Positions 1-39,080 of a stretch of DNA of 39,080 nt are shown here, in pieces. The DNA is from a virus, in IMG/VR virus record IMGVR_UViG_3300031576_000162, positions 1 through 39,080 of that record; one strand, 5' to 3'. Position 1 is the stretch's first letter, and each line of letters starts with the position of its first letter. Under the pieces are notes generated by a model. The model was not told the DNA's origin, did not search any database, and saw only the letters and a program-made list of their open reading frames with translations. The position numbers were made by a program, and so were the translations under genes.

Positions 1-247
1 CGGCGTTCCAGCGGCATTATGCTGCGCTCAAGCAGCCAGCGCCTACCGAGATTATCACAGCGCACACATTCCTCGACGCCCGCGCCGCCCTCGACGCCCT
101 CGCCGCCCTCGCCGCCCTCGACGCCCGCGCCGCCCGCGACGCCCTCGCCGCCCGCGTCGCGGGCGCCGCCCGCGCCGCCCTCGCCGCCCGCGACGCCCTC
201 GCCGCCCTCGCCGCCCTCGACGCCCGCGACGCCCTCGCCGCCCGCGA
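1..247. repeat. Terminal direct repeat (copy 1), contig overlap
   Basis: Bases 1-247 match 38834-39080 in the same orientation with no length difference and five substitutions, all inside the 9-bp array. One reading frame crosses the join without interruption, so the repeat reflects a circular or circularly permuted molecule rather than two loci. The unit circle is about 38,833 bp. A true terminally redundant virion end is possible, but the ends fall inside a low-complexity array, where an assembler would stop. Confidence 0.9.
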
Positions 248-1286
248 CGCCCGCGACGCCCTCGACGCCCGCGCCGCCCGCGACGCCCGCGCCGCCCTCG
301 CCGCCCGCGCCGCCCGCGCCGCCCGCGCCGCCCGCGCCGCCCGCGTCGCCCTCGCCGCCCTCGACGCCCGCGCCGCCCGCGACGCCCGCGCCGCCCGCGC
401 CGCCCGCGACGCCCGCGCCGCCCTCGCCGCCCGCGTCGCCCTCGACGCCCGCGCCGCCCTCGACGCCCGCGACGCCCTCGCCGCCCTCGACGCCCGCGAC
501 GCCCGCGCCGCCCTCGCCGCCCGCGTCGCCCGCGCCGCCCGCGCCGCCCTCGGCGCCCGCGACGCCCTCGCCGCCCTCGCCGCCCTCGACGCCCGCGACG
601 CCCGCGACGCCTACTGGTGGTGCATTGAAGTGCCCTGGCACGCGATGTACGCGGTAGGAGCGGCGGAGAACGCGTCGTTGCGCATTGACTCACGCAGCAC
701 CACCACCGATCGCGCCGTATACGATACGTGGCTCCCGACGTTGGAGCTGCTTGAGTTAGGCGTCTGGCTGTACTGGCTCTGCGACGGGGCCGTGATCTGG
801 ATGCCCCAACCGCGCCTGGTCTGCAACGACGAGCGGTTGCATTGCGCCGACGGTCCGGCGTTCGAGATCCGCGGCGGCGAGCGAGCGTTCTTCTGGCGCG
901 GCGTGCTCGTCCCCGACGACGTGATCGAGCGGCCTGCGTCGATCACGTCGGAGCGCATCATGGCCGAACCGAACGCCGAGATCGCCCGCGCGATGATCGA
1001 GCGCATAGGCGGCATGGAGGCGTTCCTTGAGCGGTGCGAAGGAGCCGAAGAGATCGATCGCGACATCGACCGGAGCGGCAACCCTCGTCAGCTCGTGCGC
1101 CTGCCGATGCCCGGCGTCGCGGGCGGCGTCATCGTGGCGCTGCGGGTCGTTTGCCCCTCCACGGGGCGCAATTACATCCTGCCAGTGCCGCCCGCAGCGG
1201 ACATGGGCTCGTGTGAGGACGCGTGGCGGTGGACCGGCGGGCTGCCATCAAGTGCTCGCGAGAAGCTCGTGGTACACGAGTCGTAG
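3..1286 (+). CDS. DUF6745-like protein with N-terminal 9-bp repeat domain (3' part; starts at 38731)
   Basis: The frame enters at base 3 from the copy at the other end of the window (start 38731) and ends with TAG at 1286, giving about 462 residues across the join. The N-terminal region is about 60 units of [L/R][A/D/V]A, an Ala/Arg/Asp/Leu-rich sequence expected to be helical. From about position 615 a globular domain follows: a Trp-rich stretch (WLPTLELLELGVWLYWL), then LHCADGPAFEIRGG, FFWRGVLVPDDVIERP and NAEIARAMIERIGGMEAF, which resemble DUF6745 proteins as I remember them. Members of that family often carry Ala/Arg-rich N-termini and are followed, as here, by a small QGDV...GEATGHAH gene. 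No function is known. The family call is by recall, not a search. Confidence 0.75.
   Translation, partial: AFQRHYAALKQPAPTEIITAHTFLDARAALDALAALAALDARAARDALAARVAGAARAALAARDALAALAALDARDALAARDARDALDARAARDARAALAARAARAARAARAARVALAALDARAARDARAARAARDARAALAARVALDARAALDARDALAALDARDARAALAARVARAARAALGARDALAALAALDARDARDAYWWCIEVPWHAMYAVGAAENASLRIDSRSTTTDRAVYDTWLPTLELLELGVWLYWLCDGAVIWMPQPRLVCNDERLHCADGPAFEIRGGERAFFWRGVLVPDDVIERPASITSERIMAEPNAEIARAMIERIGGMEAFLERCEGAEEIDRDIDRSGNPRQLVRLPMPGVAGGVIVALRVVCPSTGRNYILPVPPAADMGSCEDAWRWTGGLPSSAREKLVVHES
72..611 (+). repeat. 9-bp minisatellite, exactly 60 units, coding
   Basis: Sixty uninterrupted 9-bp units of form C[T/G]CG[C/A/T]CGCC, apart from units 10-11 (CGCGTCGCG GGCGCCGCC) and rare variants. 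Base 2 switches codon 1 between Leu and Arg. Base 5 switches codon 2 between Ala, Asp and Val. Codon 3 is almost always Ala. Length is a multiple of three throughout, so slippage by whole units keeps the frame. Confidence 0.95.
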
Positions 1287-1301
1287 GGAAGGAGACCGAC
1301 A

Positions 1302-1637
1302 ATGGACGTGATCAGGCAAGGCGACGTTTGGCTGGTGCCGATCAGGGAGGGCGAGTGTATCGGATGCGCATTCTCAGCGAGATTGACGCCGGAGCCTGTC
1401 GCCGGCGATGTCGTGCTCGCCCTGGGCGAGGCGACAGGACACGCGCATCGTATTCGCGCGCCCCACAGCGTGCTCATGGCGGGGGAGGGCGGGAACCGGG
1501 TGATGACGGTCGAAGCGCCGGCGCCGCTCACGCACGAGGAGCACGGCACGCACGTCGTCCCGCCCGGGGAGTTCCACGTGCACATCCAGCGCGTGCACGA
1601 CTGCCTCGCTGAGGCGGCCCGGCAGGTCGTCGACTAG
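1302..1637 (+). CDS. Small conserved protein with QGDV and GEATGHAH motifs
   Basis: 111 residues starting at ATG 1302 behind GGAAGGAG. It opens with MDVIRQGDVWLVPI and carries GEATGHAHRI near the middle, LTHEEHGTHVVPPGEFHVHI later and an Arg/Val-rich end. This is a small phage and bacterial family I recognise as the usual downstream partner of DUF6745 proteins, but it has no known function. The many histidines (HAH, HEEHGTH, HVHIQRVH) suggest metal binding, which is inference. Spacing of 15 bp to the upstream gene implies one operon. Confidence 0.7.
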   Translation: MDVIRQGDVWLVPIREGECIGCAFSARLTPEPVAGDVVLALGEATGHAHRIRAPHSVLMAGEGGNRVMTVEAPAPLTHEEHGTHVVPPGEFHVHIQRVHDCLAEAARQVVD

Positions 1638-1650
1638 TGAGCCCGGACGG

Positions 1651-1905
1651 ATGACAGTGTGCCGCGGCTGCGGCGCCGACCTGGTCACCCGCCACGGCGA
1701 GCTGTACGACGCAGACGGGGAGCCGCACGCTCCCAACTGCCCCGTCGGCGGCAAGCTGGTGTCGCGCGCGCATCAGCGGCGCCACTGCGGCAACTGCCGA
1801 AAGGAAACGACGCACGAGGTCAGGACGGACCGCCGCGGTCGCGCGTACGCGCGCTGCCTATCTTGCTTTCGCGGAAGTGAAATTCGAGAGGGATCGCGAC
1901 GTTAA
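1651..1905 (+). CDS. Zinc-ribbon protein, function unknown
   Basis: 84 residues. Two cysteine pairs stand out: CRGCGAD near the N-terminus with a further Cys in the PNCPVGG segment, and CGNCRKETTHEV...CLSCF in the C-terminal half, which looks like a classic CXXC-X(n)-CXXC zinc ribbon. The ribosome site is weak (GAGCCCGGACGG), so the gene may be translated by coupling to the gene ending 13 bp upstream. It could be a DNA- or protein-binding accessory factor for the neighbouring integrase gene, but nothing in the sequence decides this. Confidence 0.6.
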   Translation: MTVCRGCGADLVTRHGELYDADGEPHAPNCPVGGKLVSRAHQRRHCGNCRKETTHEVRTDRRGRAYARCLSCFRGSEIREGSRR

Positions 1906-1923
1906 TCGAGCACCAGGGCAACT

Positions 1924-2892
1924 ATGGCAGGTCTTCGGTCTTTCCCACAACGGCAGGTGATGGCGGCGCCGAGGCCACGACGCTCCCGGCTGCGAACGGA
2001 GGACGTAGTCGAGGCGATGATCGCCAACCGGCGCGCGACCGGGCGGAGCGCCGCATACGAATCGTGGCTGCGCTACATGCTCCGGTTCCTGATCGACGCG
2101 CACGAGACGCTCCCGACATCGCCCGAGCCATTGGAGGCGCTGCTCGCCTCCCTGCGGGAGCCGAGGCCTCGCGCGCCCGAGGGGCTGAGCGACAGCTCGC
2201 GCAAGAACGTCTGGGCGGCGTTGCGCATGCTGTACCGATTCGCGGGCGAGCGCTTCGGCGCTGTGGACGCCATGGCGACGATCCATCAGCCGAGCATCCG
2301 CACGAAGCTCATGCGCACCCTGAGCGAGGCACAGATGCAGCGCCTGCTTTGGGTGGCGAGGAAGCGGGGCCCTCGCGACTATGCGCTGATTCGCGTCCTC
2401 CTCGACGCGGCGCTCCGCGTAGGCGAGGCGGCGCGGCTGCGCTGGGACGACCTGCTGTTCGACAACGACGGCGAGCGCGTGTGGTATGGGCTGGCCGTAC
2501 CCGACGAGGGGAAGACGGGCGGCTCGGAGGTCCCCATTCTGCCGGAGACCTACGACGCGATCCGCCGGCTGCCGGCGACGGGCCGGCCGGAGCTGTGGCT
2601 GAACAAGCGCACGGGCGAGCCGCTCACGTTCTCGGGCGTGCAGGTGACGGTCCGCCGTCTCATGGCGGCGGCCGGCTGCGGCGGCGGGCCCCACACGCTG
2701 CGCCACACCTTCGCCCGCCTCTACCTGCTCAAGGGCGGCGACCCGGTGTCGCTGCAGCGGATCATGCGCCATCGGAACTTCGCGACGACGAGGAAGTACG
2801 TCGACCTGTACCTCGGCGACGTGCGCCGGCAGCACGCGCGCTACTCGCCGCTCGCTGACTATGCGGACGGAGGATCAACCCCTCGAGGGTGA
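1924..2892 (+). CDS. int: Tyrosine recombinase (phage integrase)
   Basis: 322 residues. The N-terminal SAM-like core-binding domain spans about residues 25-115 (SAAYESWLRYMLRFLIDAH and SSRKNVWAALRMLYRFA). The catalytic domain from about 130 holds every expected residue: Arg165 in ALRVGEAARLRW, Lys197 in EGKTGGSEVPI, His257 and Arg260 in HTLRHTFAR, His283 in MRHRNFATTRKY, and nucleophile Tyr292. It should integrate and excise the phage. The best attP candidate, a tRNA-Pro fragment, is at 37121-37169, about 3.6 kb away across the circular join rather than adjacent as is common. The start has a weak ribosome site; ATG 1960 is an alternative. No separate excisionase was recognised. Confidence 0.93.
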   Translation: MAGLRSFPQRQVMAAPRPRRSRLRTEDVVEAMIANRRATGRSAAYESWLRYMLRFLIDAHETLPTSPEPLEALLASLREPRPRAPEGLSDSSRKNVWAALRMLYRFAGERFGAVDAMATIHQPSIRTKLMRTLSEAQMQRLLWVARKRGPRDYALIRVLLDAALRVGEAARLRWDDLLFDNDGERVWYGLAVPDEGKTGGSEVPILPETYDAIRRLPATGRPELWLNKRTGEPLTFSGVQVTVRRLMAAAGCGGGPHTLRHTFARLYLLKGGDPVSLQRIMRHRNFATTRKYVDLYLGDVRRQHARYSPLADYADGGSTPRG

Positions 2893-2911
2893 GGCAAGAA
2901 AGGAGTCACGA

Positions 2912-3454
2912 ATGCCAGCCAAGACGACGAGAACGAAGAAGGACGGGACGCAGCGGACGATTCTCAAGTTCACCGGCCTGGTGACGAAGACGGAGATCGT
3001 GAGCCCGAAGGACACCTACAACGGCGTTCAGGGCGGCGGGCTCAACGTCACCCTGCGCATCGACATGCCGGAGCCGCCCAAAGAGCCGGGAAACTGGAGC
3101 AAACCCGGGCGGGAGCCCGACGCCCCGACAAAGGCGGAGGACGAAACCGACGCTGCCTTCGCCAAGCGCAAGAAGTTCTACGAGGCGGAGCACCGGATCT
3201 GGGAGAAGGAGTGCAAGGCCTGGAACGCTTCCGTCGAGGAGTACGAACGGGAGCTCGCCGACCTCCAGGGGCGACAGCTGCAGTACGCACAGCTCGTCGG
3301 CGTCGGCGCTCTGCTCGGTCGGCGGAAGGTGACGGTGACGATCCAGCCGCAAGACCAGGACCTGCTCCCGGGATTCGGCGCCACGCTGATGGAGAGTGAT
3401 CGCCTGGCGCTGGGCTCGGGCGGCGAGGACGACGACGAAGGGCTCGACGACTAG
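2912..3454 (+). CDS. Hypothetical protein with central coiled coil and acidic tail
   Basis: 180 residues from ATG 2912, chosen over an upstream in-frame ATG at 2861 because AGAAAGGAG sits correctly before 2912. The N-terminus is basic (KTTRTKKDGTQRT), followed by a likely beta segment (LNVTLRIDMPEP), a charged helical stretch of about 60 residues rich in E, K and A, another beta segment (RKVTVTIQPQ) and a very acidic end (GGEDDDEGLDD). Acidic C-termini after a beta core are typical of single-strand DNA-binding proteins, so a replication or recombination role is conceivable. I do not recognise the family. Confidence 0.6.
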   Translation: MPAKTTRTKKDGTQRTILKFTGLVTKTEIVSPKDTYNGVQGGGLNVTLRIDMPEPPKEPGNWSKPGREPDAPTKAEDETDAAFAKRKKFYEAEHRIWEKECKAWNASVEEYERELADLQGRQLQYAQLVGVGALLGRRKVTVTIQPQDQDLLPGFGATLMESDRLALGSGGEDDDEGLDD

Positions 3455-3469
3455 CGGGAGGGTTCGGGC

Positions 3470-3670
3470 ATGGATGCTATCGCGCAAGCCGAACAGGTCA
3501 AGACGGAGTACTGGGAGGAGCGAGAGCCGCGCTACGCGGTCGCCCCCGATGACGTCGCGCTGCCGGCGCTGATCTTCCTCGGTCCGATCGCGGTGGTGCT
3601 CTTCGCGATGGGCTGGGCCGCGGTGGCGGCCGCCGCGTGGGCCCGCACTTGGTACCGGCTGATAGCGTGA
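3470..3670 (+). CDS. Small single-span membrane protein
   Basis: 66 residues. An N-terminal charged part of about 27 residues is followed by one strong hydrophobic segment (VALPALIFLGPIAVVLFAMG, extending into WAAVAAAAWA) and a short basic end (RTWYRLIA). The start at 3470 follows GGGAGGG. The stop TGA overlaps the next ATG (TGATG at 3668-3672), so the two are translationally coupled. Function is unknown. Confidence 0.6.
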   Translation: MDAIAQAEQVKTEYWEEREPRYAVAPDDVALPALIFLGPIAVVLFAMGWAAVAAAAWARTWYRLIA

Positions 3671-3909
3671 TGGACGCCATCCCGATCCCGTGGTCGGTCG
3701 CCTTCGGCCTCAACGCGGCGGCGGTCGCGACGCTGGGTGCGATGGCCGGCGCCTGGTGGGAGCGCCGGCGCTCAAGGCGGATGACGCTGCCGACGAGGAG
3801 GCGCAACTCCAACTCCCCTGCCGCCTCGACCACCGCGGCCGGACGAGGACTCCGACTGAGGAACGAGAACACGCAAGGAGGCACGTACCAGCATGACGAT
3901 GACGACTGA
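3670..3909 (+). CDS. Small single-span membrane protein, basic tail
   Basis: 79 residues from ATG 3670 in a TGATG overlap with the preceding membrane protein gene. Residues 6-28 (PWSVAFGLNAAAVATLGAMA) form one membrane segment, followed by WWERRRSRR as a positive-inside anchor and a long Ser/Thr/Arg/Asn-rich tail ending QHDDDD. It overlaps the following gene by 17 bp, whose AAGGAGG site lies inside it. Codon use in the tail is less convincing than at the start, so the real stop could lie elsewhere if the base sequence is wrong. The role of the membrane-protein pair is unknown. Confidence 0.5.
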   Translation: MDAIPIPWSVAFGLNAAAVATLGAMAGAWWERRRSRRMTLPTRRRNSNSPAASTTAAGRGLRLRNENTQGGTYQHDDDD

Positions 3910-4486
3910 AGCCCCACCCCGCCCGCGCCAGCTCGTGAACGGAGGCGACCCCGACGCCCCGTACTTCCTGCCCCTTGACGAGCTCTTCAACGGAGCCTAC
4001 TTCGCGGCGTCTGACCTGGACGGGATGGCGACCGCGCTGCTCGAGGCCTACGAGCTCGACCTGCAGCCGCACCGGACGTTCGACGTCGCCTATCTGTGGA
4101 AGCAGAAGGGCGGGACGCGTGACGGCAAGGCGGTGCTCGGCAAGTGCGTCCTGGTGCGCGGGCTGCTCGCCCACTTCTGCCCGGCGCGGTTCATCATCTG
4201 GCTGGCCGCTGACCACCTGCGCGACGCGAAGGCGTCGCGCTATCTGGTCGAGGCGATCCTGTACCACGAGATGCTGCACGTCGGGGAGGACGAGGACGGG
4301 GAGCCGGTGCTGATCCCCCATGAGTTCACGGGCTTCGCTGCCGAGCTACGCCGCTATGGCGCCTATACGCACGACCTGCGTGTCGCGCACCAGGCGTTCG
4401 AACAGATGCCGCTCTTCGAGCTGGACCCGCTGACGGCGGCGAGAGAGCTGCGCGTCGAGCTGGACAACCTAACGCCGGATGCCTAG
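3893..4486 (+). CDS. Putative phage metallopeptidase (HExxH)
   Basis: 197 residues, ATG 3893 behind AAGGAGG. The zinc-protease signature HEMLH lies at residues 125-129 with a further conserved His in IPHEF (143). The rest (LFNGAYFAASDLDGMATALLE, FDVAYLWKQKGG, ARFIIWLAADHLRD) fits the phage putative-metallopeptidase family (PF18894 type, by recall). Such proteins occur in early operons of many phages and their substrate is not known. The gene overlaps the next by 8 bp. Confidence 0.8.
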   Translation: MTMTTEAPPRPRQLVNGGDPDAPYFLPLDELFNGAYFAASDLDGMATALLEAYELDLQPHRTFDVAYLWKQKGGTRDGKAVLGKCVLVRGLLAHFCPARFIIWLAADHLRDAKASRYLVEAILYHEMLHVGEDEDGEPVLIPHEFTGFAAELRRYGAYTHDLRVAHQAFEQMPLFELDPLTAARELRVELDNLTPDA

Positions 4487-5279
4487 CCGCACGTCGATCG
4501 GCTGGTGCGACCTGACGAGCAACCCGCTCTATGCGGTGCGGAAGAGCGACGGGAAGCGCGGCTGGTGGTGCTCCAAGGTCAGCCCGGGCTGCGCGCACTG
4601 CTACGCGGAGGTGTTGAACAAGCGCTGGGGGAACGAGGTGCCGTACCTGCCGGCGAACGTCGACGACATCGAGTGGCGCCTGGACGAGCGCGAACTCGGG
4701 GCCCTGGTGCGCCGCCGGAAGCCGGCGCGCATCTTCCTGGGCAGCATGACGGACGTGTTCCACCCGACCATCCCGGGCGAGCTGCTCCGGGAGGTCTTCC
4801 TACAGATCGCGATCGCGCACCACCATACATTCCAGGTGCTCACGAAGCGCCCACGGGAGGCGAAGGAGTTCCTCGACACCCTGGGCGGCGTCTTCGCTTC
4901 GGACATGTGGCCGTTACCGAACCTCTGGCTCGGCGTGTCGGTGGAGAACCAGTGGTGGGCAGAGGAGCGCATTCCGGTCCTGCTCACCCTCCCGGCCGCG
5001 GTGCGCTTCGTCTCCTGTGAGCCGCTGCTCGGGCCGCTCGATCTCAACCGATGGCTGATGCCGCGCCGCTACCGGGCGATCGACTGGGGCATCATCGGCG
5101 GCGAGTCGGGGCCGGCGTGCAGGGTCATGGACATCGACTGGGCGCGCGACCTGCTGGGGTCGTTCGGCGCGGCATCCGTGCCGGTGTTCTTCAAGCAATC
5201 GTCTGACCGCTTCCCCGGCCGCGGCCGCGAGCTCGACGGGGAGACGTTCGAGCAGTTCCCAGAAGGAGCAACGCGATGA
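4479..5279 (+). CDS. Phage Gp37/Gp68 family protein (DUF5131)
   Basis: 266 residues starting at ATG 4479 inside the end of the peptidase gene. The hallmarks of DUF5131 are present: SIGWCDLTSNP at the start, the cysteine cluster SKVSPGCAHCYAE, LGSMTDVFHP, FQVLTKRP, LWLGVSVENQWWAEERIP, FVSCEPLLGPLDL and GIIGGESGPACR. The cysteines could bind a metal or iron-sulfur cluster, which is inference. The family is frequent in phage early regions and its reaction is not firmly known to me. The gene overlaps the next start (ATGA at 5276). Confidence 0.85.
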   Translation: MPSRTSIGWCDLTSNPLYAVRKSDGKRGWWCSKVSPGCAHCYAEVLNKRWGNEVPYLPANVDDIEWRLDERELGALVRRRKPARIFLGSMTDVFHPTIPGELLREVFLQIAIAHHHTFQVLTKRPREAKEFLDTLGGVFASDMWPLPNLWLGVSVENQWWAEERIPVLLTLPAAVRFVSCEPLLGPLDLNRWLMPRRYRAIDWGIIGGESGPACRVMDIDWARDLLGSFGAASVPVFFKQSSDRFPGRGRELDGETFEQFPEGATR

Positions 5280-5912
5280 AACCTGTCGAACCGATCGGCG
5301 CCCCAGGCGAGGCCTTCGTCATCGCCAAGGATCAGCCGGAGTACCAACCCCTGCCGGCGCACGTCTCCGAAGATGGCGTCGTCTACACGCGGTGGCAGTT
5401 GACCTGGCGCGAGCGCCTGGCCGTTGCCCTCGGCCGGCACATCGACCTGAGCGTGCTGACGTTCGGTCGCTCGCTGCAGCCGCTGCAGATCTCCGTCCAG
5501 GGCCTTGGGCCAGAGCCGGAAGGGAGCAACGGCATGAGCGAACCCTGGGTACCGCCGTTGCCGCCAGGCCTCGAAATCAACTGGGACCGTGGCGTCGCAT
5601 GGCCGAACCACCCGTCCGTCTGTATCTACGGGTGGATCGCCAGGGACGACGGCCGCTCGGACCTGCTCTACCTGCAGATCGACAAGGACGGCGGCAACGT
5701 TCTCGTGGTGGCTCACCACGAGTGCCCGATGGTCCGAGACGCTCTCCCGTTGGTTCGACGCGGGCGACGGGACCGGCCACCACGCCTGCCAGCCCTATCG
5801 CGACGTGCTGGAGCAGGTGAAGCCGTCGGGACTAAATGCGGCCGTCGACCTCGGCGCCTTGTTCGCCCAGAGCGCGAGGCGCGCAGCGTTTCCGCGAGCA
5901 GACGTACGGGGC
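5276..5912 (+). CDS. Frameshifted conserved phage hypothetical gene(s)
   Basis: Starts at ATG 5276 behind GAAGGAG. The first about 86 codons (EPIGAPGEAFVIAKDQPEY, VVYTRWQLTWRERLAV, HIDLSVLTFGRSLQP) match a common short phage protein. It runs on without a stop into a second unit whose own start may be ATG 5534 (MSEPWVPPLPPGLEINWDR). At about 5728 the sensible frame changes: codons continue as RWSETLSRWFDAGDG and DVLEQVKPSG in the frame one base back, while the original frame becomes an Arg-rich nonsense stretch up to the RusA gene. One extra C in the CCC run near 5728 would restore one protein (HHECPRWSETL). A base-calling error, a real mutation, or less likely a programmed -1 slip could explain this. 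Confidence 0.55.
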
Positions 5913-6152
5913 ATGAGCATCGCGGTCGACATCATCGGCGCCTACCGGGCGACGAAGGCCAACGGGGAGCGCGGCTGGTGGCTGGCCTTCGTCTACGACG
6001 AAGGGGCGAACGCGGCGTTCAAGCGCGAGGTGCCGGGCGTCTACTTCGACAAATCGAAGCACGCCTGGTGGGTGCCCATGGAACACGAGGACAGCGTGCT
6101 TCGGCTCTTCCCGACGTTCCACGCCTACGCGGACCAGATGCAGCTGCTATGA
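5913..6152 (+). CDS. Small hypothetical protein, possible HARP-like fold
   Basis: 79 residues from ATG 5913. The reading frame is also open upstream, so it may be the C-terminal part of the frameshifted gene before it. The content (IGAYRATKANGERGWWLAF, NAAFKREVPGVYFDKSKHAW, WVPMEHEDSVLRLF) recalls short domains that accompany helicases, with an F-K-x-x-V-P-G core and a W-W-V-P turn. That comparison is from memory and weak. It ends with TGA overlapping the RusA start (ATGA at 6149). Confidence 0.5.
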   Translation: MSIAVDIIGAYRATKANGERGWWLAFVYDEGANAAFKREVPGVYFDKSKHAWWVPMEHEDSVLRLFPTFHAYADQMQLL

Positions 6153-6580
6153 CGACCGCGACGCTCACCCTCCCGTGGCCGCCGCCCGAGGCGAACCCGA
6201 ACCGCGCGCGCAAGCTGCCGTGGCAGCGCCTGCGCGGTCGCGACCGCAGCGGGCGGGCGACGGGCGCCGTCACGGCGTATCGCGACCACTGCTTCGCGCT
6301 CGCGCGCAACTACATGAACACGCACGGCCTGCGCACCGCGCTGACGCCGCCCGTGACGGTGGACATCTCGTTTTTCCCGCCCGACCGTCGCCAACGCGAC
6401 GTCGACAACCTCGTCGCGTCGATCAAGCCGGCGATCGACGGCCTGGTCGATGCCGGGCTGCTGGCGGGCGACTCGGGGGAGCAGCTTGCCTTCGGCATCG
6501 TCCGGCTGCTCCGGAACTCTATCGCCGAGCCGGGCGTGCTGTTCGAGCTGAAGCCCTACACTGAGGAGCCGGCGGCGTGA
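6149..6580 (+). CDS. rusA: RusA-like Holliday junction resolvase
   Basis: 143 residues. RusA family features: N-terminal LTLPWPPPEANPNRARK, a beta strand (VTVDISFFPPDR), the catalytic cluster RDVDNLVASIKPAIDGL (Asp84, Asp86, Lys93, Asp97) and a late acidic residue Asp108 in AGDSGEQL. It would resolve branched DNA during replication or before packaging. It is coupled to its neighbours by ATGA at 6149 and GTGA at 6577. The frame of the gene starting at 5276 reads open into it, so a mis-shifted fusion could be predicted by software, but the ATG at 6149 is the credible start. Confidence 0.9.
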   Translation: MTTATLTLPWPPPEANPNRARKLPWQRLRGRDRSGRATGAVTAYRDHCFALARNYMNTHGLRTALTPPVTVDISFFPPDRRQRDVDNLVASIKPAIDGLVDAGLLAGDSGEQLAFGIVRLLRNSIAEPGVLFELKPYTEEPAA

Positions 6581-6726
6581 GGAACTACAAGAAGCGCCTC
6601 GCCGCCTGGGCGAAGAAGAACGTGCTCGCCGACGGCCAGGGCGCGCGGAAACGAAAGCCGGTGCACCGTCGAGGCGTAGGCTCGAAGCGGCACAAGCGCG
6701 CCATCTCGACGGGGAAGCTGCGATGA
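6577..6726 (+). CDS. Small very basic protein
   Basis: 49 residues from GTG 6577 (GTGA overlap with rusA) to TGA 6724-6726 (ATGA overlap with the ATPase). About a third of the residues are Lys or Arg (RNYKKRLAAWAKKN, RKRKPVHRRGVGSKRHKR). Its position, locked between two real genes by start-stop overlaps at both ends, is the main evidence. It is probably a nucleic-acid-binding peptide, function unknown. Confidence 0.55.
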   Translation: MRNYKKRLAAWAKKNVLADGQGARKRKPVHRRGVGSKRHKRAISTGKLR

Positions 6727-8573
6727 AGCCGAAGCAGATCGGGAAGCTCACCTCGACCGGAGCCGGCGTCTACCTGCCGGAGGACGCCGTGACGCAGGGG
6801 TTCGCCATCCTCGCCCGCCGTCGCAGCGGGAAGTCGCAGCTGGCCGGGGTGATGGAGGAGACGTTCTGCGCTCGCGGTGATCCGTGGGTCTGCCTGGACC
6901 CGGCGAGCGCGCACTGGGGCATCAAGTACCGCGACGAGGGCGCCCGTCCGGGCCAGGCCTCCGGCTACGAGGTGCTGGTCGTCGGCGGGAAGTACGGCGA
7001 CGTCGCCCTGGACGAGCGGATGGGCGAGGCCCTCGCCGACATCGTCTGCGAGACGAATATCTCGTGCATCATCGACCTGAAGATGTCGACGATGGCCGCG
7101 CGGAAGCGCTTCGTCACCGACTTCGCCAACCGCCTCTACGCCGTCAACGAGACGCCCAGGCACATCTTCCTGGAAGAGGCCCACGAGTTCGTCCCACAGG
7201 TCCCGCGCTGGGAAGAGCAGAAGCTCGTCCTCGGCGCCCTGGAGCGGCTCATCAAGGGCGGCGGCGGCCAGGGCATCGGCTTCACGCTGATCAGCCAGCG
7301 ACCGGCCGCGGTGAGCAAAGAGGTGCTGACCCAGATCGACAACCTCTTCGTCCTGCGCATGAGCGGCCCGCAGGACCTCGCCGCCGTGAAGGACTGGTTC
7401 GACCACAACGTGGGGGACAAAGACCGGCTGCGCGAGATCCTCGGCGCCCTGCCGTCGTTCAAACGCGGCGAGGCCTGGCTACTCTCGCCGGAGTGGCTCG
7501 GCAAACTCAAGCGGCTGCAGGTGCGCCTGCGCGAGACCTACCACGCCGGCCGGACGCCGGAGCGCGGCGAGAAGCCGGTTCAGCCGAAGCGCATCGAGCT
7601 CGGCCGCGTCATCGAGCAGTTCAAGACGGCCGCCGAGCAGCGCCACATGGCCGTCCAGGAAGAGAAGGACATTCGAAAGCGGAACGCCGAGCTGACGGCG
7701 GAGGTCGAGCGGCTTAAGAAGAAGTCGGCGCCGCCCGACCAGGCGGTCGTCGAGCGCGCGGTCGCTGACGCCCTGGCGAAGCAGGAGCGCGAGCACGAGG
7801 CCGAGGTCGCCGCCTTGCATCTCCGGATCGAGACCATGATCGAGGAGCACAGAGCCGATCTGAGACGGGTCCAGGTGGCGGCCATCGATGTTCCCGTGGC
7901 TCATCTGCAGGAAGGGCTGGCGCGGCTTCAGGGGCTCAAGGAAAAGGTCCGCGCTGGCGCGGTGGGCCTAACCCCGAAACACCGGGTTCACAGTACCCGG
8001 GAACCCGTGAAACCGCCCCCGCCGGCCCGAATCGTGAACACGCCTCCTCGCGGCGTGAACGAACCGGCCCCGATCGTGAACGACGAAGGCGGCATCAGCG
8101 GTCCCCAGCAGCGCATCCTCGACAAGCTGAGCGAGCTGGAGGCGGTCGGCATCGCCGCGCCGGATCGCAGAATCGTCGCTGCGCTAGTAGGCTACCACGC
8201 CCGGACAAAGGCGTTTATCAACGGCCTGGGCGACCTGCGCTCGCGCGGGTACATCGAGTACCCACAGCCCGGCATACTGGCTCGGACGCCAGCCGGCTAT
8301 GCCTTATCGGCGCCAGCCGCGAGGCCCGCCGGCCTGCACGAGGGGGTCAAGCAGCAGCTGAGCGGTCCCCAGCAACGCATCCTCGATCTGCTCATCGGCG
8401 CCTACCCGGACGCGTTCGACCGCGCCGAGCTTGCGGGACAAGTCGACTACCACGAGCGGACGAAGGCGTTCATCAACGGCCTGGGGAAGATGCGCTCGAT
8501 GGGGATCATCGACTACCCACGGCCCGGCCAGGTCGCCGCGACCAAGATGCTTTTCCCGGAGGGCCTTGCTTGA
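6723..8573 (+). CDS. HerA/DUF87-type ATPase with two C-terminal repeat domains
   Basis: 616 residues. ATPase domain about 1-275: Walker A ARRRSGKSQL (31-40), Walker B HIFLEEAHEF (147-156) with the EEAH typical of HerA/FtsK-like proteins, and the sensor or arginine region LISQRPAAVSKEVLTQIDN (189-207). A coiled coil occupies about 300-415. The C-terminus holds two copies of a roughly 65-residue module: SGPQQRILDKL (459-) and SGPQQRILDLL (547-), each followed by RTKAFINGLG and a P-G tail, probably winged helices binding DNA. Likely role: DNA translocase or helicase acting in replication, recombination or nuclease loading. The partner nuclease in cellular HerA systems is NurA, which was not seen here. 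Confidence 0.8.
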   Translation: MKPKQIGKLTSTGAGVYLPEDAVTQGFAILARRRSGKSQLAGVMEETFCARGDPWVCLDPASAHWGIKYRDEGARPGQASGYEVLVVGGKYGDVALDERMGEALADIVCETNISCIIDLKMSTMAARKRFVTDFANRLYAVNETPRHIFLEEAHEFVPQVPRWEEQKLVLGALERLIKGGGGQGIGFTLISQRPAAVSKEVLTQIDNLFVLRMSGPQDLAAVKDWFDHNVGDKDRLREILGALPSFKRGEAWLLSPEWLGKLKRLQVRLRETYHAGRTPERGEKPVQPKRIELGRVIEQFKTAAEQRHMAVQEEKDIRKRNAELTAEVERLKKKSAPPDQAVVERAVADALAKQEREHEAEVAALHLRIETMIEEHRADLRRVQVAAIDVPVAHLQEGLARLQGLKEKVRAGAVGLTPKHRVHSTREPVKPPPPARIVNTPPRGVNEPAPIVNDEGGISGPQQRILDKLSELEAVGIAAPDRRIVAALVGYHARTKAFINGLGDLRSRGYIEYPQPGILARTPAGYALSAPAARPAGLHEGVKQQLSGPQQRILDLLIGAYPDAFDRAELAGQVDYHERTKAFINGLGKMRSMGIIDYPRPGQVAATKMLFPEGLA

Positions 8574-8983
8574 GGAAGTCGGCGGCGCCACCGCAGGCCC
8601 TCGTCGAGACCGGCGTGACGTTGCCCCATCACCACCTCTTCGACGGCATCGTGGACGGCCATCCCAGCCGGCGCCGCGTTCGCGACCTACTCCTGGCGAT
8701 CATCCACGACATCGGCATGACGCGCATCAGCCCGGTGAAGGTCAACGTCGGCGACGAGTTCACGCAGGGCATGGTGATGATCGCCGAGTCGCACATCGCG
8801 GCGCACTTCTTCCGGCGGATGGCGTGGATAGACGTCTTCTCCTGCAAGGCCTTTGAGGAGCACGCCATCCTCGAGTTGCTCCGGCGCCGCCTGGGCGGCC
8901 ACTGGCACGCGCAGGACCTGCGCCGCTGGCACAGCCACGAGCTCGCGCGCCGGCACGGGCTACTCGAAGGGGGAGCGACGTGA
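8570..8983 (+). CDS. speD: S-adenosylmethionine decarboxylase-like protein (SpeD homologue)
   Basis: 137 residues from TTG 8570 (overlapping the previous TGA). The pattern MVMIAESHIAAH then IDVFSCK is the SpeD core: the autoprocessing Ser is Ser74 in ESH, His79 is five residues on as in the T. maritima enzyme, and the catalytic Cys equivalent is Cys92. The N-terminal half (HHHLFDGIVDGHPSRRRVRD, AIIHDIGMTRISP) also fits. The usual TWPE segment after the His is replaced by FFRR and the Ser-Cys spacing is two residues shorter, so the substrate could differ from SAM. Family enzymes self-cleave at Ser to make a pyruvoyl group. Expected role: polyamine or amine supply for DNA condensation. Confidence 0.78.
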   Translation: MRKSAAPPQALVETGVTLPHHHLFDGIVDGHPSRRRVRDLLLAIIHDIGMTRISPVKVNVGDEFTQGMVMIAESHIAAHFFRRMAWIDVFSCKAFEEHAILELLRRRLGGHWHAQDLRRWHSHELARRHGLLEGGAT

Positions 8984-9066
8984 CGGCCGTCAAGCGTGCG
9001 TTCTATCGTCTTCTCATCCGGGGGCTGCGCAGTCTCAATCGGCTGCTCGACGGAGGACAGAGATGA
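8980..9066 (+). CDS. Tiny basic ORF between speD and nuclease gene
   Basis: 28 residues (GTG 8980 to TGA 9066) reading VTAVKRAFYRLLIRGL then RSLNRLLDGGQR. It begins in a GTGA overlap with speD and ends in an ATGA overlap with the nuclease gene, the same coupling used by its neighbours. It would form one amphipathic helix. It may only carry the ribosome onward (CGGAGGACAG precedes 9063). Real expression is uncertain. Confidence 0.35.
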   Translation: MTAVKRAFYRLLIRGLRSLNRLLDGGQR

Positions 9067-9623
9067 AGCCAAAGCCGCGAAACGGATTTCGGTCGACGCT
9101 AGAAGCGCGGTGGGCCGTTTTCTTCGAAGATCTCGGGGTGGACGTCGAATACGAGTCGCGTCTCTTCGCGGTTCCCGGCGAACCCTGGTACCTGCCTGAC
9201 TTCTGGATTGGTCAGCTGGAGGCCTATGTAGAAATAAAGCCGTCGCTCACGGCCTTCTATGATCCGACCACGGAAGAATTTTCGAAGGCCCAGGTGGTTG
9301 CGAACCAGGGCGAGAGGCTGGTCGTGCTATCAGGGTTACCGAGATGTCCGTATCCATGCTCGATGCCTCGGGGATGGTGGAGCTTTCGAGGCCGGGCCCT
9401 CAATAACCTTGGCGAAGATGAGCCGCCCGCCCTTCTGATTCGACCGCAAGCGTGGCAAGAGGTGTGGGGTAACGCCGAGGTCATCGAGGCTTGCCTTAGC
9501 CTGAATAGGTTTGGGAAGTTGCTCGTTGAGCCGTTCGTTCCTCCCCATGGATACCAGGGCGATCCTCACCATGCCGGCCTACACAGGGCGATGGAACGTT
9601 CATACGCGCTCGGGAAGCCATGA
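9063..9623 (+). CDS. PD-(D/E)XK-type nuclease (paralogue 1)
   Basis: 186 residues from ATG 9063, supported by GGAGGACAG and the ATGA overlap. N-terminal FRSTLEARWAVFFEDLG gives the conserved Glu on helix 1; WYLPDFWIGQLEAYVEIKP supplies the D...E-x-K active site. The rest is less conserved (VVANQGERLVVLSGLPRCP). It should be a small phage DNase of the kind placed near terminase or recombination genes. It shares the same core with the gene at 10084-10590, with the ArpU-like regulator between them. Confidence 0.7.
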   Translation: MKPKPRNGFRSTLEARWAVFFEDLGVDVEYESRLFAVPGEPWYLPDFWIGQLEAYVEIKPSLTAFYDPTTEEFSKAQVVANQGERLVVLSGLPRCPYPCSMPRGWWSFRGRALNNLGEDEPPALLIRPQAWQEVWGNAEVIEACLSLNRFGKLLVEPFVPPHGYQGDPHHAGLHRAMERSYALGKP

Positions 9624-10090
9624 CGAGCTCCGGCGCCCTGGCCGCGACGCTGGGCTCGTCAAAGAAGCGCCGCGCCGGCCTGCGCTCGGCGACGTTCTCC
9701 TACGTCGAGGCGCAGCTGCACGACTACTACCAGCTCGTCCGACGGGTGGACGAGCTGCGCCGGGACATCGCCGAGCGGGGGATGGGCATCTCCTACGACA
9801 CGCAGTCGCACCACCGTGAGGCGTCGCCGGAGTGGTCCGACCCGACGTCGAAGCGCGCCGGCCAGATGATGACGAGCCGGGCGCTGAGCGAGGCCGCGAA
9901 GACGGTGACGGCGATCCAGAAGGTGCACGATGGCTTCCCGGTCGTTCGGCGCCGCGTCATGGAGCTGTACTACTTCAACCGCGGCGAGCAGAAGCGCGTC
10001 GCCCGGCAGCTCGAGCTGAGCGTGAGCACCGTGCTGCGGCTGCGCGCGTCGATCGTCGCGTCGGTCGCGGATGAGTTGGGCCTGTGGTAG
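9620..10090 (+). CDS. ArpU/RinA-like phage late transcription regulator
   Basis: 156 residues, ATG 9620 in an ATGA overlap. An N-terminal helical part (SYVEAQLHDYYQLVRRVDEL) is followed by RMVMELYYFNRGE-like region 4 text (RRRVMELYYFNRGEQKRV) and SVSTVLRLRASIVASVADEL, a sigma-70 region 4-type helix-turn-helix as in ArpU/RinA/DUF1492 proteins. These activate late operons, and the gene sits just before the promoter at 10595 and the terminase cluster, the expected place. Confidence 0.7.
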   Translation: MTSSGALAATLGSSKKRRAGLRSATFSYVEAQLHDYYQLVRRVDELRRDIAERGMGISYDTQSHHREASPEWSDPTSKRAGQMMTSRALSEAAKTVTAIQKVHDGFPVVRRRVMELYYFNRGEQKRVARQLELSVSTVLRLRASIVASVADELGLW

Positions 10091-10590
10091 CGAAAAGACG
10101 ACTACGCGCTGTCCGCACTACGTATAGGGGCGTGGATTTTCGCTCCCGGCTGGAGTCTGAAGTCGCGCGCATTTTCGATGATATTGGCTGGCGGTGGAGC
10201 TATGAACCGTATGTCATCGGTGGGTCCTACCTGCCTGATTTCGTCGTGGGCGACCTGGTGATCGAGGTAAAGCCACGCCCACTCCCGCTAACGGAATTAG
10301 ATGCCATCCCGCCAGACCTTGACGTCGTCGTCTTCGAAAAGGACCGCGATTTCTTGAACATCCACCTGTGGAAGAACGGCATCGTGGCGTCCGGCGGCCG
10401 GCTCCTGGTCTGCCAGCGGTGTGGCGAGGTGAGCCTTGGAACCGACCCCGACTACTTGGGCTGGACCTGTTGCCTGTGCGAATGCAAGCGAGCGCTGGCC
10501 ACACGACGGGCGGGCGACCCCCCTCGGCTCCCGCTGCGCGCCCCGAAAATCTGCGGCTTCGAATGGTGGCAGCTCCCAGATTCGAATTGA
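10084..10590 (+). CDS. PD-(D/E)XK-type nuclease with C-terminal zinc ribbon (paralogue 2)
   Basis: 168 residues from GTG 10084, overlapping the preceding stop. FRSRLESEVARIFDDIGW and SYLPDFVVGDLVIEVKP give the Glu, Asp and Glu-x-Lys residues of the PD-(D/E)XK fold. The C-terminal part holds CQRCGEVSLG and CCLCECK, a zinc ribbon absent from the paralogue at 9063. It is the last gene before the late promoter. The zinc module may target DNA or a protein partner. Confidence 0.7.
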   Translation: MVAKRRLRAVRTTYRGVDFRSRLESEVARIFDDIGWRWSYEPYVIGGSYLPDFVVGDLVIEVKPRPLPLTELDAIPPDLDVVVFEKDRDFLNIHLWKNGIVASGGRLLVCQRCGEVSLGTDPDYLGWTCCLCECKRALATRRAGDPPRLPLRAPKICGFEWWQLPDSN

Positions 10591-10594
10591 AAAC

Positions 10595-10624
10595 TTGACA
10601 GGGGTGGATCGGGCCGTTTATGTT
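10595..10624 (+). promoter_or_regulatory. Sigma-70-type promoter before the packaging/structural operon
   Basis: TTGACA at 10595-10600, an 18-bp spacer, then TATGTT at 10619-10624. It is one of few consensus -35 boxes in this GC-rich genome and lies at a break between the early and late operons. The ArpU/RinA-like gene just upstream could act here. Confidence 0.6.
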
Positions 10625-10637
10625 AGGCTCGGAAGAA

Positions 10638-10661
10638 GAGGGCCCGCGCAGGCGGGCTCTC
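10638..10661 (+). terminator. Hairpin in late-operon leader
   Basis: GAGGGCCCGC (10638-10647) pairs with GCGGGCTCTC (10652-10661) around a GCAG loop, one G-U pair. No T-run follows (GGCGTTTAAC), so it may be an attenuator, a processing or antitermination site, or part of a packaging site rather than a full terminator. It lies 14 bp downstream of the -10 box and 13 bp before the HNH start. Confidence 0.5.
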
Positions 10662-10674
10662 GGCGTTTAACCAC

Positions 10675-11097
10675 ATGCCCAACCGACCACCGCACCCCTG
10701 CGCAACACCGAGATGTCCCAACCTCACCCACGATCACCACTGCGCGCCGCACGCTGCGGTCGAGCGTCGGGCATACGACGCGGCGCGCGGGACGTCGGCA
10801 CAGCGCGGGTACGACGCCGACTGGCAGCGGACGCGGGCGGCGTTCCTCGAGGCGCACCCGGTGTGCTCGGACTGCCCGGCGCCATCGACGGAGGTCGACC
10901 ACATCGTCTCGAAGCGAGCGGGCGGAACGAACGACTGGAGCAACCTGCGACCGTACTGCAAGCCGCATCACTCCAAGAAGACGGCGACCCAGGACGGTCG
11001 ATGGGGGAGGGGCCGAAAAATCTCTACGACTTCGCGAACCCAGACCGGCGCGCAAGCAAACTCGCGCGCCGTCAGGTTTCGGGGGGAGGGGGGTTAG
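10675..11097 (+). CDS. HNH endonuclease of the packaging module
   Basis: 140 residues. Zinc-binding N-terminus (CATPRCPNLTHDHHC), a helical middle typical of phage HNH proteins (RGTSAQRGYDADWQRTRAAF), and the HNH core: CSDCPAPSTEVDHIVSKRAGG, then NDWSNLRPYCKPHHSKKT. The gene sits directly before terS and terL. In HK97-like cos phages an HNH protein in this place assists terminase cleavage, so cos packaging is likely. The C-terminal tail after about residue 105 is low in conservation. Confidence 0.85.
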   Translation: MPNRPPHPCATPRCPNLTHDHHCAPHAAVERRAYDAARGTSAQRGYDADWQRTRAAFLEAHPVCSDCPAPSTEVDHIVSKRAGGTNDWSNLRPYCKPHHSKKTATQDGRWGRGRKISTTSRTQTGAQANSRAVRFRGEGG

Positions 11098-11106
11098 ATA
11101 CGAACG

Positions 11107-11631
11107 GTGGGTCGTCGAGGGCCTCCGCCACTGCCAAGCGCGGAGAAGAAGCGCCGCGGCACGTACCGCGCCGACCGCGCGCGGCGCGAGCCGAAGCCCC
11201 GGCTGATCGCTCCGCCGTGTCCAAGCTGGCTCGACCCCACGGCGCAGACGGAATGGCGCCGGGTCGCGCCGGAGCTCGAGCGGCTGGAGCTGCTCACGGA
11301 GCTGGACGCGACGGCGCTGGCCGCGTACTGCGACTCGTACGCGACGTGGCGGAAGGCGATGAAGGTCCTTCGGGAGAAGGGCCTGACGTTTACGGCGAAG
11401 AAGAGTGGCTACGTCGGGCAGCGGCCCGAGGTGTCGATCGGCGAGCGGGCGATACTGCGGATGCGCACGTTCTGCATCGAATTCGGGATGACACCGAGCG
11501 CTCGGGGCCGGATGCGGCTGCCTGACGAGACACCGAAGGAGGACGAGTTCGAGGACTTCCTAGGCGAGCCGAAGGGCGCGCGGGTCGTCCCGTTCCCGAA
11601 CCGTGGCCGGAAGACGAAGAGGCAGGCATGA
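11107..11631 (+). CDS. terS: Terminase small subunit, P27 family
   Basis: 174 residues from GTG 11107. It begins GRRGPPPLPSAEKKRRGTYR, a typical start of P27-type subunits, followed by PKPRLIAPPCPSWLDPTAQT, LLTELDATALAAYCDSYATW and a C-terminal helical and acidic region (DETPKEDEFEDFLGEPKG). It recognises phage DNA and loads the large subunit. It overlaps terL by 29 bp. Confidence 0.85.
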   Translation: MGRRGPPPLPSAEKKRRGTYRADRARREPKPRLIAPPCPSWLDPTAQTEWRRVAPELERLELLTELDATALAAYCDSYATWRKAMKVLREKGLTFTAKKSGYVGQRPEVSIGERAILRMRTFCIEFGMTPSARGRMRLPDETPKEDEFEDFLGEPKGARVVPFPNRGRKTKRQA

Positions 11632-13282
11632 CTTTGCAGGGCACATCTACGCCGAGCGCGTCGCCGACGGGAAGGTGGTCGCCGGCGAGCTGGTCAGGGC
11701 TGCGTGCGAGCGTCACCTGCGCGACCTCGCCGCCCAGCCCACCCGCGGCTGGTTCGACCAGGACGCCGCTGAGCACGCCGTCAAGTTCTTTCGGTTCCTG
11801 TCCCACTCGAAGGGCGAGTGGGCGGGCGACCCGTTCGCGCTCGAGCCGTGGCAGCAGTTCATCGTCGGGTCGCTCTTCGGCTGGATGCGCGACGACGGCA
11901 CGCGCCGCTTCCGCCGGGCGCTGGTCGAGGTGGGCAAGAAGAACGGGAAGAGCACGCTCGCAGCCGGCGTCGGGCTCTATCTGTTCGTTGCGGACGGCGA
12001 GCCGGGCGCGGAGATCTACACGGCAGCGACGAAGCGCGACCAGGCCCGCATCATTCACAGCGAGGCGAAGCGCATGGTGAAGAAGTCGCCGGCGCTGCGG
12101 AAGAGGATCCTGGTCCTGAAGGACAACATGAGCATCGAGGAGACGGACTCGAAGTACGAGCCGCTCGGCGCCGACGCCGACTTCATGGAGGGGATCAACC
12201 CGCACGGCTCGCTGATCGACGAGCTGCACGTCCACAAGGACCGCGGGGTGATCGATGTCCTGGAGAACTCGTCGGGCGCGCGGCGTCAGCCGCTGCTCTT
12301 CCAGATCACAACGGCCGGGTCCGACGAGCTCTCGGTCTGGGGCCAAGAGCACGAGCACGCCGGTCAGATGCTGCACGGCAGCCTGGAGGATGATAGCTTC
12401 TTCGCCTATGTGGCGAAGATCGACGACGAGGACGACTGGGAGAACCCAAAGGTCTGGCCGAAGGCGAACCCCAACTATGGCGTCTCGCCGAAGCCGGCCG
12501 AGATGCGGGACCTGGCCCAGCGCGCCGCCCAGCTACCCTCGGCCCTCAGCGCCTTCCTGCGGCTCCGGCTCGGCCGGCGGACGTCGGCCGATGACCGCGC
12601 GATCCCGCTCGAGGTGTGGGACGCGACGTCGGGGGTCATCGACCCGGCGCAGCTGCGGGGCCGTGAGTGCTACGCGGGCCTCGACCTCTCGAGCCGGATC
12701 GACCTGACGGCATTCGTGCTCGACTTCCCACCGAAGGAGACGGAAGGTCCCCACACCTGGCTCCCGTACTTCTTCATCCCGGAGAAGGACCTGGTCGAGC
12801 GGTCGCGCCGCGACCGCGTCGACTATGCCTCCTGGGCGCGCCAGGGGCTGATCGAGGTGACGCCGGGCGACGTTGTTGACTACAAGCAGGTGCGGCACCG
12901 GATCAACGAGCTGCGCAAGCTCTACCACATCCGCGAGATAGCGTTCGACCGTTGGGGGGCGACCCAGCTCAGCCAGGAGCTGCAGGACGATGACGGGTTC
13001 ACGGTCGTCCCCATGGGCCAGGGCTACGCGAGCATGAGCGCGCCGACGAAGGAGCTAATGGCGTTGGCGCTGCAGCGCCGGCTACGCCACGGCGGCCATC
13101 CGGTGCTGCGCTGGAACATCGACTGTCTGGCGCTGGCGCAGGACTCGGCCGGCAACGTGAAGCCGTCGAAGCCCGACCGCCGGAAGACGGGGAAGCGCAT
13201 CGACGGCGCCGTGGCCGGGATCATGGCGCTCGACCGCGCCATCCGGCACGAGAGCGACACCGTGGAGTGGAAGTCGGCCTGA
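11603..13282 (+). CDS. terL: Terminase large subunit
   Basis: 559 residues from GTG 11603. ATPase domain: an adenine-binding region (FALEPWQQFIVGSLFGWM), Walker A GKKNGKST at 111-118, Walker B SLIDELH at 203-209, coupling motif TTAGS at 236-240. Nuclease domain: CYAGLDLSSRIDLTAF with Asp361, AFDRWGATQL, and RIDGAVAGIMALDRA near the end giving the RNase H-like acidic residues. HK97-type terminase, motor and endonuclease for head filling. The stop overlaps the portal start (TGATG). Confidence 0.95.
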   Translation: MAGRRRGRHDFAGHIYAERVADGKVVAGELVRAACERHLRDLAAQPTRGWFDQDAAEHAVKFFRFLSHSKGEWAGDPFALEPWQQFIVGSLFGWMRDDGTRRFRRALVEVGKKNGKSTLAAGVGLYLFVADGEPGAEIYTAATKRDQARIIHSEAKRMVKKSPALRKRILVLKDNMSIEETDSKYEPLGADADFMEGINPHGSLIDELHVHKDRGVIDVLENSSGARRQPLLFQITTAGSDELSVWGQEHEHAGQMLHGSLEDDSFFAYVAKIDDEDDWENPKVWPKANPNYGVSPKPAEMRDLAQRAAQLPSALSAFLRLRLGRRTSADDRAIPLEVWDATSGVIDPAQLRGRECYAGLDLSSRIDLTAFVLDFPPKETEGPHTWLPYFFIPEKDLVERSRRDRVDYASWARQGLIEVTPGDVVDYKQVRHRINELRKLYHIREIAFDRWGATQLSQELQDDDGFTVVPMGQGYASMSAPTKELMALALQRRLRHGGHPVLRWNIDCLALAQDSAGNVKPSKPDRRKTGKRIDGAVAGIMALDRAIRHESDTVEWKSA

Positions 13283-15438
13283 TGAACTGGCGACAGATGC
13301 TGACGGCGCCTGGACGCGCGGCCGGCCGCGGTCTGAAGGCCCTCTCGATGACATGGTCTGGGCGGGCGACCGGCTGGTGGCCGTTCATGCTCCTGCGCAC
13401 GAAGTTCGACTACGCGAAGGAGGTCGGCGACGGCAGCCGCTCGAGCATCGTCGTCGCGGTCGTTAACTGGATGGCGCGCACGTTCCCGGAGGCGCCGGTG
13501 ATGGTGGCCGACGCGAACCCGGACGGGACGTTCGAGCGCATCCCCGAACACGAGCTGGTAGGGCTGCTCGAGCGACCGAACGGCGCCTACTCCGGCGTGC
13601 TGCTCTGGATGGCGACGATCGTCGACTGGGTGATGAGCGGCAACGCCTACTGGCTGAAGGTGCGGTCGGATTCAGGCAGCGTCGTCGAGCTGTGGTGGGC
13701 GCCCTCGTCGACCATGGAGCCGAAGTGGCCCGACGATGGGAAGACGTTCATCTCTCACTACGACTACAAGCCGGACAAGGCGCGATCGGCCGTGCGGATC
13801 GATCCGCGCGACTGCGTCCACTTCCGCTACGGGATGGACCCGGAGAACCCGCGTAAGGGCCTGTCGCAGATGCGCACGCTGCTGCGCGAGATATTCACCG
13901 ACGAAGAGGCGGCGAACATGACGGCGAGCCTGATGAGAAACATGGGAGTGCCCGGCGTCGTCATCTCGCCGGACTCCGACAAGGTGAAGGTGGCGCCCGA
14001 GGACCTGGAGAAGGGCAAGCAGGACTTCATGGAGAAGTTCGGAGGGGATCGCAAGGGCGAGCCGATGATGCTGTCGGCGCCCACGAAGGTGAGCGTGCTG
14101 TCGTTCTCGCCGGAGCAGATGCTCCTGCGCGAGCTGCGGCGGGTGCCGGAAGAGCGGGTCACGGCGGTCGTGGGCGTGGCGGCGGTCGTTGTCGGCCTGG
14201 GCGCGGGCCTCGACCGCTCGACGTTCACCAACTTCCACGAGGCGCGCGAGGCGGCCTACGAGAACAACGTCATCCCGACGCAACGGCTGATGGCTGCGGA
14301 CATCCAGATCCAGCTCCTGCCCGACTTCGACGAGAACCCGAAGCGCCGGGTGCGCTTCGACAACTCACAGGTGCGCGTCCTGCAGCCGGACATCGACAAG
14401 CTCTACACACGGGTGAACACGGCGGTGGCCGGCGGGTGGATGACCGTGGGCGCGGCGCTGAAGGAGATCGGCAAGCCGTCCGGGCCGGAGCACGACATCT
14501 ACCTCCGGCCGCTCCATATCAGCGAGGTCCCCGCCGACCGCGTCGTCAGCGACGTGCCGTCGCCGGAGGACTTCCGCCAGCGCATCGACGCGCTGAGCAT
14601 CCTGGTGCGCTCGGGGTTCGACCCAGAGGAGAGCGCGCAGCAGCTCGGGTTGCCGGCGATCCCGCACCTGGGCCTGCTGCCGGTTACCGTGCAAGCGGCC
14701 GACGGAGGCGGCACCGTCAACGGCAACGGCAAGGCCTGGAAGGCGATGGCGCTGCCCCAGCGGCTGTCGCTCGTACGCGCGCGCATCGGCGAGCGGTTCG
14801 AGCCGGAGCTGCGCATGTTCTTCGAAGACCAGTCGAAGCGCGTCCTGTCGGTGATCGGGGGAGTGACCGGACAGAAGGCCGCCTTCGCCGTCGGCCAGGT
14901 GATGCCCGCCGGGGAGGACGAGCTGCTCGCCAAGGCGCTGGCCGGCCTGTGGCTGATCGGCCTGGAGCTGGGCTGGCAAGCTGCCGCCGAGACGTTCTCG
15001 ATCGACGGGACGTTCAGCGCCGAAGGCCCCATGGCCGCCGCCGCCCTTGAAAGCGGCGCGGTGCGTGCCCGGCGCATCAACGACCGCACGCGCGAGAGCA
15101 TCGCAGAGACGCTCGCCATCGCCGAGGTGCGCGGCTACACGCTGCAGCAGGCGATCGATGGCGTTGGGGAGGACGGCTTCCGAGGCATCCGCGAGCGCGT
15201 CGAGGAGGAGTACGCCAACCGCGCGCTGACGGTGGCGCGCACGGAGGCGATGTGGTCGACGAACGCTGGGACGACCGGCGCCTATGAGGCAGCGGGCTAC
15301 CAGCGCGTGCAGATGATCGACAGCACCGACCACGAGCCGTGCGCGTCGCGCAACGGGCGCGTGGTGAGCATCGAAGCGGGGATGGCAGCGGCCGATCGCG
15401 AGCACCCGAACGGGACGCTCTCGTTCGTGCCGGCATAG
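13282..15438 (+). CDS. Portal protein fused to Mu F-like head morphogenesis domain
   Basis: 718 residues from ATG 13282 in a TGATG overlap with terL; a start five codons upstream is possible but less fitting. The first about 400 residues are HK97-type portal (LRTKFDYAKEVGDGSRSSIV, WVMSGNAYWLKVRSDSGSV, HFRYGMDPENPRKGLSQM, VTAVVGVAAVVVGLGAGLDR). The last about 200 residues, ending in VARTEAMWSTNAGTTGAYEA and STDHEPCASRNGRVVS, match the SPP1 gp7/Mu F minor head family. Usually these are two genes. The fused chain would give one Mu F domain per portal subunit. Confidence 0.88.
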   Translation: MNWRQMLTAPGRAAGRGLKALSMTWSGRATGWWPFMLLRTKFDYAKEVGDGSRSSIVVAVVNWMARTFPEAPVMVADANPDGTFERIPEHELVGLLERPNGAYSGVLLWMATIVDWVMSGNAYWLKVRSDSGSVVELWWAPSSTMEPKWPDDGKTFISHYDYKPDKARSAVRIDPRDCVHFRYGMDPENPRKGLSQMRTLLREIFTDEEAANMTASLMRNMGVPGVVISPDSDKVKVAPEDLEKGKQDFMEKFGGDRKGEPMMLSAPTKVSVLSFSPEQMLLRELRRVPEERVTAVVGVAAVVVGLGAGLDRSTFTNFHEAREAAYENNVIPTQRLMAADIQIQLLPDFDENPKRRVRFDNSQVRVLQPDIDKLYTRVNTAVAGGWMTVGAALKEIGKPSGPEHDIYLRPLHISEVPADRVVSDVPSPEDFRQRIDALSILVRSGFDPEESAQQLGLPAIPHLGLLPVTVQAADGGGTVNGNGKAWKAMALPQRLSLVRARIGERFEPELRMFFEDQSKRVLSVIGGVTGQKAAFAVGQVMPAGEDELLAKALAGLWLIGLELGWQAAAETFSIDGTFSAEGPMAAAALESGAVRARRINDRTRESIAETLAIAEVRGYTLQQAIDGVGEDGFRGIRERVEEEYANRALTVARTEAMWSTNAGTTGAYEAAGYQRVQMIDSTDHEPCASRNGRVVSIEAGMAAADREHPNGTLSFVPA

Positions 15439-15452
15439 GGAGGGGAAGCGCG

Positions 15453-16478
15453 ATGAAGCGACTGCCACTTAAGGTCATCAACGCGGACAAGGGGCTCGTG
15501 GCTGGGTACGGCCTGCCCTTCGGCGGGCCGCTGAACGGGCGGGATCTCGAGGGCGAGTTCTTCGACAAGGACACCGACTTTGCCCTCGACTGGTTCCCGA
15601 ATGAGGGCCGGCCTTCGCTCTACGACCACGGTACCGACGCGGCGATCAAGACGTCCGTCGTGGGCCGGCAGGTGAGCAAGCGCATCGATCCTGATGTAGG
15701 AATCTGGGTGGAGACGCAGCTGAACATGGCGCACCGCTACGCCGACGCGATCATGCAGCTCGCCCAGGAGGAGGCGCTCGGCTTCTCAAGCGGGTCGATC
15801 AAGCACCTGATCGTGGTCGACGACAAGACCGGGCGCATCGAGCGCTGGCCGTGGGTCGAGCAGAGCCTGACGCCGGTGCCGGCCAACCCCTACGGGTTGA
15901 TCAGCTCTGAGGCGGTCAAGCACCTGCAGGCGGTCGGTATCGAGCTGCCCGCAAAGGCGCTAGAGCTTCCCGAGGGGACATCGGTCGACGACCTGCAGGA
16001 GCGTCTGCGAGCGGCGGCAAAGGAGGAGTTCCCCGGGCTCTTCAGCGACGACTACTGCTGGATCGCCGCGACCTACGATGCGAAATTCGTCGTCTCTGGG
16101 GAGAGCGGCTACTACGAGATCGACTTCGCGGTCGACACGGACGGCTCGGTGATCCTGTCGGGGCCGCCGACGGAGGTACAGCGGAAGACGTTGTGGGAGC
16201 CGGCCGGCAAGACATACGGAGACCACGCCGAGCACCTGCTTGCCGAGGTGCAGGCGTTTCTCACCCGGACGCGGTCGCTTGCTGACCTGCGGACGGAAGA
16301 CGGCCGTGGCCTGTCGGATGGCCACATGAAGCGGCTCGCGAGTCTCCAGGGGGACCTCGACGAGCTGGTCGCGACGGCCAGCGGCCACGCGAAGGCGCTG
16401 GAGCGGGAGGCACTCCGGTTCCAAGCGCTCCTCGCGAGCCGGCACGGCGTCGCGGCAGGAGGCGGGCCGGTGGCATAG
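15453..16478 (+). CDS. Prohead protease (S78 type) with scaffold-like extension
   Basis: 341 residues from ATG 15453 behind AGGGAGGGG. Residues 1-150 form the HK97-like protease: His59 in SLYDHG, Ser112 in EALGFSSGS, and WVEQSLTPVPANPYGLI, the usual third motif. The remaining about 190 residues contain an unusual acidic beta-rich segment (DDYCWIAATYDAKFVVSGES to LSGPPTEVQR) and a helical C-terminus, probably the scaffolding part or an internal head domain. It processes the capsid delta domain. Confidence 0.87.
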   Translation: MKRLPLKVINADKGLVAGYGLPFGGPLNGRDLEGEFFDKDTDFALDWFPNEGRPSLYDHGTDAAIKTSVVGRQVSKRIDPDVGIWVETQLNMAHRYADAIMQLAQEEALGFSSGSIKHLIVVDDKTGRIERWPWVEQSLTPVPANPYGLISSEAVKHLQAVGIELPAKALELPEGTSVDDLQERLRAAAKEEFPGLFSDDYCWIAATYDAKFVVSGESGYYEIDFAVDTDGSVILSGPPTEVQRKTLWEPAGKTYGDHAEHLLAEVQAFLTRTRSLADLRTEDGRGLSDGHMKRLASLQGDLDELVATASGHAKALEREALRFQALLASRHGVAAGGGPVA

Positions 16479-16558
16479 AAGCCCCGCCGACGGGAAACGC
16501 AGACGAGGAGGGGGGTCGCTGTAGAGCGGCCCTTCGGGCATAGGAGGGGAACACTGAC

Positions 16559-17830
16559 GTGAAGACGTTGAAGGAACTCCGGGAAGAGATCAAGGCCAAG
16601 TCCGACTCGCTGGCCGCCATCTTCGCAGAGGCGGGCCCGGACTACGACATGGCGAAGGTGACGTCCATCCCGGGCGACAGCGCGGCGAAGGCGGCCGCGA
16701 TCAAGAGCCTGAACGACGAGCTCAGCGGCCTCGGCAAGGAATTGGACGAGGTAACCGAGATCGTCAACGCTGACGCCGCGGTCAAGAAGGTGCAGTCGTG
16801 GCTGAACGAGCCGGTCGACCGCCCACCACACCCGACGGGCGGGCCGCCTGGCGACGACCCCGACCGCGCACCGGTGAAGTCGCTCGGCGAGATGTTCGTC
16901 GAATCGGAGGCCTATAAGGCCTTCGACGGCCATGAGGGGCCGACCGTGGACCTGGCCGACGTCGACCTCAAGCGGCTGATCGGCGCCAAGAGCATGAAGA
17001 CGCTCTTTGCGACGACAGCCGGCTGGTCGCCCGAGAGCGTCCGCGGGCCGCGCGTCGAGCTGACGCCGGAACGCGAACTGGTGGTCGCCGACCTGCCTAG
17101 CCCGAGCGAGACGGGCCAGGCGGCGGTCAAGTACATGGAGGAGACGACGAAGACGCCGGCCGCGGCGGAGACGGCGGAGGCGGGGACCTACCCGGAGGCC
17201 GCGTTCGCCCTGACGGAGCGTTCCGTCACCGTGCGCAAGATCGCCGTGTTCATCCCGATCACGGACGAGCAGTTCGAGGACGAGCCGCGCGCCCGGGACT
17301 ACATCGACAGCCGGCTGGTGCGGGCGGTGAACGAGCGGCTGGACGGTCAGCTCGTGTCGGGCAACGGCACCCCGCCGAACATCACGGGCTACCTGAACGT
17401 CGCGGGCATCCAGACCCAGGCGAAGGCTGCCGACCCGACGTTCGACGCGATCCACAAGGGGATCACGAAGGTGCGCGCGGTCGGCTTCGCCGAGCCGGAC
17501 GCGGTGCTCATCCACCCGAACGACTGGCAGGAAATCCGGCTGACCCGGACGGCGGACGGCATCTACATCCTGGGCAACCCGGCCGACCCGGGCCCCGACC
17601 GCATCTGGGGCAAGCAGGTGATCCAGACCGTGGCCGAGACGGAAGGCACGGCGCTGGTCGGCGCCTTCCGGTCATACAGCGAGCTGGCGATGCGGCGCGG
17701 CCTCGAGCTGAAGGTGTCCGACTCCCACTCGGACTTCTTCGTGAACGGGAAGCTCGCAGTGCGGGCGGACATGCGGGCGGCGCTGGTGGTCTACCGGCCC
17801 CTGGCGTTCTGCACGATCACGGGGATTTGA
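16559..17830 (+). CDS. HK97-type major capsid protein
   Basis: 423 residues from GTG 16559 behind TAGGAGGGGA. The N-terminal about 105 residues are helical and charged (LKELREEIKAKSDSLAAIF), the delta domain removed by the protease. The mature part shows the HK97 fold marks: RKIAVFIPITDEQFEDEP, SRLVRAVNERLDGQLVSGNG, DAVLIHPNDWQEIRLTRTADG, and the closing FFVNGKLAVRADMRAALVVY. The cleavage site is probably in the Pro/Gly-rich stretch near residues 88-105. Confidence 0.93.
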   Translation: MKTLKELREEIKAKSDSLAAIFAEAGPDYDMAKVTSIPGDSAAKAAAIKSLNDELSGLGKELDEVTEIVNADAAVKKVQSWLNEPVDRPPHPTGGPPGDDPDRAPVKSLGEMFVESEAYKAFDGHEGPTVDLADVDLKRLIGAKSMKTLFATTAGWSPESVRGPRVELTPERELVVADLPSPSETGQAAVKYMEETTKTPAAAETAEAGTYPEAAFALTERSVTVRKIAVFIPITDEQFEDEPRARDYIDSRLVRAVNERLDGQLVSGNGTPPNITGYLNVAGIQTQAKAADPTFDAIHKGITKVRAVGFAEPDAVLIHPNDWQEIRLTRTADGIYILGNPADPGPDRIWGKQVIQTVAETEGTALVGAFRSYSELAMRRGLELKVSDSHSDFFVNGKLAVRADMRAALVVYRPLAFCTITGI

Positions 17831-17855
17831 TGACACAGTAACGGGTTTCTAGTTA

Positions 17856-17896
17856 CACTGGGGGCCAGGAGGTGAACCGATGTCCTGCCCCCAGTG
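17856..17896 (+). promoter_or_regulatory. Hairpin enclosing ribosome site and start codon of HNH gene
   Basis: CACTGGGGGCCAGGA (17856-17870) is complementary to TCCTGCCCCCAGTG (17883-17896) except for one bulged C. The 12-nt loop holds GGTGAACCG and the ATG at 17880, and the stem takes in the AGGA half of the Shine-Dalgarno. In a transcript this would block translation start. Confidence 0.55.
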
Positions 17897-18311
17897 TGGG
17901 AGACCCTACGGAAAACGGCAGCGATGCTACTGGTGCAAGGGAAGGAAACGCACGGGTGAAGAGCGGCTCTGCCTCAACTGCCAGGCCCCGGTCTACCGAC
18001 AGCGATACATGGCCGAGGCAGGACGGAATGAGGGCGTATTCTGCTCGAGAAGCTGCAAGGCCGCGTCGCATTCGGGTGTCGAGCGAGTCACCGGGACCCG
18101 GTACGTCACGAGAGGCGGGTATGTCGCTATCAAAACAGGGATCCGCAAGTGGCAGCTGGAGCATCGCATCGTGATGGAGCGAGTCCTGCGTCGAAAGCTC
18201 CACAAGCATGAGCACGTGCACCATCGCAACGGGAACAAGACGGACAACCGGCGCCGGAATCTGGTGCTACTTACGAACGCAGAGCACTGGGCAGTTCACC
18301 ACCAGAAGTGA
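17880..18311 (+). CDS. HNH (homing-type) endonuclease inserted between capsid and decoration genes
   Basis: 143 residues. Two cysteine clusters at the start (CPQCGRPYGKRQRCYWCKG, then CLNCQAP...CSRSC) form zinc ribbons, followed by the HNH core: LEHRIVMERVLRRKLHKHEH, VHHRNGNKTDNRRRNLVLL and NAEHWAVHH. This type of freestanding homing endonuclease often sits in structural operons of phages and is not needed for virion assembly. It has its own leader hairpin and a hairpin terminator after it, as expected of a mobile insert. Confidence 0.85.
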   Translation: MSCPQCGRPYGKRQRCYWCKGRKRTGEERLCLNCQAPVYRQRYMAEAGRNEGVFCSRSCKAASHSGVERVTGTRYVTRGGYVAIKTGIRKWQLEHRIVMERVLRRKLHKHEHVHHRNGNKTDNRRRNLVLLTNAEHWAVHHQK

Positions 18312-18334
18312 CCAAGACCATCGCGGCGAAAGCG

Positions 18335-18362
18335 CCAGGGCCCCCGATGTCGGGGGCCCTGG
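18335..18362 (+). terminator. Strong hairpin after HNH gene
   Basis: CCAGGGCCCCCGA (18335-18347) pairs perfectly over 13 bp with TCGGGGGCCCTGG (18350-18362), nominally with a 2-nt loop (about 11 bp in practice). It is followed by CCATTAAA, so the T-run is missing. It may partly terminate or may stabilise the capsid messenger. Confidence 0.55.
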
Positions 18363-18390
18363 CCATTAAACCCGGAAAGGGGGATCGAGC

Positions 18391-18852
18391 ATGACCATCA
18401 TCGAAGACGGCGGCAGCGTAATCGAAGGCCGTAGCAACATCCTGAACGCCGACGTGCAGATCACGAACGCGCAGCTCCTGGCGATCCGCGCGACGCCGAT
18501 CAACCTGGTGCCGGCGCCCGGCGCGGGCAAGGCCATCGTCGTGCTCGGCGCCCAGCTCTACTTCGACAGTGCGGGGGCGTACACCGTCGGCACGAACGAC
18601 CTGCAGTTGGAGTACGCCTCCGGCGCGGACATCGCGGCCCTGATCGAGACGGTCGGGTTCCTCGACCAGGCGACCGACCAGGCTCGCTATCACGCGCCGG
18701 CGGCAGGCACTCAGACGCCAGTCGCCAACTCCGCGGTGCGACTGATCAACAGCGGCGCCTCCGAGTTCACGGGCGGCAACGCGGCGAACACGCTCAGCGT
18801 CCGCGTGCTCTACACGATCGTGGACATGGCGCCGTTCAAGCCGAACGACTAG
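18391..18852 (+). CDS. Probable head decoration or virion structural protein
   Basis: 153 residues. Beta-rich composition (INLVPAPGAGKAIVVLGAQL, AGAYTVGTNDLQLEYASG, LSVRVLYTIVDMAPF) matches a class of phage virion proteins placed right after the capsid gene. No cysteines, few charges, consistent with an outer capsid decoration. Before the HNH insertion it would have been adjacent to the capsid gene. Exact family unknown. Confidence 0.6.
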   Translation: MTIIEDGGSVIEGRSNILNADVQITNAQLLAIRATPINLVPAPGAGKAIVVLGAQLYFDSAGAYTVGTNDLQLEYASGADIAALIETVGFLDQATDQARYHAPAAGTQTPVANSAVRLINSGASEFTGGNAANTLSVRVLYTIVDMAPFKPND

Positions 18853-18854
18853 CC

Positions 18855-18875
18855 CCCCACGTCTGAGGACGGGGG
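18855..18875 (+). terminator. Intergenic hairpin
   Basis: CCCC (18855-18858), a bulged A, then CGTC pairs with GACGGGGG around a TGAG loop. It lies between the decoration gene and the next gene with no T-run, and may be an mRNA-stability element in the head operon. Confidence 0.35.
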
Positions 18876-18895
18876 ACCGAGCGGAAGGAGAAGCG

Positions 18896-19225
18896 ATGGC
18901 TCTGGAGATCACATACCTGAACGAAGACGCGCCGACGCCGCGGCTGGTCGTGCACCAGCGCCTGTTCGTCACGGCGGACCGGCGCCGGCTGGTGCCGGAC
19001 GGACATGCGGAGGCGGCGTTCCTGTTCTGCGGCGAGGGGCAGGAGGTGCTGCAGAACGACTTCGAAGCGCTCGAGCTGGACGAGAGCTGCGGCAAGGTGG
19101 TCGCGGTCAAGCCAGAGCCGCCGGCAGCAGAGGCCTCTGGCGGAGAAGGCGCCTCGGAGGGCAACGACGAGGACAAGCCGAAGGCGAAGCGGTCGCGCAG
19201 CGCCGGGAGCAGGCGGAAGAGGTAG
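18896..19225 (+). CDS. Hypothetical protein, head region
   Basis: 109 residues, ATG 18896 behind GGAAGGAGAAGCG. N-terminal half beta-like (RLVVHQRLFVTADRRRLVP, HAEAAFLFCGEGQEVLQ); C-terminal half is a disordered acidic-then-basic tail (EASGGEGASEGNDEDKPKAK, RSRSAGSRRKR). Position between decoration and connector genes suggests a small head or head-completion component. I do not recognise a family. Confidence 0.5.
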   Translation: MALEITYLNEDAPTPRLVVHQRLFVTADRRRLVPDGHAEAAFLFCGEGQEVLQNDFEALELDESCGKVVAVKPEPPAAEASGGEGASEGNDEDKPKAKRSRSAGSRRKR

Positions 19226-19228
19226 GCG

Positions 19229-19858
19229 ATGCCGCTGACCGACCCGTTTGCCACCGCTCAGGAGTATCGAGCGCGGATCGGCTCGAAGGACGAGGGCGCC
19301 GATGGAGTGATCGACGAGCAGCTCGCGGCCGTCTCCCGCTTCCTCGAGGAGGAGGCGGATCGGACGTTCGGCCGCGATGCGGCGGTCGTGGCGCGGGTCT
19401 ACGACGGAAACGGGTCAAGGCGCATCTGGGTCGACGACATCGGCGACCTGACGGACCTGGTGGTGAAGGTCGACCTGAACGAGGACTACGACTTCGCCGA
19501 CGCGGACGAGACGCTCACCATCGCCACGCACTACTGGGCGGGCCCGGCGAATGCCGGGCTCGGCCCGGAGCCGAAGCCGTACCGCCACCTCGATGTCGTC
19601 CCGAACAACGGCCGGCTGGACTCGTGGCCGGACCGCCCGCGCTCGCTGCAGGTGACGGCGAAGTTCGGTTGGCCGGCAGTGCCGGGCATGGTAAAGGAGG
19701 CGACGATCCTGATCGTCCGCGAGCTGCGAGACCTCCAGAAGGCGGGGATGACGCTGGAGCTGCAGGCGATCGACCAGCAGACCCACCTCTCGCCGCAGGC
19801 GTTCAGCCTCGTACAGCGGATCAAGCGCGAGTACGGGAAGCAGACGCTCTTCGTGTAA
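19229..19858 (+). CDS. Head-tail connector (gp6-like)
   Basis: 209 residues. It starts LTDPFATAQEYRARIGSKDE, continues with QLAAVSRFLEEEADRTF and ends SPQAFSLVQRIKREYGKQTL. Helical N-terminus plus central beta part and the syntenic place after capsid genes fit the phage head-tail connector (adaptor) proteins that bind the portal ring. Spacing of 4 bp from the previous gene. Confidence 0.65.
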   Translation: MPLTDPFATAQEYRARIGSKDEGADGVIDEQLAAVSRFLEEEADRTFGRDAAVVARVYDGNGSRRIWVDDIGDLTDLVVKVDLNEDYDFADADETLTIATHYWAGPANAGLGPEPKPYRHLDVVPNNGRLDSWPDRPRSLQVTAKFGWPAVPGMVKEATILIVRELRDLQKAGMTLELQAIDQQTHLSPQAFSLVQRIKREYGKQTLFV

Positions 19859-19870
19859 GGAGGCGGGACG

Positions 19871-20365
19871 GTGTCGGAGATGAGGGTCGAGGTGCGCGGG
19901 CTGGAACGGCTGTTCCGGAAGATGGACGAGGCGCTGGCGCCGGTGCGCGACGTGATCGTGGAGCTGGTCCAGTTCGCCGACACGGAAGTCCGGCGCAACG
20001 CGAAGCCGCACCCCGGCGACCTCGGCAAGCTCAGCGCTGGCGCCAACATCCAGCACGAGGTGAGCCCGGCGGGGACGCCCCTGGACGACGTCCGGGGGCG
20101 GGTGTACAGCAACAGCCCGATCGTGGCCGAGGTCGACCGTGGGCGGTCGCCGGGCGGCCGGCGCCCGCCGATCAAGGCGCTGGCGCGTTGGGCGGGGCGG
20201 CACGGCATCCCGGAGGACCGCGCCTTCTACCTGGCGCGGGCGATCCAGCGCAAGGGGAGCGAGCCGGTGGAGATGTTCGAGCAGGCGAAGGTGGCGACGG
20301 AGGTCGTCGCTGAGCGCGCGACCGGCGAGGCCGCCCGGGAGATCGAGCGGCGGTGGAGGGCGTAG
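19871..20365 (+). CDS. HK97 gp10-like tail completion protein
   Basis: 164 residues from GTG 19871 behind AAGGAGG; ATG 19880 is an alternative. The pattern MRVEVRGLERLFRKMDEALA, a helical part, LGKLSAGANIQHEV, RVYSNSPIVAEVDRGRSPGG and IKALARWAGRHGIPEDRAFY is that of the HK97 gp10/head closure type family, followed by FYLARAIQRKGSEPVEMF. It should act at the head-tail joint. Confidence 0.65.
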   Translation: MSEMRVEVRGLERLFRKMDEALAPVRDVIVELVQFADTEVRRNAKPHPGDLGKLSAGANIQHEVSPAGTPLDDVRGRVYSNSPIVAEVDRGRSPGGRRPPIKALARWAGRHGIPEDRAFYLARAIQRKGSEPVEMFEQAKVATEVVAERATGEAAREIERRWRA

Positions 20366-20809
20366 ATGCCCTGGAAGGAGATCCACGCGGAGCTGGCCAA
20401 GCTCTTCGCGGAGGTCGCGATCGATGACCCGCCGGCGACGGTTGTGCGCGTCTACGAGGAGCCGCCGGCCAGCATCGAGGGCGACGAGCCCTGCGTCGTC
20501 ATCTACCCGCCGGAGGCGACGGTCACGCTGGCATTCGGCCAGCGCATGGTGGAATACAAAGTGACCTGCCTGCTGCTCCTGCGCGACGAGGACCCCGAGG
20601 TGGCGGCGAGGATGATCAGCGGCTTCGTGCAGGCGGTGATCGATCGCTTCGAGACGGACAAGGCTGTAACGATGGGCGGCGTCGCGAACGCCTGGCTGAT
20701 CGACGCGAAACCGGACCGGCCGCACGGCGATGTGCGCTACGCAGGGACGTCGTACGTGGGATTCGACTACACCCTCGTCATCGGCGATTTGCAGCCACTA
20801 GCAGAGTAA
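20366..20809 (+). CDS. Probable tail terminator protein
   Basis: 147 residues, beginning directly after the previous stop. Alternating beta and helical segments (PCVVIYPPEATVTLAFGQRM, YKVTCLLLLRDEDPEVAARM, SYVGFDYTLVIGDLQPLAE) resemble tail terminators in siphovirus gene order, which cap the tail tube. The product call rests mostly on position between the gp10-like and tail-tube genes. Confidence 0.5.
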   Translation: MPWKEIHAELAKLFAEVAIDDPPATVVRVYEEPPASIEGDEPCVVIYPPEATVTLAFGQRMVEYKVTCLLLLRDEDPEVAARMISGFVQAVIDRFETDKAVTMGGVANAWLIDAKPDRPHGDVRYAGTSYVGFDYTLVIGDLQPLAE

Positions 20810-20823
20810 AGGAGGCTCGGAGC

Positions 20824-21078
20824 ATGAGGAAATACGTCGGAAGCGGCGACTACGTGTCGAACGTGCCGGCCCGTGACCTCACGGAGGAGGAGTGGGCGGA
20901 GCACGTCGCGGCCGAGCGCATCGTCGAGACGGTGGAGATCACCGACGACGAGGGGAAGGTGAAGCGCGTGCCGGGGCCCGCGATGGCGCTCTGGCAGAAG
21001 GCGCCGGACCCGCCCACCGAGGGCGAGCCGGACGATGCTCCGGCCAGGTCTGGCCGGAGGAGGGGGGGTGACAGCTAA
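20824..21078 (+). CDS. Small hypothetical protein
   Basis: 84 residues, ATG 20824 behind AAAGGAGG. Begins MRKYVGSGDYVSNVPARDLT then EEEWAEHVAAERIVE and a Pro/acidic and Arg-rich tail. A short, conserved-looking N-terminus (VGSGDYVSNVPARDLTEEE) is a common motif of small phage proteins next to tail-tube genes. Function unknown. The stop overlaps the tail-tube ATG (TAATG). Confidence 0.5.
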   Translation: MRKYVGSGDYVSNVPARDLTEEEWAEHVAAERIVETVEITDDEGKVKRVPGPAMALWQKAPDPPTEGEPDDAPARSGRRRGGDS

Positions 21079-22103
21079 TGCCCAAGGGCACGATCTACAA
21101 GATGCGGAAGTGCGAGCTCGGGCGGGAGGCGACGAAGGGGACGGCGGTCGCCGGGTCGCAGCAGATGGCCGCGATCCTCGAGCTGGAGCCGGACGAGGTC
21201 ATCTCGCGGGACGACGAGACGCCGCTCGGCGTGCTCGTGAAGAACGCGGGGCCCCGCGCGATCGTGAAGAAGAGCACGAACGTTACGCTCCGCGCTCCGC
21301 GGGCGATGTACGAGCAGCTCGACTGGTTCCTCGGGCTGTGCCTGGACAGGCCGACGACGGCCGGCGCCTCGCCGTTCACCCACACGTTCGACCCCGGCGT
21401 GGCGCTGATCGCCGACCCGCACTCGGCGACGGTGCGCGGGCGCTGGACGGATGGCGTGACGGCCCGGGACCTGCGGGTCGCCTACTTCACGGGCCAGCGC
21501 CTGCGGCTGCGAGGCGAGGAGAGCGGCCTGCTCCAGGCGGAGCTGGTCGGCTTCGGTCGGGCGATGGTGGCCGAGGCGATCTCCGCCGCCGCCATCCCGG
21601 CGACGCTGACGCCCATGAAGATTGCCGAGGCAAAGGTGTTCTTCAACGACACGTTGGCGCTCGCCGACCTGGACGCGCCGGCCGCCGGCGTCGTGCCGCT
21701 GCAAATGAAGAGCTTCGACCTGGAAGTGAATATGGGCCACTTCCCGGAGTGGAACATGGAGGGCTCGCTGGACTTCGGCGAGGCGAAGGAGGGGGAGAAG
21801 GATTTCTCGCTCGGGATGCAGCTCCGCCACGACGCGACCGCCGCGGCGGAGAACGCGGCCGCCGAGGACGCGCACGCGCAGGCGATGGACCTGCGCTTCG
21901 TGACGATCTCCTTCACCGGCCCGGGCAACCTGAAGTTCCGCATCGTCGTCGCGGGCACGCACGAGAAGGCCCGCGTCGGCCCGCCGCGGGCGCAGGCGGA
22001 CGGGCTGGACCTGGTCGACTACAGCATCGTCCCGCACCACGACACGACGGGGCAGAAGATGGTCAAGGCGGTCATCACCAACGACGACTCGATCTCGATG
22101 TAG
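21078..22103 (+). CDS. Tail tube protein
   Basis: 341 residues. Starts MPKGTIYKMRKCELGREATKG, a typical tail-tube opening, with SFDLEVNMGHFPEWNMEGSL, FVTISFTGPGNLKFRIVVAG and DLVDYSIVPHHDTTGQKM later. Beta-rich and located before the chaperone and tape-measure genes, as major tail proteins are in siphoviruses. Confidence 0.75.
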   Translation: MPKGTIYKMRKCELGREATKGTAVAGSQQMAAILELEPDEVISRDDETPLGVLVKNAGPRAIVKKSTNVTLRAPRAMYEQLDWFLGLCLDRPTTAGASPFTHTFDPGVALIADPHSATVRGRWTDGVTARDLRVAYFTGQRLRLRGEESGLLQAELVGFGRAMVAEAISAAAIPATLTPMKIAEAKVFFNDTLALADLDAPAAGVVPLQMKSFDLEVNMGHFPEWNMEGSLDFGEAKEGEKDFSLGMQLRHDATAAAENAAAEDAHAQAMDLRFVTISFTGPGNLKFRIVVAGTHEKARVGPPRAQADGLDLVDYSIVPHHDTTGQKMVKAVITNDDSISM

Positions 22104-22199
22104 CGAGGCCCTCCGGGCGGCATGAACCGGAGGTTTCTACGGGCAGTCAAGCTCGACATCAGGCGCTCCCTGCGGCGCGCCACGAAAAGGAGGAAGCGT

Positions 22200-22817
22200 A
22201 TGCCGATCGTCGCCCACACGCACGAGACGATCACCATTCCGGCCGAGCCGGACGAGACGTTCACGATCCGGAAGCTCACCTACGCCGAGCGGGAGGAGGC
22301 TCGGCTGAGAGGCACGGAGCTGAAGGTGAAGGTGTTGAAGTTCCTGCCGGCGGCCGTCATGCGCTGCGAGGAGTGCGGCGGGATGGGCGACCACACGGAG
22401 CTGTGCCGGTTCCAGCAGCTCTGCCCGGAGTGCGGCGGAATGGGCGACCACGAAGAGAGCTGCGGCCGGCGCCGCCCGGAGATCGACCGCATCCGGCGGT
22501 TCTCGGGCTACGACCCGGACACCCTGGTGAAGTTCGGCCTGGTCGGATGGAGCTACGACCTCAACTGCCCGCTGCCCAGGTGCGACCACCTGAACAGCGC
22601 CACGGGCGTGGATGACCCGGCCTGCTGCGACGGGCTGAAGCTGCTGATGGACGCTGCCACGGTCGAGGACATCGCCATGGCGATCTTCGACCGCAACGTG
22701 CGCACGCTGGGGGAAGGCAGCGGCTCGGGCGGGAGCTCAAGCGGCGCGGCGAAGATCGCATCGCCATCCCCGGAGAACTTGCCCGAGCCTACGAGCTCGT
22801 TGCCGGCGGAGTCGTAA
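22200..22817 (+). CDS. Tail assembly chaperone (G-like) with two CCHC zinc knuckles
   Basis: 205 residues from ATG 22200 behind AAAAGGAGGAAGCG; an in-frame ATG 22122 lacks such a site. The N-terminus (THETITIPAEPDETFTIRKL) fits tail chaperones. Unusual is a duplicated knuckle: CEECGGMGDH with Cys69 (C56, C59, H65, C69) and CPECGGMGDH with Cys88 (C75, C78, H84, C88), each C-X2-C-X5-H-X3-C, plus further Cys at 123, 128, 142 and 143. The end of this frame is low in complexity (GEGSGSGGSSSGAA), consistent with a frameshift before it into the downstream frame. Confidence 0.65.
   Translation: MPIVAHTHETITIPAEPDETFTIRKLTYAEREEARLRGTELKVKVLKFLPAAVMRCEECGGMGDHTELCRFQQLCPECGGMGDHEESCGRRRPEIDRIRRFSGYDPDTLVKFGLVGWSYDLNCPLPRCDHLNSATGVDDPACCDGLKLLMDAATVEDIAMAIFDRNVRTLGEGSGSGGSSSGAAKIASPSPENLPEPTSSLPAES
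22707..22715 (+). promoter_or_regulatory. Candidate -1 ribosomal frameshift site (CTG GGG GAA)
   Basis: The zero frame reads CTG GGG GAA at 22707-22715, a five-G run followed by AA. The -1 frame is open from about 22611 to the stop at 22952-22954, so any slip must occur within that stretch, and this is the best slip-prone run there. It is not a classic X XXY YYZ heptamer (the A-site GAA would have to re-pair on GGA), so the exact site is uncertain. Confidence 0.5.
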
Positions 22818-22954
22818 TCAACTACCGCGACCTCGACGCCCTCGATGCGCTGCTCTTCGATGACGTTCAGCTCGTCCGGCAACGGCTGAGCGAGCTCGAG
22901 GAGCAGCGTCAGGAGGAGCTGCGCGACCAAGCGGAATCTAAGGCAGGACGGTAG
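22709..22954 (+). CDS. Tail assembly chaperone extension (T-like), reached by -1 frameshift
   Basis: An open stretch of about 80 codons in the -1 frame relative to the G-like gene, ending at TAG just before the tape-measure ATG. It has no start of its own that looks real. It encodes IAIPGELARAYELVAGG, VVINYRDLDALDALLFDD and a charged helical end (RQRLSELEEQRQEELRD), a sensible protein unlike the zero frame. Position and frame relation are as in lambda G/GT, so the product is made as a G-T fusion that chaperones the tape measure. Confidence 0.7.
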   Translation, partial: GGRQRLGRELKRRGEDRIAIPGELARAYELVAGGVVINYRDLDALDALLFDDVQLVRQRLSELEEQRQEELRDQAESKAGR

Positions 22955-25450
22955 ATGGCCGACGCTCGTCTCGAAATCTTGATGTCGCTGCGAGACGATG
23001 CGTCGCGCGCGCTAGAAGGCGTACGGGGGAGGCTGGGGCCCCTGGGCTCCGGCTTCTCACGCTTCGGCTCGATCGCGAGCACGGCGATGCGTACGCTGCG
23101 CCAGGCCATCCTGCCGGTGACGGCGGCGCTGGGCGGCGCCATCTTCGTCGCGTTCAATTTCGCCTCGGCCGCGTCAGACTTGGCTGAGGCGCAGAACAAG
23201 GCGAACGTCGTCTTCAAGGGCGCAGTGGGCGTCGTCAATGAGTTCGCGAAGACCTCGGCCAACTCGTTCGGCATCTCGAACCGGAAGGCGCTCGACTACG
23301 CGGGCACGCTCGGCGGGATCCTGCAAGTGAGCGGGCTGACGCAAGAGGCGTCGGCCGGCATGTCGGTGGAACTCATCAAGCTGGCCGCCGACCTGGCGTC
23401 GTTCAACAACATCCCGATCGACGAAGCGCTGGAGAAGATTCGCTCGGGGCTGGTGGGCGAGGCGGAGCCGCTGCGCACCGTCCAAGTCCTACTGTCGGAA
23501 GCGCGGGTAGCGGAGGAGGCGTATGCGACGGGCATCGCCGCGACGGGGGCCGTCCTGACCGAGGCGCAGAAGGTGCAGGCCCGCTACCAGGTGATCATGA
23601 AGGACACGGCGCTCCAGCAGGGCGACTTCACGAACACGATGGGGGGCCTCGCCAACATGCAGCGCCGGGTGGGGGCGCTCTGGGAGGAGCTCAGGGCTAA
23701 CCTCGGCGAGGCGCTGCTGCCGGTGATAGAGCGCGTCTTCGGGGTGCTGGTCGCTGTGCTCGGGAATCCGATCGTCCCCGTAGCCATCGGGGCCATCACG
23801 GGGGCCATCTCCGACCTGGCGAGCGTCTTCTCGGGCGCCCTCCTGGGCGATACGCAGAAGTGGGCCGACGCCTATAGTCGATTGCCTGACCCGCTCCAAC
23901 GCGTCGCCGATGTCGTCACGGACGTCGCACTGTTTCTCCGCCAAGACCTCGGCCCGGCGGTGAAGGACACCGCTCTCGCGGCGAAGGACCTGGCCGAGGA
24001 ATGGGGGCCGAAACTGTGGGATCCGTTCAAGACGGGCGTCGAAACCGTTCGCGACGTTGGTCAGCCGGCGATTGAGGAGTTTGTGAACTTCATCATCGAC
24101 AACAAGCCCGCGCTGATCGTGGCGATCGCCGCGATCGGCGTCGCCATCTTCCTTGCCCTGGGCCCGGTCTCGCAGGCGGCGATCGCGATCACCGGTCTGA
24201 TCATGCTCATCGGGTTCGTGCGGGACAACTTCGACGAGTTGAAGCCAATCCTGTCCGGCGTCGCGGCGGGCATGGCTGTCGTGGCCGGGGTGATTACCGT
24301 GGCGCTCCTGCCGGCACTGGTTGCGTGGGCGGTGGCAGCAGCGGCGGCCGCCGCTGCGACGCTGCTCCCGCTCCTGCCTCTCATCGCGGTCGGGATTGCC
24401 GTCGGCGCCCTGGTCTACCTGATCGTCGCGCACTGGGACACGATCGTGCGCGTGACGAAGGCGGTCTGGAACACGGTGAAGGACTTCCTGCTCGGCAACT
24501 GGCAGGAGATTCTGAAAATCGCGTCGCTCATCCTGCTTGGCCCGGCGGGGCTGGTCGTGCTGTTCACGACGAACGCCTTCGGCATCCGGGACAAGGTGGT
24601 CGCCGCGATCGGTGCGATCCCCGGGCTGCTGCGCGGCCTGGCGGGAGACTTCTTCGGCGCAGCGTTCGATCTGGGGGCCAAGCTAATCGACGGGCTGAAG
24701 GACGCCCTCACGGGTGTGGGCGGCTTCGCTTCGGACGTCGGGAGCGCCGTGCTTCGCGCGGTGAAGTCGGTGGTGAACCAGGTGATCCGCGAGATCAACA
24801 GCGCCCTGGAGTTCAAGATTCCCGTGCCGTTCGCACCCGACATTTCGATCAATCCGCCCGACATTCCGGAGCTGGCACGAGGCGGCCCCGTATCGGCAGG
24901 CAGGCCCTACCTCGTCGGCGAGCGAGGGGCGGAGCTGTTCATCCCGCAGGTGGCCGGACAGATCGTCCCGGCGACGCAAGGTGCCGCCTCGGCCGAGCCG
25001 AATGGGCTCGCGCAGGTCTGGGACTGGGCGCGCTCGCAGTTGCGCGGTCTACTCCAGAGCATCGTCGAGAGATCAATGTCAGTGGGTCGGGCCGCCCAAC
25101 GCGTGTTCGAGGACATCAGGTTTGCTGGACTGCAACGCGGCGGGCTCGTGCCCGCAGGCGTGACCATGCCGGCGATCCTGCACGGTCCGGAGGCGGTTCT
25201 GCCGGTGCCGGACCTGGCATCGCTGGCGGCGCGGGTCGGGGCGATGATGGTAGAGCGCGTCTCGTTCCCTGCGCTGCAGCGGCGGGCTGGGCTGACGCCA
25301 GCGCTGGCGAGCGGCGCTGGTGTCGCGCCGATCGCCGTGACGATCAACATCGGCACGCTCGGCCCCGGCGTCCGCCGCGCCGACGTGCGGGAACTGTACG
25401 ACTGGTTCCTGGATGAGGCTCGCGACCGCGGCCACCGGAGGATCGGCTAA
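22955..25450 (+). CDS. Tape measure protein
   Basis: 831 residues, the longest tail gene here and right after the chaperones. N-terminal helices (ADARLEILMSLRDDASRALE) then long helical stretches (GVVNEFAKTSANSFGISNRK, LTQEASAGMSVELIKLAADL). Hydrophobic segments around residues 380-420 and 430-490 (AIGVAIFLALGPVSQ, VAWAVAAAAAAAATLLP) are usual in tape measures, which may line or penetrate the membrane. At about 1.5 angstrom per residue a tail near 120-130 nm is expected, an estimate from the family rule. Confidence 0.88.
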   Translation: MADARLEILMSLRDDASRALEGVRGRLGPLGSGFSRFGSIASTAMRTLRQAILPVTAALGGAIFVAFNFASAASDLAEAQNKANVVFKGAVGVVNEFAKTSANSFGISNRKALDYAGTLGGILQVSGLTQEASAGMSVELIKLAADLASFNNIPIDEALEKIRSGLVGEAEPLRTVQVLLSEARVAEEAYATGIAATGAVLTEAQKVQARYQVIMKDTALQQGDFTNTMGGLANMQRRVGALWEELRANLGEALLPVIERVFGVLVAVLGNPIVPVAIGAITGAISDLASVFSGALLGDTQKWADAYSRLPDPLQRVADVVTDVALFLRQDLGPAVKDTALAAKDLAEEWGPKLWDPFKTGVETVRDVGQPAIEEFVNFIIDNKPALIVAIAAIGVAIFLALGPVSQAAIAITGLIMLIGFVRDNFDELKPILSGVAAGMAVVAGVITVALLPALVAWAVAAAAAAAATLLPLLPLIAVGIAVGALVYLIVAHWDTIVRVTKAVWNTVKDFLLGNWQEILKIASLILLGPAGLVVLFTTNAFGIRDKVVAAIGAIPGLLRGLAGDFFGAAFDLGAKLIDGLKDALTGVGGFASDVGSAVLRAVKSVVNQVIREINSALEFKIPVPFAPDISINPPDIPELARGGPVSAGRPYLVGERGAELFIPQVAGQIVPATQGAASAEPNGLAQVWDWARSQLRGLLQSIVERSMSVGRAAQRVFEDIRFAGLQRGGLVPAGVTMPAILHGPEAVLPVPDLASLAARVGAMMVERVSFPALQRRAGLTPALASGAGVAPIAVTINIGTLGPGVRRADVRELYDWFLDEARDRGHRRIG

Positions 25451-27930
25451 TGTCGCTCCAGGGGTTCACACTGAAGGCCGACCTGGACGACGACGGCGTC
25501 TTCGAGGCGGACTGGTCGCCCTACCTGCTGGCGATCAAGGACTGCGGGATGGCACGCCGCGCCGCCGTCGACGCCTTCCCACCGATGAAGGCGACCTTCG
25601 AGCTGGACAACACCGACTCACGCTTCAGCCCGCGCAACACCGGCGGCGCCTACTACCCCAACCTCAAAAAGGGCAAGCGCGTCCAGCTCGCTTCGCAGGT
25701 GACGACGCCAGCGGTGACGAACAAGATCACCAACCCATCGTTCGAGACGGACACAGCGGGCTGGGCCGTCGGCGGCACCAACACGCTCGTGCAGAGCGGC
25801 GACCAAGCACGACGGGGCCGCGATAGCGGGAAGGCGACGTACCAGGACAACGCGATCCTGGCGGCCTTCTCGTTCACCGCAACCGCCGTCGCCCACGCTC
25901 TGAGCGTCGATCTCTATATCCCGGCCAACTACAACGGGACGGACCTGCGGCTGGAGGCGAGTAACTTCGTCGGCGCCATCGGCACGCTGGCCGTGAGCGC
26001 GAACATGGCGATTCGCGACCGCTGGCAGCGATTGTCGTTGAGCTTCACACCAGTCGGAGGCGACCTCGTAGGCGAGTTGAAGGTGGCCGAGCGGGGCACG
26101 GTGCCCACGGTCGGGCGCTTCATCTACCTGGACGGCGCTCAGGCGGAGACGGGCGCCAGCGCGGGCCTGTACTGCGACGGCGATCAGCCCGCTTGCTCGT
26201 GGGCGGGCACGGCCCACGCCAGCCAGTCGACGCGCACGGCCAACCCGATCTTCACGAAGTTCACCGGCGAGCTGCGCGAGCTGGCGGCGAGCCGTTCGCA
26301 CATGGTGGGCCGGGCGACGTTCCAGGCAACCGGCCTGAGCGAGACGACGCTCGGCGTCAACATCTCGTGCGGGCCCTTCTCACGCAAGAAGGGCAGCAAC
26401 ATCCTCCAACGGGTGCTCGACATTATCGAGGGCCAGGTCTCTCAGCGGGTCTTGGGTCTCACCGGCGAGGCGATGCGTGACGGGGCCTTCCGCTTCGATG
26501 GCGATGTCTGGACGAGTGTCGGCACGCCAACCAGCTTCGACCAGTCGCTCGATACCGGGACGCCCGCCGGCGATGACCCCGTTGCTTACGATGCGCTCGA
26601 GGGCGACAACGTCATGGAGATCGGCGTCGACGCCATCGGCGACGGCAAGGAAACGAACCTGATCGCCAACCTCACGCCGGGGAAGCCCTACCACATCTCC
26701 TGCTTCATGCAGGCTGGCAACGCGGGGGCGCACAACAAGAGCGTCAAGCTCTCCGCGATTGGCACGCTCACCGCCGTTCAGACGACCACCGCCATCATCA
26801 GTACCGGCATCTGGACGTATATGAGCCTGACCGTGACGCTCACGGCGGGCGAGACGAACCTCTGGGTGCGGATTCAGTCCGACGAGACGTTCACGGGCAA
26901 AATCTGGGTCGATGGCGTCCACGTCTCGCCGATCTACTCTGGCACCGGCACGCCCCAGGTGGTGAAGAGCGACCTTCCCATCGGCTCGAAGTGGTCGGTC
27001 CAGGTCGAATACATCGACGCCTTCCATCGCCGCGCCGGGCTCGTGCTCGACGAACTGGCGGCGTCAGTAGGCGGCTGGTACTACGAGGCGGGCGATGGCG
27101 ATCTCGTCTTCGAAGACTACTCGCGGCGTGATCCCACCGACCCGATTCTCAACACCCCGACTCTGCGCCTCTCGGACGCGCCGGAGGACGGGCAGCTCTA
27201 CCTCCTCCAGGATTACCAGGAGCCGCCGTCGTCGCTGGCGCGCACTGTGAAAGTGGGCAGTCACGGCGACATCAGCGCGGTGCCGGCGCCAGCGGGCGAT
27301 CGGGCGAAGATCGCCTGGTCGCTGGAGCCAGTGCCACTGGCCCTCGGCGCCAACGCGCTAAGGACGTTCTTCGCCGACTACGCGACCGACGGCGAGGCTG
27401 GTCCCTTGATTGCCCGCCGCGCCGGCGCGGCGGCGCTGCCGATCTCCGGCTGGGCGGCGGACAACGGCATCAACACGCCGTACCTCATCAACTACGGCCG
27501 CTCCGGAGACGTGAAGATCAAGGCTCCTGGTGGAGGTCAGACGATCATGCGGCTCCTCGTCGGAGCCCGCGTGTGCGCTCGTCAGGCGACGGAGCGTTCG
27601 TTCGTCCAGGTCGGCTCCGGCGATCCCGTCATGGAACTGGAGATGCCAGGTCAGGGCAGCCGGACGCAGGCGATGACCGACCTCGCGACGTGGGCGGAGA
27701 ACAAGTACAGCGTCGGCCCGGCCGTCGTGGAGGTCCGGATCAGGGGTGTCGACACCGAGTCGCTCCTCGACGTGCTGGGGAGGGAGATCGGCGAGCCGGT
27801 CTGGCTGAAGCACAAGACGGGCCAGGGACACTTCGGCATCGAGGGGCTGTTCTTCTGCGAGGGGCTGCGGCTGGATGCCGAGGCGACGGGCGTGCCCGTG
27901 CTCACGATGACGCTGGAGGAGGCGGCGTAG
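25450..27930 (+). CDS. Tail tip/hub protein with two carbohydrate-binding-like inserts
   Basis: 826 residues, ATG 25450 overlapping the tape-measure stop. The start (LKADLDDDGVFEADWSPYLL and FELDNTDSRFSPRNTGG) and the late region (VEYIDAFHRRAGLVLDELAA, GGWYYEAGDGDLVFEDYS) resemble siphovirus hub or Tal-like proteins. Two jelly-roll inserts look like CBM4_9 modules: ITNPSFETDTAGWAVGG to LYCDGDQPA (about 95-240) and ETNLIANLTPGKPYHISCF to TGKIWVDGVHVSP (about 395-500). They suggest glycan binding at the host surface. Domain edges are estimates. Confidence 0.65.
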   Translation: MSLQGFTLKADLDDDGVFEADWSPYLLAIKDCGMARRAAVDAFPPMKATFELDNTDSRFSPRNTGGAYYPNLKKGKRVQLASQVTTPAVTNKITNPSFETDTAGWAVGGTNTLVQSGDQARRGRDSGKATYQDNAILAAFSFTATAVAHALSVDLYIPANYNGTDLRLEASNFVGAIGTLAVSANMAIRDRWQRLSLSFTPVGGDLVGELKVAERGTVPTVGRFIYLDGAQAETGASAGLYCDGDQPACSWAGTAHASQSTRTANPIFTKFTGELRELAASRSHMVGRATFQATGLSETTLGVNISCGPFSRKKGSNILQRVLDIIEGQVSQRVLGLTGEAMRDGAFRFDGDVWTSVGTPTSFDQSLDTGTPAGDDPVAYDALEGDNVMEIGVDAIGDGKETNLIANLTPGKPYHISCFMQAGNAGAHNKSVKLSAIGTLTAVQTTTAIISTGIWTYMSLTVTLTAGETNLWVRIQSDETFTGKIWVDGVHVSPIYSGTGTPQVVKSDLPIGSKWSVQVEYIDAFHRRAGLVLDELAASVGGWYYEAGDGDLVFEDYSRRDPTDPILNTPTLRLSDAPEDGQLYLLQDYQEPPSSLARTVKVGSHGDISAVPAPAGDRAKIAWSLEPVPLALGANALRTFFADYATDGEAGPLIARRAGAAALPISGWAADNGINTPYLINYGRSGDVKIKAPGGGQTIMRLLVGARVCARQATERSFVQVGSGDPVMELEMPGQGSRTQAMTDLATWAENKYSVGPAVVEVRIRGVDTESLLDVLGREIGEPVWLKHKTGQGHFGIEGLFFCEGLRLDAEATGVPVLTMTLEEAA

Positions 27931-28494
27931 ATGGCCCTGCGGCTGGACCCGACCGCTCCCTTGGTGACGCTCGCCGACGAGCGTCACAGCCGGCAGAGCG
28001 CGTCCTACCTACGCGGCGTGCGCCTGTTGCCGAAGGGCGTGTTCCCGACGGCGAAGATGTCCCGCTCTACCGACCAGTCGATCGCGAACAACACGGAAAC
28101 GAAGGTGCTCTTCGACACGCGGGACAAGGACGCTGGCTATGACGATGGTCAGCAGACAGCAGGCTCGGAAATCTGTGACCTGACGAACGACGAGATCGTG
28201 CTCCGCTATCTGGGTTTCTGGGCCGTCAGCTTCTTTGCCTGTTTCGCTGCGAGCACAGGGGGCACGGTGCGCGGGCTGCGCTTCTTCCTGAACGGCACAG
28301 CGGTGTTAGGGGGCCGCTTCGCCTACGACCGCGTGAACTCGGCGCTCTTTCTCACCACCGTCCACGGTACGCTCCGGCGCCAGTTCGTCGAGGACGATAA
28401 GGTCGACGCCAGAGTCATCCAGGATAGTGGTGGCTCCCTGGCGCTGGTCGCCGCCGAGGGCATCTATATGAGCGCGGAATGGCTGGGGCTGTGA
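27931..28494 (+). CDS. Tail protein with probable C1q/TNF-like domain
   Basis: 187 residues beginning immediately after the hub gene. From about residue 48 the text SIANNTETKVLFDTRDKDAG, LRYLGFWAVSFFACFAAS and RGLRFFLNGTAVLGGRFAYD has the beta pattern of C1q-like receptor-binding domains found at phage tail tips. The short N-terminus would attach to the hub. Family call by pattern, not search. Confidence 0.5.
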   Translation: MALRLDPTAPLVTLADERHSRQSASYLRGVRLLPKGVFPTAKMSRSTDQSIANNTETKVLFDTRDKDAGYDDGQQTAGSEICDLTNDEIVLRYLGFWAVSFFACFAASTGGTVRGLRFFLNGTAVLGGRFAYDRVNSALFLTTVHGTLRRQFVEDDKVDARVIQDSGGSLALVAAEGIYMSAEWLGL

Positions 28495-28703
28495 TGGTCG
28501 ACGTGCTGCTCCAGGCGGTCACGCCCAGCGAAGGCCAGGACGCGGTCGTGCTGGCCCTGATCGGGCTCCTCGCCGCCTCGAATGCAGGCTGGTTCGCCTT
28601 CCAGCGCTTCCTGCTCGGCGAGCTGCGCGACAACACCAAGCAACTCGGCCGCGTCACGGCGCTGCTGGAAGGCGTTCTGGCGGCGAGGGGACGGGCAAGA
28701 TGA
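28494..28703 (+). CDS. Small single-span membrane protein
   Basis: 69 residues from ATG 28494, which shares an A with the previous stop (TGATG); an in-frame ATG 28479 is also possible. A short N-terminus, one membrane helix (DAVVLALIGLLAASNAGWFA) and a basic amphipathic helical end (LLGELRDNTKQLGRVTALLE). First of a chain of small membrane proteins before the endolysin, so part of the lysis set or a tail-associated membrane factor. Confidence 0.6.
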   Translation: MVDVLLQAVTPSEGQDAVVLALIGLLAASNAGWFAFQRFLLGELRDNTKQLGRVTALLEGVLAARGRAR

Positions 28704-28864
28704 TGGTAATACGGCTCGTACTCAGGCTGCTTTCGCCGGCCTATCGCGAGGCGAATGATGAGAAGCGGGCGGCGGTTGCCAAGCGAGAGCGCATCGAGGA
28801 CGACCTCCGCCACCTGAACGGCGCCCTGCGCCGGTGGAGGCCGTATGGACAGAGAGATCGTTGA
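28700..28864 (+). CDS. Small charged helical protein
   Basis: 54 residues from ATG 28700 (ATGA overlap). Starts hydrophobic (MMVIRLVLRLLSPAYRE) then becomes highly charged and helical (EKRAAVAKRERIEDDLRHLN). It overlaps the next gene by 20 bp. The amphipathic start followed by a coiled coil fits a small membrane-attached accessory of lysis. Function unknown. Confidence 0.45.
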   Translation: MMVIRLVLRLLSPAYREANDEKRAAVAKRERIEDDLRHLNGALRRWRPYGQRDR

Positions 28865-29150
28865 GATGGCCGTCTACAGCGCCGGGCTGTTCGTGGCTGT
28901 CCCCACGGTAATCCGCTGGACGCTGCGAGTGCGGCTGATGCAGCGCCCGCGCCCGCGCTCCGTCTGGCCGATCACCGCCGGGGCGTTCGCCGCGTTCGTC
29001 TGCCTGGTCGCGCTCCTGCTGAGAGCGAGCGTGCTCGAGCAGGCGCCGGAGCTGGCGCCCGGTATCAGCAACTACACGCGCCCCATCGTGGGGGCGACAG
29101 TGATCGGCTGGGTGCTCATCACGGCCTGGCTGATGGAGGTGACCAAGTGA
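28845..29150 (+). CDS. Three-span membrane protein, holin candidate
   Basis: 101 residues. Three hydrophobic helices: VEMAVYSAGLFVAVPTVI (about 6-25), ITAGAFAAFVCLVALLLRA (about 45-64) and YTRPIVGATVIGWVLITAWL (about 77-97), with Arg-rich loops between. Size and topology suit a class I holin. It is translated with overlaps on both sides in the same lysis cluster as the endolysin at 30147. Confidence 0.55.
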   Translation: MDREIVEMAVYSAGLFVAVPTVIRWTLRVRLMQRPRPRSVWPITAGAFAAFVCLVALLLRASVLEQAPELAPGISNYTRPIVGATVIGWVLITAWLMEVTK

Positions 29151-29350
29151 AGGAAGAGTACCGCACGGGACTCTGGCGCGGTGGCGTCGCCGCCGTCTTC
29201 GCCTTCGCGCTGTTCGTGCTCAAGGCGGGCGCGGCGCAGGACCTGGACATCGCGACCCTCTACGATGCGGGCTATGCCGGGTTGATCGCCGCGGCGCCCT
29301 TCTTCGGCTACGGCGTCTACGACGGCGCGAAGAAGGGCGGCGGACCGTGA
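29147..29350 (+). CDS. Two-span small membrane protein, holin candidate
   Basis: 67 residues from GTG 29147 (GTGA overlap). One helix at about 10-27 (RGGVAAVFAFALFVLKAG) and a second at about 43-60 (AGYAGLIAAAPFFGYGVY), with a basic start and end (MKEEYRTG, GAKKGG). It resembles small phage holins of the two-helix type. Together with the 101-residue protein upstream it could form a holin/antiholin pair, which is inference. Confidence 0.55.
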   Translation: MKEEYRTGLWRGGVAAVFAFALFVLKAGAAQDLDIATLYDAGYAGLIAAAPFFGYGVYDGAKKGGGP

Positions 29351-29571
29351 GGCTTGCGCTGCGCTGGCTGCACGGCGTCGCGATCGCGATCGACCAGCTG
29401 GGCAACGCGCTCGGCGCCGGGGACCCGGACGAGACGGTGAGCTCGCGGATGGGGAAGGCGCTGCACCGATCGCGGTTCTCGCGCTGGGCCTGCGGGCAGC
29501 TCGACCGCGTCGACCCGGGCCACTGCGTCGACGCCATCGAGGGAGACGAGGGGGGCCATGGAGCGTTCTAA
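29347..29571 (+). CDS. Conserved small lysis-region protein
   Basis: 74 residues from GTG 29347 (GTGA overlap). Contains LRWLHGVAIAIDQLGNALG, GDPDETVSSRMGKALHRSR and CGQLDRVDPGHCVDAIEGD. I recognise the pattern DQLxNxLxGxxPDETxSSRxG ... DPGHC as a common phage protein located next to holin and endolysin genes. Its function is not known to me. It could tune lysis or be a cytoplasmic partner of the membrane proteins. Confidence 0.6.
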   Translation: MRLALRWLHGVAIAIDQLGNALGAGDPDETVSSRMGKALHRSRFSRWACGQLDRVDPGHCVDAIEGDEGGHGAF

Positions 29572-29761
29572 CGTGCCGCTGGCTGAGCGCTATCCGTCGT
29601 CGTGCGTGCACCTGTGGCGCATCGGAGAGGCGGGGCGGGGCGTCTGCTGGCGCTGCGGGGCAGAGCGGACGTTCCTGATGTACCTGGATGAGCGCGCTTC
29701 GACCCGCTGGCTGACGCGGAAGCGCGAGCCGCTCCCGAAGCTGCGGAGTCTAGCGCGATGA
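29558..29761 (+). CDS. Small CXXC protein
   Basis: 67 residues, ATG 29558 overlapping the previous gene. Contains SCVHLWRIGEAGRGVCWRCG, so one His and three Cys that could bind zinc, followed by a basic tail (TRKREPLPKLRSLAR). Coupled to the nuclease gene by ATGA. Function unknown. Confidence 0.5.
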   Translation: MERSNVPLAERYPSSCVHLWRIGEAGRGVCWRCGAERTFLMYLDERASTRWLTRKREPLPKLRSLAR

Positions 29762-30150
29762 TGGAGAGGCCGATGCCGGAGCTGCGCTGGATTTGTCGCG
29801 CCCGGGTGCACAAGGTCCGGGACGGCGACACGGTCGAGCTCTTCGCCGACACGTTCTACCGCAGCTTTCACGTCGAGCCGGTCCGCCTGTTCGTGGTCGA
29901 CACGCCGGAGAGGAAGGCGGGGGCGGAGGCGACTACCTTCGTTCGCGACTGGCTGCACCACGCCGCGATCGACTCCGACGATCCGAAGGTTCGCGAGTGG
30001 CCGCTGATCGTGGAGACAGAGAAGCTGCCTCTCACCGACAAGGCTGACAACTTCGCTCGCTACCTGGGATACATCTACCGGCGGTCGGACGGGCAGCTGC
30101 TCCAGGATGCGCTGCTCGCCGCAGGCCTGGCAGTACGGAGGTACGAATGA
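29758..30150 (+). CDS. Staphylococcal-nuclease-like (thermonuclease) protein
   Basis: 130 residues from ATG 29758. Matches the SNc fold: RVHKVRDGDTVELFAD with the Asp pair (about 22-24), VEPVRLFVVDTPERKAG with Arg43, Asp48 and Glu51, and NFARYLGYIYR with Arg101 equal to the catalytic Arg87 of SNase, then LLQDALLAAGLAVRRYE. No signal peptide is seen, so it would act in the cytoplasm or after lysis, perhaps degrading host nucleic acids or thinning the lysate. Its place next to the endolysin is unusual. Confidence 0.75.
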   Translation: MMERPMPELRWICRARVHKVRDGDTVELFADTFYRSFHVEPVRLFVVDTPERKAGAEATTFVRDWLHHAAIDSDDPKVREWPLIVETEKLPLTDKADNFARYLGYIYRRSDGQLLQDALLAAGLAVRRYE

Positions 30151-31064
30151 GCGTCATCTTTCTGGACCGGCAAGCCTGGGGCGCAGATGCGATCCCGTAC
30201 CGCCTGGGCGGGCGGGACGACCCGCGACCGGGCAAGCGAGACATCGCGCTGAGCGAGCGGCTCGGTAGCGTCAACCACCACACCGTGTCGGTCGACCCGG
30301 ACACGAGCCCGAACGTCTGGGAGAACGTTGCCGAGGTAAAGGCGAACGCGCGGCGGATCCAGCAGGCCCGCCCCGATCTGGGCGGCGGCTTCCTCGATGT
30401 TCCGTACAACTTCCTCGGCTACCTGATGACGGACGCAAGCGTGACGATCTGCGAGGGTCGGGGCTGGGTGCGCTCCGGCGCGCACACGGCGGGGAAGGGC
30501 CGCGACGGGCAGTACCTGAACATCACGCAGCTAGCGACCTCGTGGGGCGGCAACTTCGAAGATAACCGCCTGGACATCTCGCCGTGGCTGCCGGCGATCA
30601 ACGAGTGGCATCACCGGCAGAAGCAGATGGCGCCCAAACTTCAGACGATCACGGGGCACCAGGACTGGGCGTTCGCGAGTGACCTGAACCGGACGGCGTG
30701 CCCGGGGCACAGCATCTACACGCGGCTGCGGGAGTTCAGCTTCGAGCCGCCCGAGGAGGACGACATGGACGAAGTAGCACGGAAGGCGATTGAGGAACTG
30801 AAGGTGGCGGACAACGGGCTGCGAACGCTGCTCGCAGCTGTTGGCCAGCACACGCGGGACAACCGCGCGCTGCTGAAGGCCGCGTATGACGACCACCTGG
30901 CGCTCAAGCAACGCGTCGCGGAGCACATCGCCCGACAGGGCGAGGAGCCCAACCTGCCGGACGATCAGGCGAACGCGCAGCTCTGGCGCGAGGTGCAGGA
31001 GCGGATCGCGGAGCACGAGGCGAAGTTCGCGAAGATCGCCGAGGCGGTGGGAGGCGGGGCCTGA
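30147..31064 (+). CDS. Endolysin, N-acetylmuramoyl-L-alanine amidase (PGRP-like)
   Basis: 305 residues, ATG 30147 in an ATGA overlap. Amidase domain about 1-195: NHHTVS (His44/His45), VPYNFLGYLMTDASVTICEG, GWVRSGAHTAG with His113, ITGHQDW (His171) and RTACPGH (Cys185), the zinc ligands of PGRP-type amidases. Residues about 200-305 form a charged coiled-coil tail (DNRALLKAAYDDHLALKQRV, EVQERIAEHEAKFAKIAEAV) in place of a usual wall-binding domain. No signal peptide, so a holin is needed, consistent with the upstream membrane proteins. Confidence 0.9.
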   Translation: MSVIFLDRQAWGADAIPYRLGGRDDPRPGKRDIALSERLGSVNHHTVSVDPDTSPNVWENVAEVKANARRIQQARPDLGGGFLDVPYNFLGYLMTDASVTICEGRGWVRSGAHTAGKGRDGQYLNITQLATSWGGNFEDNRLDISPWLPAINEWHHRQKQMAPKLQTITGHQDWAFASDLNRTACPGHSIYTRLREFSFEPPEEDDMDEVARKAIEELKVADNGLRTLLAAVGQHTRDNRALLKAAYDDHLALKQRVAEHIARQGEEPNLPDDQANAQLWREVQERIAEHEAKFAKIAEAVGGGA

Positions 31065-31076
31065 CTCGTAAGTGTC

Positions 31077-31328
31077 ATGGGGGATGATGGCTTCCTGCTG
31101 GTGCGAGAGATCAGCTTGCGGGAGCTCTATCCAACGTGGAGGCGGCTGGCGGGCTGCCCGCGCTGCGGCGGCGCGCTGTGGCTTGAGGGCGAGTGTCTCC
31201 AGTGCGGCTGGGACGGGCCGACCCGCGAACCCTCGGTGATCGAGATGACAGGCGCAGAGCATGAGGACCGCCGCCGACGTCGACGAATTGCGGATGCGGG
31301 TGGTGTGAGGGGAGGGAGCCATGGCTAA
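31077..31328 (+). CDS. Zinc-ribbon protein after endolysin
   Basis: 83 residues. CPRCGGALWLEGECLQCGWDG (Cys in two CXXC pairs) is a rubredoxin-like zinc ribbon. The ribosome site is poor and the frame overlaps the next start by 8 bp. The C-terminus is Arg-rich (HEDRRRRRRIADAGGVRGG). Function unknown; the ribbon makes it likely real. Confidence 0.5.
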   Translation: MGDDGFLLVREISLRELYPTWRRLAGCPRCGGALWLEGECLQCGWDGPTREPSVIEMTGAEHEDRRRRRRIADAGGVRGGSHG

Positions 31329-31728
31329 CGCACTCTACGACCAGGCGCGAGAGGACTTCCTGGCGGGGAACCTCGACTGGGACGGCGCCACTATCAAGCT
31401 CGTCTTCGTCGACGAGGCCGACGACACGATCGACCTAGCGGTCGACGATAACCTGGACGACCGCGCGGCCGCGTCGCGGGTGGCGACGTCGGGAGCGTTC
31501 ACGGCGAAGACGGCGACGGACGGCGTGGCTGACGCGGCGGACGTGACGGTGACGGCCGTCTCTGGAGACCAGTTCGAAAGCCTCGACATCTACGAGGACA
31601 CGGGCGTGGAGTCGACCTCGTCGCTGATCGCCAACATCGACACCGCGACCGGCCTACCGTTCACGCCCTCAGGATCCGACATCACCGTCGTCTGGGACAA
31701 CGGCGCGAACCGCATCTTCAAGCTCTGA
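31321..31728 (+). CDS. Conserved phage structural protein
   Basis: 135 residues, ATG 31321 behind GGGGAGGGAGCC. Pattern MANALYDQAREDFLAGNLDW, TIKLVFVDEADD, ATSGAFTAKTATDGVADAAD, YEDTGVESTSSLIANIDTAT and ending ITVVWDNGANRIFKL. I recognise this as a widespread family of small phage virion proteins (name unassigned), beta-rich and often next to lectin-like genes. It opens a second structural block after the lysis genes. Confidence 0.7.
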   Translation: MANALYDQAREDFLAGNLDWDGATIKLVFVDEADDTIDLAVDDNLDDRAAASRVATSGAFTAKTATDGVADAADVTVTAVSGDQFESLDIYEDTGVESTSSLIANIDTATGLPFTPSGSDITVVWDNGANRIFKL

Positions 31729-32102
31729 TGGCCCGGCGCGAGATCACGGCGACGCAGGACGGTGCGAACGTGCTGGTCGTCATAGACGGCCGGGCGACGG
31801 AGATGCCCTGGAACGTCGCCCTCGACGTGGCGCGGGCGATGTACCAGCAGGCGAAGCGGGCCGAGGAGTACGCCAAGGCGGCAGGCATCGTCTTCGACCA
31901 GGCGCTGCTCATCCGTAGCGGCGCCTTCTTCGGCCTAAGCGACCACCGCGGCATCCAGCAGGAGGCGGCGAAGGAGGCAGCCTGGAACCGTGACCTCCGG
32001 CGTTATCTGCCCGGAGGGGTGAAGTCCAAGGAGCAGTTCGGCACGCCGGCGGTCGTCGCCGGCCCGGCCAAAGGAGGCTCGACGTGGCACAGCGTAACCT
32101 GA
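31728..32102 (+). CDS. Hypothetical phage protein
   Basis: 124 residues, sharing its start base with the previous stop. N-terminus beta (ITATQDGANVLVVIDGRATE), then helical (MPWNVALDVARAMYQQAKRA, EEYAKAAGIVFDQALLIRSG). It resembles small phage proteins that bind virion parts. The end overlaps the next gene by 19 bp. No firm family. Confidence 0.5.
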   Translation: MARREITATQDGANVLVVIDGRATEMPWNVALDVARAMYQQAKRAEEYAKAAGIVFDQALLIRSGAFFGLSDHRGIQQEAAKEAAWNRDLRRYLPGGVKSKEQFGTPAVVAGPAKGGSTWHSVT

Positions 32103-32326
32103 CCAAGCTGAGCGACGCGGCGCTCGATCGCGAACAGCAGCGGGCTTCGGAGCTCGCGCGGAAGGCTCGAGAGCGCGGCCGCGAGATCCAAGCGGAGCGC
32201 GACCGCCGCGCGGCCGTCGTGAAGGTCGAGACGATGAACGATAAGGAGCGCCAACAGCTGGCCGGCGTCATCGGCGCCGAAGGCATCGGGTCGGCCGAGG
32301 CCTTCGGCACGCCCGGGAGCCGATAG
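32084..32326 (+). CDS. Small helical protein ending in the EAFG repeat motif
   Basis: 80 residues from GTG 32084 behind AAAGGAGG. A charged coiled coil (AALDREQQRASELARKARER, GREIQAERDRRAAVVKVETM) leads to LAGVIGAEGIGSAEAFGTPG at the end, which is one copy of the same motif that is repeated nine times in the gene at 34513. It may interact with or derive from that protein. Confidence 0.5.
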   Translation: MAQRNLTKLSDAALDREQQRASELARKARERGREIQAERDRRAAVVKVETMNDKERQQLAGVIGAEGIGSAEAFGTPGSR

Positions 32327-32329
32327 CCT

Positions 32330-32827
32330 GTGGCGACCCGGCCGCCTGCCGACGATCCGGTCGCTAAGCTGGCCGACGCCTCGCGGCTGCGGACCTGGCT
32401 GAAGGAGCTACTACCCGACTACACCACCTCGCCTGAAGACCTGCGGGAGATGTTCCGCGAACCGACGAACATCATCCGCTACGAGGACACGCCTGCGCCG
32501 GCGATGTGCTGGGTGGCGGTCAACCTGCCGACCTCTGATGTGCAGGTCGTCAACCTCTTTCCGCAGACTTCGGGCGGCATGGCGTTGGTGCAGCCGCTCC
32601 TCAAGGCGTGCCTGATTGCCGCTGGCCAGCAGTACCCGCGTGCCCTTGACTGGCCGGTCTGGGCGCAGTTCCAGCCGGGCGTGGCTAACGAGGGGCGCCG
32701 CAAGACGCAGACTTGGCGGCTCGTCTTCCCGACGGCTGAGATCGGTGTGACCGGGACAGGGTTCGCCTACATCCGCATGACTCGCCTCCGTGACGCTATC
32801 ACCGTGGTGGAGACGTGGCTCAGCTAG
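32330..32827 (+). CDS. Hypothetical protein
   Basis: 165 residues from GTG 32330. N-terminal helical (ASRLRTWLKELLPDYTTSPE), central beta (MCWVAVNLPTSDVQVVNLFP) and C-terminal beta (WRLVFPTAEIGVTGTGFAYI). Tryptophan-rich C-terminal half. The position amid tail and structural genes suggests a virion or assembly role. Overlaps the next start by 13 bp. Confidence 0.45.
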   Translation: MATRPPADDPVAKLADASRLRTWLKELLPDYTTSPEDLREMFREPTNIIRYEDTPAPAMCWVAVNLPTSDVQVVNLFPQTSGGMALVQPLLKACLIAAGQQYPRALDWPVWAQFQPGVANEGRRKTQTWRLVFPTAEIGVTGTGFAYIRMTRLRDAITVVETWLS

Positions 32828-34047
32828 AGATCGCCCAGATCCACTGCACCATCCCTGACCCCGCGTTCTATCTCTCGGGATGGACGCCGGTGCGTGGCGG
32901 GATCGCGGCAGGCGCACACGGCTGGTCAATGTATGGCGGCACGGCGCTGACCACACTGACGACGACGAGTATTGGCAACTATGTTGCCCAAGCACCCGCG
33001 TCCACGGAATACCGCTGGTGGGCGGGCTACGAGTACTCGCATGGCCAGCCGAGCGACGGCCAGTACGAAGATGTGATCTCGCTCGCCTGGTTTGATAACG
33101 CAACCTTCCAGACGGCCTATGTCTCCCTTCGCCGCTACAACGTCTCTGGTCAGCACAAGTTCCGCTTCTGGCGGACGGACACGGACGCTCAAATCGGCGC
33201 GGACTCAGCGGCCTACGCAGTGGGGGCAGTACGACGTGTTGCTGTCCGCTACCGGAAATCGACGGGTGCACTGGATGTCTTCATTAATGGGACGAGCGAA
33301 ATCTCCACGACATTCACGCACGATGTTCTCGATGACTTCGCTCAGGCCCTAACCTGTGGCCAGGCCAGCGTCGGGACGAATCGCTACTGGTCAGCCTGGG
33401 CGCTCTACGCCAGCGCCACCGACGACCTCAACGAGGCTCACTACCCAGAGATGGCGCTGTTCTACCCCAACTTTGAGGGTAGTCACGACCAGTATGCGGA
33501 CGGGCTAGGTGGAGCGGCTGGTACAGCAGATTACACGCGCTGGGACGACTGGGTGACCGACTTTCTCAACGACGGCGATACGACTGTCAACGAAGGGCTG
33601 AATGCTGCCGACCAGAAACAGACCAGCTCGCTTTCGACGATCACGCTGGCGAACACGATCATCGGCGTCGGCGAAATGCTCTTGCTCAGGGCAAGCATCG
33701 CGGACAAGGCTGTTGTTCACGGTGCGCTTATTCGCACGGGCGGTGGCACGGATAGCGCACTTACTTACGGTTCGCAGACACTCCCGACGACGTATACCAA
33801 GCGTGAGGCGTTCTGGAACACGCCCCCCGGCGGCGGGGCCTGGTCACAGGCGGTTGTGGACAGCCTTCAGGCTGGGCACCGGCGTGACGCTGCTGCCACG
33901 AACATCTTCGTGACGGCGATGGGGCTGGTGGTGGTCGCATTGGGGGCGACGGACACGAGCCCGCCAGCTCCACCTCCGCTAGCGCTCCGCCCTCCGGTGC
34001 TGGTGACACATCGACAACGACAACCTGACCGCTTCGCGGTGGGATGA
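32815..34047 (+). CDS. Lectin/LamG-like phage structural protein
   Basis: 410 residues from GTG 32815. The first about 220 residues have a jelly-roll pattern (STEYRWWAGYEYSHGQPSDG, WFDNATFQTAYVSLRRYNVS, AVRRVAVRYRKSTGALDVFI, NGTSEISTTFTHDVLDDFAQ), like concanavalin-type lectin or LamG domains that bind glycans. A second domain (about 230-375) follows (SLSTITLANTIIGVGEMLLL). Base composition is less GC-rich than the neighbours, a sign of exchange. The last about 30 residues (Pro-rich, THRQRQPDRFAVG) look out of frame: the -1 frame reads EPASSTSASAPPSGAGD and stops near 34030. Confidence 0.55.
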   Translation: MAQLEIAQIHCTIPDPAFYLSGWTPVRGGIAAGAHGWSMYGGTALTTLTTTSIGNYVAQAPASTEYRWWAGYEYSHGQPSDGQYEDVISLAWFDNATFQTAYVSLRRYNVSGQHKFRFWRTDTDAQIGADSAAYAVGAVRRVAVRYRKSTGALDVFINGTSEISTTFTHDVLDDFAQALTCGQASVGTNRYWSAWALYASATDDLNEAHYPEMALFYPNFEGSHDQYADGLGGAAGTADYTRWDDWVTDFLNDGDTTVNEGLNAADQKQTSSLSTITLANTIIGVGEMLLLRASIADKAVVHGALIRTGGGTDSALTYGSQTLPTTYTKREAFWNTPPGGGAWSQAVVDSLQAGHRRDAAATNIFVTAMGLVVVALGATDTSPPAPPPLALRPPVLVTHRQRQPDRFAVG

Positions 34048-34059
34048 GAGAGGTGACGC

Positions 34060-34512
34060 ATGGCTGATCTAGAGTTCGCCCTCAACAGCGACGACATCGC
34101 GCTCGCGGCGAGCGCCACCAAGACGATCATCCAGGCGAAGGCCGCGGCGAACCAGCGGGTGAAGTGCAAGGGCTGGTCGGTCAACTTCAAGGGCATATCG
34201 ACGACCGCTGAGCCCATCGAAGTGCTGCTGGTGTTCCAGACTTCGGACGGAACCTTCACCAACACGCCGACTGGCCAGAAGACGGATAGCGATCATGATG
34301 AGACGGTGCAGACCGTGGGCAAGCACACGCCGACCGCTGAGCCGACGCTGGGCAATGTCGTCCGACGGCGAACCGTACACCCGCAGATGTCCTATGCCGA
34401 GTACGGCGACAAGATCGCGGTGATGGGCGGCGGCGACCGCCTGGCCATCGTCTGCGTCACCCCGGCGGGCACCCAGCCCAACGTGATCGGCGAGCTGCTG
34501 CTGGAGGAGTAG
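34060..34512 (+). CDS. Conserved phage structural protein
   Basis: 150 residues, ATG 34060. LEFALNSDDIALAASATKTI, VKCKGWSVNFKGISTTAEPI, VLLVFQTSDGTFTNTPTGQK, RRTVHPQMSYAEYGDKIAVM and ending VIGELLLEE match a common beta-sandwich family of phage virion proteins (I know the pattern from other phages; no name). Directly followed by the repeat protein. Confidence 0.65.
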   Translation: MADLEFALNSDDIALAASATKTIIQAKAAANQRVKCKGWSVNFKGISTTAEPIEVLLVFQTSDGTFTNTPTGQKTDSDHDETVQTVGKHTPTAEPTLGNVVRRRTVHPQMSYAEYGDKIAVMGGGDRLAIVCVTPAGTQPNVIGELLLEE

Positions 34513-35226
34513 ATGCCCGCCGGCCCGCTCCGCGTCTCGTCACACGCGGTCTACCTGTGGAACCGACCCCTGGAGGGCGCCGCACCCAATACCATCGCCC
34601 CCAGCGGCATCGCCTCGGCGGAGGCGTTCGGTTCGGCTCGCCTGGTGGCGACGATCCGGCCAACGGGGGTTGATAGCGGCGAGGCCCATGGTTCGCAGCG
34701 GCTGCTCGGCCTCCTGCGGCCGGCGGGCGTCGCCAGCCAGGAGGCGCTGCCGGCGCCGCGCCTGGTCGGGCTGCTGCGGCCGGCGGGCATCCCGAGCGGC
34801 GAGGCCTTCGGGTCGCACCGGCTGCTGGGGCGCATCGTGGCCGTCGCCATCGCGAGCGGGGAGGCCTTCGGCGCGCCGATCGTGCAGCAGGCCGTGACTA
34901 TCTTGCCAGCCGGCATCGTCAGTGCCGAGGTGTTTGGAGCAGCAGCGCGGCTGATCGCGCTGCTGCGACCGGCGGGCGTCGCGTCCGCTGAAGCGCTGGG
35001 CTCGCCGCGCTTGGTCGCCATCCTGCGACCGGCGGGGCTGGCCACAGCCGAGGCTTTCGGCGCCCCGTTGTTCGTGGTCGTGATCCGCCCGGGCAGCATC
35101 GCGAGCGCCGAGCAGTTCGGGCTGCTCGCCATCGTGTCGGGCATCGTCTCGCCGGCGATCCTCCACCTCTGGGGGCACCAGCAGCTGGTGCTGGTCGGCG
35201 CCGGCCATCGACAGGACATCATCTAG
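34513..35226 (+). CDS. Repeat protein with nine 20-residue EAFG units
   Basis: 237 residues starting right after the previous stop. After a short N-terminus (VSSHAVYLWNRPLEG) nine units follow with core PAGIASAEAFGSPRL and hydrophobic end (VGLLR type). Units 5 and 6 are 22 and 21 residues, the others 20. The DNA repeat is a diverged 60-bp unit, so it was made by old tandem duplication. The C-terminus (SPAILHLWGHQQLVLVGAGH) is unrelated. A beta-solenoid or beta-helix is plausible. It probably is a virion or fibre part. Confidence 0.65.
   Translation: MPAGPLRVSSHAVYLWNRPLEGAAPNTIAPSGIASAEAFGSARLVATIRPTGVDSGEAHGSQRLLGLLRPAGVASQEALPAPRLVGLLRPAGIPSGEAFGSHRLLGRIVAVAIASGEAFGAPIVQQAVTILPAGIVSAEVFGAAARLIALLRPAGVASAEALGSPRLVAILRPAGLATAEAFGAPLFVVVIRPGSIASAEQFGLLAIVSGIVSPAILHLWGHQQLVLVGAGHRQDII
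34600..35150 (+). repeat. Diverged 60-bp tandem repeat within the gene
   Basis: Nine units of about 60 bp, coding for x-x-G-[IV]-x-S-x-E-A-x-G-x-x-R-L. Typical DNA core is GCCGGCGGGCGTCGCC or close variants near each unit start. Limits approximate. Confidence 0.7.
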
Positions 35227-35242
35227 CGGAAGGAGCTGAGAC

Positions 35243-35851
35243 ATGAGCGCGCTGCAGCCGATCGGGTTTGGGTTCGACAAGGCGTGGTTCCTCGGCGAGG
35301 ACAAGACGCTGCGGTTCTACGTCGGCACCGGGGAGGCGGTCGAGGTCACAGAGCGGGCGGTGAAGAACGCAACGACCATCCTGGTCAGGCCGCTGCTGGA
35401 GCCGATCGCGTCCGGGGCGAAGGTGCGGTTCCGCCCACACGGCAAGAACGTCGCCGGCGTCGTCGCGACACTCTCGGCCGCCGCGGCCTTTGGCGACACG
35501 TCGCTGGCCGTCAGCGCGCTGCCCGGCGCCGTCCAGACGGGGTTCAGGGGCTACGCGATGGAGGACATCACGAGCTGGACTCTGGCCTGGTCGCTGCGGG
35601 AGGGGGCCTACGAGTCGGCGCCGGCGCTGATCGCGAAGGCCACGCCGTCGGGCAGCGGCATCAACATCTTCGACGGGCCGAACGCCATCGTCGACGTTGC
35701 GATCGCAGACGACGACACAGTCAACTCTGGCACGGGAGCGCTCCTCCTACAGCCAGGGACATACCAGCACGCGCTCAAGCGCACGAACTCGGGGGCGGAG
35801 ACCGTGCTCGCCTTCGGTCCGGCCAGACTCCAGCTCCCGTCGGCGCGCTGA
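35243..35851 (+). CDS. Structural protein, baseplate/tail-fibre N-terminus type
   Basis: 202 residues, ATG 35243 behind GGAAGGAG. Contains FFLGEDKTLRF-like text (WFLGEDKTLRFYVGTGEAVE), a coil, GYAMEDITSWTLAWSLREG, and GPNAIVDVAIADDDTVNSGT then HALKRTNSGAETVLAFGPAR. This order of beta strands is seen in phage upper-baseplate-like proteins. It is the last gene of the late block; the structured non-coding region follows. Confidence 0.55.
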   Translation: MSALQPIGFGFDKAWFLGEDKTLRFYVGTGEAVEVTERAVKNATTILVRPLLEPIASGAKVRFRPHGKNVAGVVATLSAAAAFGDTSLAVSALPGAVQTGFRGYAMEDITSWTLAWSLREGAYESAPALIAKATPSGSGINIFDGPNAIVDVAIADDDTVNSGTGALLLQPGTYQHALKRTNSGAETVLAFGPARLQLPSAR

Positions 35852-35858
35852 AAGCCCA

Positions 35859-35975
35859 GCGCGAGCGGGGGCGCAGGACGGCGCGGTCGGCAACGGCGCG
35901 ACCCGGTCGCGGGGGGCTTCGTCTCGCCCTCGCGGGCCGGGGGCGCAGGTGTCCTGCGCCCTTCCCCGCTCGCGC
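35859..35975. other. Structured element 1: 21-bp inverted repeat with competing hairpin
   Basis: The left arm 35859-35879 (core GCGAGCGGGGGCGCAGGAC) is complementary over its full length to 35951-35975 (GTCCTGCGCCC, TT bulge, CCCCGCTCGCGC). The right arm can alternatively pair with 35941-35949 to make GGGCGCAGG-TGT-CCTGCGCCC, because GGGGGCGCAGG occurs twice. Two exclusive folds like this suit a terminator/antiterminator. Base pairing was done by eye. Confidence 0.7.
35941..35961 (+). terminator. Probable late-operon terminator hairpin
   Basis: GGGCGCAGG-TGT-CCTGCGCCC, a perfect 9-bp stem, followed by TTCCCC. It lies 90 bp after the last late gene. The weak T-run makes it imperfect. Confidence 0.5.
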
Positions 35976-35993
35976 CGGGCGGGCGGGCCCGGC

Positions 35994-36074
35994 CAGGGCC
36001 CCGCGAGGGGCGCCACGTCCAGGCTCTCTCAGCTGACGGATGCGCTGGCGCCGAAAGAGCCTCGCGGGGCCCTG
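35994..36074. other. Structured element 2: 15-bp stem, bulge, 7-bp stem
   Basis: CAGGGCCCCGCGAGG (35994-36008) pairs perfectly with CCTCGCGGGGCCCTG (36060-36074). Directly inside, GGCGCCA (36009-36015) pairs with TGGCGCC (36046-36052), leaving a 7-nt one-sided bulge GAAAGAG, and CGTC pairs with GACG farther in. A 22-bp helical element of this kind is beyond a plain terminator. Confidence 0.7.
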
Positions 36075-36089
36075 ATCGGGCCCGCCGGG

Positions 36090-36143
36090 AGGCCGGTTCC
36101 TGAACATCTGCCAAGAACGAGGCCGAAAAGCAGGAACCGGCCT
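36090..36143. other. Structured element 3: 13-bp inverted repeat
   Basis: AGGCCGGTTCCTG (36090-36102) and CAGGAACCGGCCT (36131-36143) are perfect reverse complements separated by 28 nt (AACATCTGCC...AAAAG). It follows element 2 by 15 nt. Confidence 0.7.
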
Positions 36144-36251
36144 GGTACATGGGCGTAGGTGGTTTCGCCGTCTCTCGGCGCTGTGCGCGCCGGAGCGGCG
36201 GGATTAGGGGCCTACCCTGGCGATATTATCGGCGGGTAGACGACCAGGGCG

Positions 36252-36518
36252 TCAGAGAACCCACCAGGGCACGATGGCGTCGGGAGCGCGCGGCGTCTCG
36301 GCGAGCAGCTCCTCGAGGGGACCGCGCACGATGGCGTCGGCGCCGGCGTCGGGCGAGCCGGAGCGCTCGAGGACGAGGAGCGCCTGGTCGACGGTGAGGC
36401 AGAAGGTATGGCAGGTCCCGGCGTAGGCCAGGAGCTCGAAGAACGAGTGGCCGGTGCGCGCCTTCAGCGCGGCGAGCAGCTGGAAGGGCGTGGGTCGCTC
36501 CGCGACGGCGGTCGGCAT
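36252..36518 (-). CDS. Hypothetical protein, minus-strand accessory gene
   Basis: 88 residues from ATG at 36518 (minus), preferred over an upstream TTG because GGGAGG lies six bases before it. Residues: ERPTPFQLLAALKARTGHSF, FELLAYAGTCHTFCLTVDQA, ending AIVPWWVL. No family recognised. It is downstream of the minus gene 36620-36892 and would sit near one prophage end after integration at attP. Confidence 0.6.
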   Translation of the reverse strand: MPTAVAERPTPFQLLAALKARTGHSFFELLAYAGTCHTFCLTVDQALLVLERSGSPDAGADAIVRGPLEELLAETPRAPDAIVPWWVL

Positions 36519-36573
36519 AGACAACCTCCCACCATCAGGGTAGCAAGGACGTTCTAGCGAAGGAGGGCCTTAC

Positions 36574-36714
36574 ATGGTTGAGTACGAAGTGCTAGCGACA
36601 GAGCGCGAGGCCGGGGTCTTCACAGCCTCCGACCTCGAGGGAGAGCCGAACCAATCTGTCGGCGCACGGCTGCGAGCGCTTCTTCATCTTCTGCGACGAA
36701 GAGGTAGCAGATAG
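36574..36714 (+). CDS. Short ORF, plus strand, antisense to the end of a minus gene
   Basis: 46 residues from ATG 36574 behind a very good site (GAAGGAGGGCCTTAC). Reads MVEYEVLATEREAGVFTASD then LEGEPNQSVGARLRALLH. Its last about 95 bases are antisense to the gene at 36620-36892, so both cannot be strongly selected there. The strong ribosome site and sensible N-terminus argue for it, the overlap against it. Confidence 0.35.
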   Translation: MVEYEVLATEREAGVFTASDLEGEPNQSVGARLRALLHLLRRRGSR

Positions 36715-36892
36715 CGTGGACCGCAGCTCGACCGTTCCCCTTGAGCCGATACGACGTTTGCTGGCTTAGCCAAGCGACAGCCGCCGCCGGCTCCACTCCG
36801 GCGTAGGAGACCTGGCCTCCGGTGATGGCGGCCGCTGTGTCCCTAGCGATAAGCCCCATCACATCCCTGATGCGCTGATCATCGAGCGTCAT
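36620..36892 (-). CDS. Hypothetical protein, minus-strand accessory gene
   Basis: 90 residues from ATG at 36892 (minus) behind AGGAGGAGGTCAACGAG. Contains DQRIRDVMGLIARDTAAAIT, GVEPAAAVAWLSQQTSYRLK and AICYLFVAEDEEALAAVRRQ. No helix-turn-helix is obvious and no family is recognised. It is the first minus gene after the promoter at about 37090 and its leader, and is on the attP side, so it could be expressed in the prophage. Confidence 0.65.
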   Translation of the reverse strand: MTLDDQRIRDVMGLIARDTAAAITGGQVSYAGVEPAAAVAWLSQQTSYRLKGNGRAAVHAICYLFVAEDEEALAAVRRQIGSALPRGRRL

Positions 36893-36965
36893 CTCGTTGA
36901 CCTCCTCCTATCGAGCCAGTCCCCGCGCGCGTTTGCCAGTCGACAAGAGTTGGGTAGAGGAAACG

Positions 36966-37003
36966 GGCGTGGCCCCCGGGTCTTGCGACCGAGGGGCCAC
37001 GCC
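36966..37003 (-). other. Nested hairpin in minus-strand leader
   Basis: GGCGTGGCCCC (36966-36976) pairs perfectly over 11 bp with GGGGCCACGCC (36993-37003), and inside GGTC pairs with GACC around TTGC. It lies between the minus promoter and the gene start. No T-run on either strand, so an attenuator or stability element is more likely than a full terminator. Confidence 0.5.
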
Positions 37004-37016
37004 GTTCGCCGTTCTC

Positions 37017-37074
37017 CTCGCCGGGTGTTGAAACCGTCGCCTGGAGGCAAGCCCCAGTGAGGGAAACCGGCGAG
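37017..37074. other. 58-nt two-helix element next to minus promoter
   Basis: CTCGCCGG (37017-37024) and CCGGCGAG (37067-37074) form an 8-bp base. Inside, CTGG-A-GG and CC-CCAG form a second hairpin with CAAG loop. The internal loops are GTGTTGAAACCGTCGC and TGAGGGAAA. A minus transcript starting near 37080 would fold this first. Confidence 0.45.
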
Positions 37075-37086
37075 TTGTACGACCAC

Positions 37087-37097
37087 ATTGTAGCACA
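37087..37097 (-). promoter_or_regulatory. Extended -10 promoter, minus strand
   Basis: On the minus strand TGTGCTACAAT: a TACAAT box (37087-37092) preceded by TGnTG-like TGTGC, as in extended -10 promoters; the -35 is weak. It would start near 37080 and drive the gene at 36892. Confidence 0.4.
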
Positions 37098-37120
37098 CCC
37101 TTTTCGATAGGTGCTTGTTC

Positions 37121-37169
37121 TGGTCGGGGCGACTGGATTCGAACCAGCGACCTCCTGAACCCCATTCAG
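37121..37169 (-). other. attP: Candidate attP core: 3' part of a tRNA-Pro(GGG) gene
   Basis: On the minus strand it reads from position 28 of a tRNA to its CCA end: anticodon stem CTGA, loop ATGGGGT with anticodon GGG, stem TCAG, variable AGGTC, T arm GCTGG-TTCGAAT-CCAGT, acceptor strand CGCCCCG, A73 and CCA. G72 with A73 is the bacterial tRNA-Pro signature (C1:G72). Upstream of position 28 the match stops (base 27 is G, not the C needed). Integration here would rebuild the host tRNA. Confidence 0.85.
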
Positions 37170-37249
37170 CGACGCTAACCGAAGCGGCTTGGAGAGGGCG
37201 ATAGCGGGCGGGTTAGCGGGGGCGAGAGGTGGTCGGTTAGGCGGACAAC

Positions 37250-37278
37250 TAGACAGGCGCTTACGCGCCTGTTATAAT
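37250..37278 (+). promoter_or_regulatory. Strong promoter with palindromic operator in its spacer
   Basis: TAGACA (37250-37255), 17-bp spacer, TATAAT (37273-37278). Positions 37253-37272 are the perfect palindrome ACAGGCGCTTACGCGCCTGT (8-bp arms, TTAC centre), filling the space between the two boxes. A dimeric repressor bound here would block RNA polymerase. Confidence 0.8.
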
Positions 37279-37284
37279 TGCGGT

Positions 37285-37340
37285 ATCCTTCCAGGGTTGC
37301 AGCGGCGCCCTCCTTGCCGGGGGGCGCCGCTGTTTTCTCG
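37285..37340 (+). ncRNA. Candidate tiny RNA (about 50 nt) between promoter and terminator
   Basis: Transcription from the promoter at 37250-37278 should begin near 37285 and end at the T-run 37333-37336. No ORF fits. The short 5' part (ATCCTTCCAGGGTTG) is unpaired and the rest is the terminator stem. It may be an attenuated leader of the early operon or a stand-alone small RNA. Confidence 0.5.
37300..37336 (+). terminator. Intrinsic terminator
   Basis: CAGCGGCGCCC (37300-37310) and GGGCGCCGCTG (37322-37332) form an 11-bp perfect stem with 11-nt loop, followed by TTTTC. It is the best intrinsic terminator in the window, about 20 nt downstream of the -10 box. Confidence 0.85.
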
Positions 37341-37440
37341 TCCCTGGTCGCGCCCGCTCCGCAGAGCTCCGCAAGGTCGGCGGAGCCGTCGCCGGGGGCC
37401 TGTCGGGGCAGGGGCTTAGGCGGGTGGATCGAGTCAGGGG

Positions 37441-37473
37441 GTTGACCACCTGATCCGTAATCAGGAGGTCAAC
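37441..37473. promoter_or_regulatory. 14-bp dyad (operator-like)
   Basis: GTTGACCACCTGAT (37441-37454) faces ATCAGGAGGTCAAC (37460-37473) with one mismatch and a CCGTA centre. It lies 25 bp upstream of the early -35 box. The centre CTGATCCGTAATCAG also resembles an anticodon arm of tRNA-Thr(CGT) (see findings). Confidence 0.6.
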
Positions 37474-37497
37474 TCGTATCTGGCGAGGCCTCAGAGC

Positions 37498-37527
37498 TTG
37501 ACAAACCGGCGGCGGCTGTGCCATTGT
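37498..37527 (+). promoter_or_regulatory. Early promoter before the DnaA-like gene
   Basis: TTGACA (37498-37503), 18-bp spacer, CATTGT (37522-37527). Start near 37535, leader of about 38 nt with the site GGAAGGAGG before ATG 37573. The motif TGTTGAAACCG follows at 37533 and recurs in the minus leader at 37026. Confidence 0.6.
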
Positions 37528-37572
37528 CCCCATGTTGAAACCGTTTCGTAGCCTGGAAGGAGGCAACCCATC

Positions 37573-38385
37573 ATGGGCGAACCAGCCCGCCAAGTCCCGT
37601 TTCTGCACGTCGTCCCGCCGACCGAGGAGGAGAAGGCCTCACGCGCACGGGCGCGCGCGTACGACGAAGATCTCTTAAAGAGAGACGTTAATCACTCACT
37701 CACTCACTCACTTCACCACTCACCACTCACCACTCACCACTCACCACCACTCACCACCGCGCGCCGACGCGGGCGGCGGCGCGCGCGATCGGCGGAGGAG
37801 CTGGCGGCGAAGTTACTGGCGAGCTGGCTGGCTCGGGAGCTCGAAACGATGTCGCCAGAACGGTTCGTCCGAACCCACGGGATACGGCGCATCCTCGCCG
37901 CCATGACGCGCTACGACGTGACCGTCCTCGACGACCGGACGGGGCGGTTTACGGCCAACCCCGACCTAAAGAACCCGGGGGGTTATCTCCGCCGTTGTTT
38001 GGAGCACGAGCGCCGACATTCGGTGGACCGTTGGGAGGAAGGTTGGACGCGACAGCGGCGCGCTGATCGCCGGCAGTTAAACGCAGCGACGACGCCGCTG
38101 ACGGGGAAGGACGCCGCCACGGCCTCGCTGATCTGGGACCGCGTGCTCGCCGAGCTCGGGTCGACGATGACGCCGTCAAACTACTCGACCTGGTTGCGGG
38201 GAACAACGGGGCTGCGCGTGGAGGACGACTCGCTGACCGTCGGCGCTCCGTCGGCGTACGCCATCGAGTGGCTGCGGAGCCGGCTGACGGCACAGCTTTC
38301 CCGCGCCGTCGAGCAGGCCGCAGGACGTCACCTCGATCTGCGGTTCGAAGAGCTCCCGGCGCCGGTGGCGGAGGTGGGGTCGTGA
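37573..38385 (+). CDS. Replication protein with DnaA domain I-like C-terminus
   Basis: 270 residues. N-terminus (PFLHVVPPTEEEKASRARAR), then a His/Ser/Thr/Pro-rich low-complexity part (about 40-62) coded by a DNA repeat, an Arg-rich linker, a helical middle (TMSPERFVRTHGIRRILAAM) and GGYLRRCLEHERRHSVDRW. The C-terminal about 70 residues (IWDRVLAELGSTMTPSNYST, WLRGTTGLRVEDDSLTVGAP, SAYAIEWLRSRLTAQLSRAV) match the DnaA N-terminal domain used for helicase loading and self-contact. It likely starts phage replication; the repeat could be the origin. Confidence 0.7.
   Translation: MGEPARQVPFLHVVPPTEEEKASRARARAYDEDLLKRDVNHSLTHSLHHSPLTTHHSPPLTTARRRGRRRARSAEELAAKLLASWLARELETMSPERFVRTHGIRRILAAMTRYDVTVLDDRTGRFTANPDLKNPGGYLRRCLEHERRHSVDRWEEGWTRQRRADRRQLNAATTPLTGKDAATASLIWDRVLAELGSTMTPSNYSTWLRGTTGLRVEDDSLTVGAPSAYAIEWLRSRLTAQLSRAVEQAAGRHLDLRFEELPAPVAEVGS
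37692..37758 (+). repeat. Iteron-like tandem repeats inside the replication gene
   Basis: CACT units first (37692-37712), then CACCACT units repeated about six times up to 37758, with one strand almost free of G. It is the AT-richer tract of the region. Lambda and many phages keep origin iterons inside the initiator gene, so this may be the origin. Confidence 0.65.
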
Positions 38386-38636
38386 AGATCAGACGCACGG
38401 GCGTGTTCGCCACGCAGGAGGAGCGGCGGTGCGTCGCACGGCTCGCCCACTTGGCCCGAACCGTGCCTTTCGGGCACTACCTCGGCGACGATCTGGGCCT
38501 GCGGGCGGCACTGGAACTCCCGGCCGCCATTCTCGAGTGCGCCGCCGCTCATGGCTTGCCGGACGGCCTGTACGCGATGCACGTAGGGGAGTTCGTGGCG
38601 ATGGAAGAGGGCGCCGGATGGATGGTGCCGGGCTGA
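38382..38636 (+). CDS. Hypothetical early protein
   Basis: 84 residues from GTG 38382 (GTGA overlap). KIRRTGVFATQEERRCVARL, AHLARTVPFGHYLGDDLGLR, AAILECAAAHGLPDGLYAMH. Helical with an acidic end (EEGAGWMVPG). An in-frame upstream start at 38268 gives an Arg-rich shadow and is not credible. No family recognised. Confidence 0.55.
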   Translation: MKIRRTGVFATQEERRCVARLAHLARTVPFGHYLGDDLGLRAALELPAAILECAAAHGLPDGLYAMHVGEFVAMEEGAGWMVPG

Positions 38637-38734
38637 TGGAGAGGGAGCTGTACGGGGCGTTGTTCGCGCTGGCCGCCGGCGGAACCGCGATCGCCTGTCT
38701 GGCGTGGGACTGGTGGCTGAACGGAAGGGGATGA
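38636..38734 (+). CDS. Small single-span membrane protein (32 aa)
   Basis: ATG 38636 shares a base with the preceding stop, TGA 38732-38734 overlaps the next ATG. Reads MERELYGALFALAAGGTAIA then CLAWDWWLNGRG, a single membrane helix. Upstream in-frame extension is Arg-rich shadow. Couplings on both ends are the main evidence. Confidence 0.45.
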   Translation: MERELYGALFALAAGGTAIACLAWDWWLNGRG

Positions 38735-39080
38735 TGCGACGCATGGAATCCTCGAAGGCCCTGCTCGAGCGCTATATCGCCGCCCTGGACGCGTGGCCGA
38801 CCGATCCGACGACGAACGAAGACGCGATCCGTGCGGCGTTCCAGCGGCATTATGCTGCGCTCAAGCAGCCAGCGCCTACCGAGATTATCACAGCGCACAC
38901 ATTCCTCGACGCCCGCGCCGCCCTCGACGCCCGCGCCGCCCGCGACGCCCGCGACGCCCGCGCCGCCCGCGACGCCCTCGCCGCCCGCGTCGCGGGCGCC
39001 GCCCGCGCCGCCCTCGCCGCCCGCGCCGCCCTCGCCGCCCTCGCCGCCCTCGACGCCCGCGACGCCCTCGCCGCCCGCGA
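38731..39080 (+). CDS. DUF6745-like protein, 5' part (continues at base 3)
   Basis: ATG 38731 overlaps the preceding stop (ATGATG; 38734 and 38743 are alternatives). N-terminus SSKALLERYIAALDAWPTDP, TTNEDAIRAAFQRHYAALKQ, PAPTEIITAHTFLDARAALD, then the 9-bp array to the window end. The frame equals that at base 3, so one gene spans the join. Array content here differs from that at 72-247 in five positions, all amino-acid changing (for example L to R and D to A). Confidence 0.85.
   Translation, partial: MMRRMESSKALLERYIAALDAWPTDPTTNEDAIRAAFQRHYAALKQPAPTEIITAHTFLDARAALDARAARDARDARAARDALAARVAGAARAALAARAALAALAALDARDALAAR
38834..39080. repeat. Terminal direct repeat (copy 2)
   Basis: Copy of bases 1-247. 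Differences occur in array units 4, 5 (two bases), 6 and 14 only, each at base 2 (T/G) or base 5 (A/C) of the unit; the remaining 242 bases agree. Confidence 0.9.

What the first reader, a model, noticed from the sequence alone, without database searches (positions are those of the whole stretch)
35859..36143. Three consecutive large inverted repeats in a gene-free region: candidate structured RNA or DNA element
Within 285 bp there are three imperfect-to-perfect long stems: 21 bp (35859-35879 with 35951-35975), 15+7 bp with a GAAAGAG bulge (35994-36015 with 36046-36074), and 13 bp (36090-36102 with 36131-36143). The first has a built-in competing hairpin because GGGGGCGCAGG occurs twice. No gene of credible coding character overlaps. 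Convergent operons explain one terminator, not three domain-sized helices. It could be a phage non-coding RNA, a processing or packaging site, or a replication element.
Basis: seen in the sequence. Interest (0 to 1): 0.65.

Follow-up and report, generated by a model that had tools for sequence, protein, structure and literature searches.

The report
Stacked hairpins ending a phage operon
Where the tail genes of a temperate phage meet two genes running the other way, a 400-base gene-free stretch folds into three very long hairpins plus two smaller ones; they are real and unusual and most likely form a two-way barrier that stops or protects transcripts, but no relative was found with which to prove what they do.

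Summary
Three long stems lie at the stated places, and stem 2 is longer than reported (11+15+7 bp). Each folds far better than dinucleotide shuffles (z -4.7, -5.3, -5.6; whole block -8.3 on +, -9.5 on -). None of 1500 shuffles gave even two exact stems of 12 bp. The stretch shows no codon-position signal. Two smaller hairpins continue the block almost to the stop codon of the next gene.

The block fills the gap between the last + strand gene of the tail end (stop 35851) and a convergent - strand gene (stop 36252), about 1 kb before an attP-like tRNA-Pro(GGG) 3' end. No hairpin has a T tract, although the same genome has a canonical T-tract terminator at 37299-37340. Both strands fold about equally well. 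Best explanation: a bidirectional, U-less hairpin-cluster terminator or transcript-end barrier insulating the late operon from genes beside attP (0.5). An independent RNA (0.2) is not excluded: no homologue of the region was found, so covariation is untestable here.

In about 0.9 Mb of related phage DNA, gaps called convergent held none, one or two long stems, never three; one other phage (L030) has a comparable triple array, beside a superinfection-exclusion gene.

The parts
35243..35851 (+). last + strand gene of the tail end (202 aa, no family); its stop codon is 2 nt before the hairpin block
   Evidence: codon-position GC 0.64/0.53/0.91, as in real genes; no family
35854..35980 (.). hairpin 1: 4 + 12 bp outer stem, inner 10 bp or an alternative multi-branched fold owing to the duplicated CGGGGGCGCAGG
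35982..36086 (.). hairpin 2: 11 + 15 + 7 bp stem with a 7-nt bulge GAAAGAG; the loop (36022-36027) can also pair with the bulge and its flank (possible pseudoknot, weak)
36090..36143 (.). hairpin 3: 13 bp perfect stem, 28-nt loop
36150..36209 (.). hairpin 4: smaller imperfect GC hairpin
36212..36241 (.). hairpin 5: CTACCC..CGATA / TATCG..GGGTAG, directly 3' of the stop codon of the - strand gene
   Evidence: sequence
36252..36524 (-). convergent - strand gene (90 aa, no family)
   Evidence: codon-position GC 0.71/0.53/0.92; no family
36620..36892 (-). second - strand ORF (90 aa, weaker coding character)
   Evidence: codon-position GC 0.70/0.53/0.66; no family
37121..37169 (-). attP-like site: exact 3' half of a tRNA-Pro(GGG) gene, which places the hairpin block about 1 kb from the prophage end

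Best explanation
The block is an operon-boundary element: a cluster of long GC hairpins without T tracts that acts on RNA from either strand. RNA polymerase leaving the tail operon, or leaving the - strand genes next to attP, makes RNA that folds at once into successive very stable helices; these stall or dislodge polymerase and/or block 3' exonucleases, so that both sets of transcripts end in the block. In the integrated prophage this would separate late transcription from genes beside the attachment site and from the host chromosome. Shown: the hairpins, their significance, their convergent placement, lack of coding signal, lack of T tracts, and similar stability on both strands. Inferred: that they end or protect transcripts; that the - strand genes are expressed in the lysogen.
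For: The block starts 2 nt after one stop codon and hairpin 5 lies about 10 nt from the opposing stop codon. Both strands fold equally well, as a two-way device needs and a one-strand RNA does not. G-T pairs are not concentrated on one strand. Hairpin clusters just downstream of stop codons, without U tracts and favoured in GC-rich genomes, were matched to RNA-seq ends in 13 bacteria (Gupta and Pal 2021, PMC8355165). GC-rich hairpins without U tract also mark E. coli transcript ends, interpreted as exonuclease-trimmed ends after Rho termination (stated in PMC13289151). Another GC-rich phage contig, L030, has three consecutive stems (11, 14, 17 bp or more), also without T tract, 3' of a - strand gene matching superinfection-exclusion proteins.
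Against: No hairpin has a T tract, whereas the same phage has a canonical one at 37299-37340, so the host polymerase probably uses T tracts. One hairpin would seem to suffice: gaps called convergent in annotated or related phages have none, one or two long stems, some followed by T-rich sequence. Stems of this length exceed the short hairpins of the published cluster model. The stretch downstream on + is G-rich, not C-rich, so Rho loading there is not suggested. No transcript data exist.
Confidence: 0.5

Rival explanations
1. A phage structured non-coding RNA, either processed from the 3' end of the late transcript (for example by RNase III) or transcribed on its own, with hairpin 2 (bulge, possible pseudoknot) and the switchable hairpin 1 as functional domains.
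For: Very high stability; duplicated CGGGGGCGCAGG gives two competing folds; bulge plus flank and loop of hairpin 2 are complementary over 6 bases (2% of shuffled loops reach this).
Against: No Rfam match, even at lax threshold; no promoter match near it; both strands fold equally well; no homologue, so no covariation; the bulge taken alone is not special.
Confidence: 0.2
2. A DNA-level element (replication origin, primosome or packaging site, recombination target) that works through cruciforms or single-stranded hairpins.
For: Strand-symmetric perfect stems in a gene-free gap; a protein with a DnaA N-terminal domain lies 1.4 kb away.
Against: The terminase gene lies far away (24 kb upstream in the map); no iterons or repeat arrays in the block; the attP-like tRNA match is 1 kb away; similar hairpins in other phages sit at gene 3' ends.
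Confidence: 0.12
3. Neutral by-product: inverted repeats made by template switching or replication slippage in GC-rich DNA and not yet decayed.
For: No conservation can be shown; stems are nearly perfect, as young inverted repeats would be.
Against: Three to five unrelated hairpins side by side exactly filling the gap between two stop codons, rather than one; elsewhere in the phage only a few comparably long exact stems occur.
Confidence: 0.15

Closest known systems
Hairpin-cluster terminators without U tract (Gupta and Pal 2021, PMC8355165)
   Same: Hairpins less than 15 nt apart, close to the stop codon, no poly-U needed, favoured in GC-rich genomes
   Different: Their hairpins are mostly 4-10 bp; here the three main stems have 12 bp to 33 bp, in a phage, between convergent genes; termination not shown
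Canonical intrinsic terminator at convergent gene ends (for example the gap at 24569-24659 of Mycobacterium phage Kevin1, L123)
   Same: Position between convergent genes
   Different: Kevin1 has a single 14-bp stem followed by TTGTTGTG; here three long stems with no T tract
Triple hairpin array of viral contig IMGVR_UViG_3300010361_000046 (L030 3067-3206)
   Same: Three consecutive GC-rich stems of 11, 14 and 17 bp or more, no T tract, gene-free gap in a GC-rich phage
   Different: Different stem sequences; lies 3' of a superinfection-exclusion lipoprotein gene with the next called gene in the same direction; shorter loops
Large structured RNAs such as GOLLD and ROOL
   Same: Large structured gene-free RNA candidates, some known from phages (own knowledge)
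   Different: No Rfam match at gathering or lax thresholds; simple successive hairpins

Membership tests
Canonical intrinsic (Rho-independent) terminator | GC-rich hairpin | tested here: met
Canonical intrinsic (Rho-independent) terminator | T tract directly after the stem | tested here: not met
   tails of five hairpins on both strands listed; best is TTTCAGC after hairpin 1 on -; no site in the terminator scan of 35000-37200
U-less hairpin-cluster terminator (Gupta and Pal) | two or more hairpins less than 15 nt apart, close to the stop codon | tested here: met
   block begins 2 nt after stop 35851; gaps between hairpins 1-6 nt
U-less hairpin-cluster terminator (Gupta and Pal) | RNA-seq drop at the cluster | not testable with these tools
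   no transcript data
U-less hairpin-cluster terminator (Gupta and Pal) | short stems (2-10 bp) | tested here: not met
   exact stems 12, 15, 13 bp, longer with extensions
Conserved structured non-coding RNA | match to a known RNA family | tested here: not met
Conserved structured non-coding RNA | covariation across homologues | not testable with these tools
   no homologue of the region; hits in Chloroflexota genomes are short GC-rich matches of 22-70 bases
Rho-dependent termination region | C-rich, G-poor stretch next to the transcript end | tested here: not met
   36150-36300 has G 62, C 43 on +; the antisense of 35700-35851 also has G over C

The most novel reading that the evidence does not exclude
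The block is a new kind of phage RNA: a roughly 300-nt, exonuclease-proof chain of dsRNA-like domains with a switchable first hairpin, released from the end of the late transcript and acting in trans, for example on host RNases or defence.
Probability: 0.08. Interest if true: 0.75.

Novelty: new variant of a known kind. Interest (0 to 1): 0.36.

Why it matters
If confirmed, it would be an unusually strong two-way transcription boundary without U tracts in an uncultured phage of probable Chloroflexota or Planctomycetota hosts, lineages whose transcription termination is little studied (own judgement). Together with L030 it suggests that chains of long hairpins at gene ends recur in GC-rich temperate phages, which a wider scan could test.

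Tried and rejected
Homologues: flanking proteins and hairpin DNA in viral contigs, phages and plasmids, portal and last-gene protein in Chloroflexota genomes, reading of related contigs: nothing syntenic; the portal relatives at 51-55% share only head genes. DNA search in 400 Chloroflexota genomes gave only short GC-rich matches, judged chance. Stop-codon read-through or frameshift into the block: frames are open but without codon-position signal. Defence-system or named-family role of the flanking genes: none. Rho model: composition does not fit. Strand preference from G-T pairs: none. Structure prediction was not run: the flanking proteins have no relatives to align.

Full report
Setting. 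The window is a 39,080-base virus record. Its ends repeat (1-247 against 38834-39080, 242 of 247 identical), so it is probably a complete circularly assembled genome. It codes for a tyrosine integrase (1924-2892), RusA-like resolvase, large terminase, portal, major head protein, an HNH endonuclease, a tape measure protein and minor tail proteins: a temperate siphophage. At 37121-37169 lies the exact 3' half of a tRNA-Pro(GGG) gene; the central 46 bases occur in 26 bacterial contigs, mostly Planctomycetota and Chloroflexota, and the match to the phage stops inside the tRNA, at the anticodon stem. This is what an attP site looks like, and it points to such hosts. The nearest portal relatives found (51-55%) are in Chloroflexota genomes, the only phylum searched that way.

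Observation. All three stems are present. Hairpin 2 is larger than reported: 11 bp (35982-35992 / 36076-36086), one mismatch, 15 bp, then 7 bp after the GAAAGAG bulge. Hairpin 1 has two competing folds because CGGGGGCGCAGG occurs twice. Two lesser hairpins continue to 36241. Energies are far below dinucleotide shuffles, and 0 of 1500 shuffles yielded two stems of 12 bp or more, against three observed.

Not coding. GC by codon position is flat (0.73-0.80) in every frame of 35852-36150, while the gene before it (0.64/0.53/0.91) and the - strand gene after it (0.71/0.53/0.92) show the usual bias. The block therefore fills a true gap between convergent genes.

Comparison. In 801,682 bases of related phage loci, 60 exact stems of 12 bp or more were found and no group of three within 400 nt. 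With stems of 10 bp or more and crude gene calls, 57 gaps called convergent (window included) held seven stems in all, three of them in this block. A further set of related contigs had none or one per such gap, single stems reaching 18 bp. The closest analogue is L030, with stems of 11, 14 and 17 bp in 140 nt, 3' of a gene matching superinfection-exclusion proteins. Four loci have pairs of long hairpins after the terminase gene. In annotated phages single stems occur at convergent ends, some followed by T-rich sequence. Gene calls for unannotated loci were made from codon-position GC and are approximate.

Mechanism. Position next to both stop codons and equal folding of both strands fit a two-way transcript boundary. 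The lack of T tracts excludes a canonical terminator by definition; this phage also holds a canonical one, 37299-37340, directly after an 11-of-12 sigma-70 promoter match. U-less hairpin clusters have been linked to transcript ends in 13 bacteria (PMC8355165), and U-less GC hairpins to trimmed, protected ends in E. coli (PMC13289151). I therefore favour a U-less cluster that stalls polymerase and/or protects 3' ends from both sides, and give it 0.5. A stand-alone RNA remains possible; hairpin 2 could form a small pseudoknot (6 complementary bases, 2% of shuffles), which is weak.

Limits. Function is inferred, not shown.

Noticed in passing
window 37250-37340: Sigma-70 promoter match (TAGACA, 17 nt, TATAAT, with TG before it, 11 of 12) whose spacer region holds the palindrome ACAGGCGC-TTAC-GCGCCTGT, followed about 20 nt later by a canonical T-tract terminator: a possible very short RNA or repressor-controlled leader (sequence).
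   Followed up: partly
window 37121-37169: attP-like exact 3' half of tRNA-Pro(GGG); the same 46 bases occur in Planctomycetota, Chloroflexota and a few other genomes.
   Followed up: yes
window 38890-39080 and 60-610: Long low-complexity GC-rich repeat inside an open frame at the assembly junction, coding for Ala/Arg/Asp/Leu-type repeats.
   Followed up: no
window 4479-5279: DUF5131 protein (PF07505, E 6.7e-63), also matching PADLOC candidate models PDC-M41B and PDC-M30B.
   Followed up: no
window 6723-8573: 616-aa protein with weak matches to HerA-type ATPases and to a terminase-annotated PHROG, upstream of the true terminase.
   Followed up: no
window 37026-37037 and 37533-37544: TGTTGAAACCGT occurs twice, in similar surroundings (CCTGGAGGCAA / CCTGGAAGGAGGCAA); possibly a shared operator or leader.
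   Followed up: no
window 37441-37473: Inverted repeat GTTGACCACCTGAT / ATCAGGAGGTCAAC, 5-nt spacer, upstream of the DnaA_N-domain gene; possible operator.
   Followed up: no
L026 1684-1862, L027 5255-5433, L029 2816-2929, L033 10562-10675: Pairs of long hairpins rich in CCACGTGG-type motifs between terminase and the next gene in 73% GC phages.
   Followed up: partly
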